Positions 1 through 64,000 of a DNA stretch of 64,000 nucleotides are shown one piece after another (position 1 is the first letter of the stretch; each line of letters starts with the position of its first letter). Under the pieces are notes generated by a model. It saw only the letters and a list, made by a program, of their open reading frames with translations. It made no database searches and had not been told where the DNA came from. Location: NCBI GenBank assembly GCA_021799485.1, contig JAJZAK010000002.1, positions 1-64,000 on the forward strand. Reading direction: 5' to 3'. Position numbers and translations under genes: made by a program. This stretch comes from a bacterium (GTDB taxonomy: Bacteria > Elusimicrobiota > Elusimicrobia > UBA1565 > UBA9628).

Positions 1-2
1 GC

Positions 3-110
3 GTGCCGGAGGCCGACCTACGCAGGCAGGAGGCCGAGGCCCGAGCGGCGGCTTCTGGCCGACCGCGTCCCCGGCCGGCGGCGTCGAGAACGCGGACTTT
101 CAGGGCTTAA
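3..110 (+). CDS. Possible 3' end of a gene entering from the left edge
   Basis: An open frame enters from the window edge and stops with TAA at 108-110. Its 35 visible residues begin VPEADLRRQEAEARAAASGR and then become Arg/Pro-rich. The Glu/Ala/Arg composition and GC-rich third codon positions look coding, whereas the overlapping C-terminal tail of the minus-strand SGNH gene (about 93 bases) is an Arg/Ser/Pro-rich string typical of an antisense shadow. The fragment is too short to assign a family. It may be the end of a convergent neighbour, or chance. Confidence 0.3.
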   Translation: MPEADLRRQEAEARAAASGRPRPRPAASRTRTFRA

Positions 111-1424
111 CTGAGGATTTGGGAGGAAAACGGCAACGCCATCCGTGATTTTTTGGGGGCTCTGCCCTTCGCGGGTTAGCTGGTTCAATTGAGATATGAA
201 AAACCCGAAGATGTCCCAAAAATAAACCCCATGATGAAACGGCTGCGTTCTTTGAGGTTCGGGAGGAAGATGAATTTCCGGCCATTTTTCGTGCTTCAAA
301 GCGTTTAAGATATGCCAAGCCTCCAAGCGGAAATTAAAGCGCCGGAGGTGTTGATTGTCAGCCATATCGCGCCATCCAGGTATGTGGTATGGCGACTTAT
401 CCTTGATCCAGCGATCCGCATCGAAGAGAAGAAATCCATGCCGCCGGGACGATTCCCGAATAAAATCATTGATTTCGGGAGTGGCCCTATGCTCGTAGGG
501 ATCGCTGCTTAAGGCCGCTCCCAAATATTGGCGTGCCTTGAGGGAGTGCCCATCTTCTAAATACCAAAGCCCCAAGCAAAAACGCCACCAAGCCCTCGGG
601 CTCTCGGTGACGGCATTGCCCAATTTTAGGACTGCGGCCCCCCGCCGTCCTGATCGACGCAAGAAAACGGCCTCAAGATAGCGCTCGTCGGAGAGATCCC
701 CGGAAGAAATTCCTGGGGGCACCATCTCATTCGATGGGAGCGTAGCCAATAAAACTGGGATTGAGCTTGGGGAACCGCGACTGGCGATATCGCCGATGAG
801 GCTGTCGAATGCTTTGATCCTCGAAGGGGGGGCGATATTTAAAGAGGTATTCTGCACGAACGCACGAACCAGAAGATGCCCGATTTTTCCCTTCCCAAAA
901 TGCCGCAGGATGTCGGCAAGCCACGACGAGACGAGGGGATGGGTGTAGAAAAGATTGTGCCCAAAAACGAGGACGATCGCGTCCGGTCGGTATTGAAGAC
1001 CCTCCTTGAGTTTTTCCGCAGTCCATTCTAGGCTGCCCGCCCCGATTCCCAAGTTGACTATTTGCAGGCGATCAGCCTTTCTCATTTCTTGGGCAAACTC
1101 GGCGAGTCTATAGCCGATATCTTCCGCGCTGGATTCTCCAATCACGAGTATGCGATGGGTTCCGGGATTCCGCCGCAAAGAGAATGTCCGCTGGCCCCGC
1201 CAAGCCCAAAGCGCGGGTGCCGTCTTTTGGACCGGGTCCAAGAAGACCTGTCCGTCTTGTGCGCGTTTCGTGAAAAAGGGTGCCTGGCTTTCAATGATGA
1301 ATCGGTCAGTGGAAAGCTTCTCCATCGGGAAAAACGAAAGGAACGCTCCCGCGGCAAGCCAGCCGATGGATAATCCCGCGACAATGAGGGCGGCTAAGGC
1401 GCAATGTCTTTTGTTTGGACGCAT
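18..1424 (-). CDS. Membrane-anchored SGNH/GDSL-hydrolase-like protein with TPR-like insert
   Basis: The 468-residue product has an N-terminal hydrophobic anchor (about residues 9-31). It then shows SGNH hydrolase blocks: GESS at 96-99 (nucleophile Ser region), NLGIGAG at 124-130, GHN at 155-157 and a late DNQH that fits the Asp-His block. A stretch rich in Leu/Ala/Trp (LGLWYLEDGHSLKARQYLGA) before the Asp-His block resembles a TPR hairpin inserted in the fold. Such proteins usually hydrolyse or transfer acyl esters on envelope glycans; the substrate here is unknown. The gene is clearly more AT-rich than its neighbours and lies next to an insertion sequence, so acquisition by transfer is possible. 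The last 25-30 residues are low complexity and may not be native. It is isolated from any operon. Confidence 0.7.
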   Translation of the reverse strand: MRPNKRHCALAALIVAGLSIGWLAAGAFLSFFPMEKLSTDRFIIESQAPFFTKRAQDGQVFLDPVQKTAPALWAWRGQRTFSLRRNPGTHRILVIGESSAEDIGYRLAEFAQEMRKADRLQIVNLGIGAGSLEWTAEKLKEGLQYRPDAIVLVFGHNLFYTHPLVSSWLADILRHFGKGKIGHLLVRAFVQNTSLNIAPPSRIKAFDSLIGDIASRGSPSSIPVLLATLPSNEMVPPGISSGDLSDERYLEAVFLRRSGRRGAAVLKLGNAVTESPRAWWRFCLGLWYLEDGHSLKARQYLGAALSSDPYEHRATPEINDFIRESSRRHGFLLFDADRWIKDKSPYHIPGWRDMADNQHLRRFNFRLEAWHILNALKHEKWPEIHLPPEPQRTQPFHHGVYFWDIFGFFISQLNQLTREGQSPQKITDGVAVFLPNPQLSPESPRSRRRRPGTRSARSRRSGLGLLPA

Positions 1425-1440
1425 GTCTCAGGGAAATACA

Positions 1441-1449
1441 ATCGTAACA
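1441..1449 (-). promoter_or_regulatory. Extended -10 element upstream of the SGNH gene
   Basis: On the minus strand the sequence reads TGTTACGAT, an extended -10 (TGn plus a -10 hexamer). It lies 16 bases before the ATG at 1424, with no good -35. Similar elements precede secG, the phosphohexomutase gene and rpsF in this window. Prediction only. Confidence 0.3.
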
Positions 1450-1543
1450 AAAGGTATGGACGGACTGTGACGTGCCCGACGACCCACGCGGCCAGGACGG
1501 AATTCCCGGCGAGACTTGGGCGCGCGTCCCCTGCTCCCATCAG

Positions 1544-1560
1544 CAGGATGCTGAAAAACC
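1544..1560 (+). repeat. Left terminal inverted repeat of the IS
   Basis: The bases CAGGATGCTGAAAAACC match the reverse complement of 2634-2650 at all 17 positions. The match stops inside the element and after the outer CAG. Confidence 0.85.
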
Positions 1561-1653
1561 CCTTGCGGAACCTTGATGCCAGTGACCCGCGCCTCGGGAA
1601 TTCATAAAATCTCTCGACGGAACACCGACAACGCAATCAGGAGGCCCGCCGAG

Positions 1654-2529
1654 ATGATGGGAATTGCCGAATCTCAAAAATCGATCTCCCATTCCGTGCA
1701 AATCGAAGACCTCGTCCCCGCCGATCACCCCTTGCGCCGCATCCGCCCCCTGGTGGATGCCGAGCGCATCCGGAAGCTTTGTCGGCCCTTCTACTGCGAG
1801 GACAACGGCCGGCCCAGCATTCCGCCGGAGCAACTGTTTTTCGCCCTGCTGGGCGGCTACCTGCTCGGCTGCCGATCCGACCGGGTGATCATCCGGCAGT
1901 TGACCTGCGACATGGCATTCCGCTGGTTCGTGGGGCTGGATCTCGATTCGCCGGTCTGGGATGCAAGCACCTTCTCGAAGAACCGTGAGCGCCGCTTTGA
2001 CGAGACGAACGTCATGGAGCAGCTCTTCGACGATACGGTCAAAACCGCGATCAAGAAGGGATGGGTGAGCCTGCACTGGTCGGTGGACGGGACACTGACG
2101 CGGGCCAACGCCAGCCAGAAGAGCTTCGCGCCCATCGAGGTGCTGGAGCGGCCGGAGGAGTACCGCAAGGCGATTTCGGGCAAGAAGGCGAAGGACGGGC
2201 GCGATGAGGACGGCGACAAGGGCTACTTCGCCAGGAAGTTCGTGCAGGGGCTTTTGGACCGCAAGATCGCGCCGCATGTTTCCGTTAAGAAGAAAGGGCG
2301 CGGCGGAGCCTTGATGCGAGATCGGATGCGGGAGCGAGGCATGCCTTTCCGATGGAGCCAGCGGTGCCGCAAACGGATCGAGGAGCTTTGGGGAGAAGCC
2401 AAGGAGCTTCACGGCCTGCGTCGATTCGCCAGGCGAATGGTTGAAAACGTGGGGCAGGAGGCGCTGATGATCGGCTGGCTGCTCAATCTCAAGCGCTTGG
2501 CGACCCTCCAGGCGCGGGCGACGGCATGA
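1654..2529 (+). pseudogene. IS1182-family transposase with internal in-frame deletion
   Basis: The N-terminal DUF772-type region is intact (GRPSIPPEQLFFALLGGYLL; WDASTFSKNRERRF), followed by the first catalytic Asp in SVDGTLTRANAS. Family members then have about 100 residues (RSNATHRSxTDP and the central core) before a GADKGYF block holding the second Asp. Here the sequence jumps from KAKDGRDEDG directly to DKGYFARKF, then runs normally through the Glu block (RKRIEELWGE) to the end. The D-D-E residues survive but the core between the two Asp residues is gone, so activity is unlikely. AGGAGG at 1639-1644 supports the ATG at 1654; an upstream in-frame ATG at 1573 has no such site. The family comparison is from memory of family sequences. 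Confidence 0.8.
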
Positions 2530-2633
2530 ATCCTCGCCATCCACAGCCCCGAAAAGGGGCCAGGAGGTGTTATGCACAGAGCTTCCCTAGGCGCCATCCA
2601 TCCGGATTTCAAGCTCGCTCCCCAAAAATCTAC

Positions 2634-2650
2634 GGTTTTTCAGCATCCTG
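2634..2650 (-). repeat. Right terminal inverted repeat of the IS
   Basis: GGTTTTTCAGCATCCTG is the exact inverse of the left repeat at 1544-1560. It ends five bases before the putative -10 hexamer of uvrD. Confidence 0.85.
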
Positions 2651-2655
2651 TTAGG

Positions 2656-2661
2656 TATAAT
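2656..2661 (+). promoter_or_regulatory. -10 element for the uvrD-gat operon, abutting the IS end
   Basis: A perfect TATAAT lies 26 bases before the uvrD ATG and only 5 bases beyond the IS inverted repeat. No consensus -35 is present at 16-18 bases; the T-rich IS end occupies that region. Either the IS inserted next to an existing promoter or its end now supplies upstream contacts. Confidence 0.5.
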
Positions 2662-2687
2662 TTGGTTCTTGGAAGCAGCCCCTCCTC

Positions 2688-4871
2688 ATGCCCGTTGATC
2701 TCAGCGTCCTGAACTCCCGCCAGCGGGAAGCCGTCTCCTACACCGGGGGGCCCCTCTTGGTCCTCGCGGGAGCCGGCACGGGCAAGACCCGCGTGATCGT
2801 CCATCGCGTGGCCTACTTAGTCGAGCAGGGAGTCCCCGCCCATCGTATCCTCGCCGTCACCTTCACGAACAAGGCCGCGGAGGAGATGAAGCGGCGCATC
2901 GCCGCCCTGATTCCCGGCCAGGCTCCCTTGGTCTGGGTGCAGACCTTTCACTCACTGGCCCTCCGCCTTCTTCGCGAGCACCACCAGCAGGCGAGGCTCC
3001 CACGGCACTTCACCATCTACGACGAAACGGACCAGAAAAAACTCATCGCCGAGGTCCTTAAGGCCCAGGGCTTTTCCGAGCACTCCCACAAGGCCGGTCT
3101 CTACGTGAACCTCATCTCCCGCGCCAAGGACGACTTGCTGGACGCCGACTCCTACGCGATCTACGCCGGAGCCTCTCCAGACGCCCACCGCAAGACCGCC
3201 GCTGTCATTTACTCGGAATATCAGAAGCGCCTTCAGGCCTCGGGCGCCGTCGACTTCGGGGATCTCCTCCTCAAGGTGAACCTCCTTTTCAAGGAGCACC
3301 CGGAAATCCTCAAGCGTTATCAAGAGCGATTCCTCCACATCTTGATCGACGAGTACCAGGACACGAACCATAGCCAATACGTGCTTACGAAGGCCCTGGC
3401 GAACGGGCATCGCGAGCTCTGCGTCGTGGGCGACGACGACCAAAGCGTCTATTCCTGGCGGGGCGCCGACATCCGCAACATTCTCGAGTTCGAACGCGAT
3501 TTTCCGAACGCCAAGGTCGTGACCTTGGACGAGAACTACCGCTCAACCCCCGAGATCCTCAAGGCCGCCAACCGGGTGATCGGCCACAATTTAAGCCGCA
3601 AGTCCAAGAAGCTCTGGACCACCCGAGGAACCGGCGATCCCATCCGATCCCTCGAGCTTCCCGACGAGCGGGAGGAGGCCTCCCGCGTCGTCCGGGAAAT
3701 TTCCCATCTTGCCTCGGAGGGCCGCTCCCTGAGGGAGATCGCTATTTTCTACCGCACCAACGCCCAGAGCCGTCTTTTCGAGGAATCCCTGCGGGCCGCG
3801 GGCTTTCCCTATCGGCTGATCGGCGCCATGCGCTTCTATGAGCGCAAGGAAATCAAGGATGTTCTCGCCTATGCCCGCTTCATCCTCAATGAGGCGGACG
3901 AACTAAGCCTCCTTCGGGCCTTAAACGAGCCCGCCCGTCACGTGGGAGAGACTTCCGTCAAGCGCGTGGGGGCTCACGCATTGGAGCGAGGGCTCTCCCT
4001 GTGGGAAGCCTTCCGCGTCGCTTCGGAGATCCCGGGGCTGCATCCGAAGTCCCGGCACGGCATCCAGGGCTTTGTCGAGACGATCGAGGCGTTGCGCGGC
4101 GATCTCGGCAAGGCCGGCGCGTCGGCGGGCATCGAGATGATCCTGGAGCGTTCCGGATACCTCGCGGCCCTCGAACGGGAGGCCGAGACCGACGCCCAAG
4201 CCCTCTCCCGCATCGCTAACCTCCAAGAGCTCATCAACGCCACGAAGGATTTCGAGGCGAAGTCCTCCGAGCCCGCCACCCTCGGAGACTACCTCAACGC
4301 GGTCTCCCTCCTCGGAGGAGATCACGAGGCCGATGACCCCGCCAAGCCAGCCGTGACCCTCATGACCGTGCATCTGGCCAAGGGGCTTGAGTTTCCGGTG
4401 GTCTTCCTGACGGGGCTCGAGGAGGGTCTTTTCCCGATCGGCTCCGACGGCCGCCCTGAAAACGAGCTCGAGGAGGAGCGCCGGCTCGCCTATGTCGGCA
4501 TGACGAGGGCCAAGGATCGCCTTTATCTGACGTACGCGCATACCCGCCGCCTCTTCGGCCAAATCTACGCCAATCTTCCCTCGCGTTTCATCATCGAGAC
4601 CGGTCTTTTCACGGCGCCGCATGAGCCCTCCCCCTCCTCCCATCCTTTCCCTTCGAGAGGGGATGGTGATGGCCGGGACGCTTCCTCCGCCGAGATCCAC
4701 CGCCGGCTCTCCCGCGTCTCCATCGGCATGCGGGTGCGCCATCCGAGCTTCGGGATGGGGCGCATCCTGGACTTCTCGGGCAGCGGGGAGACGTCGAAGC
4801 TGACGGTCCGCTTCGACGACGGCCGTACCGCCCGCCTCCTGCTGCGCTACGCCCCCCTCGAACCAGCATGA
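2688..4871 (+). CDS. pcrA: UvrD/PcrA/Rep-type ATP-dependent 3'-5' DNA helicase
   Basis: The 727-residue protein is a superfamily 1A helicase used in nucleotide-excision and mismatch repair and in clearing replication obstacles. Visible motifs are the Q-motif region LNSRQREAV, Walker A GAGTGKT (28-34), VTFTNKAAEEM (Ia), DEYQDTN (Walker B, about 220-226), GDDDQSVYSWRGAD (III) and a late motif V/VI region (HLAKGLEFPVVFLTGLEEG, RRLAYVGMTRAKDRLYL). The C-terminus (RHPSFGMGRILDFSG... to the end) is the small Tudor-like domain found in PcrA. Length is normal for the family. It opens an operon: its TGA overlaps the gatC ATG. PcrA versus UvrD naming cannot be settled from sequence alone. Confidence 0.93.
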   Translation: MPVDLSVLNSRQREAVSYTGGPLLVLAGAGTGKTRVIVHRVAYLVEQGVPAHRILAVTFTNKAAEEMKRRIAALIPGQAPLVWVQTFHSLALRLLREHHQQARLPRHFTIYDETDQKKLIAEVLKAQGFSEHSHKAGLYVNLISRAKDDLLDADSYAIYAGASPDAHRKTAAVIYSEYQKRLQASGAVDFGDLLLKVNLLFKEHPEILKRYQERFLHILIDEYQDTNHSQYVLTKALANGHRELCVVGDDDQSVYSWRGADIRNILEFERDFPNAKVVTLDENYRSTPEILKAANRVIGHNLSRKSKKLWTTRGTGDPIRSLELPDEREEASRVVREISHLASEGRSLREIAIFYRTNAQSRLFEESLRAAGFPYRLIGAMRFYERKEIKDVLAYARFILNEADELSLLRALNEPARHVGETSVKRVGAHALERGLSLWEAFRVASEIPGLHPKSRHGIQGFVETIEALRGDLGKAGASAGIEMILERSGYLAALEREAETDAQALSRIANLQELINATKDFEAKSSEPATLGDYLNAVSLLGGDHEADDPAKPAVTLMTVHLAKGLEFPVVFLTGLEEGLFPIGSDGRPENELEEERRLAYVGMTRAKDRLYLTYAHTRRLFGQIYANLPSRFIIETGLFTAPHEPSPSSHPFPSRGDGDGRDASSAEIHRRLSRVSIGMRVRHPSFGMGRILDFSGSGETSKLTVRFDDGRTARLLLRYAPLEPA

Positions 4872-5158
4872 GCTCCATTTCCCCCGAGGAAGTCGCCAAG
4901 ATCGCCAAGCTGGCCAGGCTCAAGCTTTCGCAAGACGAGATCGCGCTCTATCAACGCCAGATGTCGCGCATTCTCGACTCCATGGCCAAGCTCCGCCAGC
5001 TCGACACACAAGCGGTTCCCCCGACGGCCTCCGTCCCCTGGATCGAGCCGTCGCCGCGCGAAGACGAGCCCGCCGCCTTCTCGAACGCCTCCGCTCTCGT
5101 GGCGCTCGCGCCCGAGAGAGAAGGCCCTTACTTCAAGGTGCGCAAGGTCATCGAATGA
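4868..5158 (+). CDS. gatC: Asp-tRNA(Asn)/Glu-tRNA(Gln) amidotransferase subunit C
   Basis: The 96-residue GatC bridges GatA and GatB in the GatCAB complex, which converts Glu-tRNA(Gln) and/or Asp-tRNA(Asn) to the amide forms. The N-terminal part (SPEEVAKIAKLARLKLSQDE) and the C-terminal FKVRKVIE are typical. The ATG overlaps the uvrD stop (ATGA) and the TGA overlaps the gatA start, so translation is probably coupled along the operon. Confidence 0.93.
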   Translation: MSSISPEEVAKIAKLARLKLSQDEIALYQRQMSRILDSMAKLRQLDTQAVPPTASVPWIEPSPREDEPAAFSNASALVALAPEREGPYFKVRKVIE

Positions 5159-6660
5159 GCAAAACCCTGCCCCCCAAGCCCCGCCGCCTGAAAGGAGGGG
5201 ATGGCGCTCTCTCCGCGGCCGCCATCGCCAGCGGCGTGCGCTCGGGCGAAGCCTCGGCCGAGGAGATCGTCCGCGGCCGTCTCGACGCCATCAGAAAAGA
5301 CGATCCCACGATCAAAGCCTTCCTCGCCGTCTTCGAGGACGGCGCGCTGGAAGCGGCGCGGGCGGTGGACCGAAAGCGCCGGGAGGGAGGCAAGCTCGGC
5401 CGCCTCGCGGGAGTCCCCGTCGCGCTCAAGGACAACCTGCTCGTGACGGGTACGATCTCGACCTGCGGCTCTCGCATTCTTGAGAACTACCGCTCTCCCT
5501 ACGACGCGACCGTTGTCGGTCTCTTAAAGAGCGAGGACGCCGTCATCATCGGGAAGACCAACCTAGACGAGTTCGCGATGGGCTCCTCGACGGAAAACTC
5601 CTCTTTTTTTCCAACCCAGAACCCTTGGGCTCCGGGACATGTCCCCGGCGGATCCTCGGGAGGGTCGGCCGCGGCGGTCGCGGCTGGATTCGCTCCCGTC
5701 TCCCTGGGATCCGACACGGGGGGGTCGATTCGCCAGCCGGCGGCGCTCTGCGGGATCGTGGGCCTCAAGCCAACCTACGGCCTCGTTTCCCGATACGGCC
5801 TGGTCGCCTTCGCCTCTTCCCTCGACCAGATCGGCCCCTTTTCCCGAACGGTCGAGGACTCGGCCCTGCTTCTCGACGTCATCGCCGCCAAAGACCCGCG
5901 GGACTCCACGTCGAAGGCGGCGCCGCGCAACGGCGGCTACGCGGAAGGCATCGAGACCGGCGTCAAAGGCCTGCGCATCGGGCTTCCGCGCCAGTATTTC
6001 GAGGCCCAGGGCTCGGACCCCGAGGTCGTCTCCAGCGTCCGGGAATCCATCCGGGCGCTGGAGGCCGCCGGCGCCGTCGTCGCCGAGGCGAGCCTGCCTC
6101 ACACCGACTATGCCGTCAGCACCTATTATCTCATCGCCCCGGCGGAGGCGAGCTCGAACCTCGCCCGCTTTGACGGGGTCCGCTACGGCCTCTCGGAAAA
6201 AAACGCTCCGGATCTCGGCGCTCTCTACGAGGAGAGCCGCGGCGTCGGCTTCGGGGCCGAAGTCAAGCGCCGCATCATGCTGGGAACCTACGCGCTGTCG
6301 GCCGGCTATCACGACGCCTACTACGAGAAAGCCAACCGCGTCAGAACGCTGATCCGCCGCGATTTCGAGGAAGCCTTTAAGTCCTTCGACCTTCTCGCGG
6401 CTCCTACGTCCCCCGTGCCGGCCTTCAAAATGGGCGAACGCATGAAGGACCCCCTCTCGATGTACCTGGCGGACATTCTGACGATCCCGGCCAATCTGGC
6501 GGGAATTCCCGGCATATCCGTTCCCTCCGGGCTCACTTCAAAAGGGCTGCCCGTGGGACTCCAGCTCCTCGCGCCGGCGTTCGCGGAGAAGACGCTCCTG
6601 CGAGCCGCCTTCGCCCTCGAGTCCATGCGCCCTTTTCCGCGCCTCGGCTCCCGCGACTGA
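5155..6660 (+). CDS. gatA: Glutamyl-tRNA(Gln) amidotransferase subunit A
   Basis: The 501-residue amidase-signature enzyme is the glutaminase subunit that releases ammonia for tRNA amidation. The Ser-cisSer-Lys triad is complete: Lys92 in VALKDN, Ser167 in the GGSSGGSAAAVAAG block and Ser191 in GSDTGGSIRQPA. The spacings of 75 and 24 residues match known GatA enzymes. The start overlaps the gatC stop. It is separated from gatB by a Nudix gene, which is unusual. The N-terminus carries about 12 extra residues (LPPKPRRLKGGDG). Confidence 0.95.
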   Translation: MSKTLPPKPRRLKGGDGALSAAAIASGVRSGEASAEEIVRGRLDAIRKDDPTIKAFLAVFEDGALEAARAVDRKRREGGKLGRLAGVPVALKDNLLVTGTISTCGSRILENYRSPYDATVVGLLKSEDAVIIGKTNLDEFAMGSSTENSSFFPTQNPWAPGHVPGGSSGGSAAAVAAGFAPVSLGSDTGGSIRQPAALCGIVGLKPTYGLVSRYGLVAFASSLDQIGPFSRTVEDSALLLDVIAAKDPRDSTSKAAPRNGGYAEGIETGVKGLRIGLPRQYFEAQGSDPEVVSSVRESIRALEAAGAVVAEASLPHTDYAVSTYYLIAPAEASSNLARFDGVRYGLSEKNAPDLGALYEESRGVGFGAEVKRRIMLGTYALSAGYHDAYYEKANRVRTLIRRDFEEAFKSFDLLAAPTSPVPAFKMGERMKDPLSMYLADILTIPANLAGIPGISVPSGLTSKGLPVGLQLLAPAFAEKTLLRAAFALESMRPFPRLGSRD

Positions 6661-6661
6661 C

Positions 6662-7081
6662 ATGTCCACTCCGACAGCCACGAAGGAATTCTCCGCCGGC
6701 GGCGTCGTCAGCCGCGGAGGGAAACTCCTCCTCATACGCGCGCGGAATCTGCGCGGCGAGGAAGTCTGGACATTTCCCAAAGGCCACCTGGAGGCCGGAG
6801 AAGGCCCCGAGGAGGCGGCCTTAAGGGAGGTCGAAGAAGAGACGGGGTGGAACTGCCGCATCCTCCGCCCGTTGCCGACGGCCCGCTACCGCTTCCAGCG
6901 TCAGGGCTTCCCGGTCGCCAAAGAGGTCCGCTGGTATTGGATGGCGCCCGTTCAAAAAACAGGCCTGCCAGATGCCCATGAGATTCTCTCCGCCCGCTGG
7001 GCTTCCCCGACGGAGGCAGGCCAAAAGCTCGTCTATCCCAGCGATTTGAGCCTGCTAAAGGCATGGAGTTCCCTTCAATGA
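6662..7081 (+). CDS. Nudix hydrolase
   Basis: The 139-residue protein has a full Nudix box (GHLEAGEGPEEAALREVEEE followed by TGW), which binds Mg2+ and cleaves nucleoside-diphosphate-linked substrates. The N-terminus (FSAGGVVSRGGKLLLIRARN) is the usual first strand pair of the fold. The overall look is closest to diadenosine-polyphosphate or (deoxy)nucleotide pyrophosphohydrolases, but the substrate cannot be read from sequence. The ATG lies one base after the gatA stop, and the TGA overlaps the gatB ATG at 7078, so it is embedded in the gat operon. Confidence 0.88.
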   Translation: MSTPTATKEFSAGGVVSRGGKLLLIRARNLRGEEVWTFPKGHLEAGEGPEEAALREVEEETGWNCRILRPLPTARYRFQRQGFPVAKEVRWYWMAPVQKTGLPDAHEILSARWASPTEAGQKLVYPSDLSLLKAWSSLQ

Positions 7082-8541
7082 GCGCCACGTGGGAGATGAT
7101 TTGCGGGCTCGAGGTCCATGTCCAGCTCGCGACGCGATCGAAACTGTTCTGCTCCTGCGCAACGGACGGCTTCGGCGCCTCTCCCAATAGCCGCATCTGC
7201 CCCGTCTGCACCGGCCAGCCAGGAGTTCTCCCCGTCCTCAACGACGGAGCCACCAAACTCGCGGTTAAGGCGGCTTTGGCGCTCGGCTGCGAGATACGCG
7301 AGGAATCGATCTTCGCCCGCAAGAACTATTTCTACCCCGACCTCCCCAAGGCCTACCAGATTTCGCAGTACGAAAAGCCCTTGGCGGAAAACGGCTCGCT
7401 CGCCGTCGCCGTCAAGGACGCCCCCTCCAAGACCGTCGGCCTCCAACGCATCCATATAGAGGAAGATGCCGGAAAGCTTCTTCACGCCATCGGTTCCGAG
7501 GATCTCGACTATTCCCTCGTCGACTTTAACCGCGCCGGCATTCCGTTGGTGGAGATCGTCTCCAAGCCCGATATCCGCTCCCCGCATGAGGCCTACGCCT
7601 ACCTCCAAGCTCTCAAGGAAATCCTCCAGTTCGCCGGGGTCTCCCATTGCGATATGGAAAAGGGCGAAATGCGCGTCGACGCCAACATCTCGATGCGGAG
7701 GGCCGGCGAGCCTTTCGGCACGCGCGTCGAGATCAAAAACCTCAATTCCTTCAAGGCGGTGCGCGACGCCCTTGACTATGAAGGCCGGCGCCAAATCGCC
7801 GCTCTCGAAAAAGGCGAGCGCATCATCCAGGAAACCCGGCTCTGGGACGCCGACGTCCAGGCCACGGCGCCGATGCGCACCAAGGAGGAGGCTCACGATT
7901 ACCGCTACTTTCCCGATCCGGACCTCCCCCCTCTTCACGCGCCGCGCTCTCTCGTGGAAGCCATGCGCCGCGAGCTCCCCGAGCTCCCCGAGGCCCGGCG
8001 TCGGCGCTTTATTGAAGACTATGGCCTCTCCGTCTCCATCGCCAATGTTTTGACGGGCTCCAGGGAATTGGCCGATTACGTGGACGCGGTCGCCGAAATC
8101 ACGAATCCGGCGACGGCGACGCCTACCGCCGGCAACCTGATCGCGACCGTCTTGCTCGGCTTCCTGTCCGAGCGAAGTCTTGATCTTTCTCGGGTCATCG
8201 GGCGCGTCACGCCCGAATCTTTGGGAAAGCTCACCCTGCTGATCGCCGACGGCCGGATTTCCAAAACCATGAGCAAGGAAATCCTGGCCGAGATGCTGAA
8301 TTCGGGCCGCGACCCCGAGGAGATTCTCAAGGAACGCGGCGGCGGACAGGTCCTAGACGAGGCGCAGCTCGCGCAATGGGTCCGGGCCGCCATCGACCAG
8401 AGCCCGAAGGCCGTCGCGGACGTCAAGAGCGGCAAGGAACGGGCCATCGGCGCGATCGTCGGCGCCGCGATGAAGCTCTCGCAAGGCAAGGCCAATCCCA
8501 CCATCCTCAACAAGCTCATCAAAGAGGAACTCGCCCCATGA
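7078..8541 (+). CDS. gatB: Asp/Glu-tRNA amidotransferase subunit B
   Basis: The 487-residue GatB is the kinase/transamidase subunit that binds and phosphorylates misacylated tRNA. The protein opens with the hallmark MICGLEVHVQL, followed by the zinc cluster FCSCATDGFGASPNSRICPVC and the KNYFYPDLPKAYQISQYE block. The C-terminal part holds the helical and YqeY-like tail (GRISKTMSKEILAEML onward). The chosen ATG at 7078 overlaps the Nudix stop as ATGA; an upstream in-frame ATG at 7063 would add five residues and is less likely. With gatC and gatA it completes GatCAB, so this organism probably lacks at least one of GlnRS and AsnRS. Confidence 0.95.
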   Translation: MSATWEMICGLEVHVQLATRSKLFCSCATDGFGASPNSRICPVCTGQPGVLPVLNDGATKLAVKAALALGCEIREESIFARKNYFYPDLPKAYQISQYEKPLAENGSLAVAVKDAPSKTVGLQRIHIEEDAGKLLHAIGSEDLDYSLVDFNRAGIPLVEIVSKPDIRSPHEAYAYLQALKEILQFAGVSHCDMEKGEMRVDANISMRRAGEPFGTRVEIKNLNSFKAVRDALDYEGRRQIAALEKGERIIQETRLWDADVQATAPMRTKEEAHDYRYFPDPDLPPLHAPRSLVEAMRRELPELPEARRRRFIEDYGLSVSIANVLTGSRELADYVDAVAEITNPATATPTAGNLIATVLLGFLSERSLDLSRVIGRVTPESLGKLTLLIADGRISKTMSKEILAEMLNSGRDPEEILKERGGGQVLDEAQLAQWVRAAIDQSPKAVADVKSGKERAIGAIVGAAMKLSQGKANPTILNKLIKEELAP

Positions 8542-11500
8542 GCGCCATGAAAAACCCCGGAAGGCCGCAAGAACAGCCGGAACGCCGTTCTTTTGTCTTT
8601 TGCAGCCTTCTGTGGCCTTCCGTGGCCTTCGGCAGCCTGCTATGGCCCTCCTTGGCCCATGCTTACGACTCCGTCCAATATCTTCCCCCGATATCTTTAG
8701 CCACGATGAAACGTCCCGTCGCCGCCGCCGTCTCGAATGACACGCTTTATATTCTCGACAGGAAGGCGGAGCAACTGTTTTTCGCCGGCTATTCCGGAAG
8801 CCCCTTCAAAACCGCGCAGGAGACCGGCCTCGACTCGCCCCGGGCCGTCGCCTTGTCCGAGGAAGGGCGCGTTTACGTCGCCGACACGGGCAATGACCGA
8901 ATCGTCGTCTTCGACCGGATGGGCCAACGCGCGGGGACGATAGGCCATTCGGGATCCAAGCCCGGGGCTCTCGAGTCGCCGGCTTCCGTCGCCGTCGGGT
9001 CGGACGGCCGGCTCTACGTCGCCGACACGGGCAATGACCGCATCCAAGTCTTCACGCCGGGAGGCATCCTCCTCTATGCCTTCGGTCGGTCTGGCAAGGA
9101 GCCCGGCGCCTTCGACTCCCCCTTGAAGGTCGCCGTCGATCTCTCCGACAATATCTACGTCATTGACCGCTCTGGTCGCCGTCTTCAGAAATTCGACCCT
9201 CAAGCCAAGCTGCTCGCCAACGTCGACTTGGAGGAGCGATTCCACATCCGCGCCGTCGACGTCGCGATCGATCCTTACGGCTTCGCCTACCTCCTGGACG
9301 AAAATCAAGGAATCGTTGTCGAGCTCGACAGCCAGGGACAATTTTCCGGCCGCCTGGGCTCGCGCGGCGATGGGCCGGGGCAGTTCCTCAAGCCGATGGG
9401 CCTCGGCCTCGCCCCGGACGGAATGATATTCGTCGTGGACACGGGCAACAAACGCCTGGATCGATTCTTCCTGACGAACCGTCAGAAAACCAGGTTCCTG
9501 GCGCCCAATCCTGCGACCAAAATGCTCGTCACGGGGCCGAGCCGATCCATCCCCGAAACCGCGGGCCCGCTCGCGGCGCTTGGCCAGGACGCCCTCTTCG
9601 CTTATTTGCCGATAGACGGGCGCTTCTCCGTCCTGGGTTCGAGCGGATCGGCGTCTTATTTCGGCAGCCGCGGCGGCGGCAAGGGGCAGACCAAATTATC
9701 GCATGGGATCGCGGCGAGCGACAAGCTGGGGTTTTTCGCGACGGATGCGGACGCCGGCAAGCTCCAACATTTCGCCCTCAAAAACGGAAGCTATGCCTGG
9801 ACGGCCGATGCCGTCCATTGCGCGGGCTGGTGGCATTGCCTTTTCGGAAGCGCCGACGCCGGCCGCTTGCTTCGTCCCATGGGCGTTGCGATCAACGATC
9901 AAGGGACGGTCTACGTCGCGAACTCCGGCGACCACCGCGTGGACGCCTTTAACCCGGATGGCGTCTTTCTTTTCTCCATCGGACCGGATAACGTCGGATC
10001 GGAAAGACTAAGGGAGCCGACGGCTGTCGCATGGGATCCGGCGGGTTTCATTTATATCGCCGACCGCGGGTTGAGAAAAATCATTAAATGCGGCCCCAGC
10101 GGCCAATTCATGAGAAGCTTTGGCAGTTCGGGAAGCGCCGCCGGACTGTTCATGGAGCCGAGCGCTTTGGCTTTCGACGGGCGCGCTTATCTCTACGCCC
10201 TCGACTCCCGCCTCAAGCGCGTCTCCGTTTACTCGACGGCCGGCCACTGGATGACGGACCTTTTTTCTCCCGGCAACTCGCCCTTTGAACTCTCGCGCCC
10301 TCGAGGCCTCGCCGTCTCGGGCTCGCAGCTTGTGGTATCGGACGCCGGACGGATCGCGTCTTTTCCCCTCCATCCCGAGATCGCCGCTCCGGTCCTGGCC
10401 TCGACATCCGCCGCCTCGGGAACGGCCGTTCTTGCGTGGCGCGACATCCGAAACCGCTGGGCGCTGCGCTACCACGTCGCGCGCTCGACAATCCCCTGGG
10501 GCCCCTTCGCGGAAATCGGAGTCTCGTCGGGACGATCCTTTGAGGACGAAGCTCCGGAAACCGGCATCACTTACTATTACCGCTTGGCGACCGAGGCCCT
10601 CACGGGAGATCTGGGGCCATGGTCGAACCCCATCGCCGTCTTCATCCCCGTTTCGACGAACCGCCCTCCCATCGATATCAGTTCCGTCGTCCTCAGCGAC
10701 ATTTTCCCCGCCAATTATAAATGGTACCTCTCGCACCCCCTGGGGTCCGCCGTCGTCTCCAACCATAGCCGCGTCCCCTACCAGAATCTCAAACTCTCGT
10801 TCCGGATCAGGGATTTCATGGACTTCGGCGCCGACACGGAAATCCCGAAGATCCGCCCCCATCGCAGCGAATCCATCCCGCTCATCGCGACGCTCAACAA
10901 CTCGATCCTCGGCGTGACCGAGGCGACACCGGTTCAAACGGAGCTCACCCTGACCTATTTCCAGGACGGCAGCAAAACGACCCTCTCCTTGGCCAAGCCC
11001 CTGCGCGTCTATTCGCGCAACGCGATCGTCTGGAAGAACCCGGCCCGCATCGCGAATTTCGTGACCCCCCAGGATCCGCCGATCGTGGAATTCGCTCGCC
11101 GGACTCTTCTTGACGCGCCGCGCGCGCCCGCCGGCAAAGCCGCCGCCTTCAATCCCAACATCATCGCGGCGATGCGCCTGTGGGATGCCCTGGGCGCCAT
11201 GGGCGTGAGCTTCTTCTCAAGCCCGGCCAACCCCTACGAGAAGCTTTCCATGGACGCGAGCTATCCCGTCGATTACACGCAATTCCCGCGCGAGACCCTC
11301 AGGCGCCTCAGCGGCCAATGCGACGATCTCACCACCCTGATGGGCTCGCTGCTCGAAAGCGTCCATATCCCCGTCGCCATCCTCGACTACCCCGGGCACA
11401 TGGCCCTTCTGATGGACGCCGGGGTCTCGGACACGATCGAAACAGGGCTCCCCGAGGACAAGCTCGTGAGCTTTCACGACGAGCAGTGGGTTCCGATCGA

Positions 11501-12134
11501 GATGACGTTGATTGGCAAGGCGCCTTTTCTGGAGGCTGTCTCCAAGGCGGCGGACGACTATCGCGCCCAGAACCGCGACAACCAGGCGCGCATCATCGAC
11601 CTCCAGGAGGCTTGGGAGGAGTTCGAGCCGGCGACGCTGCCTGAAACCGCCTGGAGACCCGAAGCTCCGCCCTCGAAGGCGCTTAAGGCCCTCGCGGCGA
11701 AGGACATCCAGGACCTCTGGACGCTCTACTACCGCTCCACGAAAACGCGGCTCCTCGATCTCATCAAGGCCGACCCTGGCTACGCTCCGGCGCGCGTCGA
11801 CCTGGGGCATCTTGAGTGGGAGGACGGGCATGCCGCGCAAGCCCGGGAGCAATTCAAGGCGATTCTCTCTTCATCGCCCGCCGACGCGGCCGCCCTCAAC
11901 GCCCTCGGCAATATCGACTTCCTTCAAGGCCGGTACGCTGAGGCGAGAGCGTATTATCTAAAGGCCGCCGCGTCGGCTCCAGAAAACGCCGACATACGAA
12001 TGAACATGCTGAAGGCGGACATCCATCTTAAAAACAGCGCCAGCGCCCGGGAAGACGCCCAAAAAGCGACGGCTCTCGACCTCGGCCTCAAATCCGCGGC
12101 AGAAACCCTTCTGCTCAAACTCAAGGAGTCATGA
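8538..12134 (+). CDS. Exported NHL-propeller / FN3-like / transglutaminase-like / TPR protein
   Basis: This 1198-residue protein starts with a signal peptide whose core repeats SLLWPS(V/L)A and ends AHA before Tyr. Residues of about 55-620 hold repeated NHL propeller blades (VYVADTGNDRIVVF, LYVADTGNDRIQVF, IFVVDTGNKRLDRF, VYVANSGDHRVDAF). An FN3-like segment follows (YHVARSTIPWGPF...TYYYRLATEA). A transglutaminase-like domain shows Cys928 in GQCDDLTTLMGSLLES, His954 in DYPGHMALL and Glu988 in WVPIEMT, where the third residue is more often Asp. TPR hairpins end the protein (ALGNIDFLQGRYAEARAYYLKAA). The start overlaps the gatB stop (ATGA). It presumably acts outside the cytoplasm as a scaffold with a protease- or transamidase-like domain; the substrate is unknown. 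The next gene is a likely partner. Confidence 0.85.
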   Translation: MSAMKNPGRPQEQPERRSFVFCSLLWPSVAFGSLLWPSLAHAYDSVQYLPPISLATMKRPVAAAVSNDTLYILDRKAEQLFFAGYSGSPFKTAQETGLDSPRAVALSEEGRVYVADTGNDRIVVFDRMGQRAGTIGHSGSKPGALESPASVAVGSDGRLYVADTGNDRIQVFTPGGILLYAFGRSGKEPGAFDSPLKVAVDLSDNIYVIDRSGRRLQKFDPQAKLLANVDLEERFHIRAVDVAIDPYGFAYLLDENQGIVVELDSQGQFSGRLGSRGDGPGQFLKPMGLGLAPDGMIFVVDTGNKRLDRFFLTNRQKTRFLAPNPATKMLVTGPSRSIPETAGPLAALGQDALFAYLPIDGRFSVLGSSGSASYFGSRGGGKGQTKLSHGIAASDKLGFFATDADAGKLQHFALKNGSYAWTADAVHCAGWWHCLFGSADAGRLLRPMGVAINDQGTVYVANSGDHRVDAFNPDGVFLFSIGPDNVGSERLREPTAVAWDPAGFIYIADRGLRKIIKCGPSGQFMRSFGSSGSAAGLFMEPSALAFDGRAYLYALDSRLKRVSVYSTAGHWMTDLFSPGNSPFELSRPRGLAVSGSQLVVSDAGRIASFPLHPEIAAPVLASTSAASGTAVLAWRDIRNRWALRYHVARSTIPWGPFAEIGVSSGRSFEDEAPETGITYYYRLATEALTGDLGPWSNPIAVFIPVSTNRPPIDISSVVLSDIFPANYKWYLSHPLGSAVVSNHSRVPYQNLKLSFRIRDFMDFGADTEIPKIRPHRSESIPLIATLNNSILGVTEATPVQTELTLTYFQDGSKTTLSLAKPLRVYSRNAIVWKNPARIANFVTPQDPPIVEFARRTLLDAPRAPAGKAAAFNPNIIAAMRLWDALGAMGVSFFSSPANPYEKLSMDASYPVDYTQFPRETLRRLSGQCDDLTTLMGSLLESVHIPVAILDYPGHMALLMDAGVSDTIETGLPEDKLVSFHDEQWVPIEMTLIGKAPFLEAVSKAADDYRAQNRDNQARIIDLQEAWEEFEPATLPETAWRPEAPPSKALKALAAKDIQDLWTLYYRSTKTRLLDLIKADPGYAPARVDLGHLEWEDGHAAQAREQFKAILSSSPADAAALNALGNIDFLQGRYAEARAYYLKAAASAPENADIRMNMLKADIHLKNSASAREDAQKATALDLGLKSAAETLLLKLKES
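8602..8657 (+). repeat. Imperfect tandem repeat encoding the signal-peptide core
   Basis: Two 26-base units at 8602-8627 and 8632-8657 match at about 22 positions and are offset by 30 bases (10 codons). They encode SLLWPSVA and SLLWPSLA, so the hydrophobic core of the signal peptide arose by local duplication. Confidence 0.6.
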
Positions 12135-12135
12135 C

Positions 12136-12666
12136 ATGAACAAACCGCTCGTTGCCCTTGTCGCCTTATACGCCGCTGTTGCGGCCGCGCCGTCTATCGC
12201 CGCCGACCCAAAAGCAGGCGCCGCCGCCGACCACAAAGCCGGCGCCGCCTCGGACATTCTTTCCTGGTTCCAGCGCCTTGAGGCGGGACTGAGTTCGTCC
12301 TTGCTGGGAAGCGATCGCCAGGCTGGAGACAACGCAGCAGCCGTAGCGGCTGTCCGCGCGGCTCCCCAGAGCGCCTCCAATGCCGAAACACCAGCCTGGA
12401 TCGGCGGCATCCGCTATGAGCGGCTGGCCGTTCTGAAAAAGGAACGAAAAGAACTCGCAAACGCCGTCGATCTCATCGTCAAGGGCCGATTCGCGGAGGG
12501 ATCGAAAGCGCTGATCGCTTTCGAAACGGCGCATCCCAAAAGCGCGCTCCTAAAAGACGCCATGGAGGCCCAACGAAAGCTCAAGGCTCTCGAAAAGCCG
12601 GCGCCTAAAAAAGACGCCCCCTCGGCCGCTACGTCGGCCCCTGCGGCACCCAAGTCACAACACTGA
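12136..12666 (+). CDS. Small exported protein with TPR-like segment
   Basis: The 176-residue protein begins with a signal peptide (MNKPLVALVALYAAVAAAPS, cleavage near IAA-DP). An Ala-rich linker is followed by about 45 residues resembling a YbgF/CpoB-type TPR helix pair (VKGRFAEGSKALIAFETAHP), then a Lys/Pro/Ala tail. AAGGAG at 12123-12128 fits the ATG at 12136, two bases after the stop of the large NHL protein, so the two are cotranscribed and probably act together outside the cytoplasm. No enzymatic motif is visible. Its last 12 bases overlap the convergent heptose adenylyltransferase gene. Confidence 0.7.
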   Translation: MNKPLVALVALYAAVAAAPSIAADPKAGAAADHKAGAASDILSWFQRLEAGLSSSLLGSDRQAGDNAAAVAAVRAAPQSASNAETPAWIGGIRYERLAVLKKERKELANAVDLIVKGRFAEGSKALIAFETAHPKSALLKDAMEAQRKLKALEKPAPKKDAPSAATSAPAAPKSQH

Positions 12667-13131
12667 TATCCCGCGGCGCAGGCGCTCGACGAGCTTCGTC
12701 GTCGAATAGCCTTTCTTAAGAGGCAGAAGCGCCACGCGACGCGCATGGCGGGCGCCGGCCACTTGCGAAGGAGCATAATCAGCTCCCTTGACCAGAACGT
12801 CGGGCTTGAGCCGGCTTAAAAGCCTCTCCGGCGTCTTTTCCTTGAATCCCACGATCCAATCGACGGCTTCCAAGCCCTGAAGGACGCCGGCTCGATCCTT
12901 GAAGGTGTTGATGGGCCGGTCCGCGCCTTTGCCGAGCATCCGCACGGAGACATCCTCATTGAGGCCAAGGACGAGGATATCACCCCGTCCGCGCGCGCGG
13001 GCCAGCAGATCGACATGGCCTGGATGGAGGATGTCAAAAACCCCATTCGTGAAGACGACGCGCTTGCCCTCTCGCGCCCACGCGCGGCGCAGGCTTAGAA
13101 GCCTGCGCAGGCTAATGAGCTTTGGGCGCAT
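12655..13131 (-). CDS. rfaE2: D-glycero-beta-D-manno-heptose 1-phosphate adenylyltransferase
   Basis: The 158-residue protein matches the C-terminal half of HldE: TNGVFDILHPGHVDLL carries the HxGH nucleotidyl-transfer motif, and DVSVRMLGKGADRPIN and PDVLVKGADY are typical. It adenylylates heptose 1-phosphate for the LPS inner core. The kinase half (HldE-N) is absent here and must be encoded elsewhere. It follows gmhA with a 20-base overlap, so two steps of the same pathway are coupled. Confidence 0.9.
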   Translation of the reverse strand: MRPKLISLRRLLSLRRAWAREGKRVVFTNGVFDILHPGHVDLLARARGRGDILVLGLNEDVSVRMLGKGADRPINTFKDRAGVLQGLEAVDWIVGFKEKTPERLLSRLKPDVLVKGADYAPSQVAGARHARRVALLPLKKGYSTTKLVERLRRGISVL

Positions 13132-13720
13132 CCGGAAACAGCGCCTCTTCGATGAGGCCGCACCAGATCTGGATGATCGTGATGTGGGCTTCTTGGATGC
13201 GCGCGACGACGCTTGATGGAACGCGCACGCAGTGATCCGCGAGATCCTTAAGCTTGCCGCCCGACTTTCCCGTCAAGGCGACGACCGTCAGCCCCAGACG
13301 CCGCGCCCGTTCTGCGGCCTTGAGAACGTTGGGCGAATTGCCGGAGGTCGAGATCGCGACCGCGACATCGCCGGGCTTGGCATGGGCCTCGAGCTGGCGG
13401 GCGAAGACCTCGTCGAAGCCGAAATCATTGCCGATCGACGTCAGGTCCGCTTGGTTCGCGGTCAGAGCCACGGCGGGGAGGGGCGGCCGGTTGCGTTCGA
13501 AGCGCCCCACGAGCTCGTCGGCGAAATTCTGGGCGTCGCAGGAGGAGCCGCCATTTCCGAAAGAAAGGATTTTGTTTCCCTTGCGGTACGCGTCGATGAA
13601 TCGCCGCGCCGCGGCCTCAAGAACCGGGGCTTCGGAGGCGGTCTCGGCGATCGTGCGGCTCGATTCGAGAAGCTGCGATTTAATTTTATCGGCCGTTGAG
13701 GGCTGGGTCGCTAGCGCCAT
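13112..13720 (-). CDS. gmhA: Phosphoheptose isomerase (SIS domain)
   Basis: The 202-residue SIS-domain enzyme converts sedoheptulose 7-phosphate to D-glycero-D-manno-heptose 7-phosphate, the first step to LPS heptose. FGNGGSSCDAQNFADELVGRF is the GmhA signature, SIGNDFGFDEVFARQLEAHA and AISTSGNSPNVLKAAERA are conserved SIS strands, and the late EAHITIIQIW block holds the expected His. The ATG at 13720 was chosen because homology begins there; an upstream in-frame start would read deep into accC. It overlaps the accC 3' end by 35 bases. Confidence 0.9.
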   Translation of the reverse strand: MALATQPSTADKIKSQLLESSRTIAETASEAPVLEAAARRFIDAYRKGNKILSFGNGGSSCDAQNFADELVGRFERNRPPLPAVALTANQADLTSIGNDFGFDEVFARQLEAHAKPGDVAVAISTSGNSPNVLKAAERARRLGLTVVALTGKSGGKLKDLADHCVRVPSSVVARIQEAHITIIQIWCGLIEEALFPDAPKAH

Positions 13721-15074
13721 GTTTTGCCTCCGTCGAAGTATGGCTGAGCTTTTCCGCGTAATGGGTGTCGAATTGCGCTTTTTGGAATGGATCCTGTTCG
13801 AGCACCATGCGGTGGAATGGAATTGTCGTGCCAATCCCTTCTATATCGAACTCGCCGAGGGCCCGCCGCGATCGAGCAATCGCCTCCCTCCTCGACGGAG
13901 CGGAGACGACGAGTTTCGCGATCAAGCTGTCGTAATAGCTGGGGACGGTATAGCCGGGGTAGATATGCGTCTCGACCCGGACGCCCGGCCCGGCCGGGAG
14001 CCAAGCCGACTCAATGAGCCCCGGGCAAGGGGCGAAGCCTCTTTGCGGATCCTCCGCATTAATGCGGTGTTCGATGGCATGAGAGCGGATCTCCGAGGCT
14101 CGATCCTGGCCGAAGCCAAGGGGCTCTCCGGCGGCCAGGCCTATCTGGGTCCATACGAGGTCGATTCCCGAGACGAGCTCGGTAACGGGATGCTCGACCT
14201 GGAGCCGGGTATTGACCTCGATGAAGTAGAAGCTCCCGTCCGTGTCGAGTAAGAATTCGACGGTGCCCACGTTCGTGTAGCCCGCGATTTTCGCGAGATT
14301 GACGGCGGCTTCCTGCATGCGTCGCCGGGCCTCGGGGGTCATCGCCGGCGACGGCGATTCCTCCAGGAGCTTCTGATGCCTCCTTTGAAGCGTGCAGTCC
14401 CGCTCCGGGAAGGCCACGACGTTCCCGCGGAGGTCGCAAGCGATCTGAATCTCGACGTGCCTGGGGCTCTCGATGAGCTTCTCAAGATAAACCGACCCGT
14501 CCTTGAAGGCCGCTTGCGCCTCGGTCTGGGCAAGCTTGATCTGGGAGGCCAAGTCCTCGGGAGACCTGACCATGCGAAGGCCCTTGCCGCCGCCTCCGGA
14601 GGCGGCCTTGATCATGACAGGAAATCCCACCGCGTGGGCGGCTTCCATGAAATCGTCCCCCAAAAGCCCCTTCGTCCCGGGAACGACCGGAACCCCAGCC
14701 TCTCGGGCCAGCGCCTTCGCCGTGCTTTTATGACCCAGCTTGCGAATGGCCTCCGGCTTGGGGCCGATGAAGGACAGCCCCGCCTCCGCGCAAGCCGAGG
14801 CGAATTCGGCGTTCTCGGAAAGGAAGCCATAGCCGGGATGGACGGCGTCCGCGCCGGTGATCTTCGCGGCGCTCAGGATCGCATCCACGTTGAGATAGCT
14901 CAGGGTCGCGGGCGCGGGGCCGATCGCAACTGCCTCGTCGGCTCGCCGGACATGCAGGGAATCGCGGTCCGCCTCCGAATAGACGGCGACCGTCTTGATC
15001 CCCATCTCCCGGCATGCTCGGATGACGCGCAGGGCGATTTCCCCGCGATTGGCGATTAAGACTTTCTTGAACAT
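13686..15074 (-). CDS. accC: Biotin carboxylase (acetyl-CoA carboxylase subunit)
   Basis: The 462-residue ATP-grasp enzyme carboxylates biotin on a carrier protein, the first half-reaction of malonyl-CoA synthesis. It has [34 protein letters not shown], the glycine-rich [14 protein letters not shown] loop, the CTLQRRHQK region and the active-site block [14 protein letters not shown]. Length and domain order are normal. Its ATG shares one base with the stop of the accB-like gene (TAATG), so the two are translationally coupled, yet that partner lacks a recognisable biotin site. Confidence 0.95.
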
Positions 15075-15454
15075 TAAGGTTCGATGAAAAATAGCAAGCT
15101 TCCGAATTCGACCGCCTCGCCGTCCGAAGCAAACGTGCGCGCGATTTTGCCGGCCCGAGGCGCGGGCACCGGGACCGCTTTCCCCCGGGCCTGCTCCACC
15201 ATGCCGAGGACCGCCTCCTGGGCCACCGCGCTCCCCTCAGCCGCCCCGGCTTTTCCGGCCGAGCCTTTGCGAAAAACGCCGACAGCCGGCGAAAGAACGG
15301 GCACGTAGCGGCTTGGCTGGAAGGCCGGGATGGACGCGGTATTCGGCATGGAGAACGAGAACCCCTCACGGCCTTCCTTAAAGGAAACCTCCGCCAAGTC
15401 CGTTCCTTTGAGCCAATCCAAGACAGACTGCATGTCGCCATTTTTCATCGTCAT
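15074..15454 (-). CDS. BCCP-like protein without recognisable biotinylation motif
   Basis: The 126-residue protein sits where accB belongs, directly before accC. Its N-terminus ([20 protein letters not shown]) parallels the AccB N-terminal segment, [15 protein letters not shown] parallels the SPMVGTFYR strand, and [20 protein letters not shown] parallels the end of the biotinyl domain. Where BCCPs have VEAMKM it reads VEQARGKAV. An Arg stands at the Lys position; a Lys lies two residues later but without flanking Met. Biotinylation is therefore doubtful. It may be a regulatory, BADC-like subunit or a decayed paralogue. Start and stop overlaps with cdd and accC show that it is kept in frame in the operon. 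Confidence 0.8.
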
Positions 15455-15954
15455 CGCGCGATCCTCCGTGCCCGCCTCGTCCCGGAGCGTCGGCGCGACG
15501 CCCCGACCGAGCGCAGGAGATTGCTGGGATTTTTGGGGATGAGTTCCGCTTCCAACGGGTCAAAGGGATGCGGCAGGGATTTATGAATCGGGAGCCGGAG
15601 CATTCGATGGCGGCGGGAGTGGGAGCCCACGTCGAAGATATAGAAAGCCGCGCCATCAGCGGCGAACTCGAGCGCCACCTGCCGGCAGGCGCCGCAGGGC
15701 TTTCCCGACCGGCACACGACGCAGACCGCCTTGATCATCGTATGTCCCTGGGCGACGGCATTCATGATGGCGTTTCTCTCCGCGCAAAGGCTCAGCCCCG
15801 AGGAGGCGTTCTCCACGTTGCACCCCGCGAATATCTTCCCCTCGTCCGTCAGGACGCTCGCGCCGACCGGATATCGGGAGTAAGGGCAGTAGGCGTTCCT
15901 TCTCGCCGCGACGGCCGCTTGGACGAGCTTCGAAAGATCCTTCGCCGAGATCAT
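15451..15954 (-). CDS. cdd: Cytidine deaminase
   Basis: The 167-residue zinc enzyme converts (deoxy)cytidine to (deoxy)uridine in pyrimidine salvage. The zinc-binding and catalytic motifs are intact: CAERNAIMNAV (C-A-E) and KPCGACRQV (PCxxC). YCPYSRYPVGASVLTDEG is the typical N-terminal block. The ATG at 15954 overlaps the mtnP stop (ATGA). The C-terminal 35 residues form a basic extension ([20 protein letters not shown]) not usual in the family, partly shaped by overlap with the next gene. Confidence 0.92.
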   Translation of the reverse strand: MISAKDLSKLVQAAVAARRNAYCPYSRYPVGASVLTDEGKIFAGCNVENASSGLSLCAERNAIMNAVAQGHTMIKAVCVVCRSGKPCGACRQVALEFAADGAAFYIFDVGSHSRRHRMLRLPIHKSLPHPFDPLEAELIPKNPSNLLRSVGASRRRSGTRRARRIAR

Positions 15955-16868
15955 GAGAGAACGGGCTCCCGGCGCCGTCCGGCGGGCTTCGCGGGCCGCA
16001 GATATTTGCCCACGAGCAGATCGAGTTTTCGAACCGCCGAGGGAGAGGCGGCCTTGGGGTCCGTCACGATGGCTCTTTTGAGGGCCTCGATGCAGGAGCA
16101 TCCGCCTCTAGGAAGGCGCGCGAGATCCGGAAGCGATTTCTCGAGGAGGGACTTCGCCTTGCCCGCTCCCAAAGCCAGGTATTCAAGAACCTTGTCCTGG
16201 GAGACCTCCGATCCCTCCTTCCAGCAATCGTAATCCGTGATGAAGTTGATCAGCGCATAGCAGATCTCAGCCTCGCGAGCGAGCTTGGACTCGGGGACGG
16301 ACGTCATCCCGATGACCGAATAGCCCTGTCGCCGATGGTATTCGGATTCAGCCTTGGTTGAGAAGGCAGGCCCTTCCATACACACGTGGACGCCGCCCTC
16401 CCGAAGCGCCATGCCGCTCTCCCGGGCCCGATCGATCAAAAACTCGCGGCTTACAGGGCAAAAGGGCCTGTCGAAGGCGACATGGGCGACAAGCCCACCG
16501 CCAAAAAAGGTCGAGGCTCGACCTTTGGTTTCGTCGACCAGTTGATCGGGTAGAAAAAGGTCCCCAGGGCCCAACTCCTCCTTGAGCGAGCCCACGGCGC
16601 CTACCGCGACAATCCGCTCGACACCGAGGGATTTGAGGGCGTAGATATTGGCCCTCGCGTTGATCTCGGACGGCAGAACGACATGGCCTTTGCCGTGGCG
16701 AGGAAGAAAGGCGCATCCCACGCCCCCCAACTCGCCCACGATCAAGGGCTCCGAGTGCCTGCCAAAAGGAGTCTTGACCCGGACCTCGCGGGCGTTGGAG
16801 ACGCCTTTCATCTCGTAGAGTCCGCTGCCCCCTATCACGGCGATCACGGCGCGATCTTTTTTCATCAT
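15951..16868 (-). CDS. mtnP: S-methyl-5'-thioadenosine phosphorylase
   Basis: The 305-residue enzyme phosphorolyses methylthioadenosine, a by-product of SAM use, to adenine and methylthioribose 1-phosphate. Family blocks are VIGGSGLYEM, RHGKGHVVLPSEINARANIYAL, AVGAVGSLKEELGPGD, CMEGPAFSTKAESEYHR and GMTSVPESKLAREAEICYA. GAGGAGAG lies just before the ATG and supports the start. The Thr/Ser pattern in GMTSVPE and the DYDCW block favour MtnP over purine nucleoside phosphorylase. It forms an operon with cdd. Confidence 0.92.
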   Translation of the reverse strand: MMKKDRAVIAVIGGSGLYEMKGVSNAREVRVKTPFGRHSEPLIVGELGGVGCAFLPRHGKGHVVLPSEINARANIYALKSLGVERIVAVGAVGSLKEELGPGDLFLPDQLVDETKGRASTFFGGGLVAHVAFDRPFCPVSREFLIDRARESGMALREGGVHVCMEGPAFSTKAESEYHRRQGYSVIGMTSVPESKLAREAEICYALINFITDYDCWKEGSEVSQDKVLEYLALGAGKAKSLLEKSLPDLARLPRGGCSCIEALKRAIVTDPKAASPSAVRKLDLLVGKYLRPAKPAGRRREPVLS

Positions 16869-16889
16869 ATGCTCTCCTCGGATTTATCT

Positions 16890-18165
<1,276 letters not shown>

Positions 18166-18179
<14 letters not shown>

Positions 18180-19299
18180 GCATTTTCTCCATAGGCGCCC
18201 TCGTGACGATTCTCAGGAGCGCCTCTTTGATCCGGTCCAGGCACTGACCGTAAACATCCGCCCCGAGGCCAATCGGATCTCCCACCTCCGGCTCCACGAG
18301 TCCCGCATACCCTCCCAATAGAAAGATCTTGGAGAAGGCCTCCGGGAATCGCTCGACAAGCCTTTGCCGTTGGCTCTCCGTCATCGCGAAGACAAGGTCG
18401 GCCTTCTCGACGAGGTCCCGAGAAACAAGAGTCGGCGTATGAGAGAAGCTCGCCACGCCCTCGCGGGCCAAAACATCCCGGACCTGATCGGGAATCCCGT
18501 ACCGGGGATCGGCGGCCAGCCCCGCGGAACCCGCACGCACGTCGAGGCCCCTCTCTCCGACGATCTTTTTAAATATCTGCTCCGCCATGACGCTCCGGCA
18601 GGTGTTCCCGGTGCAGACAAACAGAATCCTCCGCGCCCCTTGCAGGCCGCCCGCGGCTTCCGATCCCACGGGCGCGGAGATATCCATGATCACCTTCGCC
18701 GGAATCGCTCCCTCCCTCAGGATCCGGGGCGTCGGCCCCGTGACGTCCACGACGGTCGATTCCGTGCCGGGAACGCGCCCGCCGTCCAAAATGAAATCCA
18801 CCTCGTCCTTGAACTCCTCCCACACCGCCTGCCCCTCCACGAGAGCGGAACGGCCCGAGCGATTCGCGCTCGTCGTCGCCCAAGGGATTCCCGAGCGCCG
18901 CAGAAGCTCCGCCAGCACGGGATGGCCGGGCACGCGGATACCGATCGTCTTATACTCGGCGAAAGTGAGCGCGCGGCCCTTGGCCGTGGGCTTCATGACG
19001 AGCGTCAAGAGTCCCGGCCAAAATTTTCTGGCGAGCAATCGGCCCATCGGCGTCCACTCGATCCATTCCCCGGCATCCTCCGCCGAACCGACCATCACGG
19101 GAAGCGGCTTGGCGTCCGGGCGATCCTTGATCTGGTAGATGCGCCGGGATGCTGCCTTGACGAGGGCCGTCGATCCGAGGCCGTAAACCGTATCGGTCGG
19201 AAAAGCCAGAATCCGGCAGGACTTAACGGCTTGGGCGAGTTCCGACAGGGCCGCCTCGTCCAAATCCGAGAGCGCCGACGCCTTAATCCTCTTTGCCAT
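18166..19299 (-). CDS. Fusion of threonylcarbamoyl-AMP synthase (YrdC/Sua5) and low-molecular-weight protein phosphatase
   Basis: Residues 1 to about 200 are a YrdC/Sua5 domain, which makes threonylcarbamoyl-AMP for the t6A37 tRNA modification: [56 protein letters not shown] and [11 protein letters not shown] are all present. Residues from about 222 are an LMW-PTP/YwlE-like phosphatase with the P-loop [13 protein letters not shown] (CX5R) and the DP acid (EVGDPIGLG). In Bacillus these are separate neighbours (ywlC, ywlE) near glyA; here they are one polypeptide next to glyA. Both active sites look complete. Tyr versus phospho-Arg specificity cannot be decided. Confidence 0.9.
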
Positions 19300-19987
19300 C
19301 GCCCTCCTCGATCCCCCCTCTCAACGGCGGCCGCATCAAGACGACGAATTCCCCCAGAAGGCTTTCGCGCGCGCCGAGGGACCGCGACAGCTCGCCAAGA
19401 GTGCCCCAGAACCACTCTTCATGGATCTTCGAAAGCTCCCTCACCGCCGCCCCTGGGGCGGAGCGGCCCAGCACCGTCGCGGCCTCGTCAAGCAGCCTGA
19501 CGACGCGATAGGGCGACTCGTAGACAATCATTGTTTTGCCGAGCCTCGCCGCCTCCTCGATCGCCCGTCGCCGAGGGCCCGGCCGTCTCGGCAGAAAACC
19601 AAGAAAAACGAAGGAATCGGCGGGGAACCCCGAGCCGGCGACGGCCGCGGTAAGGGCGCTCGGTCCGGGGAGGGCCGTGACCGCGAGGCCCTCGCGCCGC
19701 GCGCGCTGCACCACGCGGGCTCCAGGGTCGGAGACGCACGGCAGACCGCTGTCCGAGACTAGGGCGACAGGAGCTCCGGAGCGGACTTTCTCCAGCAGGC
19801 GATCCTCGCTACGAGGGTCTTTGTCGTTATAGCGCAAAAGAGGGGACTCGATGCCGAAATGCGTGAAAAGGACGCGGGTTCGGCGAGTGTCTTCGCAATA
19901 GACCTCCGAGGCTCCCCGCAAAACCTCGACCGCCCGGGGAGGCATATCCCCGAGATTGCCAAGAGGCGTCGGCACTAGGTAGAGCAT
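19283..19987 (-). CDS. rsmI: 16S rRNA (cytidine1402-2'-O)-methyltransferase
   Basis: The 234-residue SAM-dependent tetrapyrrole-methylase-fold enzyme methylates the ribose of C1402 in the ribosomal P site. Signature blocks are LYLVPTPLGNLGDMPPRAVE, CEDTRRTRVLFTHFGI, VALVSDSGLPCVSDPGARVV and ALPGPSALTAAVAGSGFP. It is shorter than most RsmI (about 280 residues) and lacks most of the small C-terminal domain. The ATG at 19987 overlaps the HD-GYP stop; an upstream in-frame start would reach into that gene. Confidence 0.92.
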   Translation of the reverse strand: MLYLVPTPLGNLGDMPPRAVEVLRGASEVYCEDTRRTRVLFTHFGIESPLLRYNDKDPRSEDRLLEKVRSGAPVALVSDSGLPCVSDPGARVVQRARREGLAVTALPGPSALTAAVAGSGFPADSFVFLGFLPRRPGPRRRAIEEAARLGKTMIVYESPYRVVRLLDEAATVLGRSAPGAAVRELSKIHEEWFWGTLGELSRSLGARESLLGEFVVLMRPPLRGGIEEGDGKED

Positions 19988-20736
19988 CAGGGAGCCGGCG
20001 GGGCGGCGCCGTTGCCGCGCCGCTCTTTCTCCGCCTCCAAGGACTCCTCGATCGCCAAGAAGGCCTCGACGACCTGGGGGTCGAACTGCGTCCCGGCGCC
20101 GCGTCTTAACTCCGAGATGGCGACATCGCGCCGCAGGGCCTTGCGGTAGGGTCGATCCGAAGTCATGGCGTCCCATGCATCGATCACCGCCACGATCCTC
20201 GCTCCGATGGGGATTTCCTCGCCCTTGCGTCCTTCCGGGTATCCTTGGCCGTTATACCATTCCTGGTGATAGAGCACCATTTCGGCGACGGGCCCCAGGT
20301 ACTTCACCGGCGATAATATTTGGTGCCCGATGATCGGGTGTTTCTTCATCACCTCGTACTCTTCCGGGGTGAGTTTGCCCGGCTTCAGAAGGATCGCCTC
20401 GTCGATGCCGATCTTGCCGATGTCGTGGAGAAGCGCGGCGTACTCAACGTAGCGGGCCGCCGTCCCGGCGACGCCCAATCGGGCGGCCAAGCGGCGGGCC
20501 TTGACGCTCGCGCGCTCGGAGTGTTCGTGGGTGTAGGAATCCTTGGAGTCCACGGCCCGCGCCAGCGTTTTGACCATCTCAAGGTAAAACTCCTCCATGT
20601 CGGCGAGGGCCTGGGTCGGCGAGGGACACTGGCCCTCCTGACGCCGCCAAGCCCTAAGACCCGGCGACGCCCATATCCCGCCGCCGAACCCTAAAAGGGC
20701 CGCAATCCCTGTTTCCACCAGCGCCAAAGCCGTCAT
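19987..20736 (-). CDS. HD-GYP-domain phosphohydrolase with N-terminal membrane segment
   Basis: The 249-residue protein has a hydrophobic N-terminal segment (about 3-25), a short linker, then an HD-GYP domain: THEHSERASVKARRLA, LLHDIGKIGID, MKKHPIIGHQIL and VLYHQEWYNGQGYPEG. HD-GYP enzymes degrade c-di-GMP or related cyclic dinucleotides. Here the usual HHExxDGxGYP reads HQEWYNGQGYP, so one metal-ligand position (His to Gln) and the Asp are changed, and activity should be tested. No receiver or sensor domain is attached. A possible TAAAAT -10 (20745-20750) lies eight bases before the ATG. Confidence 0.85.
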   Translation of the reverse strand: MTALALVETGIAALLGFGGGIWASPGLRAWRRQEGQCPSPTQALADMEEFYLEMVKTLARAVDSKDSYTHEHSERASVKARRLAARLGVAGTAARYVEYAALLHDIGKIGIDEAILLKPGKLTPEEYEVMKKHPIIGHQILSPVKYLGPVAEMVLYHQEWYNGQGYPEGRKGEEIPIGARIVAVIDAWDAMTSDRPYRKALRRDVAISELRRGAGTQFDPQVVEAFLAIEESLEAEKERRGNGAAPPAP

Positions 20737-20783
20737 TGATTAGAATTTTACAATTTTGAGGAAAAAACAGCCCGGTCGACGGA

Positions 20784-21926
20784 TCAAGGCACGAATACCG
20801 GAATTAAATCCTCAGAATCCTGTCGCGCCTGCCGCGGCTGCAAGGAGGCCGCGACGGCTAGGGCCCGCAATTCTCGAGCCGCCGCCTGGCGATTATCGGG
20901 ATCATGGTCGTTGGCGGACACCCATTGGAGAAGTTCCATAAACTTCTTGGGAGAGACCAGCTCCGCCAATTCGCTAACCGCCGCCGCTCTCTGGTCGGGG
21001 TCTGGATTCGTCTTTGCGTAATCCTCGAGGAAAGGAACAACGGCGGGGCGCCTTGCCGAGAAGAGAATGTCCGCGTCCAGCAGCCTCTGGACGGGATCCT
21101 TCGATAACCGGTATTCCTTTTCAAATGGGGGCAGTTCCGCGTCGGTCGCGCAACCTCCGATTTTGACGGCGATCGAGGCTTGGACGGATTTGGGAATCCG
21201 AGGACTCCGGAATAGCTTCAGGAGGCCCGGCCATGTCTCGCGCAGCTCCCGGCACGGAACGTAGCCCGAAAATCCCTCCGCCGCGATGCGGCGCCGACTC
21301 GCGAACCAGGAGGTCGTCCATCCGCTAAACAAGCGGAAAGAATCCCGCCAAAAATATCTCGCCATGATTCGGGCCACCCGCGGCGCTTCGCGTGTTTTCT
21401 TCATAAGAAGAGGCCACGCCTTCATTCCCTGCCACTCCGCGAGCGCGACTAAAGCCTCGTATTGGACCCACCATTGGTTCTTGTCCGTCGGCACCACGGC
21501 TTTGACGGGATCCGGGTAGGCAAAGCGGCGGTTGGCGATCCCCTCGATGACAGGGAGAGCCGGCGGATAGCGCAGAATCAAGGAGCCCTTAATGCCAAAA
21601 AAGACAGCCAGAGGATCGGCGTCCTTCATATCGTCGACGAACGAGGCGCCGAGGCGGCCTCCGGGCCGCGTCAAGGATAGGGATTTCAAGGCCGCGGAGA
21701 AGACGTAGGGATTCCGATAGCGCATGAAGAGATCGTAGATGGACGACACATCCGCCAACGACGACGGCGTCGAGACCGAAATCTGATCCAGAATCTGCGC
21801 GCGCTCGCGATCGGTCGTCGCCGAGACAAAGCGGTCGTGGAGGTCAAGCAGGGTTACGGTCCCGGTGGATGCGTCGAATGACCATGCCGGAAAAACCGCG
21901 AGGACCCCCAGAAGGATCGCTCTCAT
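20784..21926 (-). CDS. Exported alpha-helical, HEAT-like repeat protein
   Basis: The 380-residue protein begins with a short signal peptide (MRAILLGVLAVFPAWS). The rest is built of repeating helix pairs with HEAT-like spacing: RNPYVFSAALKSLSL, WVQYEALVALAEW, PKSVQASIAVKIGG, DPDQRAAAVSELAEL and DPDNRQAAARELRAL. Such proteins are usually binding scaffolds; no catalytic motif is seen. The ATG overlaps the NagZ-like gene stop (ATGA), suggesting cotranscription with cell-wall glycosidase functions. The exact role is unknown. Confidence 0.65.
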   Translation of the reverse strand: MRAILLGVLAVFPAWSFDASTGTVTLLDLHDRFVSATTDRERAQILDQISVSTPSSLADVSSIYDLFMRYRNPYVFSAALKSLSLTRPGGRLGASFVDDMKDADPLAVFFGIKGSLILRYPPALPVIEGIANRRFAYPDPVKAVVPTDKNQWWVQYEALVALAEWQGMKAWPLLMKKTREAPRVARIMARYFWRDSFRLFSGWTTSWFASRRRIAAEGFSGYVPCRELRETWPGLLKLFRSPRIPKSVQASIAVKIGGCATDAELPPFEKEYRLSKDPVQRLLDADILFSARRPAVVPFLEDYAKTNPDPDQRAAAVSELAELVSPKKFMELLQWVSANDHDPDNRQAAARELRALAVAASLQPRQARQDSEDLIPVFVP

Positions 21927-23410
21927 CGCGGACCCTTGATGATGGCGGCAAGGGCGGCGGCCAGCGAGGCGGCATGATAGCCGTAAGGCACGACGGCCGT
22001 CATTTCCGGCGCCAACTCCCGATCGAGAGGGTTGCGCAAACAGCAGATGACCGTCTTCGACGGAGCCAAGCGCCTTAAGGATTCCAGCACCGCCTTCTCT
22101 GGCGCGAATCTCGCCGCCTCAAAGCAGAAGTAAATGACGGCGCCGGCGCCGGCGACGGCCATCCGAAGCCTCTCATCGGGATAGCTTCCATCGAGCGGCA
22201 CGCGCTCGAATCTCCGGGTTCTCCAGGATGCAAAGGCTCGGCGGATCGTCCGTTCCGGCGCGAGAGCTCCTCCTTCAAAAGTGAACCGGGCTGTCACGGA
22301 TCTCAAATCGGGAAATAGGACGAGGAGGGCGTCCCGTCCGGAGACGGGAAGCCGGGCCGCTCCAGGAAAAACCCTCAAGGCGCCGCGGGCGATCCTCCGG
22401 CAGAGAAGGGCCCCCTTGCTGAAATCAGGAAGCCTCCGCGACTTGGGCTTTTTTTCCAAGAGCCGCTCCACGCGGGCCATCGACTCCGCAAGCCGCGCGG
22501 CGGCGACCTGGCCCCTGGCGTGTCCTTCCCTAAGGAGCTCGACGGCGCGCCGCTGCTCCCGGGGATCGGTCGCGATCAGGAGCACATCGTGGCCCGCCAG
22601 GCAGGCTTCCAAGGCGGCCGCCGGAATCGTTCTGTCCTGAAGAACGGCCCCCATGCAAAGATCATCCGTGAAAAGAGCCCCCTCAAAACCCATCTCTCCC
22701 CGCAAAAGCCCCGTCGCGATCCTCTTCGAAAACGTGGCCGGAAGGGTATCGAAGAAGGGATAGAGAACGTGAGAGCTCATGACGGCCGAAACCCCGGCAC
22801 GGATCGCGGCCCTGAAGGGAAGAAGATGGCCTTTCTCGAAATCAGGTCTTGAAAGATGAATCGTCGGCAGCTCGACATGCGCGTCCTTCGTCGCGGCCCC
22901 CTTGCCGGGGAAATGCTTCGCGCAGGCCCGAACCCCTTGCGACTCGATCCCCTGGATAAAGGCGGCTCCCAACCGGGCGGCGCGGTCGGGATCAGAGCCG
23001 AAGGAACGCAGGCCGATGCCGGGATTGTATCGTTCGGTCAGGACATCGAGGACCGGCGCGAGGTTCATCTCGATCCCTAGGGCGCGCAGCTCGGAGCCCA
23101 TCTGTCGGCCCACCTCGGCCGCGGCGCGATCGCTTCCCAGACGGCCCAGCGCGGCGTTTCCCGGGAAGACGGTCAGTCCTCTTTGAAAGCGGAGGACGTT
23201 TCCCCCCTCGTGATCCACGGCGAAGAGGAGCCCGCGCCCGAGCCTATCCTGGAGACCCTGGGTCAGGGCACGGGTCTGAAGCGGGTTTTGGATATTGCGG
23301 GCGAGAAGCAGCACTCCCGAGGCGTTCGCCGCCTTGAGGAGCGCCACCGTCTGGGGCCGGGGGCGCGTGCCTTCGATCCCGAACATGAAAAGACGGCCCG
23401 GATCGATCAT
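21923..23410 (-). CDS. Glycoside hydrolase family 3, NagZ-like beta-N-acetylhexosaminidase
   Basis: The 495-residue protein has a GH3 barrel: VDHEGGNVLRFQRG, LGIEMNLAPVLDV, NPGIGLRSFG, KHFPGKGAATKDAHVELP and SHVLYP, with the nucleophile Asp in FTDDLCMGA. NagZ-type enzymes remove beta-GlcNAc from muropeptides in cell-wall recycling. The usual KHFPGHG reads KHFPGKG and DSH reads DAH, but the catalytic His is kept. The C-terminal 180 residues go beyond the single-domain NagZ length and resemble the second GH3 domain. No signal peptide is visible, so a cytoplasmic site is likely. Six bases separate it from rmlA upstream. Confidence 0.85.
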   Translation of the reverse strand: MIDPGRLFMFGIEGTRPRPQTVALLKAANASGVLLLARNIQNPLQTRALTQGLQDRLGRGLLFAVDHEGGNVLRFQRGLTVFPGNAALGRLGSDRAAAEVGRQMGSELRALGIEMNLAPVLDVLTERYNPGIGLRSFGSDPDRAARLGAAFIQGIESQGVRACAKHFPGKGAATKDAHVELPTIHLSRPDFEKGHLLPFRAAIRAGVSAVMSSHVLYPFFDTLPATFSKRIATGLLRGEMGFEGALFTDDLCMGAVLQDRTIPAAALEACLAGHDVLLIATDPREQRRAVELLREGHARGQVAAARLAESMARVERLLEKKPKSRRLPDFSKGALLCRRIARGALRVFPGAARLPVSGRDALLVLFPDLRSVTARFTFEGGALAPERTIRRAFASWRTRRFERVPLDGSYPDERLRMAVAGAGAVIYFCFEAARFAPEKAVLESLRRLAPSKTVICCLRNPLDRELAPEMTAVVPYGYHAASLAAALAAIIKGPR

Positions 23411-23416
23411 CTATTT

Positions 23417-24316
23417 TTAGGGACGACGGCTTTCGAACGGTTGCGCCGGCTTCTCCGAAGCTAGTCGCCGAAGGTAGGCGCCGTAACCGCTCGAATCGTA
23501 CAAGGCCGCCAAGCGCTTTAAATCCTCCGAGCCGATATAACCCATCCGATAGGCCACTTCCTCGACGCAGGCGATTCGGAGCCCCTGGCGCTTCTGGATG
23601 GTCTGGATGAAGACGGACGCAGAAAGCAAGGAGTCGAAGTTGCCGGTGTCGAGCCAGGCGTATCCCCGTCCCAATCGACGCGCGCGCAGTTCCCCGCGCG
23701 CAAGATAGTCGCGGTTGACATCCGTGATCTCGAGCTCGCCGCGAGCGGAGGGCTTGAGGGAGCGGGCGACGGACACGACGCGCGCGTCGTAGAAATACAG
23801 CCCCGTCACGGCCCAGGAAGAACGGGGATGGCTGGGCTTTTCTTCGAGCCCCACGGCCTTCCCATCCTCCCCGAACTCGACCACGCCGTAGCGCTCGGGG
23901 TCATCCACTTGGTAAGCGAAGATCTCGGCCCCCGAGCGGAGCCGCGCCGCGCCCTTGAGCGCGCCGACCATGTCCTGGCCGTAGAAGACGTTGTCCCCCA
24001 ATATGAGAGCCACGGTGTCATCCCCGATGAAGTCGGCTCCGATGACGAAGGCCTGGGCGATGCCCGCTGGCCTCGGCTGTTCTCGGTAATGCAGCCGAAG
24101 CCCCCATTGAGAACCGTCCCCCAAAAGCTTTTCGATCAGCGGCAGATCGTGGGGAGTGCTGATGACGAGAATTTCCCGAATTCCCGCCATGATGAGAGTC
24201 GAAAGGGGGTAGTAGATGGTCGGCTTGTCATAGATGGGGAGGAGTTGCTTGGAAACGGAGAGAGTGAGCGGATAGAGCCGCGTGCCGGAACCGCCGGCCA
24301 GTATGATGCCTTTCAA
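23417..24316 (-). CDS. rmlA: Glucose-1-phosphate thymidylyltransferase
   Basis: The 299-residue enzyme makes dTDP-glucose, the first step toward dTDP-rhamnose and other O-antigen sugars. It has [47 protein letters not shown] and [15 protein letters not shown]. The start must be at or near the TTG at 24314-24316, because homology begins at residue 2. That TTG is only five bases beyond the 3' end of the tRNA-Leu gene and no Shine-Dalgarno sequence precedes it, so translation may start on a near-leaderless mRNA released by tRNA processing. No other rml gene is nearby. Confidence 0.93.
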
Positions 24317-24321
24317 AAAAT

Positions 24322-24403
24322 TGCGCGGGGAGGGACTCGAACCCTCACGCCGTGAGGCATACGCCCCTCAAACGTACGCGTCTGCCAGTTCCGCCACCCG
24401 CGC
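24322..24403 (-). tRNA. leuU: tRNA-Leu (anticodon GAG)
   Basis: The minus strand folds as a class II tRNA: acceptor GCGCGGG/CCCGCGC, D arm GGCGGAACTGGCAGACGC, anticodon arm TACGT-TTGAGGG-GCGTA with anticodon GAG, a variable arm, and T arm GAGGG-TTCGAGT-CCCTC. The discriminator is A and CCA is not encoded. It lies just downstream of secG, the same arrangement as secG-leuU in Escherichia coli, where leuU also has anticodon GAG. A run of six T follows directly and merges with the rmlA start codon. Confidence 0.93.
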
Positions 24404-24409
24404 ATAAAT

Positions 24410-24754
24410 TTATTTGTGAGACGCAGGAGCCGGCGGCGTTGGAGCCGACGGCGTCGCCTGCGGCGGCGGGGCCGACGGCGCGACCGGAGCCGGCGCGGGA
24501 AACCGATTCGTGACGCTTCCCATCTCGGCGCGGCTCGACAGAAGCGTCAGGACAAGCGAGGTCGCCGCGAAGGTCCCGGCCAGAATCCCCGTCGCCTTTC
24601 TCATGAAGCTCGAACCCGTGGGAGTATTAATGAGGGAATCAGTCCCGCCTCCGAACACGGCAAGCCCCGCCCCTCGACCCGTTTGGAGCAAAATAATGAG
24701 GATCAGCAAAAGGCAGGCCGCCACATGCACCGTCATCAAGAAGTGATAGAGCAT
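24410..24754 (-). CDS. secG: Preprotein translocase subunit SecG
   Basis: The 114-residue protein has two membrane segments (about 5-22 and 53-70) around the conserved loop LLQTGRGAGLAVFGGGTDSL, typical of SecG in the SecYEG channel. The C-terminus is an extended Pro/Ala tail (APVAPSAPPPQATPSAPTPP), longer than in most homologues. A strong extended -10 (24772-24780) gives a leader of only about ten bases. The tRNA-Leu gene follows after six bases and is likely cotranscribed. Confidence 0.93.
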   Translation of the reverse strand: MLYHFLMTVHVAACLLLILIILLQTGRGAGLAVFGGGTDSLINTPTGSSFMRKATGILAGTFAATSLVLTLLSSRAEMGSVTNRFPAPAPVAPSAPPPQATPSAPTPPAPASHK

Positions 24755-24771
24755 GACTTGGTCGCGGTGGG

Positions 24772-24780
24772 ATTATATCA
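24772..24780 (-). promoter_or_regulatory. Extended -10 promoter of secG-leuU
   Basis: The minus strand reads TGATATAAT, a perfect -10 with the TGn extension, 17 bases before the secG ATG. No -35 is recognisable at the normal distance, as expected for extended -10 promoters. Confidence 0.55.
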
Positions 24781-24861
24781 GATTGCGACAAACCCGCGCT
24801 TTCAGCGCAAGCCGGAATCAAATCCGCAGATATGTTTTAAGGACGTCCGGGACGGCGAAAT

Positions 24862-25221
24862 TTAATTCATTTTCTTGACGTCGATCAAGACGCCCGTCTT
24901 GGCGTCAACGAGAACTTTTCTAAGAGCGCCGTCCTTTTCCGCCTTGATCTTAAACGCGTACACCGCCTTGCCGCGCTCCTTTTGAAGCTCGGATTTCTTG
25001 ACGATCCCGGCGACGACCTTGAGCGCCGCGATGCGCGCCTTCCCCTCCGGGACGATCTTTTCCTTGTTTTTTGCCGGGACACGCTGGCTCACCGTGGCCG
25101 ATAGAGGAGAAGCATGGCCTTGCGGCGTGGGCGGCGGACTTCCGGCCCAGACGGGTCCTACAAAACAACCGATGGCGCTGGCGAGAACCGGCAACGCCAA
25201 CCTCCATTGATTCAATGACAT
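24862..25221 (-). CDS. Small exported PepSY-like protein
   Basis: The 119-residue protein has a signal peptide (MSLNQWRLALPVLASAIG, cleavage near VWA-GS) and a C-terminal segment with PepSY-like character: GKARIAALKVVAGIVKKSEL, then GKAVYAFKIKAEKDGALRKV and LVDAKTGVLIDVKKMN. PepSY domains are often inhibitory or regulatory modules of secreted proteins. GGAGG, placed 7-12 bases before the ATG at 25221, decides the start over an upstream in-frame codon. It has its own promoter (25276-25304) and appears monocistronic. Confidence 0.75.
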   Translation of the reverse strand: MSLNQWRLALPVLASAIGCFVGPVWAGSPPPTPQGHASPLSATVSQRVPAKNKEKIVPEGKARIAALKVVAGIVKKSELQKERGKAVYAFKIKAEKDGALRKVLVDAKTGVLIDVKKMN

Positions 25222-25275
25222 ATAAGTTTCCCTCCGCGGATTCGGCGCGCTGGCACGACGCAACGCAATCCTTAA

Positions 25276-25304
25276 TTTATAACTTATAAAAAATTTACGC
25301 TCAA
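25276..25304 (-). promoter_or_regulatory. Sigma-70-type promoter of the PepSY-like gene
   Basis: The minus strand carries TTGAGC (25299-25304), a 17-base AT-rich spacer, and TATAAA (25276-25281). The predicted transcript has a leader of about 50 bases. It is one of the best -35/-10 pairs in the window. Confidence 0.6.
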
Positions 25305-25324
25305 ACGGCTAAAAAGTTCGCGGA

Positions 25325-25800
25325 TCAAAACGGCCCGAAGCGCAGAAGGGCGGCGCAAAAGACGATGGCGACGATCAAGGCGAGGTTGATCCGGCCCCAT
25401 AAATAAAGCTTTTTCAACACGGAAGAGAATTCCGGGCTCCCGGGGTTCCGGGCGAGCGCGGTCAGCCGCGGCCCCCAAACGTAGCTGTGCAGGTAAGTCA
25501 GCAGGGAAACCAGAACCACGAGGACGAGTTTGACGCCTAGGACATGGCCGTAAAAGGTCTCAAAGGCCTCGGGATGGTGGCGAAAGGGCCAGAGCTTGAA
25601 GCTTCCCGTCGCGATCAAGGTCAAGAGACAACCCATCTGGATCATTTTAAAGCGATTTCCCATCAGGTGATAAAGCGGCATGCGCTGCTGGGGGGGAAGG
25701 TTCTTCGCGAGAATCGGCTGGAGAACGAGCGAGGCGAAAATGGTCCCCCCGACCCAAATAATCGCGGACATCACATGAAGCCATTGGACGACGGCGTCGA

Positions 25801-25807
<7 letters not shown>
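25325..25807 (-). CDS. CopD-like four-helix membrane protein
   Basis: The 160-residue protein has four predicted membrane helices and the opening block [20 protein letters not shown], typical of the CopD/DUF-type integral membrane family, which is linked to copper resistance or haem binding. Conserved His residues fall in helix 1 (LHVM) and near helix 3 (YGHVLGVK). The ATG at 25807 overlaps the end of the YyaL-type gene by seven bases, making it the last gene of a long minus-strand run. Substrate unknown. Confidence 0.75.
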
Positions 25808-27956
<2,149 letters not shown>

Positions 27957-27960
<4 letters not shown>

Positions 27961-28808
27961 CGGCGTTTTTTTCTGGCGAAAGTCTTCTTGGGAGCGCGCG
28001 CCGCCTTCTTCGCCGCGGGGGCGGGCAAGATGGGTTTGAAAGACGAAAGCGGCGGGTCGAAAACGACGCGCGTCCCGATATAGCTCCCCGCGAAGAGCTT
28101 CGTGGCGGCGTAGAGAGAAAGGCCCAGGCAATCGTGCGCGAAGGCCTCGTGATCAGGGCGGCTTCTGGGCGGGCCGTGGAGGATCAGGGGGCCGTTCGTA
28201 AACAGGACAAAGGCGCCTAGGGCGTTGGCTCGGCGCGAGCTTCCCACCTGCGGAGGCTCCCATAAGAGCCGTCCGTTTGTTTCGACGTATTGACCGCGCT
28301 CAGGAGCGGCGAAGCGCTCCTTCGAGACGATGCGCGCCAAATTCGGCGGAGCGTTCTTTTCCCCGCCGAACGCGGCGGGAGGAGCGTAGGCGATGGGAAA
28401 GTCCTGGAGGGCCTGATCTCCACGCATGAGCCGGACTTTCCGGCCTGGAACGTCGATCGACACATAGGTGCTCGTGATCTCCCAAACTTTTTCCAGGACC
28501 CTTTTTTGATCTTGGAGCTCAATGCCCGCCTCAAAGAGGCTGCGCCGGGACTGCGTCAAGCTTGAGAGTCCCTTCTTAAACCGCTCGACCCCCTGGCTCT
28601 TCAGCTTGGCGAAGGAGCGAAGCTCGGAGCGAGATTGGAGGGCCTGACGCCGGGATTCCTCGACGCGCGCGAGGGCCCGGGAACTCTGGGCCGCATAGGC
28701 CCGCAGCCATTCCTCCGCCGCGACAAGACCCGCGAGGGTGACGAGCGCCGTGAACAGGGCCAAGCCACGAGGAGCGGGGGCGAGCCATGCTCCCCCGGGC
28801 GCCGCCAC
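27957..28808 (-). CDS. Divergent L,D-transpeptidase-like membrane-anchored protein
   Basis: The 283-residue protein has an N-terminal membrane anchor ([20 protein letters not shown]), a coiled helical stretch and a YkuD-like domain: [17 protein letters not shown] and [15 protein letters not shown]. The canonical SHGCxR active site reads AHDCLGL: Cys (about residue 227) and its preceding His stay, but Gly becomes Asp and the conserved Arg is lost. It may be inactive, altered in specificity or regulatory. A Lys/Arg-rich tail closes the protein. The GTG at 28808, preceded by AAGGG and eight bases after the previous stop, is preferred; ATGs at 28886 and 28856 lie inside the upstream gene. Confidence 0.7.
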
Positions 28809-28815
28809 GTCGCCC

Positions 28816-30138
28816 TTAAAAAATGTAGACCAGCGTTCCCAAAGGGACCGTATCATAGAGTTTTTCCAAGCTGTCGGCGCCGACACGGACGCAGCCGTGA
28901 GAACTCGAGCGTCCCAAAAGCTTCTCGTTTTGAAGCCCGTGAATAAGGTAGCCGTCGCCGAGACTCAGCACATACTGACCCAGGACGCCGCGCACATAGC
29001 GCGACGGATCGTCGGGCGGCGGGATGGGCTCCCGCGCCTCGACGAAAGCCCAATCGGGCCTTCTCCAAAGGGGGTTCTTCGCCTTCGCGAGGACATGGAA
29101 TTCCCCCCGAGGCGTCGCGAACTGCCAGCGCCGACCCGTGTTTTTATCGACGAGATAGTTCCCTCGTCCAACGGAGCAGTCAGCCTCCCAAAGCGAAGCG
29201 AATCCTTTCTTGACATAGAGCTTGTTGACCTTGGAGTCGATGACGAGATAAAGCCGGTTCTTGAGCTTCCAGGCGAGCTTCCTCTCGAGAGCCTCGACGT
29301 CGTCCAAGATCGCCTTCTGGGTCCGAAGATAGCCCTTGTCCTTGGGAAGAAGGTTGGGAAGACCTTGGAGGAATTCGATTTCCCGCGACTGGGCGAGCAC
29401 GCCGTCGGTGATCCTGGTCAACTCGCGAGATTGGCGGAGAAGCGCCGCGGCTTGGTCGTCGAGCCGTTTCGCGCTCTCGTCGATCCGCCACGCGGCCGAA
29501 GCCGTCGCATAGATCGCGGCCGCGGACAAAAGCGCGGCCGCTCCCGCCTTCGCGATCGCCCCTTTCGGCTCCGGCAGCTTTCGAAGCAGCCGCCGGGCAA
29601 AACCCTTCGAAATTTCCTCGATCGGCACGAACCACGAAAGCGCCGCCACGACAAGGCCGAGCAGCGCGCCCCCGAGGACGTCCAGGGGATAGTGTTCCCC
29701 CACGTAAACCCGCGTATAGGAAACAAGAAGCGCCCATCCGAGCCACCACAAAGCCCGCCGGGGATAGAAGCGCGCGGCCGTCAGCGCGATCGCGAAAGCG
29801 ACCGCCGCATGGCCCGATGGGAAAGACGGGGAGTTCTTGAACTCCAGGAGGAGCCGGGCGCCGTGGACCGCCAAGAAGGGACGCGGGCGCTTGATCCCAA
29901 ATTTAATGAGATGTTCGGCAAGGTAGGCCAAAACGGCGCCCAGACCCGCTTTCAAAACCGCGCGTCGACCCCCAGAACCTTCGAAGCACCAGAACCAGGC
30001 GGCCAAGACGCCCATGACGAGTATCCAAAAAGGCCCGCTCGACATGAGGGACATGAAGGAATCGAGAAGTCTCGATCGGAGCTTTTCGTTGAGGAGGACG
30101 AACGCATCAGCGTCCCACCGCAAGAGCCGTTCCATCAT
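28816..30138 (-). CDS. Fusion of PAP2-type phosphatase and L,D-transpeptidase
   Basis: Residues from about 10 to 190 form a multi-pass PAP2 phosphatase with all three motifs: KFGIKRPRPFL, PSFPSGHAAVAF and SYTRVYVGEHYPLDVLGG. These enzymes dephosphorylate undecaprenyl pyrophosphate or phospholipids at the outer face of the inner membrane. A helical linker leads to a YkuD L,D-transpeptidase domain (about 290-440) with IHGLQNEKLLGRSSSHGCVR, catalytic Cys416, which forms 3-3 peptidoglycan cross-links or attaches proteins. Both active sites look intact. The fusion would couple lipid-carrier recycling to wall cross-linking. It sits 11 bases after the ankyrin gene. Confidence 0.9.
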   Translation of the reverse strand: MMERLLRWDADAFVLLNEKLRSRLLDSFMSLMSSGPFWILVMGVLAAWFWCFEGSGGRRAVLKAGLGAVLAYLAEHLIKFGIKRPRPFLAVHGARLLLEFKNSPSFPSGHAAVAFAIALTAARFYPRRALWWLGWALLVSYTRVYVGEHYPLDVLGGALLGLVVAALSWFVPIEEISKGFARRLLRKLPEPKGAIAKAGAAALLSAAAIYATASAAWRIDESAKRLDDQAAALLRQSRELTRITDGVLAQSREIEFLQGLPNLLPKDKGYLRTQKAILDDVEALERKLAWKLKNRLYLVIDSKVNKLYVKKGFASLWEADCSVGRGNYLVDKNTGRRWQFATPRGEFHVLAKAKNPLWRRPDWAFVEAREPIPPPDDPSRYVRGVLGQYVLSLGDGYLIHGLQNEKLLGRSSSHGCVRVGADSLEKLYDTVPLGTLVYIF

Positions 30139-30149
30139 GCCATGTTATA

Positions 30150-30815
30150 TTACTTTCGTACGTCCATGGCCTTCTTTAAGAGAGCAGCGACCTTTTTATG
30201 CCTCCTTAAAACGGCCAACGCGAGCGCCGTGGTGTCGCCATCGGAGGCCGTGGCGCGCGCGTCGGCTCCCGCCGCCAAGAGCGCCGCGACCGTTCCGGCA
30301 TAGCCGCGGCTGGCGGCGTACATCAGCGGCCGCCAACCGCGCCGATCGATGGCGTTGACGTTCGCTCCGGCGGAGGCGAGAATTGCCACGGCGGCGACGC
30401 AGTCCGTCGACGCGGCGAGGACGAGCGGCGTATCCCCGTCGTGATTTTTCGCATCGACGCGCGCCTTGGAGGCGACGAGGACCTTCACGACTTCGGCCCG
30501 CCCCTCCCGGGCCGCGTCGAGAAGCGCTGTTTCCCCGAAACTATCCTCCTGATTGACGTTCGCCCCCGCGGCGACGAGAGCTTCCACCAGCCGGACATAG
30601 CCCTTCGCCGCGGCGGACATAAGGGCCGTCCTGCCGGTCTCGGGGTCGACAGCATTAAGATCCACGCCCTTCTTGATGGCGGCGCGAAGAGCATCGAGGT
30701 CTCCGTTTCGGGCGGCGGCGATGGCGGGGCTCAGGTGCGATTGCGCGGCGGCGGGGATGGCCGCGGCAGCCGCCCAGAACGCCGCCGCGAAGGCCGCGCG
30801 CCGGCTCTTATTCAT
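30150..30815 (-). CDS. Exported ankyrin-repeat protein
   Basis: The 221-residue protein has an Ala-rich signal peptide (AAFAAAFWAAAAAIPAAAQS) and five to six ankyrin repeats, for example TGRTALMSAAAKGYVRLVEA, FGETALLDAAREGRAEVVKV, DGDTPLVLAASTDCVAAVAI and RGWRPLMYAASRGYAGTVAA. It is probably a periplasmic protein-binding scaffold. The start overlaps the macB stop by eight bases, tying it to the efflux operon. The partner is unknown. Confidence 0.88.
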   Translation of the reverse strand: MNKSRRAAFAAAFWAAAAAIPAAAQSHLSPAIAAARNGDLDALRAAIKKGVDLNAVDPETGRTALMSAAAKGYVRLVEALVAAGANVNQEDSFGETALLDAAREGRAEVVKVLVASKARVDAKNHDGDTPLVLAASTDCVAAVAILASAGANVNAIDRRGWRPLMYAASRGYAGTVAALLAAGADARATASDGDTTALALAVLRRHKKVAALLKKAMDVRK

Positions 30816-32751
30816 ACCGCAGGGCCTCGATGGGCGAAAGGAGAGAGGCCTTGCGCGCGGGCCAGAAGCCGAAGACGATTCCCACCCCGACCGAAAAGCC
30901 GAAGGCGAGCATCACCGACTCCGGCGACACGATCGCGGCCCATCCCGCGAAATGGGACATTCCGAAGGCGACCGACCAACCCAGCAGTATCCCCGCCACG
31001 CCCCCGAGAAAAGACAGAACCGTCGATTCGATTAGGAACTGAAGGAGCACGGCTTGGCGGGAAGCGCCGATCGCCTTCCTCAGGCCGATCTCGCGCGTGC
31101 GCTCCGAGACCGAGACCAGCATGATGTTCATGATGCCGATCCCTCCGACAAGAAGCGAGATCGCCGCGACGATGCCCAGGAGCAGGGTCATGGTCCTCGT
31201 CGTCCCCGTCAAAAGCTCCTTGATGCTGGAGAGGTCGCGGACGATAATGCTGTCGCTCTGCTGAGAAAGAATGTGGTGTCGTCTTCGCCAGAGCTTGTGG
31301 ATGGCCGCCGTGACCTTCGCCACCGAACTTTCGTTGTCGCATTGAACGTACATCATGGAGGGATAGGTCTGGCCCAAGACCCTCCTCAAGGCCGTCATCA
31401 GCGGGACGACAACGACGTCGTCCTGGTCGCGGAATCCCGACGCGCCCTTCGCCGGCATGACGCCGATCACCTCGAAGCCGATGCGATTCAAGGTGATGGT
31501 TTTTCCCATGGGGTCCTTCCTTCCAAAAAGCTCGGCGACGACGGTCTGTCCTAGGAGAGCGACGCGGGCCATTCGAAGGTTCTCCGCCTCGGTAAAGAAC
31601 CGCCCGTAGTAGGGCTGGGCGTCGTGCATGGCCGGATAGGCGGTGGTCACGCCGTCGACCGAGGTATCGGCGTTCTTGTTTCCATAGACGACGCGCGCCT
31701 GGCCGTTGGAATTCGGATCGACCGCCGTGACATGGGGAAGCTTGGAGATCGCCCGCACATCCCCCCAAGTGATGGGCTGGTAGCCATGAGGACCCTTGGA
31801 GCCGGCGGTGGGATAAATAATGATGAGGTTGGAGCCCAAGCTCCGGATGCGCGCCTCCATGGCCTTCTGGGCGCCGCGCCCGATCGCCAGCATCGCGATG
31901 ACGGCCCCGACGCCGATTAAGATGCCCAGGATGGACAGGAAACTCCTTGTCTTGTTCGCGGCGGTGGCGCGCAAAGCGCTCCTGGCGTATTCCGCGAGCG
32001 CCGCGAGGCTGACGGGCGGACGCGCGAACGGAGCCGGGGGTTCTTCCTTCGCGGTGTAGGCAGGCGGCCGACGGGAGGCGCCCTTGACATCCTTTTCGAG
32101 CAGACCGTCCTTGATATGCAAAACCCTTTCGGCGTGCGCCGCGATCTCGGGATCGTGGGTCACGATGATGACGGTCAGCCCCCGGGAGTGGAGCTTTTCA
32201 AGCTGGGCCATGATCTCGTTGGCCTGCTCGGTCGCGAGGTTGCCCGTGGGTTCATCCGCGAAAATGATGCGGGGCGAATTGGCGAGAGATCGGGCGATCG
32301 CGACCCTTTGCTGCTGGCCGCCGGAAAGCTGGCTTGGGGCGTGCTCCAGACGGTCGGAAAGGCCCACCAGGCCCAAAAGCTCCTTCGATCGTTCGAGGCG
32401 GTTGAGGCTGCCCGCATACACCATGGGAAGCGCCACGTTCTCGAGCGCGCTCGTGCGCGCAAGAAGGTTGAACATTTGAAAAACAAAACCGATCGTTCGG
32501 GAGCGCAGAAAAGCCGTCTCCTCGTCGTCCAATGTCGAGGTGTCCCTGCCGGCGAGGAGGTAGCGCCCGGAACTGGGCTTATCAAGAAGGCCCAGAATCT
32601 GAAGCAGCGTGGACTTGCCGGAACCCGAACGGCCAACGATGGCGACGAACTCTCCTTCCTCGATCGACAGGGATATCCCCTTAAGGACGGGAACAGACGA
32701 CCCGTCTACGCGGTAAGTCTTCGTCAGCTCGGAGACTTCGATGAGAGGCAT
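30808..32751 (-). CDS. macB: MacB-type ABC transporter (ATPase fused to permease)
   Basis: The 647-residue protein has an N-terminal ATPase with Walker A GRSGSGKST, Q-loop FVFQ, signature QLSGGQQQRVAIARSLA and Walker B IIFADEPTGNL. A MacB permease follows: one helix, a large periplasmic domain, then three C-terminal helices (VGGIGIMNIMLVSVSERTRE is the FtsX-type hallmark). With the adjacent MacA-like adaptor and TolC-like channel it forms a tripartite mechanotransmission exporter. The substrate (antibiotic, lipoprotein or peptide) is unknown. A 35-base gap separates it from macA. Confidence 0.93.
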   Translation of the reverse strand: MPLIEVSELTKTYRVDGSSVPVLKGISLSIEEGEFVAIVGRSGSGKSTLLQILGLLDKPSSGRYLLAGRDTSTLDDEETAFLRSRTIGFVFQMFNLLARTSALENVALPMVYAGSLNRLERSKELLGLVGLSDRLEHAPSQLSGGQQQRVAIARSLANSPRIIFADEPTGNLATEQANEIMAQLEKLHSRGLTVIIVTHDPEIAAHAERVLHIKDGLLEKDVKGASRRPPAYTAKEEPPAPFARPPVSLAALAEYARSALRATAANKTRSFLSILGILIGVGAVIAMLAIGRGAQKAMEARIRSLGSNLIIIYPTAGSKGPHGYQPITWGDVRAISKLPHVTAVDPNSNGQARVVYGNKNADTSVDGVTTAYPAMHDAQPYYGRFFTEAENLRMARVALLGQTVVAELFGRKDPMGKTITLNRIGFEVIGVMPAKGASGFRDQDDVVVVPLMTALRRVLGQTYPSMMYVQCDNESSVAKVTAAIHKLWRRRHHILSQQSDSIIVRDLSSIKELLTGTTRTMTLLLGIVAAISLLVGGIGIMNIMLVSVSERTREIGLRKAIGASRQAVLLQFLIESTVLSFLGGVAGILLGWSVAFGMSHFAGWAAIVSPESVMLAFGFSVGVGIVFGFWPARKASLLSPIEALRYE

Positions 32752-32786
32752 GGCCGGTTAGGCGCTCCTTGGCCGTCCGCTGCCGG

Positions 32787-33743
32787 TCACTTTTTTTTGC
32801 GCCCGAAGGAGAGCGGGCTCGTCGCGGTCTCCTTCTGGGGAACGTACTTCTTGGAGACGATGACGGTCTCCCCCTTCGCGAGCCCCGAAAGAACCTGATC
32901 CTGGGCATCTCCTTCGATTCCGATCTCGACGGGACGGCGCTCCGGGGCTCCCTCGGGACCGGGCACCAAGACGTAGCGCTCCTGGTCCTCGCCCGTCTTG
33001 ACGGCGACCGAGGGGATCAAAAGAGCTTGATCGGCCGTTTTATAGATGATCGAGATGTTGGCCGTCATTTGGGAACGGAAAAACGGCGGCGTTTTAAAGG
33101 GCGCGATTTTCACGTTGTAGGTGATGACGTTGGCGACGTTCGTCCCCTCGTAGAGAATGTCGAAAACCCTCCCTTCCACGGGGCGGTTCGGATAGGAATC
33201 AAGCGCCACCCGAGCCGGCTGGCCGAGCTTCACGTTCCCGATGTCGGACTCATCCACTTGGGCGATCACAATGAGCTTGTCCGCCATCGCGTAAACAACG
33301 GTGTCTTGATTGATCGTCTGTCCGACGACGACATTTTTAAGGATGATGACCCCGCTGATCGGCGCCACGATCGGGGTCGGATTGTAGGCGTCCTGCCATT
33401 TCTTATATTCCGCCGGACCCAGCGCTCTCGCGGCGTCCAGGATCGCGGCCCTCGACGTGGAGCTCATCTTCGCCACGACCTGCCCCTGACGCACGGCGTC
33501 TCCCTCTTGAACGAGAAGGGCGTCGATGCGCCCCGAGGTCGGCGGCTTGAGCTCGACACGATTCAAGGGCGCGACGTAGCCTGTCGTGACGACGGATCCC
33601 TCGATCGAACCCTCGGCGACCACGGCCGTCTTATACTTCAAGGAACCGTCGCGCCTCGACGCGAGGCGGCGCCAACCCGCGATGCCTCCCGCGATCAAAA
33701 CAGCCGCGATGGCGGCCGCGACGAGCTTCGCGCCTTTTTTCAT
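32787..33743 (-). CDS. macA: MacA-like periplasmic adaptor (membrane fusion protein)
   Basis: The 318-residue protein has an N-terminal anchor (KLVAAAIAAVLIAGGIAG), a split lipoyl/hairpin region (VELKPPTSGRIDALLVQEGD and IVAPISGVIILKNVVVGQ), and beta-barrel and membrane-proximal parts (LIVIAQVDESDIGNVKLGQP). The alpha-hairpin is short. The ATG at 33743 overlaps the tolC stop (ATGA). It links MacB in the inner membrane to the TolC-like channel encoded just upstream. Confidence 0.9.
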   Translation of the reverse strand: MKKGAKLVAAAIAAVLIAGGIAGWRRLASRRDGSLKYKTAVVAEGSIEGSVVTTGYVAPLNRVELKPPTSGRIDALLVQEGDAVRQGQVVAKMSSTSRAAILDAARALGPAEYKKWQDAYNPTPIVAPISGVIILKNVVVGQTINQDTVVYAMADKLIVIAQVDESDIGNVKLGQPARVALDSYPNRPVEGRVFDILYEGTNVANVITYNVKIAPFKTPPFFRSQMTANISIIYKTADQALLIPSVAVKTGEDQERYVLVPGPEGAPERRPVEIGIEGDAQDQVLSGLAKGETVIVSKKYVPQKETATSPLSFGRKKK

Positions 33744-35122
33744 TGTCCCAGCTCCTTTCCAAGGGCTCTCTCCCAATTCGCCTCTTGTTGGAGAGCGGTA
33801 TTCTCGGCTTGAAGGTAGATGATTTCCTGCGAGAGGCGCTGCGCCACGATCGGCTCCCAAATATCAAAAACCATGAGACCCGCCTGATACAGGATGTCAT
33901 CCTCGGCATTTCTTTGACGCCAAGCCTTGAGCAAGTTGAGCTGATTGATCTGCTGGTCCTGAGCCGACGCGAAAGTCGACCAGGTGCTCTCCAGATCCTG
34001 CCTCGCGGCGTATTCGACGGTGCGCAGCTGCTGGACGGCCGCGTCGCGCGCTTTCATGGCGGACTTGATTTGATACCACGCGCTCGTGAGGCCCCCGGAA
34101 AGCAAGGGGAAGCTCACCATCCCGACCACGCTGTAGTTGCTCTGAGCGTCTTGGTGCGAAAATTCAGCGCCCAGTTGGGAGTAGTTGCCGGTGACCTTGG
34201 CCTCGGGAATGAGAAGAGAGCGCGTCTGGCTCAGGGAAGCCTCGGCGCTTTTAACGGCGGCTTTCTGAGTGGCCACGTCCGGCCGGTTCTCCAGGACCTT
34301 GTCGAGCGCGGCATCGTCCGGCAAGGATCGGACTTGGTAGGCCGCCGGGAAAGAGGCGTCTATCTCCAACGGCCGGAAGTCCCCCCAGCCCAAATACTGG
34401 GCGAGGGCCTTCTGATTTTTTCGCAAATTGCGCAACGCCTGATAATACCCCTCCAAGGCGTTGAGAAAGAGCCCTCGCATCACGAGCATATTGCCCTTCG
34501 ATTCCTGTCCCGATCGATAGCGCAGATATATCATCTCGTAGTTTTTGTGCCAAAGGTCTTGGATCATCCAGTTGACATTGATGGAGGATTGCGAATAGAG
34601 AAGGTTCGAGAAGGCGACCTTCAGGTTGTAGCGCAGGGCTTGAGAGGCGCCGCGGCGGCCGGCGATCGAGGAGAGCCATAACGCCCGCGCGGACCAGATG
34701 CTCGCCAAGGCCGAATAGCTGAAAATATTCATGCTGGCGGCCCCCTGGGCCTCGTAGGGGAAATTAGCGACGAAACCCTGGGAGTAGCTGACTCCCGCCA
34801 AACCTTGGAACTTGTTGTAGGTATCCGAAAGCTGGACGTTCGGGAGAAAGCCATTGTAGCTGTTGTAATACGACGCCAACTGCTCTTGCTGAGTCTTCCA
34901 CGCGGCGCGCAGGCTGGGCTCATTTTTGAGCGCGATCTTGACGCAGTCCTCCCAGCTAAGCTTGGCCTGGGGCTTATCCAACTGCGGCATGATATAGACC
35001 ACTCCGGGCACCGTGGAACTCGATGCCGGGATATCGAACGTGAGCGGCTGCAACGCCCCGGCCGCCGAGGCGCTGGCCGGTTCCCCCAAAAACGCCCCCA
35101 TCGCGAGAATGAAAGGAATCAC
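33740..35122 (-). CDS. TolC-family outer-membrane efflux protein (second copy)
   Basis: The 460-residue protein has an N-terminal signal region and the duplicated OEP architecture: LSWEDCVKIALKNEPSLRAA in the first half, LDKVLENRPDVATQKAAVKS in the second, and long Gln/Ala-rich coiled helices. It should form the outer-membrane duct for the MacAB exporter encoded next. It begins 37 bases after the Spy/CpxP-like gene. A second TolC homologue is encoded at 39858-41171. Confidence 0.92.
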   Translation of the reverse strand: MIPFILAMGAFLGEPASASAAGALQPLTFDIPASSSTVPGVVYIMPQLDKPQAKLSWEDCVKIALKNEPSLRAAWKTQQEQLASYYNSYNGFLPNVQLSDTYNKFQGLAGVSYSQGFVANFPYEAQGAASMNIFSYSALASIWSARALWLSSIAGRRGASQALRYNLKVAFSNLLYSQSSINVNWMIQDLWHKNYEMIYLRYRSGQESKGNMLVMRGLFLNALEGYYQALRNLRKNQKALAQYLGWGDFRPLEIDASFPAAYQVRSLPDDAALDKVLENRPDVATQKAAVKSAEASLSQTRSLLIPEAKVTGNYSQLGAEFSHQDAQSNYSVVGMVSFPLLSGGLTSAWYQIKSAMKARDAAVQQLRTVEYAARQDLESTWSTFASAQDQQINQLNLLKAWRQRNAEDDILYQAGLMVFDIWEPIVAQRLSQEIIYLQAENTALQQEANWERALGKELGQ

Positions 35123-35159
35123 GGAGTCACCCTAATACAGCCAAGGGATTCACCGCAAG

Positions 35160-35546
35160 TCACCGCGATGTCGTTTTCCCAGCCAAATCGGGGTGCCGGG
35201 CATCCCAGGCAGCCGTCCGTTCCCTGAAACGACGGCGTTGGTCCGGATTAAGCGCCTTCTCAATGTCGGAGCGCATCGAGAGCTGCACGGCCCTGAACTT
35301 CGATCGGGTTTCCTGATGGAGCGCCGCGATCCTGACTTTGTAGGATTCGAGGACTTGCCTCACCGCGGCCTGCTGGGACGGGTCCAATTGGAAGCGATTT
35401 GTTAATTTAGCGATCATGACCTTGATATCGGGCCCTTCGCGCCAAAACCGCCGGTGAGCGGACAATTCATGGCGTCCGCCCCACCAAACGCCGCCGAGAA
35501 AGCCCGCGATCGCCCCGGCGACCAACCATGACGCGCGCGAGCTCAT
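35160..35546 (-). CDS. Spy/CpxP-like periplasmic stress protein
   Basis: The 128-residue protein has an N-terminal membrane segment (ASWLVAGAIAGFLGGVWWGG) and a helical domain with LNPDQRRRF near the end, a form of the LTxxQ motif of Spy/CpxP/ZraP proteins, preceded by QLDPSQQAAVRQVLESYKVR. Such proteins act as periplasmic chaperones or metal/stress sensors. The start overlaps the anti-sigma gene stop (ATGA). Its position after a sigma/anti-sigma pair suggests a role in sensing or relieving envelope stress. Confidence 0.75.
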   Translation of the reverse strand: MSSRASWLVAGAIAGFLGGVWWGGRHELSAHRRFWREGPDIKVMIAKLTNRFQLDPSQQAAVRQVLESYKVRIAALHQETRSKFRAVQLSMRSDIEKALNPDQRRRFRERTAAWDARHPDLAGKTTSR

Positions 35547-36022
35547 CGCACGGCCAGGGCCGAGCTTTCAAGATCGCCGATGCTTGATGCCGTCGGCTCG
35601 TCCAACCAATCCATCATCATGATCCCTCCCCGCTGCTGCGTGAGAATGTCCGCCGCCAGGCTCCCCCGGTCGGCGGGTCCCCATGAGAGCCACAGGGCGA
35701 TGGCGGCCGCGGCAAGGGACGCCGCCGGAATCAGCCACCAGCGCCATGACAAGACGGTCCGCCATGGCGGGACCCGCGCGCCATCCTCCTCCCCGGCGAT
35801 CCGGCTCATGACGAGGCGCGAGAATCGCTCGGGATCGAATCCTTGATGCGCCGAGGAGGCGCTCAATAAAAGGCACTCGGCGGTCCTTTGTCGGGCCTCA
35901 AGAGCCTCGCGGCAATCCCGGCAAAAGCGCCGATGGGACTCGAACTCGTCTCGAGAGGACGAGTCCATCTCGCCGTCATGAAATTCATCCAGCGCCGCCT
36001 TAAACTCGTCGTGATTCATCAA
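35543..36022 (-). CDS. Zinc-type anti-sigma factor (transmembrane)
   Basis: The 159-residue protein has an N-terminal ZAS domain (HRRFCRDC matches HxxxCxxC), one membrane helix (about 93-113, WWLIPAASLAAAAIALWLSW) and a short periplasmic tail. ZAS proteins hold an ECF sigma factor inactive until a signal arrives. Its ATG follows the sigma gene stop after three bases, the usual pairing. The periplasmic part is small, so sensing may rely on the neighbouring Spy-like protein. Confidence 0.88.
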   Translation of the reverse strand: MMNHDEFKAALDEFHDGEMDSSSRDEFESHRRFCRDCREALEARQRTAECLLLSASSAHQGFDPERFSRLVMSRIAGEEDGARVPPWRTVLSWRWWLIPAASLAAAAIALWLSWGPADRGSLAADILTQQRGGIMMMDWLDEPTASSIGDLESSALAVR

Positions 36023-36025
36023 TCG

Positions 36026-36619
36026 TTAGACGCCGCCGCGCGATGAAAAGTGTCGCATATTCTCGTCGAGGCTTTGGCGGGCGCGTTTGAGCCTTCCCTT
36101 GACGGCGTCCAGGCTGCAATCCAGAATTTCAGCGATTTCGTCGTAGTTGAAGCCCTGCACCTCGCGCAGGACGAGGATCAAGCGGTGTTGAGGGGATAGG
36201 CGGGCGAGGATTTTTTCGGCTAGGTCGGCGGACTCAATCTTCGCGGCGCAATCGCCGGGAGCGCCCTCTCCCTCGCGCAGCCGCCGTTCATCCACCGAAG
36301 CATCCTCCGTGATCGACTCCTGTCTAATCCGCGAATTCCGACGCAGGAAGTCTTGGCAGGCGTTGACGGCGATGCGATGGAGCCACGTCGAGAACGCCGA
36401 TCCTCCTCGAAAGCTCCGCAGGCTCTTCCAAGCCTTGACGAAAGCTTCCTGAGCCGCGTCCTCCGCGGATTCACGCCCGCGCAGCATCGAAAGGCAAAGC
36501 GCGAAGAGCCTCGGGGAATGCCGGCGCACCAGTTCCGCGTAGGCATCACGGTCTCCTTCCCGGGCGCGCAGGACGAGATCCAATTCCCCGGGGATGCCCG
36601 GCGTCCCCTGGTGGCTCAC
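36026..36619 (-). CDS. ECF-family RNA polymerase sigma factor
   Basis: The 197-residue protein has sigma region 2 (DAYAELVRRHSPRLFALCLS, AEDAAQEAFVKAWKSLRSFR, FSTWLHRIAVNACQDFLRR) and region 4 (LSPQHRLILVLREVQGFNYD, EIAEILDCSLDAVKGRLKRA). The GTG at 36619 overlaps the TGA of the RND permease gene as GTGA. It was preferred over an upstream ATG at 36730, which would read 111 bases into that gene. This places the sigma factor in direct translational coupling with an efflux pump, followed by its anti-sigma factor. Confidence 0.92.
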   Translation of the reverse strand: MSHQGTPGIPGELDLVLRAREGDRDAYAELVRRHSPRLFALCLSMLRGRESAEDAAQEAFVKAWKSLRSFRGGSAFSTWLHRIAVNACQDFLRRNSRIRQESITEDASVDERRLREGEGAPGDCAAKIESADLAEKILARLSPQHRLILVLREVQGFNYDEIAEILDCSLDAVKGRLKRARQSLDENMRHFSSRGGV

Positions 36620-39600
36620 GGGGCTTCGCGCGCGGGCCCCGGCGGCGCCTCCCCCAAGACCTCGAGAGCCTCGCGCAGCTCCCGGTCGTGACGGTGGCTC
36701 TCCAGGGGCGTGAGCAGGCTGTAGGCGCAAGGGACGACGAAAAGAGTGAGCAGCGTCGATATGAAGACTCCCCCGATCACGGCAATCGCCATCGGACGGA
36801 TGATCTCCGCCCCCGGTCCAAGCGCCAAGGCCTCGGGGATCGCCCCGGCGATCGTCGCGACGGACGTCATCAGGATGGGCCGAAGCCGAACCGGGCAGGC
36901 ATCAAGGAGCGCCGCGCGAGTCTCCATGCCGGCCAGGCGCCGCACGTTCGTAAAATCGACGAGTAGGATCGAATTTTTCTTGACGATGCCCATGACGAGA
37001 AGAATGCCGATCAAGCTGTAGATATTGATGGAAGTATCCGTCAGCCTCATGGCCGCCAGAGCTCCCGTCACGCCGAAGGGCAAGGCCAGCAGAATCGTGA
37101 AGGGATGAATGAAGCTGTTGAACTGGCTCGCCAATACCATGTAAGCGACGAAGATTCCCCAGGCGAGGGCGAAGAAGAGGCTCCGGAAAGATTGTTGGAA
37201 AGCCTCGGAGCTCCCTGAAATGGTGAGGTGGTATCCCTGCCCCTTGGGAAGAACCTCCGAGGCCTGGCGCTGGATGTAGTCGATCACGTCCGACTGGGAC
37301 TTATCCTTGCGAAAGTTCCCGAAGATGCCGATGCCGCGCTCGCGGTTATAGCGGGTGATGGTGAGAAGGGTCCTTCCCGGCGCCATCTTGATGACGTCCT
37401 TCAAGCGCACCATCTCTCCTTGGACGTTCCGGATCCATATGCGGTCGATGTCCGCGGGATCCTCGTTTTCGTCAGCGGTGAGCTTGACCTGGATGTCGTC
37501 GCGGTGACCCGTCGCGTCCGTGTATTTATTAGGAAGCATTTTCATGCCGCCCACCATCGCGGCGACCGCGTTGGCGACGGTCGTCACCTCCGCGCCGCGG
37601 GCGAGGGCCTTGGCGCGATCGGGATAAATCTCCGTCTCGGGCATGTTGGGGTTGTAGTCCGTGTCCAAGTCCTGCATCAGCCCGGAGGCTTTAAGCCTGT
37701 TGAATATCTCCATCGCGTAACCCACGAGCTTGTCCCAGTTGGGTCCTTGCACCTCGAACTCAATGGGGTAGCCGCGCTGCGCCGTGAAACCGGCCTGGGA
37801 CAAGTCGAGGATCGCCACGCGTTGGACTCCGGGAATCTTGGAGAAGGCGCCGCGCAGGTAGCCCATGAATTGTTGCTGACTCGGGCGCTTTCGAAAGGGG
37901 GACGCCACCGGCCGGTCCGAAAAATCCTTGAGCGTGACGAAAAGGATGCCCTGATTGACGAGGCCGCCGCCGAAGCCGCCCACCGCCTGGTAATAGTTTT
38001 GAACTTCGGGCCGGGACTTCAAAATCCTTCCGGCCTCCTGAAAGACGCCGTCCGTGTAGGCCAGCGACGATCCCATCTTCGTATACATCGTCACCATGAA
38101 CTGGCTCTGGTCCTGCGGCGGAATGAATTCCTTGCGCAGCGACTTCGCCGTCATCAGCGACAATGCAAAGAGCGCGACCGCCGTTCCAAGAACAGTCCGG
38201 CGCCGATCGAGGCACCAAGCCAAGAGCCGTCGGTAGAGGCCGGAAAGCCGCTCCATCCCCGCGTTAACCTTGCGGGTGGCCCAGTTCTCCCCCCGCAGCG
38301 ACAAAAATTGAGAGGTGCGCATGGGAGCGAGCGTGAGGGCTTCGAGGAGCGAGAGCAATATCGTGGCCGACATCGTAACGCCGAACTGATAGAAGAATTT
38401 CCCTACGATCCCGCGCATGAAGACGACCGGGACGAAGATAGCGAGAATGGCGAGCGACGACGCGATCGCCGCGGTCGTGATCTCCCGCGCGCCCACGAGA
38501 GACGCCTGCACGCGGCTCATGCCCGACTCGTGATAGCGCACGATGTTCTCCAGCACCATGATGGCGTCGTCCACGACGATGCCGATCGACAGAGAAAGCG
38601 CCATGAGCGTGAAGCTGTTCAAGGTGAATCCCCAAAGCGCGATGAACATGAAGGCTCCGACCAGGGATACGGGGATCGCGAGGATGACGTTCATCGCCGC
38701 GCTCCAAGTGCCCAGAAAGAGGTAGCAAACCACCGAGGTCAGCAGTACCGCCATGACGAGCGTGAAGATGAGCTCGTGGATGGAATCCTTGATGAACTTC
38801 GTCGTGTCGATCACGATCCCCATGTTCATGTTCTTGGGAAGAACCTGCTGGAGAAACTTGACCTTGGCCTTGACGGCGTCCGCGACCGCGACGGCGTTCG
38901 TGCCGTGCTGCTTGATGACCCCGACGCCCATCGTCGGAAAGACCCCGTTGAATCGCGAAAGCCTCCGCACTTCGTCGGTTCCCTCCTCGCAGCGCGCGAC
39001 GTCCCCCAGGCGGATGCGGCGCCACACCGGCCCCAGGACCGAGCGGGCCGGAATGATCAACTCCTCGCACTCGGGGGCGTTGTGGAACTGCGAATGCACC
39101 CGGACATAAGTCTCGGTTGGGCCCTTGTCCTGCCATCCCGTCGGGGTCAACTGATGCTCGGTGTTAATGGCGTTGATGACGTCGTCGAAGGCGATCTCGC
39201 GCTTGACCATCGCGTCGTTATGGAACCATACCCGCATCTGGGGATCGACATAGCCCCCCAAATAGACGTTTCCCACCCCGTTGATGGTCGTGATGGCGTC
39301 CTTCAAGTGGTCCCGGACAAAAAGCGAGATGTCGCGCAGGGTGGTCGACGCGCCGTAGACCGCCGTCCACATAATCGGCTGGTCGTTCGGATTCGTCTTC
39401 GTGATCGTCGGGGGATCGATCGTCTGAGGGAGGTTTTTCTGCGCCGAGGAGATGTAGGACTGAACCTGCTCGAGCGCCGCGTCGATGTCGGAGTCGAGGT
39501 TGAGCTGGATGATGATCTGCGTCATCCCTTCCTGGGAGACGGACTGCACGAGCTTGATGCCGTTGACGCTCATGACGGCGTCCTCGATGATGTCCGCCAC

Positions 39601-39861
39601 GGCCGCCTCCATGACGTCGGGAGGCGCCCCGGCCCAGGTGACGGTGACGGTGATGACGGGGAAATCGACGTCCGGAAGCTGGCTGACGCCCAGCCGCGCA
39701 AAGGACAAGGCCCCGAAGCCGATGATCCCGATCATGAGCATCCAAGCGAAAACCGGATTTTTAATGGAGATATCGGAGAGAGAAAAAGCGCGCGCCGCGG
39801 CGAAGAACTTGGCGGCCTTGCCCGGCCCGTTGCCCGCCGCGGGCTTTTCGTTGCCGCTCAT
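36616..39861 (-). CDS. RND (HAE1/AcrB-type) efflux permease
   Basis: The 1081-residue protein has the 12-helix RND plan with two large periplasmic loops: NPVFAWMLMIGIIGFGALSF, LPDVDFPVITVTVTWAGAPP, and the proton-relay Asp pair in SIGIVVDDAIMVLENIV; the relay Lys is in GIVKKNSILLVDF. It exports drugs, detergents or lipid-like molecules using the proton gradient. Its ATG overlaps the upstream tolC stop. No membrane fusion protein gene lies between tolC and this gene, unlike standard operons, so the adaptor must come from elsewhere, possibly the MacA-like protein. Confidence 0.95.
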   Translation of the reverse strand: MSGNEKPAAGNGPGKAAKFFAAARAFSLSDISIKNPVFAWMLMIGIIGFGALSFARLGVSQLPDVDFPVITVTVTWAGAPPDVMEAAVADIIEDAVMSVNGIKLVQSVSQEGMTQIIIQLNLDSDIDAALEQVQSYISSAQKNLPQTIDPPTITKTNPNDQPIMWTAVYGASTTLRDISLFVRDHLKDAITTINGVGNVYLGGYVDPQMRVWFHNDAMVKREIAFDDVINAINTEHQLTPTGWQDKGPTETYVRVHSQFHNAPECEELIIPARSVLGPVWRRIRLGDVARCEEGTDEVRRLSRFNGVFPTMGVGVIKQHGTNAVAVADAVKAKVKFLQQVLPKNMNMGIVIDTTKFIKDSIHELIFTLVMAVLLTSVVCYLFLGTWSAAMNVILAIPVSLVGAFMFIALWGFTLNSFTLMALSLSIGIVVDDAIMVLENIVRYHESGMSRVQASLVGAREITTAAIASSLAILAIFVPVVFMRGIVGKFFYQFGVTMSATILLSLLEALTLAPMRTSQFLSLRGENWATRKVNAGMERLSGLYRRLLAWCLDRRRTVLGTAVALFALSLMTAKSLRKEFIPPQDQSQFMVTMYTKMGSSLAYTDGVFQEAGRILKSRPEVQNYYQAVGGFGGGLVNQGILFVTLKDFSDRPVASPFRKRPSQQQFMGYLRGAFSKIPGVQRVAILDLSQAGFTAQRGYPIEFEVQGPNWDKLVGYAMEIFNRLKASGLMQDLDTDYNPNMPETEIYPDRAKALARGAEVTTVANAVAAMVGGMKMLPNKYTDATGHRDDIQVKLTADENEDPADIDRIWIRNVQGEMVRLKDVIKMAPGRTLLTITRYNRERGIGIFGNFRKDKSQSDVIDYIQRQASEVLPKGQGYHLTISGSSEAFQQSFRSLFFALAWGIFVAYMVLASQFNSFIHPFTILLALPFGVTGALAAMRLTDTSINIYSLIGILLVMGIVKKNSILLVDFTNVRRLAGMETRAALLDACPVRLRPILMTSVATIAGAIPEALALGPGAEIIRPMAIAVIGGVFISTLLTLFVVPCAYSLLTPLESHRHDRELREALEVLGEAPPGPAREAP

Positions 39862-41171
39862 GGCAAGTCAGCCTTGGGAAGGCTCTTTGTCGAGCGGCCC
39901 GCCGCGACCGCGAGCTGGATGGCGGAAAGGAAAGTCTGGGCCCGCGAGGCGGCCAAGGTCAGTCTTATCTGCTGCAATGTCGTCAGGGAATCGAGGACGC
40001 TGATATTCGTCACGAGCCCGCGACGGTAGTCCCTCATCTGGGCTTCGGCCGATTGGGCCGCGAGCGCCTCCGCATTATCATAGGCCCGCACTTCATCGAT
40101 CCCGAAAATGAGGTTCCCGTAATAGGTGCGCACTTCCTGGATGGCGGTCCTCAGGATCATGGAAAAATTCTGCTCCGCGCTGCGCATCTGCGAGCGCGCC
40201 GTGCGGATGGAGGCCGCGATCTGGCCTCCCGTATACAGGGGTATCGAGGCGAAGAATCCGGCGTCCCACTTGATGACGTTAAGAAATCCGGGCTGCACGG
40301 GGTAATAGTTGCCTTGGAAGGTGATGAGAGGAATCATCGCCCGTTGAGCGCTCTTTAAGGAAAATTTGGCGCTTTCCAACGCCTGCTTTTGAGCCCTGAC
40401 GTCGGGGCGCATCGAGACGCGTTCGACGTAATTGGAGAGCGGCAGGGGGTGCGCGTAGGTTTCGTCTTTCGGCATGAAGCGCGCCTCGACCCCGGTCAAA
40501 AAGATCATCAGTTCTTCGGCAGCCCCTTCCTGGGCCTTCATGGCCAGGATCTGGGCCGCTGTCTGCGCTCGTTGGGAGTCCGTGGCTAGAAAATCGCTGT
40601 CTCGCGAACGGCCGATGCGCACCCAAGCCGAGAGATCCCTGGCCCGGTCCTTTAGGATTTTGAGCATCGCTTCGTCGATCGAGACGTTTTTCTGGACGTT
40701 CCAGAGATTGTAATAGGCGGCCGCGACGCTCTGATAGAGCATGTCCTCGGCCCGCAGCATGTTGTAGACGGCTTGGCGCTTATTCGCCCGCCCCGCCTGA
40801 ACCGCCAAGATCTCCCGGAAACCGGAGAAAACGAGCTGCTTGACGTTGAAGTTCGCGTACTGCTGGCTCGGGGGGCTGAAGGGCTGGTACTGAATAGGGA
40901 TGGCGGTTTCCCATTTTTGGTACAGGTTCGATGTGATGTTGGGCTTGGCCGCGGCCCACAGGTTGTCGAGCTGGCTGAGCGCCTGGACGACGGCTTCGGA
41001 GCTTATCGCGAGGGTCTCCGAGCGCTTGAGGGCGAGCTGATACGCCTCCTCAAGACCGATCGGGCGAGGGGGCATCGCCGTGCTGATCAGGACGTCCAGC
41101 GCCCGGCAGGGAGGCACGGCCAGGGCGAAAAGAACTCCTACTCCTATATATAAGGAAGGCTTGAATCTCAT
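39858..41171 (-). CDS. TolC-family outer-membrane efflux protein (first copy)
   Basis: The 437-residue protein has a signal peptide (LYIGVGVLFALAVPPCRA) and the duplicated OEP fold: PIGLEEAYQLALKRSETLAI and YVERVSMRPDVRAQKQALES, with long coiled helices. A Cys near the signal cleavage site (PPCRA) may allow lipidation, but the lipobox is poor. The ATG overlaps the marR stop, and the stop overlaps the RND start, so the three genes form a tight unit. Confidence 0.92.
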   Translation of the reverse strand: MRFKPSLYIGVGVLFALAVPPCRALDVLISTAMPPRPIGLEEAYQLALKRSETLAISSEAVVQALSQLDNLWAAAKPNITSNLYQKWETAIPIQYQPFSPPSQQYANFNVKQLVFSGFREILAVQAGRANKRQAVYNMLRAEDMLYQSVAAAYYNLWNVQKNVSIDEAMLKILKDRARDLSAWVRIGRSRDSDFLATDSQRAQTAAQILAMKAQEGAAEELMIFLTGVEARFMPKDETYAHPLPLSNYVERVSMRPDVRAQKQALESAKFSLKSAQRAMIPLITFQGNYYPVQPGFLNVIKWDAGFFASIPLYTGGQIAASIRTARSQMRSAEQNFSMILRTAIQEVRTYYGNLIFGIDEVRAYDNAEALAAQSAEAQMRDYRRGLVTNISVLDSLTTLQQIRLTLAASRAQTFLSAIQLAVAAGRSTKSLPKADLP

Positions 41172-41602
41172 TGGGATGAGAAGCGCCCGAGCAGGCGGCC
41201 GATGATGCGGCCGAAGATCGCCAGCTCTTCCTCCGGCAGCTCCGAAAGGATCTTTCCCCAGGCCCGTCCGATCTCCTCCTCGAAATGGCGCAATAGGGCC
41301 CTTCCCTTGGGGCTCAAGCCCACGAGAACGAGCCTTCGGTCCGCGTCGTCATGATACCGGGCCAGGTAGCCGCAATCGATGAGGCGGTCGACGAGGCCCG
41401 TGAGGGTCGGCAAGCTCTTTTTGAGGCTTGTCGCGAGAACGCCCATTGGAATTTTTTCTCCGGCTTGGACCGCCGAGAGGACGAGGAATTGAGTGCGCGT
41501 GAGCTCCGCCGTAGAGCCCGCGTCGGCCACAGACATGCGCCACAGGTGGGGAACGAGGCGGGCCATGAGACGGCCCGTCGCGGCCGGCGACAACTCTGAC
41601 AT
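41168..41602 (-). CDS. MarR-family transcriptional regulator
   Basis: The 144-residue protein has the MarR winged-helix core: LTRTQFLVLSAVQAGEKIPM, GVLATSLKKSLPTLTGLVDR and GYLARYHDDADRRLVLVGLS (wing with the DxRxxxL pattern). It is the first gene of the efflux run and probably represses its own operon, releasing DNA when it binds a toxic ligand. It is divergent from the phosphohexomutase gene across a 100-base region containing both promoters. Confidence 0.92.
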   Translation of the reverse strand: MSELSPAATGRLMARLVPHLWRMSVADAGSTAELTRTQFLVLSAVQAGEKIPMGVLATSLKKSLPTLTGLVDRLIDCGYLARYHDDADRRLVLVGLSPKGRALLRHFEEEIGRAWGKILSELPEEELAIFGRIIGRLLGRFSSQ

Positions 41603-41617
41603 GGTTTGTCTTGCCTA

Positions 41618-41647
41618 TATATTCGCTTTTCCTAATTATTATGTCAA
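41618..41647 (-). promoter_or_regulatory. Promoter of the marR-tolC-RND operon
   Basis: The minus strand has a consensus TTGACA (41642-41647), an 18-base spacer and AATATA (41618-41623). The predicted leader is about nine bases. The AT-rich spacer is a plausible site for MarR autoregulation, but no clear palindrome was found. Confidence 0.55.
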
Positions 41648-41687
41648 ACGCATCTTGGCAATTCCAGGCGTCGTCCTTCCGGCTTTT

Positions 41688-41696
41688 TGATACAAT
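41688..41696 (+). promoter_or_regulatory. Extended -10 promoter of the phosphohexomutase gene
   Basis: TGATACAAT ends six bases before the ATG at 41703, so transcription would begin at or next to the start codon and the mRNA would be leaderless. No Shine-Dalgarno sequence is present. Confidence 0.55.
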
Positions 41697-41702
41697 CGCG
41701 CC

Positions 41703-43133
41703 ATGGCACAAGCGCCCGAGATCAAATTCGGAACCGACGGCTGGCGGGGGATGATGGCCCGTGAGTTCACCTTTCCCAACGTGCGCATGGCGACTCAAGC
41801 CGTCGCCGACTGCGTGAAGGCCGAGTCCCACCGCCCCGCCGCCGAACGCAAGATCGACCTCAGGGGGCCGGTCATCGTGGGCTACGACCGGCGCTTCAAC
41901 TCCGAGGACTTCGCCAAGGAGGTCGCGGGCGTCCTGGGCGCCAACAAGCTCCCTGCCATTCTTCTCTCGGAAGCCTTGCCGACCCCGGCGGTAAGCTTTG
42001 CAACCAGGCGCTTCAAGGGTCTCGGGCTCATGATCACGGCGAGCCATAATCCCCCTTCCTACAACGGGCTCAAGATCAAATGGGACGGCCGCGCGGCTCT
42101 GCCGCCGCTCACGGCCGCCGTCGAGGGCTGTCTCGGGCAGACCGTTCCCGTTCTCCGCGGCGGCAAATATAAGGAAAAGTCCCTGGTCAAGGAGTATCTG
42201 GCCTACCTGCGCTCGCGCGTCAACCCTGCTTCCATCAGCTCCCGGCTCAAGCGCCCCGTCGTCATGGAGTATATGCATGGAGCCGCCGGAGGACTGCTCG
42301 AGCAGATCATCCCCAGCAAGAAGATCATTCCTCTCCATGCCGAGCGCGATCCGCTCTTCGGCGGCGTCAACCCCGAACCCATCGAAGAGAACTTAAAGGA
42401 GCTCTCGGCCCGCGTGCGATCGGAGAAGGCCCTCATGGGGCTCGCCGTAGACGGAGACGCGGACCGCTTCGCGGCGGTTGATGAAAACGGCGACTACCTG
42501 ACCCCCTGCCAGCTTTTCCCCATCCTCATCCTCTATCTTCTGCGCAAAAAGAAGATCCGCGGCAGGATCGTCCAATCCGTATCCCTGGGCTACCTCGCCA
42601 AGCGCATCGCAAAGGCGGAGGGACTTCCCTTTGAGGAGCTCCCGGTGGGTTTCAAGCACGTGGCGGAGGAACTCGCCGCCGGCCGCGCGGCAATCTGCGG
42701 CGAAGAGTCCGGCGGCTACGCTTGGCAAGGGAACCTCCCGGAACGGGATGGGCTCTTGAACTCGCTTATTTTCCTTGAAATGTGCGTCGCGGGAGGGAAG
42801 ACTCTCTCTCAGCTCCGCAAGGAGGTCGAGGACGCCTACGGCCGCTCGCACTTCAAGCGCATCGATATCCGCCTTCACCGGCCGGTCCCGGACAAGGCGC
42901 TCTTCGCCCAGCGCCTTACGAAGCGCCTGCCCAAAAAAATCCTTGGCGAAGAGATCCGCGAGACCCTCGGCTTCGACGGCCTCAAGATCATCCTGGCCTC
43001 CGATCACTGGCTCCTGATGCGCCCCTCCGGCACCGAGCCCGTCATGCGACTCTACGCCGAGTCGGATTCAGCGAAGCGCACTCAAGAACTCTTGGACCTT
43101 GCGAAGAAGTGGGTCGCGCCGAACCTAAGTTAA
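41703..43133 (+). CDS. Phosphoglucomutase/phosphomannomutase family enzyme
   Basis: The 476-residue alpha-D-phosphohexomutase has the phosphoserine loop TASHNPPSYNGLKIKW, metal loop DGDADRF, sugar-binding loop GEESGG and phosphate-binding loop RPSGTEPVMRLY. It interconverts hexose 1- and 6-phosphates. The GEESGG loop points to PGM/PMM rather than phosphoglucosamine mutase. The following gene encodes a sugar-1-phosphate nucleotidyltransferase, so the pair probably makes an NDP-sugar for envelope glycans. The ATG lies six bases after an extended -10. Confidence 0.92.
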   Translation: MAQAPEIKFGTDGWRGMMAREFTFPNVRMATQAVADCVKAESHRPAAERKIDLRGPVIVGYDRRFNSEDFAKEVAGVLGANKLPAILLSEALPTPAVSFATRRFKGLGLMITASHNPPSYNGLKIKWDGRAALPPLTAAVEGCLGQTVPVLRGGKYKEKSLVKEYLAYLRSRVNPASISSRLKRPVVMEYMHGAAGGLLEQIIPSKKIIPLHAERDPLFGGVNPEPIEENLKELSARVRSEKALMGLAVDGDADRFAAVDENGDYLTPCQLFPILILYLLRKKKIRGRIVQSVSLGYLAKRIAKAEGLPFEELPVGFKHVAEELAAGRAAICGEESGGYAWQGNLPERDGLLNSLIFLEMCVAGGKTLSQLRKEVEDAYGRSHFKRIDIRLHRPVPDKALFAQRLTKRLPKKILGEEIRETLGFDGLKIILASDHWLLMRPSGTEPVMRLYAESDSAKRTQELLDLAKKWVAPNLS

Positions 43134-43153
43134 ACCCGCCGGACGCCCGTCCC

Positions 43154-44188
43154 GTGCGGGCGATGGTGCTGGCCGCCGGAGCGGGCACGAGGCTGCGCCC
43201 CCTCACCTACGAAATCCCGAAACCCATGGCCCCGGTTCTCAACCGGCCCGTCATCCATTATGCCCTCGCCAATCTCGCCCGCCACGGGATCAGCGAGGTC
43301 GTGGCCAATCTCCACGCCCACCCCGAAAAAGTCCGTCGCTATTGCGGGTCGGGCGATCGCTGGGGAATCGATCTCTCTTACTCGTATGAGCCCAAGCTCA
43401 TGGGAACCGCGGGCGCCGTGAAGAAGGCAGAGCGCTTTCTTAAAAACGGTCCCTTTTTCGTGCTCTCAGGCGACGGATTTACCGATATCAACCTGGACGA
43501 ACTCTACGCATTCCATCGGCGGCACGGCTCGATGGCGACCATGGCGGTCAAAGAGGTGGACTCGCGATTCGACTACGGCATCACTCTCGCCTCGAAATCG
43601 GGCCGCATACGGGGCTTTATCGAGAAGCCCACATGGGGCCAAGTTTTCTCCAACAAGGTCAACACCGGGATCTATGTCTTCGAGCCGGAGGTGCTTCGGT
43701 ACATTCCGAAGGACGTCCCTTTCGACTTCGCGCGGGAGCTCTGGCCGACGCTTCTCAAACGAGGAAAGCCTCTCTACGCTTACGAATGGAAGGGCTATTG
43801 GTGCGACGTTGGGAATCTAGGCGAACTGCGCCGCTGCCAGATGGACGCTCTCGGCGGCCGCGTCGGCGTCGACCTGCCGGGCCGCGAGATTAAAAAGGGA
43901 GTCCATGTCGAGCAAAGAGCCCGCATCCACCCCAAGGCGAAACTTCTGCCGCCATGCCTCATCGGCCAAGACAGCCGCATCGAGGCCGGGGCCAAGGTTG
44001 GGCCCTTCACGGTCGTGGGCCACGGCTGTTCGATCGGCGCTGGGGCTTCCGTTAAAAATAGTATACTTTTTGACCATGTCGTCGTCGGACGCCAAGGATA
44101 CCTTTCGGATTGCATCGTGGGAGAAAGAAGCTCCGTCCATTCGGACATCGCGATCTACGGCGCCGCCATCCTCAACGTAAGGGAGTGA
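43154..44188 (+). CDS. Sugar-1-phosphate nucleotidyltransferase with left-handed beta-helix tail
   Basis: The 344-residue protein has the pyrophosphorylase signature [20 protein letters not shown], the [10 protein letters not shown] metal site and the GYWCDVGN block. The C-terminus carries hexapeptide repeats ([20 protein letters not shown]) forming a left-handed beta-helix, as in mannose-1-phosphate guanylyltransferases and GlmU-like enzymes. The GTG at 43154 gives MRAMVLAAG, matching the family start; the ATG at 43163 is an alternative. The substrate (mannose or glucose 1-phosphate) is not certain. It lies 20 bases after the mutase. Confidence 0.9.
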
Positions 44189-44190
44189 TC

Positions 44191-45399
44191 ATGAACCAAT
44201 TCGAAGGACGCCGCTATTTCAGCTCGGAGTCCGTGACCGAAGGCCACCCGGACAAGCTCTGCGACCAGATTTCAGACGCCGTCTTGGACGAAGTGATGCG
44301 CCGGGATCCCGCGGGCCGCGTCGCCTGCGAGAGCTTCATCTCGCGCGGCATGGTGATCGTCGGAGGCGAGATCACGACCAAGATTTTCGTGGATGTCGAC
44401 CGCTTGGCGAGGCAGGTGATCCGGGACGCGGGCTACACCCATCCCAAATACGGCTTCGATCATAGTTCCTGCGCTGTGTTAAACGCCATTGGCCGCCAGT
44501 CCCCTGACATATCCCAGGGCGTGGACACCGGCGGCGCCGGGGACCAGGGAATGATGTTCGGTTTCGCTTGCCGCGAGACGCCGGAGCTTATGCCGCTCCC
44601 CATCGTCCTGGCTCACAAGCTCGTGCGCCGTCTATCGACCGTGCGCCGGGAAAACATCCTTCCTTACCTGGGACCCGACGGCAAGTCCCAAGTCACGATC
44701 GAGTACCTCGACGGACGCCCCCTGCGCGCCGACGCCGTGGTGCTCTCCACGCAGCACACGGCAGAGATCCTCGACCGCTCGGGCAAATCCATCACCGCCA
44801 AGGCCCGGAAAGAAATCATCGACGCGGTCATCCGCCCCGTGATGGGACCCAGGCTCTTGGATGACAAAACTCGCTTTTTCATCAACCCGACGGGAAAATT
44901 TGTCCTGGGCGGGCCCGCCTCCGACACCGGCATGACCGGGCGCAAGATCATCGTGGACACCTACGGCGGCTACGCCCCCCACGGCGGAGGCGCCTTCTCC
45001 GGCAAGGACCCGAGCAAGGTCGACCGTTCCGCGGCCTATCTCGCGCGCTATATCGCCAAAAACGTCGTCGCCGCCGGCTTGGCCGAAAGGGCGACAGTTC
45101 AGATCGCCTACGCGATCGGCGTCGCCGAGCCCGTGAGCCTCTACGTCAACAGCCACGGCACCGCGCTTGTCGACGAGTCGCGCATCGAGGAGGCGGTCCG
45201 GAAGCACTTCCCCTTGACGCCTCGCGAGATGATCTCCGAACTCAAGCTACGCCGGCCCGTCTACCGCCAGACCTCCTCCTACGGCCACTTCGGACGAGCC
45301 GAAAACTCCTTTACCTGGGAAAAAACGGATAGAGCCGAGTCGCTGCGCCGGGATCTTCTGGGCTCGGAAAAGTCCCGACACGCGCTCGTCGCCGCCTAA
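44191..45399 (+). CDS. metK: S-adenosylmethionine synthetase
   Basis: The 402-residue enzyme makes SAM from methionine and ATP. Signature blocks are [50 protein letters not shown] and [25 protein letters not shown], five bases before the ATG at 44191, sets the start two bases after the previous stop. Its position here is not functionally linked to the sugar genes; mtnP, which handles a SAM by-product, is in another operon of this window. Confidence 0.97.
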
Positions 45400-45416
45400 G
45401 GATATCACGACGACCC

Positions 45417-46130
45417 TTGGATAAGACCCTCTCCGGCGGAGCTCGCGCGGCCGTCCAAAGCGTTCCGGACGGCGCTTCCATCATGATCGGCGGATTCGGG
45501 CTCTGCGGCATCCCCGAAAACCTTCTTGCCGCACTGCGCGAAAAAGGAGTGCGCGACCTGACGCTGATCGCGAACAACTCGGGCACCGACGAGCACGGCA
45601 TCGGCCCTCTCATCAAAAACGGCCAGGTCAAGAAAATGATCATGTCCTATGGAGGCGAATGCAAGGCGTTTGAAGAGAGGGTGCTTGGCGGCCGCCTCGA
45701 AGTCGAGTGGACGCCGCAGGGCACCCTGGCCGAGCGCATCCGCGCGGGAGGAGCCGGCATCGGAGGCTTCTTCACTCCCACGGGCTACGGCACCCTCGCC
45801 GCCCAAGGCAAGGAAACGCGCGTCATCGACGGGAAGCCCTTCGTCCTTGAGCGCCCCTTGATCGCCGACTTCGCTTTTGTGAAAGCCTGGAAGGGAGACC
45901 GTCACGGGAACCTTGTCTACCGGAAGACCTCTCGCAATTTCAATCAGGTCATGGCGACCGCCGGCAAGATCGTGGTCGCCGAGGTGGAGATTCTGGTCGA
46001 ACCGGGAGATCTCGACGGCGACGCCGTCCATTCGCCAGGACTTTTCATCGACAAGATTTTCCAGGGCCACCGCTATGTCAAGCCGATCGAGAAGCACACG
46101 GTAAGGAAACGGGAGGCCGCCGCGCGATGA
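45417..46130 (+). CDS. scoA: 3-oxoacid CoA-transferase subunit A
   Basis: The 237-residue alpha subunit has [40 protein letters not shown] and [20 protein letters not shown]. With subunit B it moves CoA between succinate (or acetate) and acetoacetate. The start is a TTG at 45417, 17 bases after metK; AAGGA lies rather far upstream. Its stop overlaps the subunit B start (ATGA). Confidence 0.93.
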
Positions 46131-46810
46131 GCCCGACCGTCCCTCGCCCCGCGAAGGATCTCGACAAGCGCATCACCATCGCCAAACTGGCGGCTCTTGA
46201 ACTCGAGAACGGCGATGTCGTCAATCTCGGCATCGGCATCCCGACCCTGGTCCCCAATTACCTCCCTCCCAACGTCCATATCACCCTTCATACCGAAAAC
46301 GGCATGCTGGGCTACGGACCCTATCCTTATGAGGGGGACGAGGACCCTGATCTCATTAACGCGGGCAAGGAAACGATCACGGAGCTTCCCGGCTGCTCTT
46401 ATTTCGGCTCTCACGAGTCGTTCGCCATGGTTCGCGGCGGGCATATCGACGCGACGATCTTGGGCGCGATGGAAGTCTCCGCCAAAGGGGATCTCGCCAA
46501 TTGGATGATCCCGGGCAAAAAGGTAAAAGGCATGGGAGGCGCCATGGATATGGTGGCCGGCGCCAAAAAGGTCATCGTCGCCATGGAACACGCGACCAAG
46601 GAAGGGCGTCCCAAAATCCTCAATGAATGCCGCCTTCCCTTGACCGGCAAGGGCGTCGTCGCGACAATCGTGACCGAGCTCGCGGTCTTCGACGTGACGC
46701 CCGAGGGTCTGCTCCTCAAGGCCCTCGCGCGAGAGGCCTCGATCGACGATTTAAAGCGCGTGACCGAGCCCCCGTTCCGGGCCGCCTCCGACCTCAGGCG
46801 TTTCGAATAG
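46127..46810 (+). CDS. scoB: 3-oxoacid CoA-transferase subunit B
   Basis: The 227-residue beta subunit contains the catalytic Glu in [13 protein letters not shown], plus [15 protein letters not shown] and [19 protein letters not shown]. It completes the acetoacetyl-CoA transferase begun by scoA. Two acyl-CoA thioesterase genes follow, suggesting a small cluster handling short-chain acyl-CoA. Confidence 0.94.
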
Positions 46811-46823
46811 CGGGGCGATCCCT

Positions 46824-47309
46824 TTGAGATCCGCTTCGGCCGCCTCCCCCAAGCCTGTCCGAGCGTCGACAACGACCCTGTCCGACCTGATGGGCCCTCC
46901 GGACGGCAACATCAACGGCACGGTTTTCGGCGGCAAGATCCTCCAGATGGTGGACAAAGCGGCCTCGGTCTGCGCGATGCGGCACTCGGCCAAGCCCTGC
47001 GCCACCGTCGCCATGGAACGCGTCGAATTCTTGGTCCCCATCCAGATCGGCGATCTCGTGATCGCCGAGGCCCGCATCAACTACGCCGGCCGCACCTCCA
47101 TGGAGATCGGCGTCGAGGTCTACGCGGAAAACCTGCGCCGCGGGGTCCGCCGGCATACGAATTCCTGTCTCGTGACGATGGTGGCGATCGACGATAAGGG
47201 CCGCCCCAGCCAAGTTCCCGGAGTCCTCATCGAGACTCCCGAGGAAAAAACACGCTTCCGACAGGCCGAGGAACGCCGCCGGGGCCGCCTCGAATCCCGG
47301 CGGTCGTGA
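46824..47309 (+). CDS. Hotdog-fold acyl-CoA thioesterase (YciA/BACH-like)
   Basis: The 161-residue protein has the hotdog core: PPDGNINGTVFGGKILQMVD (Asn and Gly of the active-site helix) and TVAMERVEFLVPIQIGDLVI. Members hydrolyse acyl-CoA to free acid and CoA. It starts with TTG at 46824, 13 bases after scoB, and its end overlaps the next gene (GTGA). The C-terminal 25 residues are charged and probably disordered. Confidence 0.88.
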   Translation: MRSASAASPKPVRASTTTLSDLMGPPDGNINGTVFGGKILQMVDKAASVCAMRHSAKPCATVAMERVEFLVPIQIGDLVIAEARINYAGRTSMEIGVEVYAENLRRGVRRHTNSCLVTMVAIDDKGRPSQVPGVLIETPEEKTRFRQAEERRRGRLESRRS

Positions 47310-47737
47310 CGGCCCCCGAAGATTCCTCGGTCCCATGCCATGAAATCAGCCTGCGCGTCTCGTATGGCGATACCGACAAGGCCGGCGTCGTTTATTACGC
47401 CAATTACTTCCGATATTTCGAGCGTGGCCGAACCGAACTCTTGCGATCGAAGGGAGTCAGCTACCGGGATCTAGAGATCGACCATGGGATCGTCATGCCC
47501 GTGATCGAGGCCAACTGCCGCTACCTCGCCCCATGCCGCTATGACGACCTGGTCGTCGTCAGGAGCTGGATTTCGTCTCTAGAGTCGGCAAGCCTCTCGG
47601 TCCGCAACGACGTCTTCCTCCAAGCGGGGGATGATCGCTCCAAGGTCGCGGAGGGCTTCACGCGCCATGCCGTCTTGAACGCTCTCTGGCGTCCCACGCG
47701 AATCCCCGAGGATATCCGCCGGCGGCTTGAAAGCTAG
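47306..47737 (+). CDS. ybgC: YbgC-type 4-hydroxybenzoyl-CoA-thioesterase-fold protein
   Basis: The 143-residue protein has the YbgC signature RVSYGDTDKAGVVYYANYFR (catalytic Asp in GDTDKAGVVYYANY) followed by YFERGRTELLRSKGVSY. It hydrolyses acyl-CoA or acyl-ACP and in Proteobacteria is linked to the Tol-Pal system; no tol genes are in this window. The start is a GTG overlapping the previous stop. It converges on the next gene with a four-base overlap. Confidence 0.88.
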   Translation: MTAPEDSSVPCHEISLRVSYGDTDKAGVVYYANYFRYFERGRTELLRSKGVSYRDLEIDHGIVMPVIEANCRYLAPCRYDDLVVVRSWISSLESASLSVRNDVFLQAGDDRSKVAEGFTRHAVLNALWRPTRIPEDIRRRLES

Positions 47738-48351
47738 TTGCCCGAAGGCGGCCCCTGAAGGACCGTGGCCGGAAGCTGGCCGACGCTACGTCCCGAATAC
47801 GCCCCGCCCTGAATCGGCGATCCGTTATGGAAGGGCACGCCGCCGCCCGATGGGATCACGCCGCCCCCCTTTGCGCGATGGGAGAACTTGATGCTTTGCG
47901 GCAATTGCGGGATCTGATAGGACGACGGGGCCTTTTCGGCCGTCTTGGGGAAGACGGGAGGTTTTTTCAATCGGGGCGCGGGGCTTGCTCGCCGCAAAGA
48001 GGCGGCGGGAGGCTTCGGCGGCGCCGCGGCCTTGGGGACGGAGGCGCCCTGCGGCGAGGATTTTACGAGCAGCACCGAATCCTGGTCATGTCCAGCGGAG
48101 GGCGCGGGCGCGGCGCTCGCCGCCTCTCCCAAGCCCGCCGGATCCCCCGTGGGAGCGAGCGCGCCGACAGGGGCTCGCGATTCAAATCCAGGACGCCAAT
48201 CGCTCGGGTCGCCGATCGGCATCGTCTTGAACCTCTGATAAAGAATTCCCGCGAGCGGGATCGACACGGCGACCGCCCCGCCGATGACCAGCAGAAATGT
48301 CTTTTTACGGCGAGCGGCGCGCTCGTCTTCCTGGCGGTTAAGGTCGGCCAT
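47734..48351 (-). CDS. Single-pass membrane protein with long Pro/Ala-rich periplasmic region
   Basis: The 205-residue protein has a basic N-terminus (NRQEDERAARRKKTF), one membrane helix (LLVIGGAVAVSIPLAGILY) and an outer part rich in Pro, Ala and Gly (PKAAAPPKPPAASLRRASPA, then GGGVIPSGGGVPFHNGSPIQ). The layout resembles the TonB/TolA N-terminal half, but no C-terminal TonB/TolA domain is recognisable. No function can be assigned. GGAG, nine bases before the ATG at 48351, supports the start. It lies alone on this strand, divergent from rpsF. Confidence 0.6.
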   Translation of the reverse strand: MADLNRQEDERAARRKKTFLLVIGGAVAVSIPLAGILYQRFKTMPIGDPSDWRPGFESRAPVGALAPTGDPAGLGEAASAAPAPSAGHDQDSVLLVKSSPQGASVPKAAAPPKPPAASLRRASPAPRLKKPPVFPKTAEKAPSSYQIPQLPQSIKFSHRAKGGGVIPSGGGVPFHNGSPIQGGAYSGRSVGQLPATVLQGPPSGN

Positions 48352-48433
48352 CGGAAGGAACTCCAAGCCTAAGTCTAACAGCCCCGCGCCGCGCTTTCAA
48401 GAGATCGTCCGTTGTTTCCGGGCACCGCCATTT

Positions 48434-48442
48434 GTTACAATG
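48434..48442 (+). promoter_or_regulatory. Extended -10 promoter of the rpsF-dnaB operon
   Basis: TGTTACAAT ends seven bases before the rpsF ATG at 48450, so the transcript should start at or beside the start codon. No Shine-Dalgarno sequence or -35 is seen. Confidence 0.55.
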
Positions 48443-48449
48443 ACGGCCA

Positions 48450-48826
48450 TGCCGACCTATGAAAGCATCCTCGTCTTCAAGCCCGTCCTCTCCGACGCGG
48501 AGGTGACGGAGTTCGTCAAGAAATCCCAGGAAGCCGTCGTCCAAGACGGCGGCACCGTCGACGCCCATGAGATTTGGGGGCGCCGCAAGCTCACGCATCC
48601 GATCGGCAAAAACCACGAGGCCCTCTATGCCTATCTTCGCTTTAAAGCCGCCCCAGGCCTCTTGAAGCGTCTGGAGCGCGATTGGACCCTCGCGGAAAAC
48701 GTTTTGCGCCACATGACCTCGCGGCCCGTCGAGCGAAGACCCCGCCCCGTAAAGACCAAGGCCTCCAAGTCTTTGCCAACCGGCAGACCGGCGCTGGACG
48801 CCCGTCAGGAAGCTCCGACGGCATGA
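48450..48826 (+). CDS. rpsF: 30S ribosomal protein S6
   Basis: The 125-residue protein has the S6 core MPTYESILVFKPVLSDAEVT, WGRRKLTHPIGKNHEALYAY and a basic C-terminal tail of about 30 residues. It binds S18 on the 30S platform, and rpsR lies two genes on. The ATG at 48450 was chosen because the in-frame ATG at 48441 overlaps the -10 hexamer. The stop overlaps the ssb ATG. Confidence 0.95.
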
Positions 48827-49287
48827 CGGGCATTCGCCTTTTCGAGCAGAATCAGGTTTTCCTTGCTGGTCGCCTCACCCGCGACCCGGAGATTTTCGTC
48901 ACATCTCAGGGAATCGCCAAATGCGCTTTTTCCATCGCCGTCAATCAAAACTACAAGGATCGCACGAGCGGCGAATGGAAGTCTCTGGCGAGCTACATCC
49001 CCATCGTCGTTTGGAGGGACGCTGCCCAGCGCTGCAAGGAGAAGCTGCGCAAGGGAAGCCCCGTCCACATCGAGGGCCGACTGCGTAGCCGCGAATTCGA
49101 GGATAAGAAGACAGGCGGGCGCCGCACCGTGCTTGAGGTGGAGGCTCGCCGCGTGCAGTTTCTGGCCGCCGCCGAGAACGAAGGATCGGGCGGGGACGCC
49201 CCATCGCATAAGGCTCCCGTAGGCGAGCCCGTCCCCGTCGGGGCCGCCCCCGAGATGGACGCCGAGATCGAAGATGTTCCGTTTTAG
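48823..49287 (+). CDS. ssb: Single-stranded DNA-binding protein
   Basis: The 154-residue protein has the OB-fold block NQVFLAGRLTRDPEIFVTSQ, FSIAVNQNYKDR and YIPIVVWRDAAQRCKEKLRK, a Gly/Ala-rich linker and the acidic tip DAEIEDVPF, used to recruit partner proteins. Position between rpsF and rpsR is conserved across bacteria. ATG overlaps the rpsF stop. Confidence 0.95.
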   Translation: MTGIRLFEQNQVFLAGRLTRDPEIFVTSQGIAKCAFSIAVNQNYKDRTSGEWKSLASYIPIVVWRDAAQRCKEKLRKGSPVHIEGRLRSREFEDKKTGGRRTVLEVEARRVQFLAAAENEGSGGDAPSHKAPVGEPVPVGAAPEMDAEIEDVPF

Positions 49288-49317
49288 GATCGACCTGCAA
49301 CCACAACCAAAACTCCC

Positions 49318-49677
49318 ATGAACCAGGAAAAAACTCCCGAACCCGTTTCCGTCGAAATGCCAGTTCTCACCTCGTCGTCGCCGGCCCCCTCTCCGGCAGT
49401 CCCCCAGGCCGCATCAGGGGACAGGACGAAGCGCTTCCCGCGCCCGCCTGCCCGCAGGCCAGGCCTTGCCCCCCGGCGAAGGGTCTGTCGGTTCTGTTCC
49501 GAAAAAATTAGGGACGTCGATTTCAAACAGGTACAAATCCTGCGTAATTACCTCATGGAAAGCGGAAAGATATTGCCCGCGCGGGTCACCGGCCTTTGCG
49601 CCAAGCATCAGCGCCAGCTCTCGACGGCGATCAAGCGCGCCAGAAACCTTTCCCTTCTACCCTATGTCATCCGTTAA
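49318..49677 (+). CDS. rpsR: 30S ribosomal protein S18 with N-terminal extension
   Basis: The 119-residue protein has the S18 core [40 protein letters not shown] and [20 protein letters not shown]. The Cys residues (CRFC, CAKH) indicate the zinc-binding form. An extra 50 or so N-terminal residues, Pro/Ser/Ala-rich, precede the core. An alternative in-frame start could shorten this, but the visible ATG at 49318 is the only good one. The 3' end overlaps rplI by 14 bases. Confidence 0.93.
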
Positions 49678-50128
49678 GACCAAGGTTCTTCTCAGGACCG
49701 ACGTACCTCATCTCGGGGAGGCGGGAACCGTCAAGGATGTCGCCCGCGGCTTCGCTAGGAACTACCTCTTTCCCCGCGGCCTCGCCGCCCAGGCGACCCC
49801 CGCGGCCGTCGAGGCATGGCGCCTGAAGCAGGCGGCCATGGCCAAGGCCCGGGAGGAGAAAATCAAGAACGCGCAGGCGTTGGCCCAAAAGCTCGCGAGC
49901 GTGAGCCTGTCGTTCGCGAAGACCGCCAACGACGAAGGCGTGCTCTTCGGCTCCGTCGGCAAGGGAGATATTTTAAAAAGCCTCAAGGCCTGCGGCTACG
50001 CCGTGGCAAGGGAGGATATCGTCCTTCCCGCGGCTCTCAAGAAAACCGGCGACTATGAGATTGAAATCAATCTCGCCCCGTCGGTCACGGCCAAGATCAA
50101 GCTTGCCATCGGCGCCAAGTCCGCCTAA
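49664..50128 (+). CDS. rplI: 50S ribosomal protein L9
   Basis: The 154-residue protein has the L9 N-domain ([35 protein letters not shown]), a connecting helix and the C-domain ([20 protein letters not shown]). The ATG at 49664 lies within the rpsR end; homology starts there. Gene order rpsF-ssb-rpsR-rplI-dnaB is standard. Confidence 0.95.
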
Positions 50129-50144
50129 ACAGCTGGTCCCTCCG

Positions 50145-51566
50145 ATGCCGGACGTCAATCCCGTCGATCTACCGCCCCAGGCGCCAGAGGCCGAGATGGC
50201 GGTCCTGGGCTCGATGCTCATCGAGAAGGACGCCGTCGAGCGCGCGCTCGACATCCTCGAGGAACACGACTTCTATGTCGAGGCCCACCGTCGCATCTTC
50301 TCCGCGATCAAGGGGCTCTTTGAAAAAGGCGCCGCGATCGACCTCATGAGCTTCGGCGAGGAGATCAGACGGTTGCGCTGGCTTGACGACGTCGGCGGCA
50401 TGGAATACCTGCGGGACATCGTTCATAAGGTGGAAACCGCCGCCCATGTCGAGACCTACGCGCGGATCGTCAAGGACAAGGCGATCTTGAGGGGCATGAT
50501 CAATGCGGCGACGGGGATTATCCGAGATTGCCACCGGGAGGCCAAGGAGCCATCCCAGTTGCTCGATGAAGCCCAGACAGCGATCCTCAAGGTCTCCGAG
50601 CGCCAGGTCGCGAACGAGTACATCCAAGCCAAGGATCTCATACACCCGACCATCGACAATATCGAGAAGGCCGTTAAGGAAAAGCGCGCCGTGACGGGCG
50701 TCCCCTCGGGCCTCTCGGAGCTCGACCGACTGACCAGCGGCTTTCAAAAGTCGGATCTCATCCTCATCGGGGCGAGGCCCAGCCAAGGCAAGACGGCATT
50801 GGGCTTGAACATCGCCGCCAATATCGTCCTCGGCAAGGAATCGCGCCCCGTCCTTTTTTTCTCGCTCGAGATGTCTCGGGACCAGCTCATGCACCGGCTT
50901 CTGGCGTCGCACGCGTCCGTGAAGCTATCCGACCTGCGCACGGGATTCCTCCCGAGAAACCGCTGGCCGCATATCACAGAGGCCGCCGAGAAATTCTACA
51001 ACGCCCCGCTCTACATCAACGACACCCCGGGGATGACGGTGCTGCGCATCCGTTCCATCGCCCGGCAGCTCCAGGCGGAGCTTCTCCGGAAAGGTCTTCA
51101 ACCCCTCGGCCTCATCATTGTCGACTATCTCCAGCTTATCCGGGACCCGGGCCGCCGCGAGAGTCGCCAGCAGGAGGTTTCGGACATCTCACGCGGGCTC
51201 AAGTTCCTGGCTCGAGACCTCCATTTACCCGTGATCGCTCTCTCCCAGCTTTCAAGGCGTCCCGAGGAAAAGGGCCGGGCCGACCAGCGCCCCCAGCTTT
51301 CGGATCTGCGCGAAAGCGGAGCGCTCGAGCAGGACGCGGATCTCGTCATCTTCATCCACCGCGAGTCCTACTACAAGCGCAACGACCCGACGATTGACGA
51401 GAGGAAAGCCGAACTCATTGTCGCCAAGCAACGTCAGGGCCCGACCGACATGGTCGTCGTCTCCTTCGACCGCGAATACACGCGATTCACCAACGCCGCC
51501 AGGGACGACGCTCCGGCCGACATCGCGTCATCCTCTTTCGACGCTCCCTTCAGTCACACTGTCTAA
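50145..51566 (+). CDS. dnaB: Replicative DNA helicase
   Basis: The 473-residue protein has the DnaB N-domain (PPQAPEAEMAVLGSMLIEKD) and a RecA-like C-domain: Walker A GARPSQGKTALG, FFSLEMSRDQLMHRL, Walker B LIIVDYLQLI and DLRESGALEQDADLVIFIHR. It unwinds DNA at the fork as a hexamer. The ATG at 50145 is 17 bases after rplI. No intein is present and the length is normal. Confidence 0.96.
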   Translation: MPDVNPVDLPPQAPEAEMAVLGSMLIEKDAVERALDILEEHDFYVEAHRRIFSAIKGLFEKGAAIDLMSFGEEIRRLRWLDDVGGMEYLRDIVHKVETAAHVETYARIVKDKAILRGMINAATGIIRDCHREAKEPSQLLDEAQTAILKVSERQVANEYIQAKDLIHPTIDNIEKAVKEKRAVTGVPSGLSELDRLTSGFQKSDLILIGARPSQGKTALGLNIAANIVLGKESRPVLFFSLEMSRDQLMHRLLASHASVKLSDLRTGFLPRNRWPHITEAAEKFYNAPLYINDTPGMTVLRIRSIARQLQAELLRKGLQPLGLIIVDYLQLIRDPGRRESRQQEVSDISRGLKFLARDLHLPVIALSQLSRRPEEKGRADQRPQLSDLRESGALEQDADLVIFIHRESYYKRNDPTIDERKAELIVAKQRQGPTDMVVVSFDREYTRFTNAARDDAPADIASSSFDAPFSHTV

Positions 51567-51569
51567 GCC

Positions 51570-52679
51570 ATGGCCAAGCCACGGCGGTTTTTCCGCCCGG
51601 CCTGGGCCGACGTCAATCTCGATGCCTTGGCTTTCAACGCCCGGCGCCTGAGAGCGCGTCTTCCGGCGGCGACCGATCTCCTTTTCGTCGTCAAGGCCAA
51701 CGCCTACGGCCACGGGCTTCTAGAAATCTCCCGGGCGGCGCGGGATCGTCATCTTTGCGACTTCCTGGGAGTCTCCTCCGTCGAGGAGGGCCTCGCGATA
51801 CGGGGGGAGGGCGTGCGCCTCCCGACGCTCATCCTAGGAAGCCTTTATCCTTTCGAAAGCTTCTCCGCCGCGATGGACGCTCATCTCATTCCCACGATCG
51901 CGAGCCTTGACGCCGCCCGGACGCTCAAACTTTTGGCGCGGCGGCGCCGCTCCCGGGTCGAATGCCACTTGAAGCTGGAGACGGGGATGAACAGGATCGG
52001 AGTGACGCTCCCCACAGCGCTCGCGATCGCGCGAGAACTGCGCCAGGACCCCTTTGTCCGGATCTCAGGCGCCTACACCCAGCTTTCATCGGCCGGCTCC
52101 GACCGGGCCTATACCCGACGTCAACTCCAAGCATTCGCGCAGGGGAGCGCCGCGCTTGAGAGGGCCCTCGGACACGAACTCCTTCTTCACGCGGCGAACT
52201 CCGAGGCGGCGCTTCGCCATCCCGAGAGCCGGCTTGGCATGGTCCGTTCCGGTCTCGCCCTTTACGGGCTCCTGCCGGGTTTTAGGCCCGTCATGAGCCT
52301 CCGATGCCGGATCGTCTTCCTCAAGATCGTCGCGGAGGGCTCCTCGGTAAGCTATGGCAGGACATTCACGGCCAAGCGCCGCACCGTGGTGGCGACTCTT
52401 CCGATGGGCTACGGAGACGGGATTCCACGGGCGCTCTCCAACAAGGGCCATGTCCTCATTCGCGGCCGCCGCTGCCCTATCATTGGCCAAGTCGCCATGG
52501 ACATGGCCATGATCGACGCGACGGAGGCCCCTGGCGTTCAAGCCGGCGACGAGGCTGTCTTCCTCGGCGGGCAGGGGGCTTCCCGCATCGCCGTCTCCGA
52601 CTGGGCCCGCCTCCTGGGCATGAGCCCTTACGAAATCGTCTGCGCCATTCAGGCGCGGGTTCCCAGGCTCGCGGCATGA
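51570..52679 (+). CDS. alr: Alanine racemase
   Basis: The 369-residue PLP enzyme provides D-alanine for peptidoglycan. PLP Lys is in VVKANAYGHG, catalytic Tyr in SYGRTF; HLKLETGMNRIG and GQVAMDMAMIDAT are conserved. It begins three bases after dnaB; its stop overlaps mlaE (ATGA), tying wall precursor supply to the lipid transport operon. Confidence 0.95.
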   Translation: MAKPRRFFRPAWADVNLDALAFNARRLRARLPAATDLLFVVKANAYGHGLLEISRAARDRHLCDFLGVSSVEEGLAIRGEGVRLPTLILGSLYPFESFSAAMDAHLIPTIASLDAARTLKLLARRRRSRVECHLKLETGMNRIGVTLPTALAIARELRQDPFVRISGAYTQLSSAGSDRAYTRRQLQAFAQGSAALERALGHELLLHAANSEAALRHPESRLGMVRSGLALYGLLPGFRPVMSLRCRIVFLKIVAEGSSVSYGRTFTAKRRTVVATLPMGYGDGIPRALSNKGHVLIRGRRCPIIGQVAMDMAMIDATEAPGVQAGDEAVFLGGQGASRIAVSDWARLLGMSPYEIVCAIQARVPRLAA

Positions 52680-53464
52680 ACGACTTTCTTGATGTTCTGG
52701 GCCGCCGCATCCTCGCCGCCAGCGCCGTCATGGGGAACTTTACCCTCCTCATCCGCGCAAGCTTCTATTGGCTCTTCCGAAGCCGCCTCGAGATGCGCCA
52801 AACCATCATCCAGATGGCGAAGATCGGCGCCGACTCGCTTCCCGTCACCGTCATGACGAGCTTCTTTACCGGCATGGTGTTGGCCCTTCAGACGGGCATC
52901 TCCTCCCAGCGCCTCTTCAACGAGCCGCTTTTCGTCGGGACGGTCGTGAGCTTCTCGATGGTGATGGAGCTCTCCCCGGTCCTTACGGCCCTCGTCGTCG
53001 CGGGCCGCGCGGGCGCGGCGATCGCCGCGGAGTTGGGCACCATGCGCGTCACCGAGCAGGTGGACGCCCTCCTCACCCTGGGAACCGACCCTGTCCGCTA
53101 CCTCGTCATCCCTCGCTTCCTCGCCTTCATGCTCGTTCTGCCGATTTTGACCGTGATGAGCGACTTCTCCGGGACGGCCGGGGGCCTCGTCGTCTCCGTG
53201 ATGCGCTTCGGCATCCCCGAGAACACTTACTGGCACGACATCATCGATTATATGGAGACGAAACACTTCTACCACGGCGTCATTAAAAGCGCCGTCTTCG
53301 CCTTTGCGATCAGCTTTATCTGCTCCTATAGGGGCCTCTCGACAACCGGGGGCGCGGAAGGGGTCGGCCGCTCGACCACCGGCGCGGTGGTCGCGAGCAT
53401 GGTCGCCGTCCTTCTCCTCGACTATTTCGCGAGCTCCGTCCTGGTCGCCATGGGAATTCCGTGA
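52676..53464 (+). CDS. mlaE: MlaE-family lipid ABC transporter permease
   Basis: The 262-residue integral membrane protein has the MlaE core: TSFFTGMVLALQTGISSQRL, AGRAGAAIAAELGTMRVTEQ, VDALLTLGTDPVRYLVIPRF and GAEGVGRSTTGAVVASM. With MlaF and MlaD it moves phospholipids between inner and outer membranes. The ATG overlaps the alr stop; the stop overlaps the mlaF GTG. Confidence 0.95.
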   Translation: MNDFLDVLGRRILAASAVMGNFTLLIRASFYWLFRSRLEMRQTIIQMAKIGADSLPVTVMTSFFTGMVLALQTGISSQRLFNEPLFVGTVVSFSMVMELSPVLTALVVAGRAGAAIAAELGTMRVTEQVDALLTLGTDPVRYLVIPRFLAFMLVLPILTVMSDFSGTAGGLVVSVMRFGIPENTYWHDIIDYMETKHFYHGVIKSAVFAFAISFICSYRGLSTTGGAEGVGRSTTGAVVASMVAVLLLDYFASSVLVAMGIP

Positions 53465-54210
53465 TCCGGATACGAGGCCTGCTCAAGAGCTTCGGACGGC
53501 GCCGGGTGCTTCAAGGAGTCGACCTCGATGTCGGGACGGGCGAGACCGTCGTCGTCATCGGAGGCTCCGGCTGCGGCAAATCGACATTGCTGAAGTGCGT
53601 CGTAGGCCTCATCCCCACGGACGGCGGCACGATCGTCGTGGACGACATGAACCTCCAATCCATCCGCGGCGATGGGGAACGTTCCGAATGGCGCGGGAAA
53701 TTCGGCTACCTCTTCCAAGAAGGAGCGCTGTTTGATTCCATGAGCGTCTGGGAAAACGTCTCGTTCGGCCTGAAATATATGACGGCGATACCCCCCTCCC
53801 GCTACCGGAGGATCGCTTCCGAGAAGCTCGCCCTGGTGGGACTGAAGGATGTCGAGGACCTCAAGCCCGCCCAGCTTTCGGGGGGAATGAAGAAACGCGT
53901 GGCCCTAGCCCGGGCTATCGCGGCCTCGCCTCGGTATATTTTGTATGATGAGCCCACTACGGGGCTTGATCCCATCATGTCGGATGTGATCAACAACCTC
54001 GTCCTCGATCTTCAAAAAAAGCTGGGCGTGACGTCCATCGCCGTGACCCACGACATGAAGTCAGCCTTCAAGATCGCCACCCGCATCGCCATGCTCCACG
54101 AGGGCCGGGTCCTGGCCGTCGGCTCCCCCGCGGAGATCCGCGAGAGCAGAGAGCCCGCTGTTCGACAATTCATCGAGGGCCGAAGCACGGGCCCCATTGG
54201 AGCCGTTTAA
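53461..54210 (+). CDS. mlaF: MlaF-family lipid ABC transporter ATPase
   Basis: The 249-residue ATPase has Walker A GGSGCGKSTLL, Q-loop YLFQEGALFDSM, signature QLSGGMKKRVALARAIA and Walker B YILYDEPTTGLDP. The Q-loop FQEGALFDSM and GGMKKR are specific to MlaF-type ATPases. It starts with GTG in a GTGA overlap with mlaE. Confidence 0.95.
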   Translation: MIRIRGLLKSFGRRRVLQGVDLDVGTGETVVVIGGSGCGKSTLLKCVVGLIPTDGGTIVVDDMNLQSIRGDGERSEWRGKFGYLFQEGALFDSMSVWENVSFGLKYMTAIPPSRYRRIASEKLALVGLKDVEDLKPAQLSGGMKKRVALARAIAASPRYILYDEPTTGLDPIMSDVINNLVLDLQKKLGVTSIAVTHDMKSAFKIATRIAMLHEGRVLAVGSPAEIRESREPAVRQFIEGRSTGPIGAV

Positions 54211-54219
54211 CCATCGCCC

Positions 54220-55581
54220 ATGTCTCTTGAGGCGCGGGTCGGCGCTTTCGTCCTCCTGGGCCTCGCCTTTCTAGGGCTCGCGGTCCTTCTTCTCGGGAAT
54301 TACACCTTCGGGCGACGATACGTCATCTACGTCACTTTCCAAGACGCCGCCAATCTGGCCAAAAAAGCTCCCGTCAAGCTGTCAGGCGTCCAAATTGGCA
54401 ATGTCCAGGACCTCACGTTGAGCGGCCGCCTCGCGAAGGCCGAGCTCGCCATCCGCAAGGGCGTTCCCCTTTACCGCGACGCCGAGTTCTCGGTCGGCTC
54501 GACAGGAATCATCGGGAGCAAATACCTCGACATCGCCCAGGGGCGCCCCTCAGCGGGGCTCATCGAGCCGGGCGAAACGGTCGCCGGTGTCGAGTCGATT
54601 CCCCTGGACAAGGAAGTCACAACCGCCCTCAAAAAGGTGGAGAAGCTTCTCGACGATCTGGAGGGGACAAACCAGCATGGCCAGACCCTCGCCGAAAACC
54701 TCCGCGACACCGTCCGCAACGTCCGGGAGCTCACCGCGAACCTCAACGACCTGATCGCCTCCTCCAAGCCCCACCTCGAGAAGGCGATGCGCCAGACGGA
54801 CGATATCTCCGGCAAGCTCGACAAGCTCCTCGACCGCTCCAACCATTTGGTCGCAAGCCTCAACACCAACGAGGGGGCCGTCGGGACCCTTCTCCATGAT
54901 CCCAAGGTCAAGGAGGACGTCAAACAGGCTGTCCAATCCGTCAAGCAGGCCGCCGGCACCGTCAACGATGTCCTCGCCCGACTCCAGCAGTTCCGGGTCT
55001 GGTGGAATGTCGACGAACGCTACCAATACAACAACGGCTCCGACATCTCCCACACCGATATCGGGCTCAAAATCCAGCCTCGCGAGGGACGCTACTATTA
55101 CGTCGGCATCGAAAACGCGGGCCTCACCTCCAACAAGGTCAGTCCCCTCGACTTCGGGAAGCCGAACACGGTCGACGGCCTGCTCGGATGGACCACGGGG
55201 GCCTTCGACCTCGCGGCGGGCGTGATCCGCTCCGCGGGCGGCGTGCAACTGACCTGGACTCCCTTCTATAAGAGCTCCACATGGGCCAACCGCTTTAGCT
55301 TCATGGGTCGGTCTTATAATTTCAACCGCAACGTGATCATCAACGGCGTCCATTTCAACCAGCCGGAGACCGACGTGGGAGCCTTGACCCGCATCACGAA
55401 GTGGCTGTCCCTCGGATGGCGGGTCGACGACGTCTCGACCGCCGAGAGGCGTTTCGAGGCGTGGCTGCACGTCCCGTTCGAGGACAGGGACATCGCCTAT
55501 CTCTTCGGCTTGGCGACCTTCGGCGCGGCGGGCGCGAAAGCCCGTTCACCCAACAACGGCGGCGGGACGGGCGGGCCGTAA
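54220..55581 (+). CDS. mlaD: MlaD-type MCE protein with C-terminal beta-rich domain
   Basis: The 453-residue protein has an N-terminal membrane helix (VGAFVLLGLAFLGLAVLLLG), an MCE domain (about 35-120: FQDAANLAKKAPVKLSGVQI, then GSTGIIGSKYLDIAQG), a long helical part (residues of about 130-260) and an unusual C-terminal 200 residues with alternating polar/aromatic strands (DIGLKIQPREGRYYYVGIEN; WANRFSFMGRSYNFNRNVII). Classical MlaD ends soon after the MCE domain. The tail resembles outer-membrane beta-strands, so the protein may span the periplasm. It belongs to the mlaEFD operon. Confidence 0.9.
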   Translation: MSLEARVGAFVLLGLAFLGLAVLLLGNYTFGRRYVIYVTFQDAANLAKKAPVKLSGVQIGNVQDLTLSGRLAKAELAIRKGVPLYRDAEFSVGSTGIIGSKYLDIAQGRPSAGLIEPGETVAGVESIPLDKEVTTALKKVEKLLDDLEGTNQHGQTLAENLRDTVRNVRELTANLNDLIASSKPHLEKAMRQTDDISGKLDKLLDRSNHLVASLNTNEGAVGTLLHDPKVKEDVKQAVQSVKQAAGTVNDVLARLQQFRVWWNVDERYQYNNGSDISHTDIGLKIQPREGRYYYVGIENAGLTSNKVSPLDFGKPNTVDGLLGWTTGAFDLAAGVIRSAGGVQLTWTPFYKSSTWANRFSFMGRSYNFNRNVIINGVHFNQPETDVGALTRITKWLSLGWRVDDVSTAERRFEAWLHVPFEDRDIAYLFGLATFGAAGAKARSPNNGGGTGGP

Positions 55582-55597
55582 GGAAAGGCAAAGCGCT

Positions 55598-57010
55598 TTG
55601 TCCCGACCCAAGGCCGTCTACCGTTGCGCCTCCTGCGGCTATGCAGCCCCAAAACCCTACGGCCAATGCCCTCAATGCCTCGTCTGGAACAGCATGGCCG
55701 AGGAGATCGAGGCGGCGCGGACGGAGGCTCCCTGGCAGCGCGGTTTATCAGGCGTCTCGGAATCCCGGGACGGCTCCGCCGGCGCTCCCCTCTCCCTGGC
55801 CGAGGCCTTAAAACGCCCCCAAGCCGGGGACGGCGAGAGGCTCGCCACCGGCTTCTCGGAGCTTGACCGCCTTCTTGGCGGCGGAGTCCTTCCAGGCCAG
55901 GTGATCCTCCTCGCGGGACCTCCTGGAATCGGAAAATCGACTCTCATTCTCCAGGCCGCGGCGAGTTTGGGCTCCAAGAGGCGCTTTCTCTACGTTTCAG
56001 GCGAGGAATCACGCGAGCAGGTCTTGGGACGCGCCCGGCGCCTGGCTTTAAGCTCCGAGCGTCTTTTCCTTCTCTCGGAGACGAACCTGGCCAGCATCCT
56101 GGCCCATGCCGAGAAAGCCGCCGCCGAAGGCCTCGTCATCGACTCGATCCAAACGATTTTCCATCCCGAGCTCCCCGCGAGCCCCGGCTCGGTCGTCCAG
56201 GTGCGCGAGTGCGCCTTCGCGCTGCTGGCCCGAGCGAAAGCGGCCGGCCTGCCGCTTTTCCTTCTCGGCCACGTCACCAAGGACGGCGCCTTGGCGGGGC
56301 CCAAACTGCTTGAACACATGGTGGACACCGTTCTCTATTTCGACTCTGAACGCCAGGGCGCGCTGCGGATCCTGCGCGCGACCAAAAACCGATTCGGGCC
56401 GACCGATGAAATAGGCCTTTTTGAGATGGGCGCCGAGGGCCTCCGAGACGTCCCCGAGGCTTCTTCCTTTTTCAGATTCGGCGCGTCGGACGATCCCGTG
56501 GCGGGGCGGGCGAGCTCGATCTCCATCGAGGGAACTCGGCCCCTCGTCGTGCAGGTCGAATCCCTGGCCGTCTATACCCGCTACCCTCTCCCGCGCCGCA
56601 TGGCGACGGGGATCGACCTCAACCGCGTGCTGGTCCTTTTGGCGGCCAGCGAGAAGCATCTGCGGCTCAAGCTCGAAAACCAAGATGTTTTCGTGAGCTT
56701 GGCAGGAGGGCTCAAGCTCAAGGATCCGGCCATCGATCTAGCCGTATGTCTCTCGGTGGCAAGCGCCTTAAGCGACGTTCCCATAGGCCCCGAATGGGCC
56801 CTTGTGGGCGAGGTAGGACTTTTGGGACAATTAAGAAGCGTTTCCCACCTTGAGACGCGCCTCAAAGAGGCAACCAGGGCAGGGTTTCGCAGGGCGCTCG
56901 TTCCCAGCCGCTCGGTCAAGGGGCTTCCCGGGAAAGCCGCCGTCGGCTTGGAGCTCGTGGAAGCGCGGGATCTGGCGAGCGCCGCCAAGGCGGTGCTACA
57001 AGGATCATGA
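55598..57010 (+). CDS. radA: DNA repair protein RadA (Sms)
   Basis: The 470-residue protein has a Cys4 zinc finger (YRCASCGYAAPKPYGQCPQC), a RecA-like domain with Walker A GPPGIGKSTL, the RadA-specific KNRFG motif and a Lon-like C-terminal domain. It drives branch migration in recombination. The start is TTG at 55598, preceded by AAGGAAAGG. The stop overlaps the PIN/TRAM gene. In Firmicutes disA usually follows radA; it is absent here. Confidence 0.95.
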   Translation: MSRPKAVYRCASCGYAAPKPYGQCPQCLVWNSMAEEIEAARTEAPWQRGLSGVSESRDGSAGAPLSLAEALKRPQAGDGERLATGFSELDRLLGGGVLPGQVILLAGPPGIGKSTLILQAAASLGSKRRFLYVSGEESREQVLGRARRLALSSERLFLLSETNLASILAHAEKAAAEGLVIDSIQTIFHPELPASPGSVVQVRECAFALLARAKAAGLPLFLLGHVTKDGALAGPKLLEHMVDTVLYFDSERQGALRILRATKNRFGPTDEIGLFEMGAEGLRDVPEASSFFRFGASDDPVAGRASSISIEGTRPLVVQVESLAVYTRYPLPRRMATGIDLNRVLVLLAASEKHLRLKLENQDVFVSLAGGLKLKDPAIDLAVCLSVASALSDVPIGPEWALVGEVGLLGQLRSVSHLETRLKEATRAGFRRALVPSRSVKGLPGKAAVGLELVEARDLASAAKAVLQGS

Positions 57011-58014
57011 AATCAAACGTTTGGCTCTGGATCTACCGGTCTCTTCTTCTCATCGGCGCGCCGCTCCTCGTTTACTTCCAGATTTCACACACCCCGCGCG
57101 GATTGGCGATTGGAGCGGGCGTGGCGGCCGGCGTCATCGCGATCGAGATCGTCGCCTCGTCCATTTCCCTTCTTAACATCATCACGGCCTTTCTCGGCGC
57201 CACCGTCGCGATTATTTTGGCACGGCTCCTCGACACGTTTGTTTATCAAGTCGGCACCTCCGCCGTCGTCCGGTTCTGGTCCGAATACGCCGTCCTGCGC
57301 TACTTCGCCTTCGGCATCCTGGGGCTCGTGCTGGCGTTGCGCAAATCGCCGGAATTCGAGGAACTCGACAAAGACATTCTCAAGCTTGGCAAGCGCCGCG
57401 GCTCGACGTTGAAGATCCTCGACACGAGCGCCATCATCGACGGCCGGATCGCCGACATCTGCGAAACCAAGTTCCTTTCGGGCTCCTTCATCGTCCCTCG
57501 CTTCATTCTCGACGAGCTCCACCATCTTGCGGACTCTCCCGACAACTTCAAGCGCGCCCGCGGGCGGCGGGGCCTCGATATCTTGGCCAAGCTCCAGGAA
57601 AACCAAGACATCCCTCTCAAGATCATCGAGAAAAACGTCCCGGAGATCCCGGACACGGATGGCAAGCTCGTGCGCTTGGCCAAGGAGATGGGCGCCCGGC
57701 TCGTCACGACCGACTTCAATCTCAACAAACTCGCTTCCCTCGACGGCGTCGTCTGCCTTAACATCAACGATCTGGGAGCTGCGCTGAAGCCCATCGTCCT
57801 TCCCGGGGAAACCATGAGCCTTTTCGTCATGAAGGACGGCAAGGAGCGCGAACAAGGCGTCGGCTATCTTGATGATGGAACCATGGTCGTCGTCGAGGAC
57901 GGCAAGAAACACATCGGCAAGCGCATCGAGATCTCCGTCACCTCCATTCTTCAAACCTCGGCGGGCCGCATGATTTTCGGCAAGCCCAAGCCTGAAAAGG
58001 CGGCGGTCGCATGA
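57007..58014 (+). CDS. PIN/TRAM-domain membrane protein (YacL-like)
   Basis: The 335-residue protein has three to four N-terminal membrane helices, a PIN nuclease domain (KILDTSAIIDGRIADICETK, then LVTTDFNLNKLASLDGVVCL, with acidic metal ligands) and a C-terminal TRAM domain (KDGKEREQGVGYLDDGTMVV). It is a probable membrane-tethered RNase. Its place between radA and ispD is conserved in several phyla. Confidence 0.92.
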   Translation: MKSNVWLWIYRSLLLIGAPLLVYFQISHTPRGLAIGAGVAAGVIAIEIVASSISLLNIITAFLGATVAIILARLLDTFVYQVGTSAVVRFWSEYAVLRYFAFGILGLVLALRKSPEFEELDKDILKLGKRRGSTLKILDTSAIIDGRIADICETKFLSGSFIVPRFILDELHHLADSPDNFKRARGRRGLDILAKLQENQDIPLKIIEKNVPEIPDTDGKLVRLAKEMGARLVTTDFNLNKLASLDGVVCLNINDLGAALKPIVLPGETMSLFVMKDGKEREQGVGYLDDGTMVVVEDGKKHIGKRIEISVTSILQTSAGRMIFGKPKPEKAAVA

Positions 58015-59168
58015 AGTGCTGCGCCTTGATCGTGGCGGCGGGCTCGGGCTCGCGCATGGGCGGACCCAAGCAATTCCTGCCTCTTCTCGGACGCTCGGTA
58101 GTCGAATGGTCCCTCGAGGCCTTCCGCGGCGTCCCGGATGTCGAGCAGATCGTCCTCGTCCTTGGCCGCGCCGACCTGGAAAAGCGCGGCTCGGCTCTTG
58201 CCTCCGCGAAGGTGCGCGTCGTCGAGGGGGGAGCCACGCGGCTGGATTCGGTTCGCAACGGCTTCCGCGAAGTTCCAGAGGATGCCGACGTCGTCGCCAT
58301 CCACGACGGCGCGAGGCCGCTGATCACGCCCGAAATCATTCAAGCCGTCATTGAGGAGGCCCAGGCCTCCGGGGCGGCCCTTCCGGCGGTTCCAGTGCGC
58401 GACACCCTCAAAAAAGTCGCCAATAAGCAGCTCTGGATCACCGCGACTCCGGCGCGCTCGCTGCTCTGGGCGGCCCAGACCCCGCAATGCTACCGTCGGG
58501 AAGTTCTAGCCGAAACTCTCGATAAATTCGCTTCCCAAAAGGACGCCACGGATGAAAGCCAATTGGTCGAACGCGCGGGGCACAAGGTCAAGGTCGTCCC
58601 GTCGACCGCCGAAAATCTCAAGATCACCTACCCCGAGGACATGGTTGTCTCGGAGGCGCTGCTCAAGCGCCGCCTGGGCCTCTCGGACCGTCCGGCCGTG
58701 GGGTTCGGCTTCGACATCCACAAGCTCGTCGTCGGCCGGCCTTTATGGCTCGGAGGAATCCAGATCGAACACGCCAAGGGCCTTCTGGGCCACTCGGATG
58801 GGGACGTCATCCTGCACGCGGCCTCCGACGCGGTGCTGGGCGCCCTGGGTGAAGGCGAGATCGGAATTTTCTTTCCACCGGGAGAAGCGGCGACCAAGGG
58901 GATCGAGAGCCGCCACATCGTCGCCGCGGTCTTGGATAAGCTCAAGAGCCGCCGAGGGACCATCCTCAACCTCGACGTGACGGTCGTCGCCGAGGAGCCC
59001 AAGCTCTCCCCCCATTACCCCAAGATCAAGGAATCCTTGAGCGCTCTTTTCGGCCTGCCCCCCGGACGCGTGAACCTCAAGGCGAAGACCCATGAGGGCT
59101 TGGACGCCCTGGGCCAGGGGTTGGCGGTCGGCTGCTATGCGACGGCGACCCTGCTCTTGGCCAACTGA
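58011..59168 (+). CDS. ispDF: Bifunctional IspD/IspF isoprenoid enzyme
   Basis: The 385-residue protein joins IspD (1 to about 222: LIVAAGSGSRMGGPKQFLPL, HDGARPLITPE, WAAQTPQCYRREVL), which makes CDP-methylerythritol, and IspF (225-385: GFGFDIHKLVVGRPLWLGG, LGHSDGDVILHAASDAVLGA), which makes the cyclic diphosphate. The intermediate kinase IspE is not in this window. Both active sites look complete. Overlaps the PIN/TRAM gene (ATGA). Confidence 0.95.
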   Translation: MKCCALIVAAGSGSRMGGPKQFLPLLGRSVVEWSLEAFRGVPDVEQIVLVLGRADLEKRGSALASAKVRVVEGGATRLDSVRNGFREVPEDADVVAIHDGARPLITPEIIQAVIEEAQASGAALPAVPVRDTLKKVANKQLWITATPARSLLWAAQTPQCYRREVLAETLDKFASQKDATDESQLVERAGHKVKVVPSTAENLKITYPEDMVVSEALLKRRLGLSDRPAVGFGFDIHKLVVGRPLWLGGIQIEHAKGLLGHSDGDVILHAASDAVLGALGEGEIGIFFPPGEAATKGIESRHIVAAVLDKLKSRRGTILNLDVTVVAEEPKLSPHYPKIKESLSALFGLPPGRVNLKAKTHEGLDALGQGLAVGCYATATLLLAN

Positions 59169-59177
59169 CGGACGCCA

Positions 59178-59202
59178 CGGAGGGTTGTCGTGACGCCCTC
59201 CG
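59178..59202 (+). terminator. Hairpin after ispDF
   Basis: CGGAGGG (59178-59184) pairs with CCCTCCG (59196-59202), with a possible inner GTC/GAC pairing. No T-run follows, so if it terminates transcription it is not a typical intrinsic terminator. It could also be a structure in the cysS leader. Confidence 0.3.
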
Positions 59203-59254
59203 CCTTCTCGCTCCTATCATCGCCTTCCGGTGAGGTTTCTTGCCCTCCGTTGCC

Positions 59255-60634
59255 ATGACTTTACGGTTCTTCAATACGCTTTCTCGGCGCAAAGAGGATT
59301 TCCAGCCTCTCGATCCCCCGAAGGTCGGCCTCTACACCTGCGGCCCGACGGTCTACGGCCGCCAACATCTGGGCAATTACCGGACCTACATCTTCGAGGA
59401 TCTCCTAAAGCGCGTCCTCGCCCTCAACGGCTTCAAGGTGCGCCACGTCATGAATATCACCGACGTGGGGCATCTCACGAGCCAGGCCGACGAAGGAGAA
59501 GACAAGATGGAAGTAGGATCCCGCCGCGAGGGCAAATCCGCTTGGGACATCGCGCGCATCTATACCGACGCCTTCCTCGCCGATTGCCGAGCGCTGCGCA
59601 TCCTCCCGCCCGACATCCTTTGCCGAGCGACCGAGCATATCCCCGAGCAGGTCGCCCTCATCGAGCGCCTCCATCGCAAAGGATTCCTCTACGGGACTTC
59701 GGACGGCCTCTACTATGACACGAGAAGATTCAAAGACTACGGCAAGCTCGCGGGCGGCCACGCGGCGGCCCCCGCGAGGGCCCGGGTCGAGTCCAATCCC
59801 GAGAAAAGAAATCCCTCTGATTTCGCGGTCTGGAAGTTCTCGCCAAAGGACGTAAAGCGCCAGATGGAATGGCCCTCCCCTTGGGGCATCGGCTTTCCCG
59901 GCTGGCATATCGAATGCTCCGCGATGTCGATGAAATACCTGGGAGAGAGCTTCGACATCCACTGCGGCGGGATCGATCACATTCCGATTCATCACACGAA
60001 TGAAATCGCCCAATCCGAGGGCGCGACCGGGAAGCCCTTCGTCAAATACTGGCTTCACGGCGAATTCCTCATCACCGACGCCGGAAAGATGGCCAAGTCG
60101 ACCGGCGGCGGCGTGAACGTGGAGGAGCTCGAGGCGCGGGGCTTTTCGCCGCTCGACTTCCGCTATCACGTGCTCACCGCCCATTACCGGCGACAGCTCG
60201 AGTTCACGTGGGAGTTTCTCGAGGCATCCAAAACCGCCCGGCGGCGGCTTCGAGAGATGACGGCTTTTCTTCAAGGCTCCCCCGAGAAGCCCGCCTGCGC
60301 CGATTTCGCCGAGGCATTCAAGTCGCACTTGGCCGACGACCTCAACGCGCCGGAAGCCCTGGCGGTTCTCTGGGAATGTCTGCGGAGAGAGGATTTGCCG
60401 CCCGGCTCCAGGCTCAAGATGGTCGAGCTCGCCGAACAAGTTTTCGACCTGGGCCTTCTCGACGCGGATCGCCCCGCCGAGATCGACGACGAGACCGCGG
60501 AGCTCATCCGCCGGAGAGCAGAAGCCCGAGCTCAGCGCGATTTCGCTCTCTCCGACAAGCTTCGCCAGAGCCTCCTCGCTCGGGGCGTCGTGGTCGAGGA
60601 TACGCGGGAGGGGCAGAAATGGCGCAAAAAATAA
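59255..60634 (+). CDS. cysS: Cysteinyl-tRNA synthetase
   Basis: The 459-residue class I synthetase has YTCGPTVYGRQHLGNYRTYI (zinc Cys and HIGH-like motif), GWHIECSAMS and KMAKSTGG (KMSKS). The ATG at 59255 gives the family-typical start MTLRFFNTLSRRKEDF; a TTG at 59240 with a nearby GAGG would add five residues. The 3' end overlaps rlmB by 16 bases. Confidence 0.95.
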   Translation: MTLRFFNTLSRRKEDFQPLDPPKVGLYTCGPTVYGRQHLGNYRTYIFEDLLKRVLALNGFKVRHVMNITDVGHLTSQADEGEDKMEVGSRREGKSAWDIARIYTDAFLADCRALRILPPDILCRATEHIPEQVALIERLHRKGFLYGTSDGLYYDTRRFKDYGKLAGGHAAAPARARVESNPEKRNPSDFAVWKFSPKDVKRQMEWPSPWGIGFPGWHIECSAMSMKYLGESFDIHCGGIDHIPIHHTNEIAQSEGATGKPFVKYWLHGEFLITDAGKMAKSTGGGVNVEELEARGFSPLDFRYHVLTAHYRRQLEFTWEFLEASKTARRRLREMTAFLQGSPEKPACADFAEAFKSHLADDLNAPEALAVLWECLRREDLPPGSRLKMVELAEQVFDLGLLDADRPAEIDDETAELIRRRAEARAQRDFALSDKLRQSLLARGVVVEDTREGQKWRKK

Positions 60635-61431
60635 CCTCCGTTCCCGTCTCCTGGCTTTCAGGGCTCCATGCCGTCCTCGAGACCCTGCGCTCCCGCCCCG
60701 AGGGAGCGCGGGAGCTTTGGCTCGCCGAGGAGAGGCGGCGCGAGCCGTCCGCGGAGACGGAAGAGATGCTGGCCCTCGCCCGCAAAGCCGGGCTCGCGGT
60801 CCGATTCAAACCGCGGCGGCAGCTCGAGCGCCTGCCGGGAGGAGGACGCCAGGGCGCGGCCTTGCTCGTCGCGCGCGCGCCCGCAGAGGATCTCGATTCC
60901 TTCCTGACGGGGATGGAGGAGCATAGGCGCCGCGAGACCCTCCTCGTCGCCCTGGACCAGATCGAGGACCCCCATAATCTAGGCGCCGTCGCCCGCGCGG
61001 CCGCCAACTTGGGCGCGGACGGCCTGCTCCTTTGCTCGCACCGAGCGGCCCCCGTGGGCCCAGGCGCCGTGCGAGCATCGGCTGGCGCCATCCAGAAGAT
61101 ACGTGTTTTCACGGCCTCGAACCTCGCATCGAGCATCCGCAGGCTCAAGGAAAAGCACGGCTTCTGGGTCTTTGGCGCCGACCGGGGAGGGGCCCCTCTT
61201 TGGAGCGCGCCGATCTCGCGGCCGCTTCTTGTCGTGATCGGATCGGAGGAAGCGGGACTGCGCCCCCTGGTCAAATCCCTTTGCGACGGCCTCCTCTCCA
61301 TAAGCCAAACCGCGGGGGGAGTCGACAGCCTCAACGCCTCCTGCGCGGCGGCGATCGTCCTCTACGAACTCGCAAGGCGCAAATCGCTCGAAGGCATCCG
61401 GAGAGAAGGGATGGAAGGCAGACAGCCGTGA
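60619..61431 (+). CDS. rlmB: TrmH/SpoU-family 23S rRNA 2'-O-methyltransferase
   Basis: The 270-residue SPOUT enzyme has an N-terminal substrate-binding domain (SGLHAVLETLRSRPEGAREL) and the knotted catalytic domain: LDQIEDPHNLGAVARAA, VVIGSEEAGLRPLV and VDSLNASCAAAIVLYEL. It methylates a ribose in 23S rRNA (G2251 in E. coli). The ATG at 60619 lies in the cysS end; cysS-rlmB order is common. Confidence 0.92.
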   Translation: MAQKITSVPVSWLSGLHAVLETLRSRPEGARELWLAEERRREPSAETEEMLALARKAGLAVRFKPRRQLERLPGGGRQGAALLVARAPAEDLDSFLTGMEEHRRRETLLVALDQIEDPHNLGAVARAAANLGADGLLLCSHRAAPVGPGAVRASAGAIQKIRVFTASNLASSIRRLKEKHGFWVFGADRGGAPLWSAPISRPLLVVIGSEEAGLRPLVKSLCDGLLSISQTAGGVDSLNASCAAAIVLYELARRKSLEGIRREGMEGRQP

Positions 61432-62366
61432 CCCCCGCGCCCCCTCCCCCCTCCCCATCTCCCTGGGAATGCTCTCCCAACCACCACCTGCTTCCGGAGG
61501 GCCGCCATCATGAACGGCCGCTCGTCTATGCCCTTGCCTTGACGGCGAGCTTCTGCCTCATCGAGCTTGGGGGAGGCCTATGGACGCGAAGCCTCGCCCT
61601 CATCGCGGACTCCATGCACATGGCTGTCGACGTTCTCGCCCTAGCCTTGGCGCTTTTCGCCGCGGTCGCCGCCGCCAAGCCCGCCGACGAACGGCGGACC
61701 TTCGGCTACAAACGCGTCGAGGTGCTCGCCGCCCTCGGCAACGGCCTCGGGCTGATGGTCCTCACGGGGTTCATCCTGCGCGAGGCGCTAACGCGGCTTG
61801 CTCACCCTCATCCGATCAACGCCAAGGGCATGCTCCTCATATCCTCCTTCGGCCTCGTCTCCAACATCGCCTCGGGCTTTTTTCTCTACGCCCCCTCGCG
61901 CCAGAACATCAACATGCGCGGCGCCTTTCTTCACGTCGGCGCCGACGCCCTGGGATCCCTGGCCGCCGTCGCCGCGGCCGCCGTGATCCTGGAAACCCAT
62001 TGGCTCCAGGCGGATTCGGCCGCCGGCATCCTTATCTCCGCGGGCATCATCTTCACCGCCTTCTGGCTCCTGCGCGACTCGACGAGCATCCTCCTGGAGA
62101 GCGCGCCTCCTCATCTTGACATCGACGAAATTCGCGCCGCTCTCGCCGCGATTCCCGGCGTCCAAGAGGTCCACGACCTGCATCTTTGGTCGCTGTCCCC
62201 CGGATACGAATTCATGAGCGGCCACATCGTCGCCGAAAAGAACGCCGACCGGGACGCGCTTCTCGACGCCGCGCGCCGGGATCTCACGGAGCGGTTCGGT
62301 CTTTCGCATGTGACGATCCAAGTGGAGGGAACGGTCGCCGAGCGCTCCGGAGACAGAAAAATGTAA
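61428..62366 (+). CDS. Cation diffusion facilitator (Zn/Co/Cd efflux)
   Basis: The 312-residue protein has six membrane helices and the CDF signature SLALIADSMHMAVDVLALAL, with metal ligands Asp, His and Asp, plus a second site in HVGADALGSLAAV. The C-terminal cytoplasmic domain (VQEVHDLHLWSLSPGYEFMS) is typical of ZitB/CzcD types. A His-containing N-terminus (NHHLLPEGRHHE) may bind metal. The start is GTG in a GTGA overlap with rlmB. Confidence 0.93.
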   Translation: MTPAPPPPSPSPWECSPNHHLLPEGRHHERPLVYALALTASFCLIELGGGLWTRSLALIADSMHMAVDVLALALALFAAVAAAKPADERRTFGYKRVEVLAALGNGLGLMVLTGFILREALTRLAHPHPINAKGMLLISSFGLVSNIASGFFLYAPSRQNINMRGAFLHVGADALGSLAAVAAAAVILETHWLQADSAAGILISAGIIFTAFWLLRDSTSILLESAPPHLDIDEIRAALAAIPGVQEVHDLHLWSLSPGYEFMSGHIVAEKNADRDALLDAARRDLTERFGLSHVTIQVEGTVAERSGDRKM

Positions 62367-62378
62367 AATGAAAACTTC

Positions 62379-62666
62379 ATGCATTCCCTTCTCCATTTTT
62401 TCGCGGCGCTCGCCAGCGGCTTTCTCGGCATCGGCTTCATCCTAACGCCCCTTTTGGAGGGCCCGCTTAATTCCTGGGATCCTTTCGTCGCCCTGCGCCT
62501 CGCGGTCGCGAGAAAGGCCGCTCAGCGCATCCCCCTGAGAAGTTCCGTGGAAGACCTCCTGCTCGATATCGAATCCTCGCGAAAATTCGGATTGGGAATG
62601 AGCCCGCGTGGCGGATCCGCCGCTTTCGAACGCCCCGCTGCGCCAGCGATTTCCGCCGTCGATTAA
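62379..62666 (+). CDS. Small hypothetical membrane-anchored protein
   Basis: The 95-residue protein has one N-terminal hydrophobic segment (FFAALASGFLGIGFILTPLL) and a helical remainder. No family is recognised. TAAAAT (62364-62369) lies nine bases before the ATG and may act as a promoter with a minimal leader. Its stop directly abuts the TTG start of the acyltransferase gene, which suggests coupling. Confidence 0.55.
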   Translation: MHSLLHFFAALASGFLGIGFILTPLLEGPLNSWDPFVALRLAVARKAAQRIPLRSSVEDLLLDIESSRKFGLGMSPRGGSAAFERPAAPAISAVD

Positions 62667-63614
62667 TTGAACCCCCTTCTCTCCCTTTTCCTGCGCGCCG
62701 TCCTGGGCGTTGCGGGCGGCGCGGTGACGATTCTCCCGCGCCGCATCGAGTTGCGTCTTGGAGCCGCGATAGGCTCGGGGGCTCGACGCCTCGACCGCAA
62801 ACGCCGCCCGATCGCCGAGGAAAACATGCGCCGCTGCCTCCCCGAGCTTTCGCCCGAGGAGCGCGCCGCCCTCCTGAGGGAGAACTACGCCCATTACGGC
62901 ACCTTGGCCCTTGAAATTCTCCATCTCTTCTCCCCTTTCCGAGGCCATTACGCCGCCTATGTGCGCCGCAACTACCAGCTCCACGGCTACGAGCATTGGA
63001 AAAAGGCCCATGATCGGGGGCGCGGAGTGCTCTTCATTTCGGCGCACCTCGCCAACTGGGAATTCATGGTCGCCGGTCCAGCCCAACAGGGAGTCGCCCC
63101 GCTGACGATGGCGACGCGGCATTTGAAGCCCGAGTGGCTCCATCGAAAGATCGTCGGAACCCGGAAGTCCTGCGGCGTGCGCTCGACCTACGGCGCTCGG
63201 GTCATGGGCGTCGTCGCGAAGGCTCTCAAGAACGGCGAATCCGTGGGCTTCGTCCTCGACCAGTATGAGTCCTCCCAGGCGGCGGTCCCGTCCCGGTTTT
63301 TCACCGCCACGGTCGCGACGCTGGGCATCGTCGGAGTCCTGGCCCTGCGCTTCAAGCCCGCCGTCATTCCCGTGCGCCAGGAGCGCGGTCCGGATGGGGT
63401 GATCCATATCACGATTGAACCCGAAATCGACTATTCCACCCTGCCGCAAACGCCTGCTGCCCTGACCCAGGAGTTCGTCTCCCGCGTGGAGGGCTGGATT
63501 CGCCGCAGGCCGCAGGAATGGCTCTGGGTCCACCGCCGATTCAAAAACGCCGTTTGGGATTCGATCAACCATCAACCGGGACCCCCTCAGACGACCGGAA
63601 GCGTCCTATGTTGA
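62667..63614 (+). CDS. LpxL/HtrB-like lysophospholipid or lipid A acyltransferase
   Basis: The 315-residue protein has an N-terminal membrane segment and the acyltransferase motifs: SAHLANWEFMVAGP (H-x4-E form), FVLDQYESSQAAVPSRFFTA and PEWLWVHRRFK, typical of LpxL/LpxM. It likely adds a secondary acyl chain to lipid A, in line with the heptose genes in this window. The start is TTG at 62667. Its stop overlaps the Nudix ATG. Confidence 0.9.
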   Translation: MNPLLSLFLRAVLGVAGGAVTILPRRIELRLGAAIGSGARRLDRKRRPIAEENMRRCLPELSPEERAALLRENYAHYGTLALEILHLFSPFRGHYAAYVRRNYQLHGYEHWKKAHDRGRGVLFISAHLANWEFMVAGPAQQGVAPLTMATRHLKPEWLHRKIVGTRKSCGVRSTYGARVMGVVAKALKNGESVGFVLDQYESSQAAVPSRFFTATVATLGIVGVLALRFKPAVIPVRQERGPDGVIHITIEPEIDYSTLPQTPAALTQEFVSRVEGWIRRRPQEWLWVHRRFKNAVWDSINHQPGPPQTTGSVLC

Positions 63615-64000
63615 GGCCTGCCCGCCGCCGTCACCTTGTCGCGACCGGCTACATCGTGCGCGACGGCAAGACCCTTCTCCTTTGGCACAAGAAACTCGGC
63701 ATGTGGCTCCCGCCCGGCGGCCATCTCGACACTGACGAGCTTCCCCACGAGGCGCTGCTACGGGAAATCAAGGAAGAAACGGGCTATGAGGCGGCCATCC
63801 TGGCGCCGCGACGGCTCCGGTCAAAAAGCCCGGGCGTCAGCTTCCTTCCGGCGCCGTTTCATATCCAGCTCGAGGAAATCCCTTCGCATCCCCAACATCT
63901 CGATCTCATCTATGTCTGTCGGCCTATCAATGGGCGCCTCAAAATCAGCCCCAGGGAGCATGGAGATCGGCGATGGCACGACTTGGAGGATCTCAAAGGA
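63608..64000 (+). CDS. Nudix hydrolase, truncated by the window edge
   Basis: 131 codons are visible, with a full Nudix box (GGHLDTDELPHEALLREIKE, then ETGY) and an N-terminal VATGYIVRDGKTLLLWHKKL. The ATG at 63608 overlaps the acyltransferase stop. The substrate is unknown and the C-terminus lies beyond the window. Confidence 0.88.
   Translation, partial: MLRPARRRHLVATGYIVRDGKTLLLWHKKLGMWLPPGGHLDTDELPHEALLREIKEETGYEAAILAPRRLRSKSPGVSFLPAPFHIQLEEIPSHPQHLDLIYVCRPINGRLKISPREHGDRRWHDLEDLKG

Follow-up and report, generated by a model that had tools for sequence, protein, structure and literature searches.

The CnrYXH set of Cupriavidus metallidurans places an ECF sigma factor, an anti-sigma factor and a periplasmic sensor before an RND pump. 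RND permeases of the AcrD type are encoded without an adaptor gene, and E. coli AcrD borrows AcrA. The BaeSR core regulon of E. coli and Salmonella is given in one account as spy, mdtA and acrD (PMC3160322), and one report on Borrelia describes BesA as an RND adaptor without a hairpin (PMC3807786). In one review, assemblies lacking the hairpin count as what may be the greatest challenge facing the tip-to-tip model (PMC4446572). Here we analyzed a cluster within 64,000 nucleotides of an Elusimicrobiota genome (the window, meaning the whole stretch of DNA that was analyzed). We consider it probable, with good confidence, that an envelope-stress sigma switch, with its promoter lying in the end of the sigma gene itself, links the two efflux modules of this locus. 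What is chiefly new is the likely promoter of that sigma factor, CGACACTT-N15-CGTCTA.

Profile and ORF checks of the window found ten genes in order from marR to ank, all on the minus strand, with neighboring genes overlapping by 4-8 bases or separated by gaps of at most 37 bases (Table 1). Pfam and other profile matches confirmed the content and order marR-tolC-RND-ECF sigma-anti-sigma-Spy-tolC-macA-macB, which an earlier note had read from the letters of the sequence. The proposed order also held among relatives: the genus has two other species and both share it (one copy is cut by a contig end within macA), which argues that the cluster is more than chance. Judged from gene neighborhoods, the cluster combines two modules, each of which is also found without the other. 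The first comprises the ECF sigma factor, zinc anti-sigma factor, membrane-anchored Spy-like protein, tolC, macA and macB, and its order, sigma/anti-sigma/Spy followed by tolC-macAB, is retained in 27 of 40 neighborhoods and is also found in other classes. The second is regulator-tolC-RND, always without an adaptor gene. At the far end, ank overlaps macB by 8 bases and holds the same place in genome G001; the PAP2/L,D-transpeptidase gene follows 11 bases after ank, again in the same order in G001, and may be the end of the cluster's unit.

Table 1. Positions in the window of the cluster genes and associated features, with supporting matches
Feature	Position	Strand	Evidence
PAP2 + L,D-transpeptidase protein	28816..30138	-	PAP2 E 2.2e-24, YkuD E 2.6e-17
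Secreted ankyrin-repeat protein (ank)	30150..30815	-	Ank_2 E 1.5e-64
macB ABC exporter	30808..32751	-	MacB_PCD E 2.6e-48, ABC_tran, FtsX
macA adaptor, hairpin reduced	32787..33743	-	TIGR01730 107.6 bits over cut-off
Mini-hairpin in place of alpha-hairpin, macA codons 94-121	33381..33464	-	AlphaFold2 model
tolC2, channel of MacAB module	33740..35122	-	OEP E 4.5e-19
Membrane-anchored Spy/LTXXQ-like protein	35160..35546	-	Metal_resist E 7.9e-4, below cut-off
Membrane anti-sigma, zinc motif H4, H30, C34, C37	35543..36019	-	zf-HC2 E 3.1e-4, below cut-off
ECF sigma factor	36026..36619	-	Sigma70_r2 E 7.7e-22, Sigma70_r4_2 E 8.2e-14
Predicted ECF promoter CGACACTT-N15-CGTCTA	36027..36055	-	Exact match, in sigma 3' end and stop codon
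RND permease (HAE1-like), without adaptor gene	36616..39861	-	ACR_tran E 2.5e-256
tolC1, outer membrane channel of RND module	39858..41171	-	Pfam OEP E 2.7e-33
marR-family regulator	41168..41602	-	Pfam MarR_2 E 5.1e-10
Promoter/operator footprint before marR	41617..41648	-	TTTGACA..TTAGGAAAAG.GAATATAT

The sigma factor has regions 2 and 4 only and is adjoined by an anti-sigma gene, as in ECF systems. The anti-sigma protein, which also falls below the cut-off of the NF052375 anti-sigma profile (E 4e-7), carries the H-x3-C-x2-C of ZAS proteins with an upstream His and a hydrophobic stretch after it, consistent with putative zinc binding. In an alignment of 15 rows H30, C34 and C37 are invariant and H4 is present in at least 90%. 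Its listed ORF starts at TTG 36022; ATG 36019 fits the relatives better. The third protein belongs by family to the Spy/LTXXQ superfamily (19 of 23 aligned sequences match Metal_resist and 17 of 23 LTXXQ, at E 0.01), the window protein itself scoring below the Metal_resist cut-off. A profile search of the PDB matched Spy at 3.6e-6 and returned no CnrX. The structure model (pLDDT 71.5) predicts helices at 41-52, 56-98 and 101-117, and a structure search with it gave only chance matches, none significant. The invariant columns are G15, G19, L54, Q58, L99 and Q103, with no His, Met or Cys among them. We rejected a CnrYXH-type metal-sensor set for sigma and Spy, as there are no His/Met ligands and the profile is nearer Spy than CnrX.

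The motif CGACACTT-N15-CGTCTA occurs once in the window, just before the anti-sigma gene, and with at most one mismatch it lies at the 3' end of 46 of the 53 sigma genes examined; it was not found in the other seven. Its place, spread and base-level constraint, like the gene order, are read directly from the sequences. In two sigma genes (L125 and L256) the motif lies beyond the stop codon and is therefore not dictated by the protein. At Arg-His in the protein, Arg is encoded by CGA in 36 of 40 cases, although CGA makes up 7% of the Arg codons elsewhere in these sigma genes, and Val at the motif is GTC in 40 of 40. Among 56 genomes of the order we found 51 exact matches versus none for the reversed pattern. 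By our sorting, 30 of them fall at the ends of sigma genes and 5 upstream of sigma; 7 precede Spy-like genes, 3 tolC-RND, 2 MdtA-RND and 1 a TRL gene, and 3 lie elsewhere. Beyond sigma the motif precedes Spy-like chaperones, MdtABC-like pumps and tolC-macAB, and it stands before six copies of the adaptor-less tolC-RND in relatives. In genome G051, where sigma and tolC-macAB are on different contigs, the motif precedes both. Exact matches are present in 27 of 36 genomes with the sigma gene (and absent from the other nine) versus 0 of 10 without it, a contrast that is partly built in because most exact matches sit in the sigma gene itself; counting only matches outside the sigma locus gives 10 of 36 versus 0 of 10, which is weak on its own.

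We conclude that the motif is probably the promoter of this sigma factor. That it is the site of another regulator, or the promoter of another sigma factor merely housed by this gene, seems improbable to us. Such a reading draws on the presence of other ECF genes in these genomes and on the fact that binding by this sigma is deduced from sequence comparison, but it must account for a pair of blocks spaced as in a promoter, which lie on the coding strand and mostly 2-40 bases before start codons, and for the lack of any exact match in all ten genomes without this sigma. The -35 half of the motif is without AAC, which is common in the -35 of ECF promoters. The motif was first spotted by eye, an unbiased word count having overlooked it. 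Before free-standing sigma genes, only 4 of 43 regions carry a strong copy, an unbiased search for a shared promoter gave nothing clearly above shuffles and the ECF words GGAAC/TGAAC were not enriched. The enriched words were TAGAAT, which suggests sigma-70-like starts for many free-standing sigma genes, and GTCTAA, which led to the motif. TGAAC was raised in nine RND-coupled sigma upstream regions; these are coding DNA from close relatives.

A footprint before marR is kept in the genomes G000, G001 and G002 while its flanks differ, and it is the single such site in the genome at up to three mismatches. Its form suggests a sigma-70-like -35/-10 pair. A search of the window found no copy of the ECF motif before marR-tolC-RND; sigma therefore probably owes its expression to the RND operon, and its protein would in turn activate anti-sigma, Spy and MacAB. 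The GTG start of sigma lies inside the overlap with the RND stop codon, the two genes sharing GTGA. The overlap had been reported in the earlier note, and the translational coupling of sigma to RND that it implied is supported by GTGA in the window and in one sister species. The further idea of one stress circuit controlling two exporters fits the predicted regulon in relatives, where the motif lies before both tolC-macAB and tolC-RND, but not the window as drawn: there the motif is found once, between sigma and anti-sigma, and a separate conserved footprint, of sigma-70-like form, precedes marR-tolC-RND. In the window the coupling is probably one-way, from RND operon to sigma to MacAB. A hidden sigma promoter in the 3' end of RND was rejected for this genus because no motif is found there and four-fold sites in codons 1020-1080 are no more conserved than in the whole gene (0.74 vs 0.83).

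A single operon from marR to ank could instead be run by MarR alone, with sigma acting on unrelated genes and its position incidental. The overlaps or short gaps throughout, the conserved footprint before marR and the number of terminator-like sites in the region, little above expectation (16 vs a shuffle mean of 10.6), agree with such an operon. We nevertheless regard it as quite doubtful, since the motif is conserved base by base at the sigma 3' end throughout the phylum and also precedes free tolC-macAB operons.

In the sigma-switch circuit that we favor, for which we infer the MarR control, the signal and the release step, sigma would close a marR-tolC-RND operon under the control of MarR and be translated by its overlap with RND. 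The membrane zinc anti-sigma factor would hold sigma, with the membrane-anchored Spy-like protein as a probable co-sensor. Once freed, sigma would transcribe from the promoter inside the end of its own gene, yielding anti-sigma, the Spy-like protein, TolC, MacA, MacB and probably ank. Because this one transcript would cover both anti-sigma and MacAB, exporter and brake would rise together. Sigma may also act in trans, in this genome on the genes of a TRL-like lipoprotein and a secreted Spy-like chaperone and in relatives on those of further pumps.

The RND permease has the Asp-Asp pair D431 D432, invariant in 13 aligned sequences; a transmembrane Asp-Asp pair is the proton relay of HAE1 RND pumps. 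As the earlier note had claimed, no adaptor gene adjoins it in the window, and none of 43 copies has an adaptor gene of its own in the operon, as HAE1 tripartite pumps do. A search of the genome, in an assembly only 90% complete, found no dedicated adaptor elsewhere: its six adaptor proteins are beside other transporters or ABC/metal systems, or their partner is unclear. Members of this RND family that have no macA nearby are likewise adaptor-less. Neighbors were identified by BLAST comparison with about 20 reference proteins, which would miss an adaptor of unrelated type. Among these references, adp_C61 was an ORF in the wrong frame, and false N-terminal stretches were present in adp_C37 and adp_L090; EmrA-type adaptors were still captured via adp_L089a.

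Whether the permease borrows an adaptor encoded elsewhere, either the cluster MacA, whose sharing the earlier note had suggested, or an EmrA-like protein on contig 61, is to us a tentative possibility just short of an even chance. Consistent with borrowing, 17 of 43 tolC-RND copies lie joined to tolC-macAB (in one of them the contig ends short of macA) and four, in four genomes, to tolC-emrAB, and the contig 61 protein contains R-x3-L-x6-S, a TolC-contact motif (PMC3391258). In the other 22 copies, however, some of them at contig ends, neither macAB nor emrAB is seen adjoining, the cluster MacA is without a hairpin and EmrA-type adaptors are described in one source as having no membrane-proximal domain (PMC4158417). 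We think it unlikely that the RND-TolC1 pair functions without any adaptor, as the permease is a full-length HAE1 type, adaptor genes can be unlinked and sister families in Aminicenantes, Myxococcaceae and Vicinamibacteria carry adaptor genes. In favor of such a pump are the 43 copies without a dedicated adaptor gene and their clade, which spans Elusimicrobiota, Omnitrophota and Bacteriovoracales (SH-aLRT 99).

The system described in the earlier note as a complete tolC-macA-macB is so in gene content, but its MacA is almost without an alpha-hairpin. The protein falls below the cut-off of the PRK11578 MacA profile, and its AlphaFold2 model (pLDDT 83.7) predicts only helices 96-108 and 110-119 at this position. 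The same length is found in 57 of 57 sequences examined. R98 and L102 keep the spacing of the RLS motif, with G109 in place of S. A plasmid search with MacA gave only distant matches below 60% identity, and the hairpin signature was absent near named RND genes at loci L171-L250 (0 of 80; RND neighborhoods only). Export altogether without hairpin adaptors, by a tip-only MacA (R-x3-L-x6-G on the lipoyl domain) and a two-part TolC-RND, with one ECF sigma and Spy-like chaperones as a Bae/Cpx counterpart, is a speculative scheme that we consider unlikely.

The sigma-switch reading supplies a predicted regulon and promoter code for envelope stress in a phylum that is mostly uncultured, with a putative ECF promoter conserved base by base within the final codons of the sigma gene. 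In the sequences examined, MacAB as a rule has an adaptor lacking the hairpin, and the RND pumps alongside have no adaptor gene, which offers a phylum-wide natural test for an open question in efflux biology.

Compared with CnrYXH, the locus likewise has a three-gene set of ECF sigma, anti-sigma and membrane-anchored helical protein within an efflux cluster. Here, however, the anti-sigma is zinc-type, the third protein is nearer Spy and without conserved metal ligands, the main linked pump is MacAB and the predicted regulon includes Spy-like chaperones. The predicted regulon, linked here by a shared promoter motif only, would resemble that of BaeSR in bringing under one control Spy-like chaperones, a pump of the MdtABC kind and an RND permease with no adaptor gene of its own; BaeSR is a two-component system, whereas here an ECF sigma would act and MacAB is included. 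The permease resembles the AcrD type in having no adaptor gene and differs in nearly always having its own tolC (39 of 43 copies). As in MacAB-TolC, MacB has ABC, periplasmic core and FtsX-like domains, tolC and macA adjoin, and MacA has an N-terminal membrane anchor, but about 25 conserved residues replace the long MacA alpha-hairpin with its RLS tip motif. Among structures, the MacA model matches BesA best (E 7.2e-18), and the alpha-hairpin is missing in both. BesA carries a flexible loop of 9 residues and works with an RND pump, whereas this MacA has a conserved, predicted two-helix mini-hairpin and is adjoined by macB.

The gene families that the earlier note had named were confirmed for ten minus-strand ORFs of the efflux cluster, and the GTGA overlap is, as claimed, common to the stop codon of RND and the GTG start of the ECF sigma gene. 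Overlaps of 4-8 bases join marR to tolC1, tolC1 to RND, RND to sigma, anti-sigma to Spy, tolC2 to macA and macB to the ankyrin gene (ank), with the remaining intergenic gaps in the cluster being 3-37 bases. The source assembly comprises 2.31 Mb in 61 contigs at 90% completeness. The order ank, PAP2 plus L,D-transpeptidase gene and second ORF recurs in genome G001, and the last two genes may be part of the sigma-driven unit.

We surveyed the two modules of the locus in a wholly sequence-based analysis. Around relatives of sigma or Spy, 27 of 40 neighbourhoods (L074-L113) have sigma, Spy, tolC and macA co-directional and in that order, with or without anti-sigma (after sigma) and macB (last); two others (L085, L111) reach their contig edge after Spy, and L113 has a divergent mac operon. 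We also inspected 20 MacA neighbourhoods from beyond the order. Sigma and further genes of the set lie 5' of tolC-macA in L251, L252, L253, L254, L256 (where Spy was not called), L265 and L267; the set was not seen in 12 of the 20, and L270 ends early. Of the 56 genomes of the order, 39 carry the RND module, with 43 RND copies in all (identity 49% or higher). tolC is immediately 5' of 39 copies, the remainder being at contig ends or ambiguous, and none of the 43 copies has its own adaptor gene, in agreement with the earlier statement on the pump of the window. On the 3' side, with neighbour genes assigned by BLAST against few reference proteins and some genomes incomplete, 11 copies run via sigma into tolC-macAB (L155 ends after tolC), six reach tolC-macAB without sigma, four run into tolC-emrA-emrB and 22 have neither. 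Given these several downstream arrangements, the junction of the two modules in the window is, as judged from gene order, one among several. In genus g6 (L140, L143, L146, L089) the exporter found 3' of the adaptor-less tolC-RND is tolC-emrA-emrB, which, like tolC-macAB, includes an adaptor. In L267, from another class, sigma, anti-sigma, a 163-residue ORF, tolC and macA are preceded by a different RND pump, one that has a dedicated adaptor; this is apparently an independent instance of such a gene arrangement.

A candidate ECF promoter, CGACAC-N17-SGTCTA, was first spotted by eye 5' of free-standing sigma genes. Scanning ten genomes with this pattern placed nearly all exact matches at sigma loci, the best-placed site being the 3' end of sigma, whose stop codon belongs to the second block because the final codons read CGA CAC TTT ... 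GTC TAA. The 101 sequences scanned include 53 sigma genes; with up to one mismatch, 46 of these have the motif at the 3' end and seven (L090, L091, L094, L097, L253, L254, L265) lack it there, with L091 having a one-mismatch motif further inside the gene. Post-stop sites and codon choice served to distinguish constraint on the DNA from constraint on the protein. The motif lies 16-17 bases beyond the sigma stop codon in L125 and L256. In the 40 sigma genes with an Arg-His... ending, CGA encodes the Arg in 36, compared with a 7% share of Arg codons elsewhere in these genes, while His is CAC and Val is GTC in all 40. The motif was found post hoc; an independent check is provided by the stricter pattern CGACACTT-N15-CGTCTA, with 51 exact matches in 56 genomes versus 0 for its reversed control. 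The 64-kb window holds a single copy.

Features of the locus, exact motif matches by context, and adaptors of the window's genome (G000)
Feature	Location	Strand	Remark
Sigma gene	window 36026-36619	minus	
Predicted sigma motif	window 36055-36027	minus	includes sigma stop codon
PAP2 + L,D-transpeptidase protein, second ORF	window 27957-30138	minus	3' of ank by 11 bases, then overlap
Motif, Spy-like and ankyrin-repeat genes	L301 (G000 contig 17) 6549-7878		
Gene between motif and sigma, g6	L089 8808-9329		
Motif, 30/51	sigma 3' ends		
Motif, 5/51	5' of sigma		
Motif, 7/51	5' of secreted Spy/LTXXQ/Metal_resist proteins		
Motif, 3/51	5' of adaptor-less tolC-RND pairs		G038, G064, G062 (45-48% copy)
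Motif, 2/51	5' of MdtA-RND genes		
Motif, 1/51	5' of TRL-like lipoprotein gene		window's genome
Motif, 3/51	5' of PATR-repeat protein, adenylation-domain protein, 136-residue secreted protein		adenylation domain by eye
Adaptor, EmrA-like	C61		with MFS and tolC
Adaptor, CusB-like	C26		with its RND
Adaptor, MacA	window cluster		
Adaptor-like, adjoining RND	C37 (L132)		no recognisable lipoyl/hairpin part
Two adaptors	C20		one adjoins ABC genes

Six of the seven Spy/LTXXQ/Metal_resist proteins preceded by the motif were tested against Pfam and all match (E < 0.001); the seventh (L337) ends at a contig edge and was assigned by eye. At one mismatch the motif also lies directly 5' of three further tolC-RND pairs, those of G042, G043 and the second copy in G033, and of tolC-macAB in both G013 and G051; in G049 an exact motif lies ~100 bases 5' of tolC-macAB. 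The one-mismatch background is roughly 5 per million bases (121 reversed-pattern matches in ten genomes), and five matches near 43 tolC-RND starts are therefore far above chance. In L301 a one-mismatch motif precedes a secreted Spy-like gene and then an ankyrin-repeat gene, resembling the step from macB to ank in the window. In genus g6 (L088, L096, L079, L093) the motif is ~600 bases 5' of sigma, and the intervening gene, read in L089, apparently encodes a small secreted His/Cys-rich protein.

A block 5' of marR that contains TTGACA and is AT-rich in its second half is conserved in three species between divergent flanks and occurs once in the window's genome, and no constraint beyond coding was detected at the RND 3' end. 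Together these suggest that, in the window's genus, sigma would most simply be a product of the marR-tolC-RND transcript. Judging by the spacing, transcription by sigma would begin around 36020, next to the anti-sigma ATG (36019), and would yield anti-sigma, Spy, TolC, MacA and MacB. Such a feed-forward circuit would have two inputs, a MarR ligand increasing RND and the supply of sigma, and an envelope signal freeing sigma. In genus g9 the regulator 5' of the pump resembles, by eye, TetR and not MarR. A TGAC-N6-GTCA box is found within 2.4 kb 5' of RND in 20 of 43 loci, mostly ~1.8 kb away, and six of the 20 have sigma downstream. TetR-like genes 5' of tolC-RND (L135-L165) begin beside a TGACTNACCAGTCA-type palindrome ~1.8 kb before RND; this palindrome or box could mark a TetR regulon. 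The box is absent from the five loci with a sigma motif before tolC1, which argues that the RND module has changed regulators on more than one occasion. Among the upstream regions of 37 loci, TAGAAT-like words close to the start codon of several free-standing sigma genes suggest sigma-70-type starts with very short leaders.

In a quick tree of 32 RND proteins, with some long outgroup branches, sequences from the window's order group with those of Omnitrophota and Bacteriovoracales (SH-aLRT 99), in a clade of 17 adaptor-less rows plus one of unassigned gene context. Adaptor genes accompany the RND proteins closest to this clade, which come from Aminicenantes, Myxococcaceae and Vicinamibacteria. 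The window's genome encodes eight RND stretches and six adaptor proteins. In its MacA the second lipoyl half follows the first after 36 positions, as in all 37 class sequences (window included) and all 20 sequences sampled across the phylum. The AlphaFold2 model places two short helices (96-108, 110-119; pLDDT ~90) at the usual long-hairpin site, and its best structural match is BesA of Borrelia, described in PMC3807786 as wholly hairpin-less. BesA has a flexible loop, whereas the two-helix stretch is among the best-conserved parts of MacA here, with S94, S95, R98, A100, D103, A104, A105, G109 and W116 invariant in 23 of 23 sequences. R98 and L102 match the spacing of RxxxLxxxxxxS, given as a TolC-contacting motif in PMC3391258, the third position being G in 23 of 23 and in 18 of 20 sequences. 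The mini-hairpin (~25 residues) may thus be a tip without the shaft. Of 340 genomes in the phylum, 196 have a match to this MacA at E 1e-45 or better, and an Omnitrophota genome has a relative of 40% identity.

The anti-sigma factor retains H-x3-C-x2-C. The Spy-like protein combines an N-terminal anchor with LTXXQ-type columns and shows no conserved metal ligand among its aligned relatives; its place in the cluster suggests a possible sensor. Spy and pumps under one regulator are already known from BaeSR (PMC3160322). In a literature search conducted mostly outside subscription journals, we found no paper that brings together four of the five elements ECF sigma factor, anti-sigma factor, MacB, TolC and Spy, and, among the papers listed, no Elusimicrobia efflux or sigma work on such a system and no hairpin-less MacA. 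An ECF/anti-sigma/sensor set within an efflux cluster is known from CnrYXH, and with BaeSR-type Spy plus pumps and the hairpin-less adaptor BesA each ingredient has a known counterpart, their combination being new to the literature searched.
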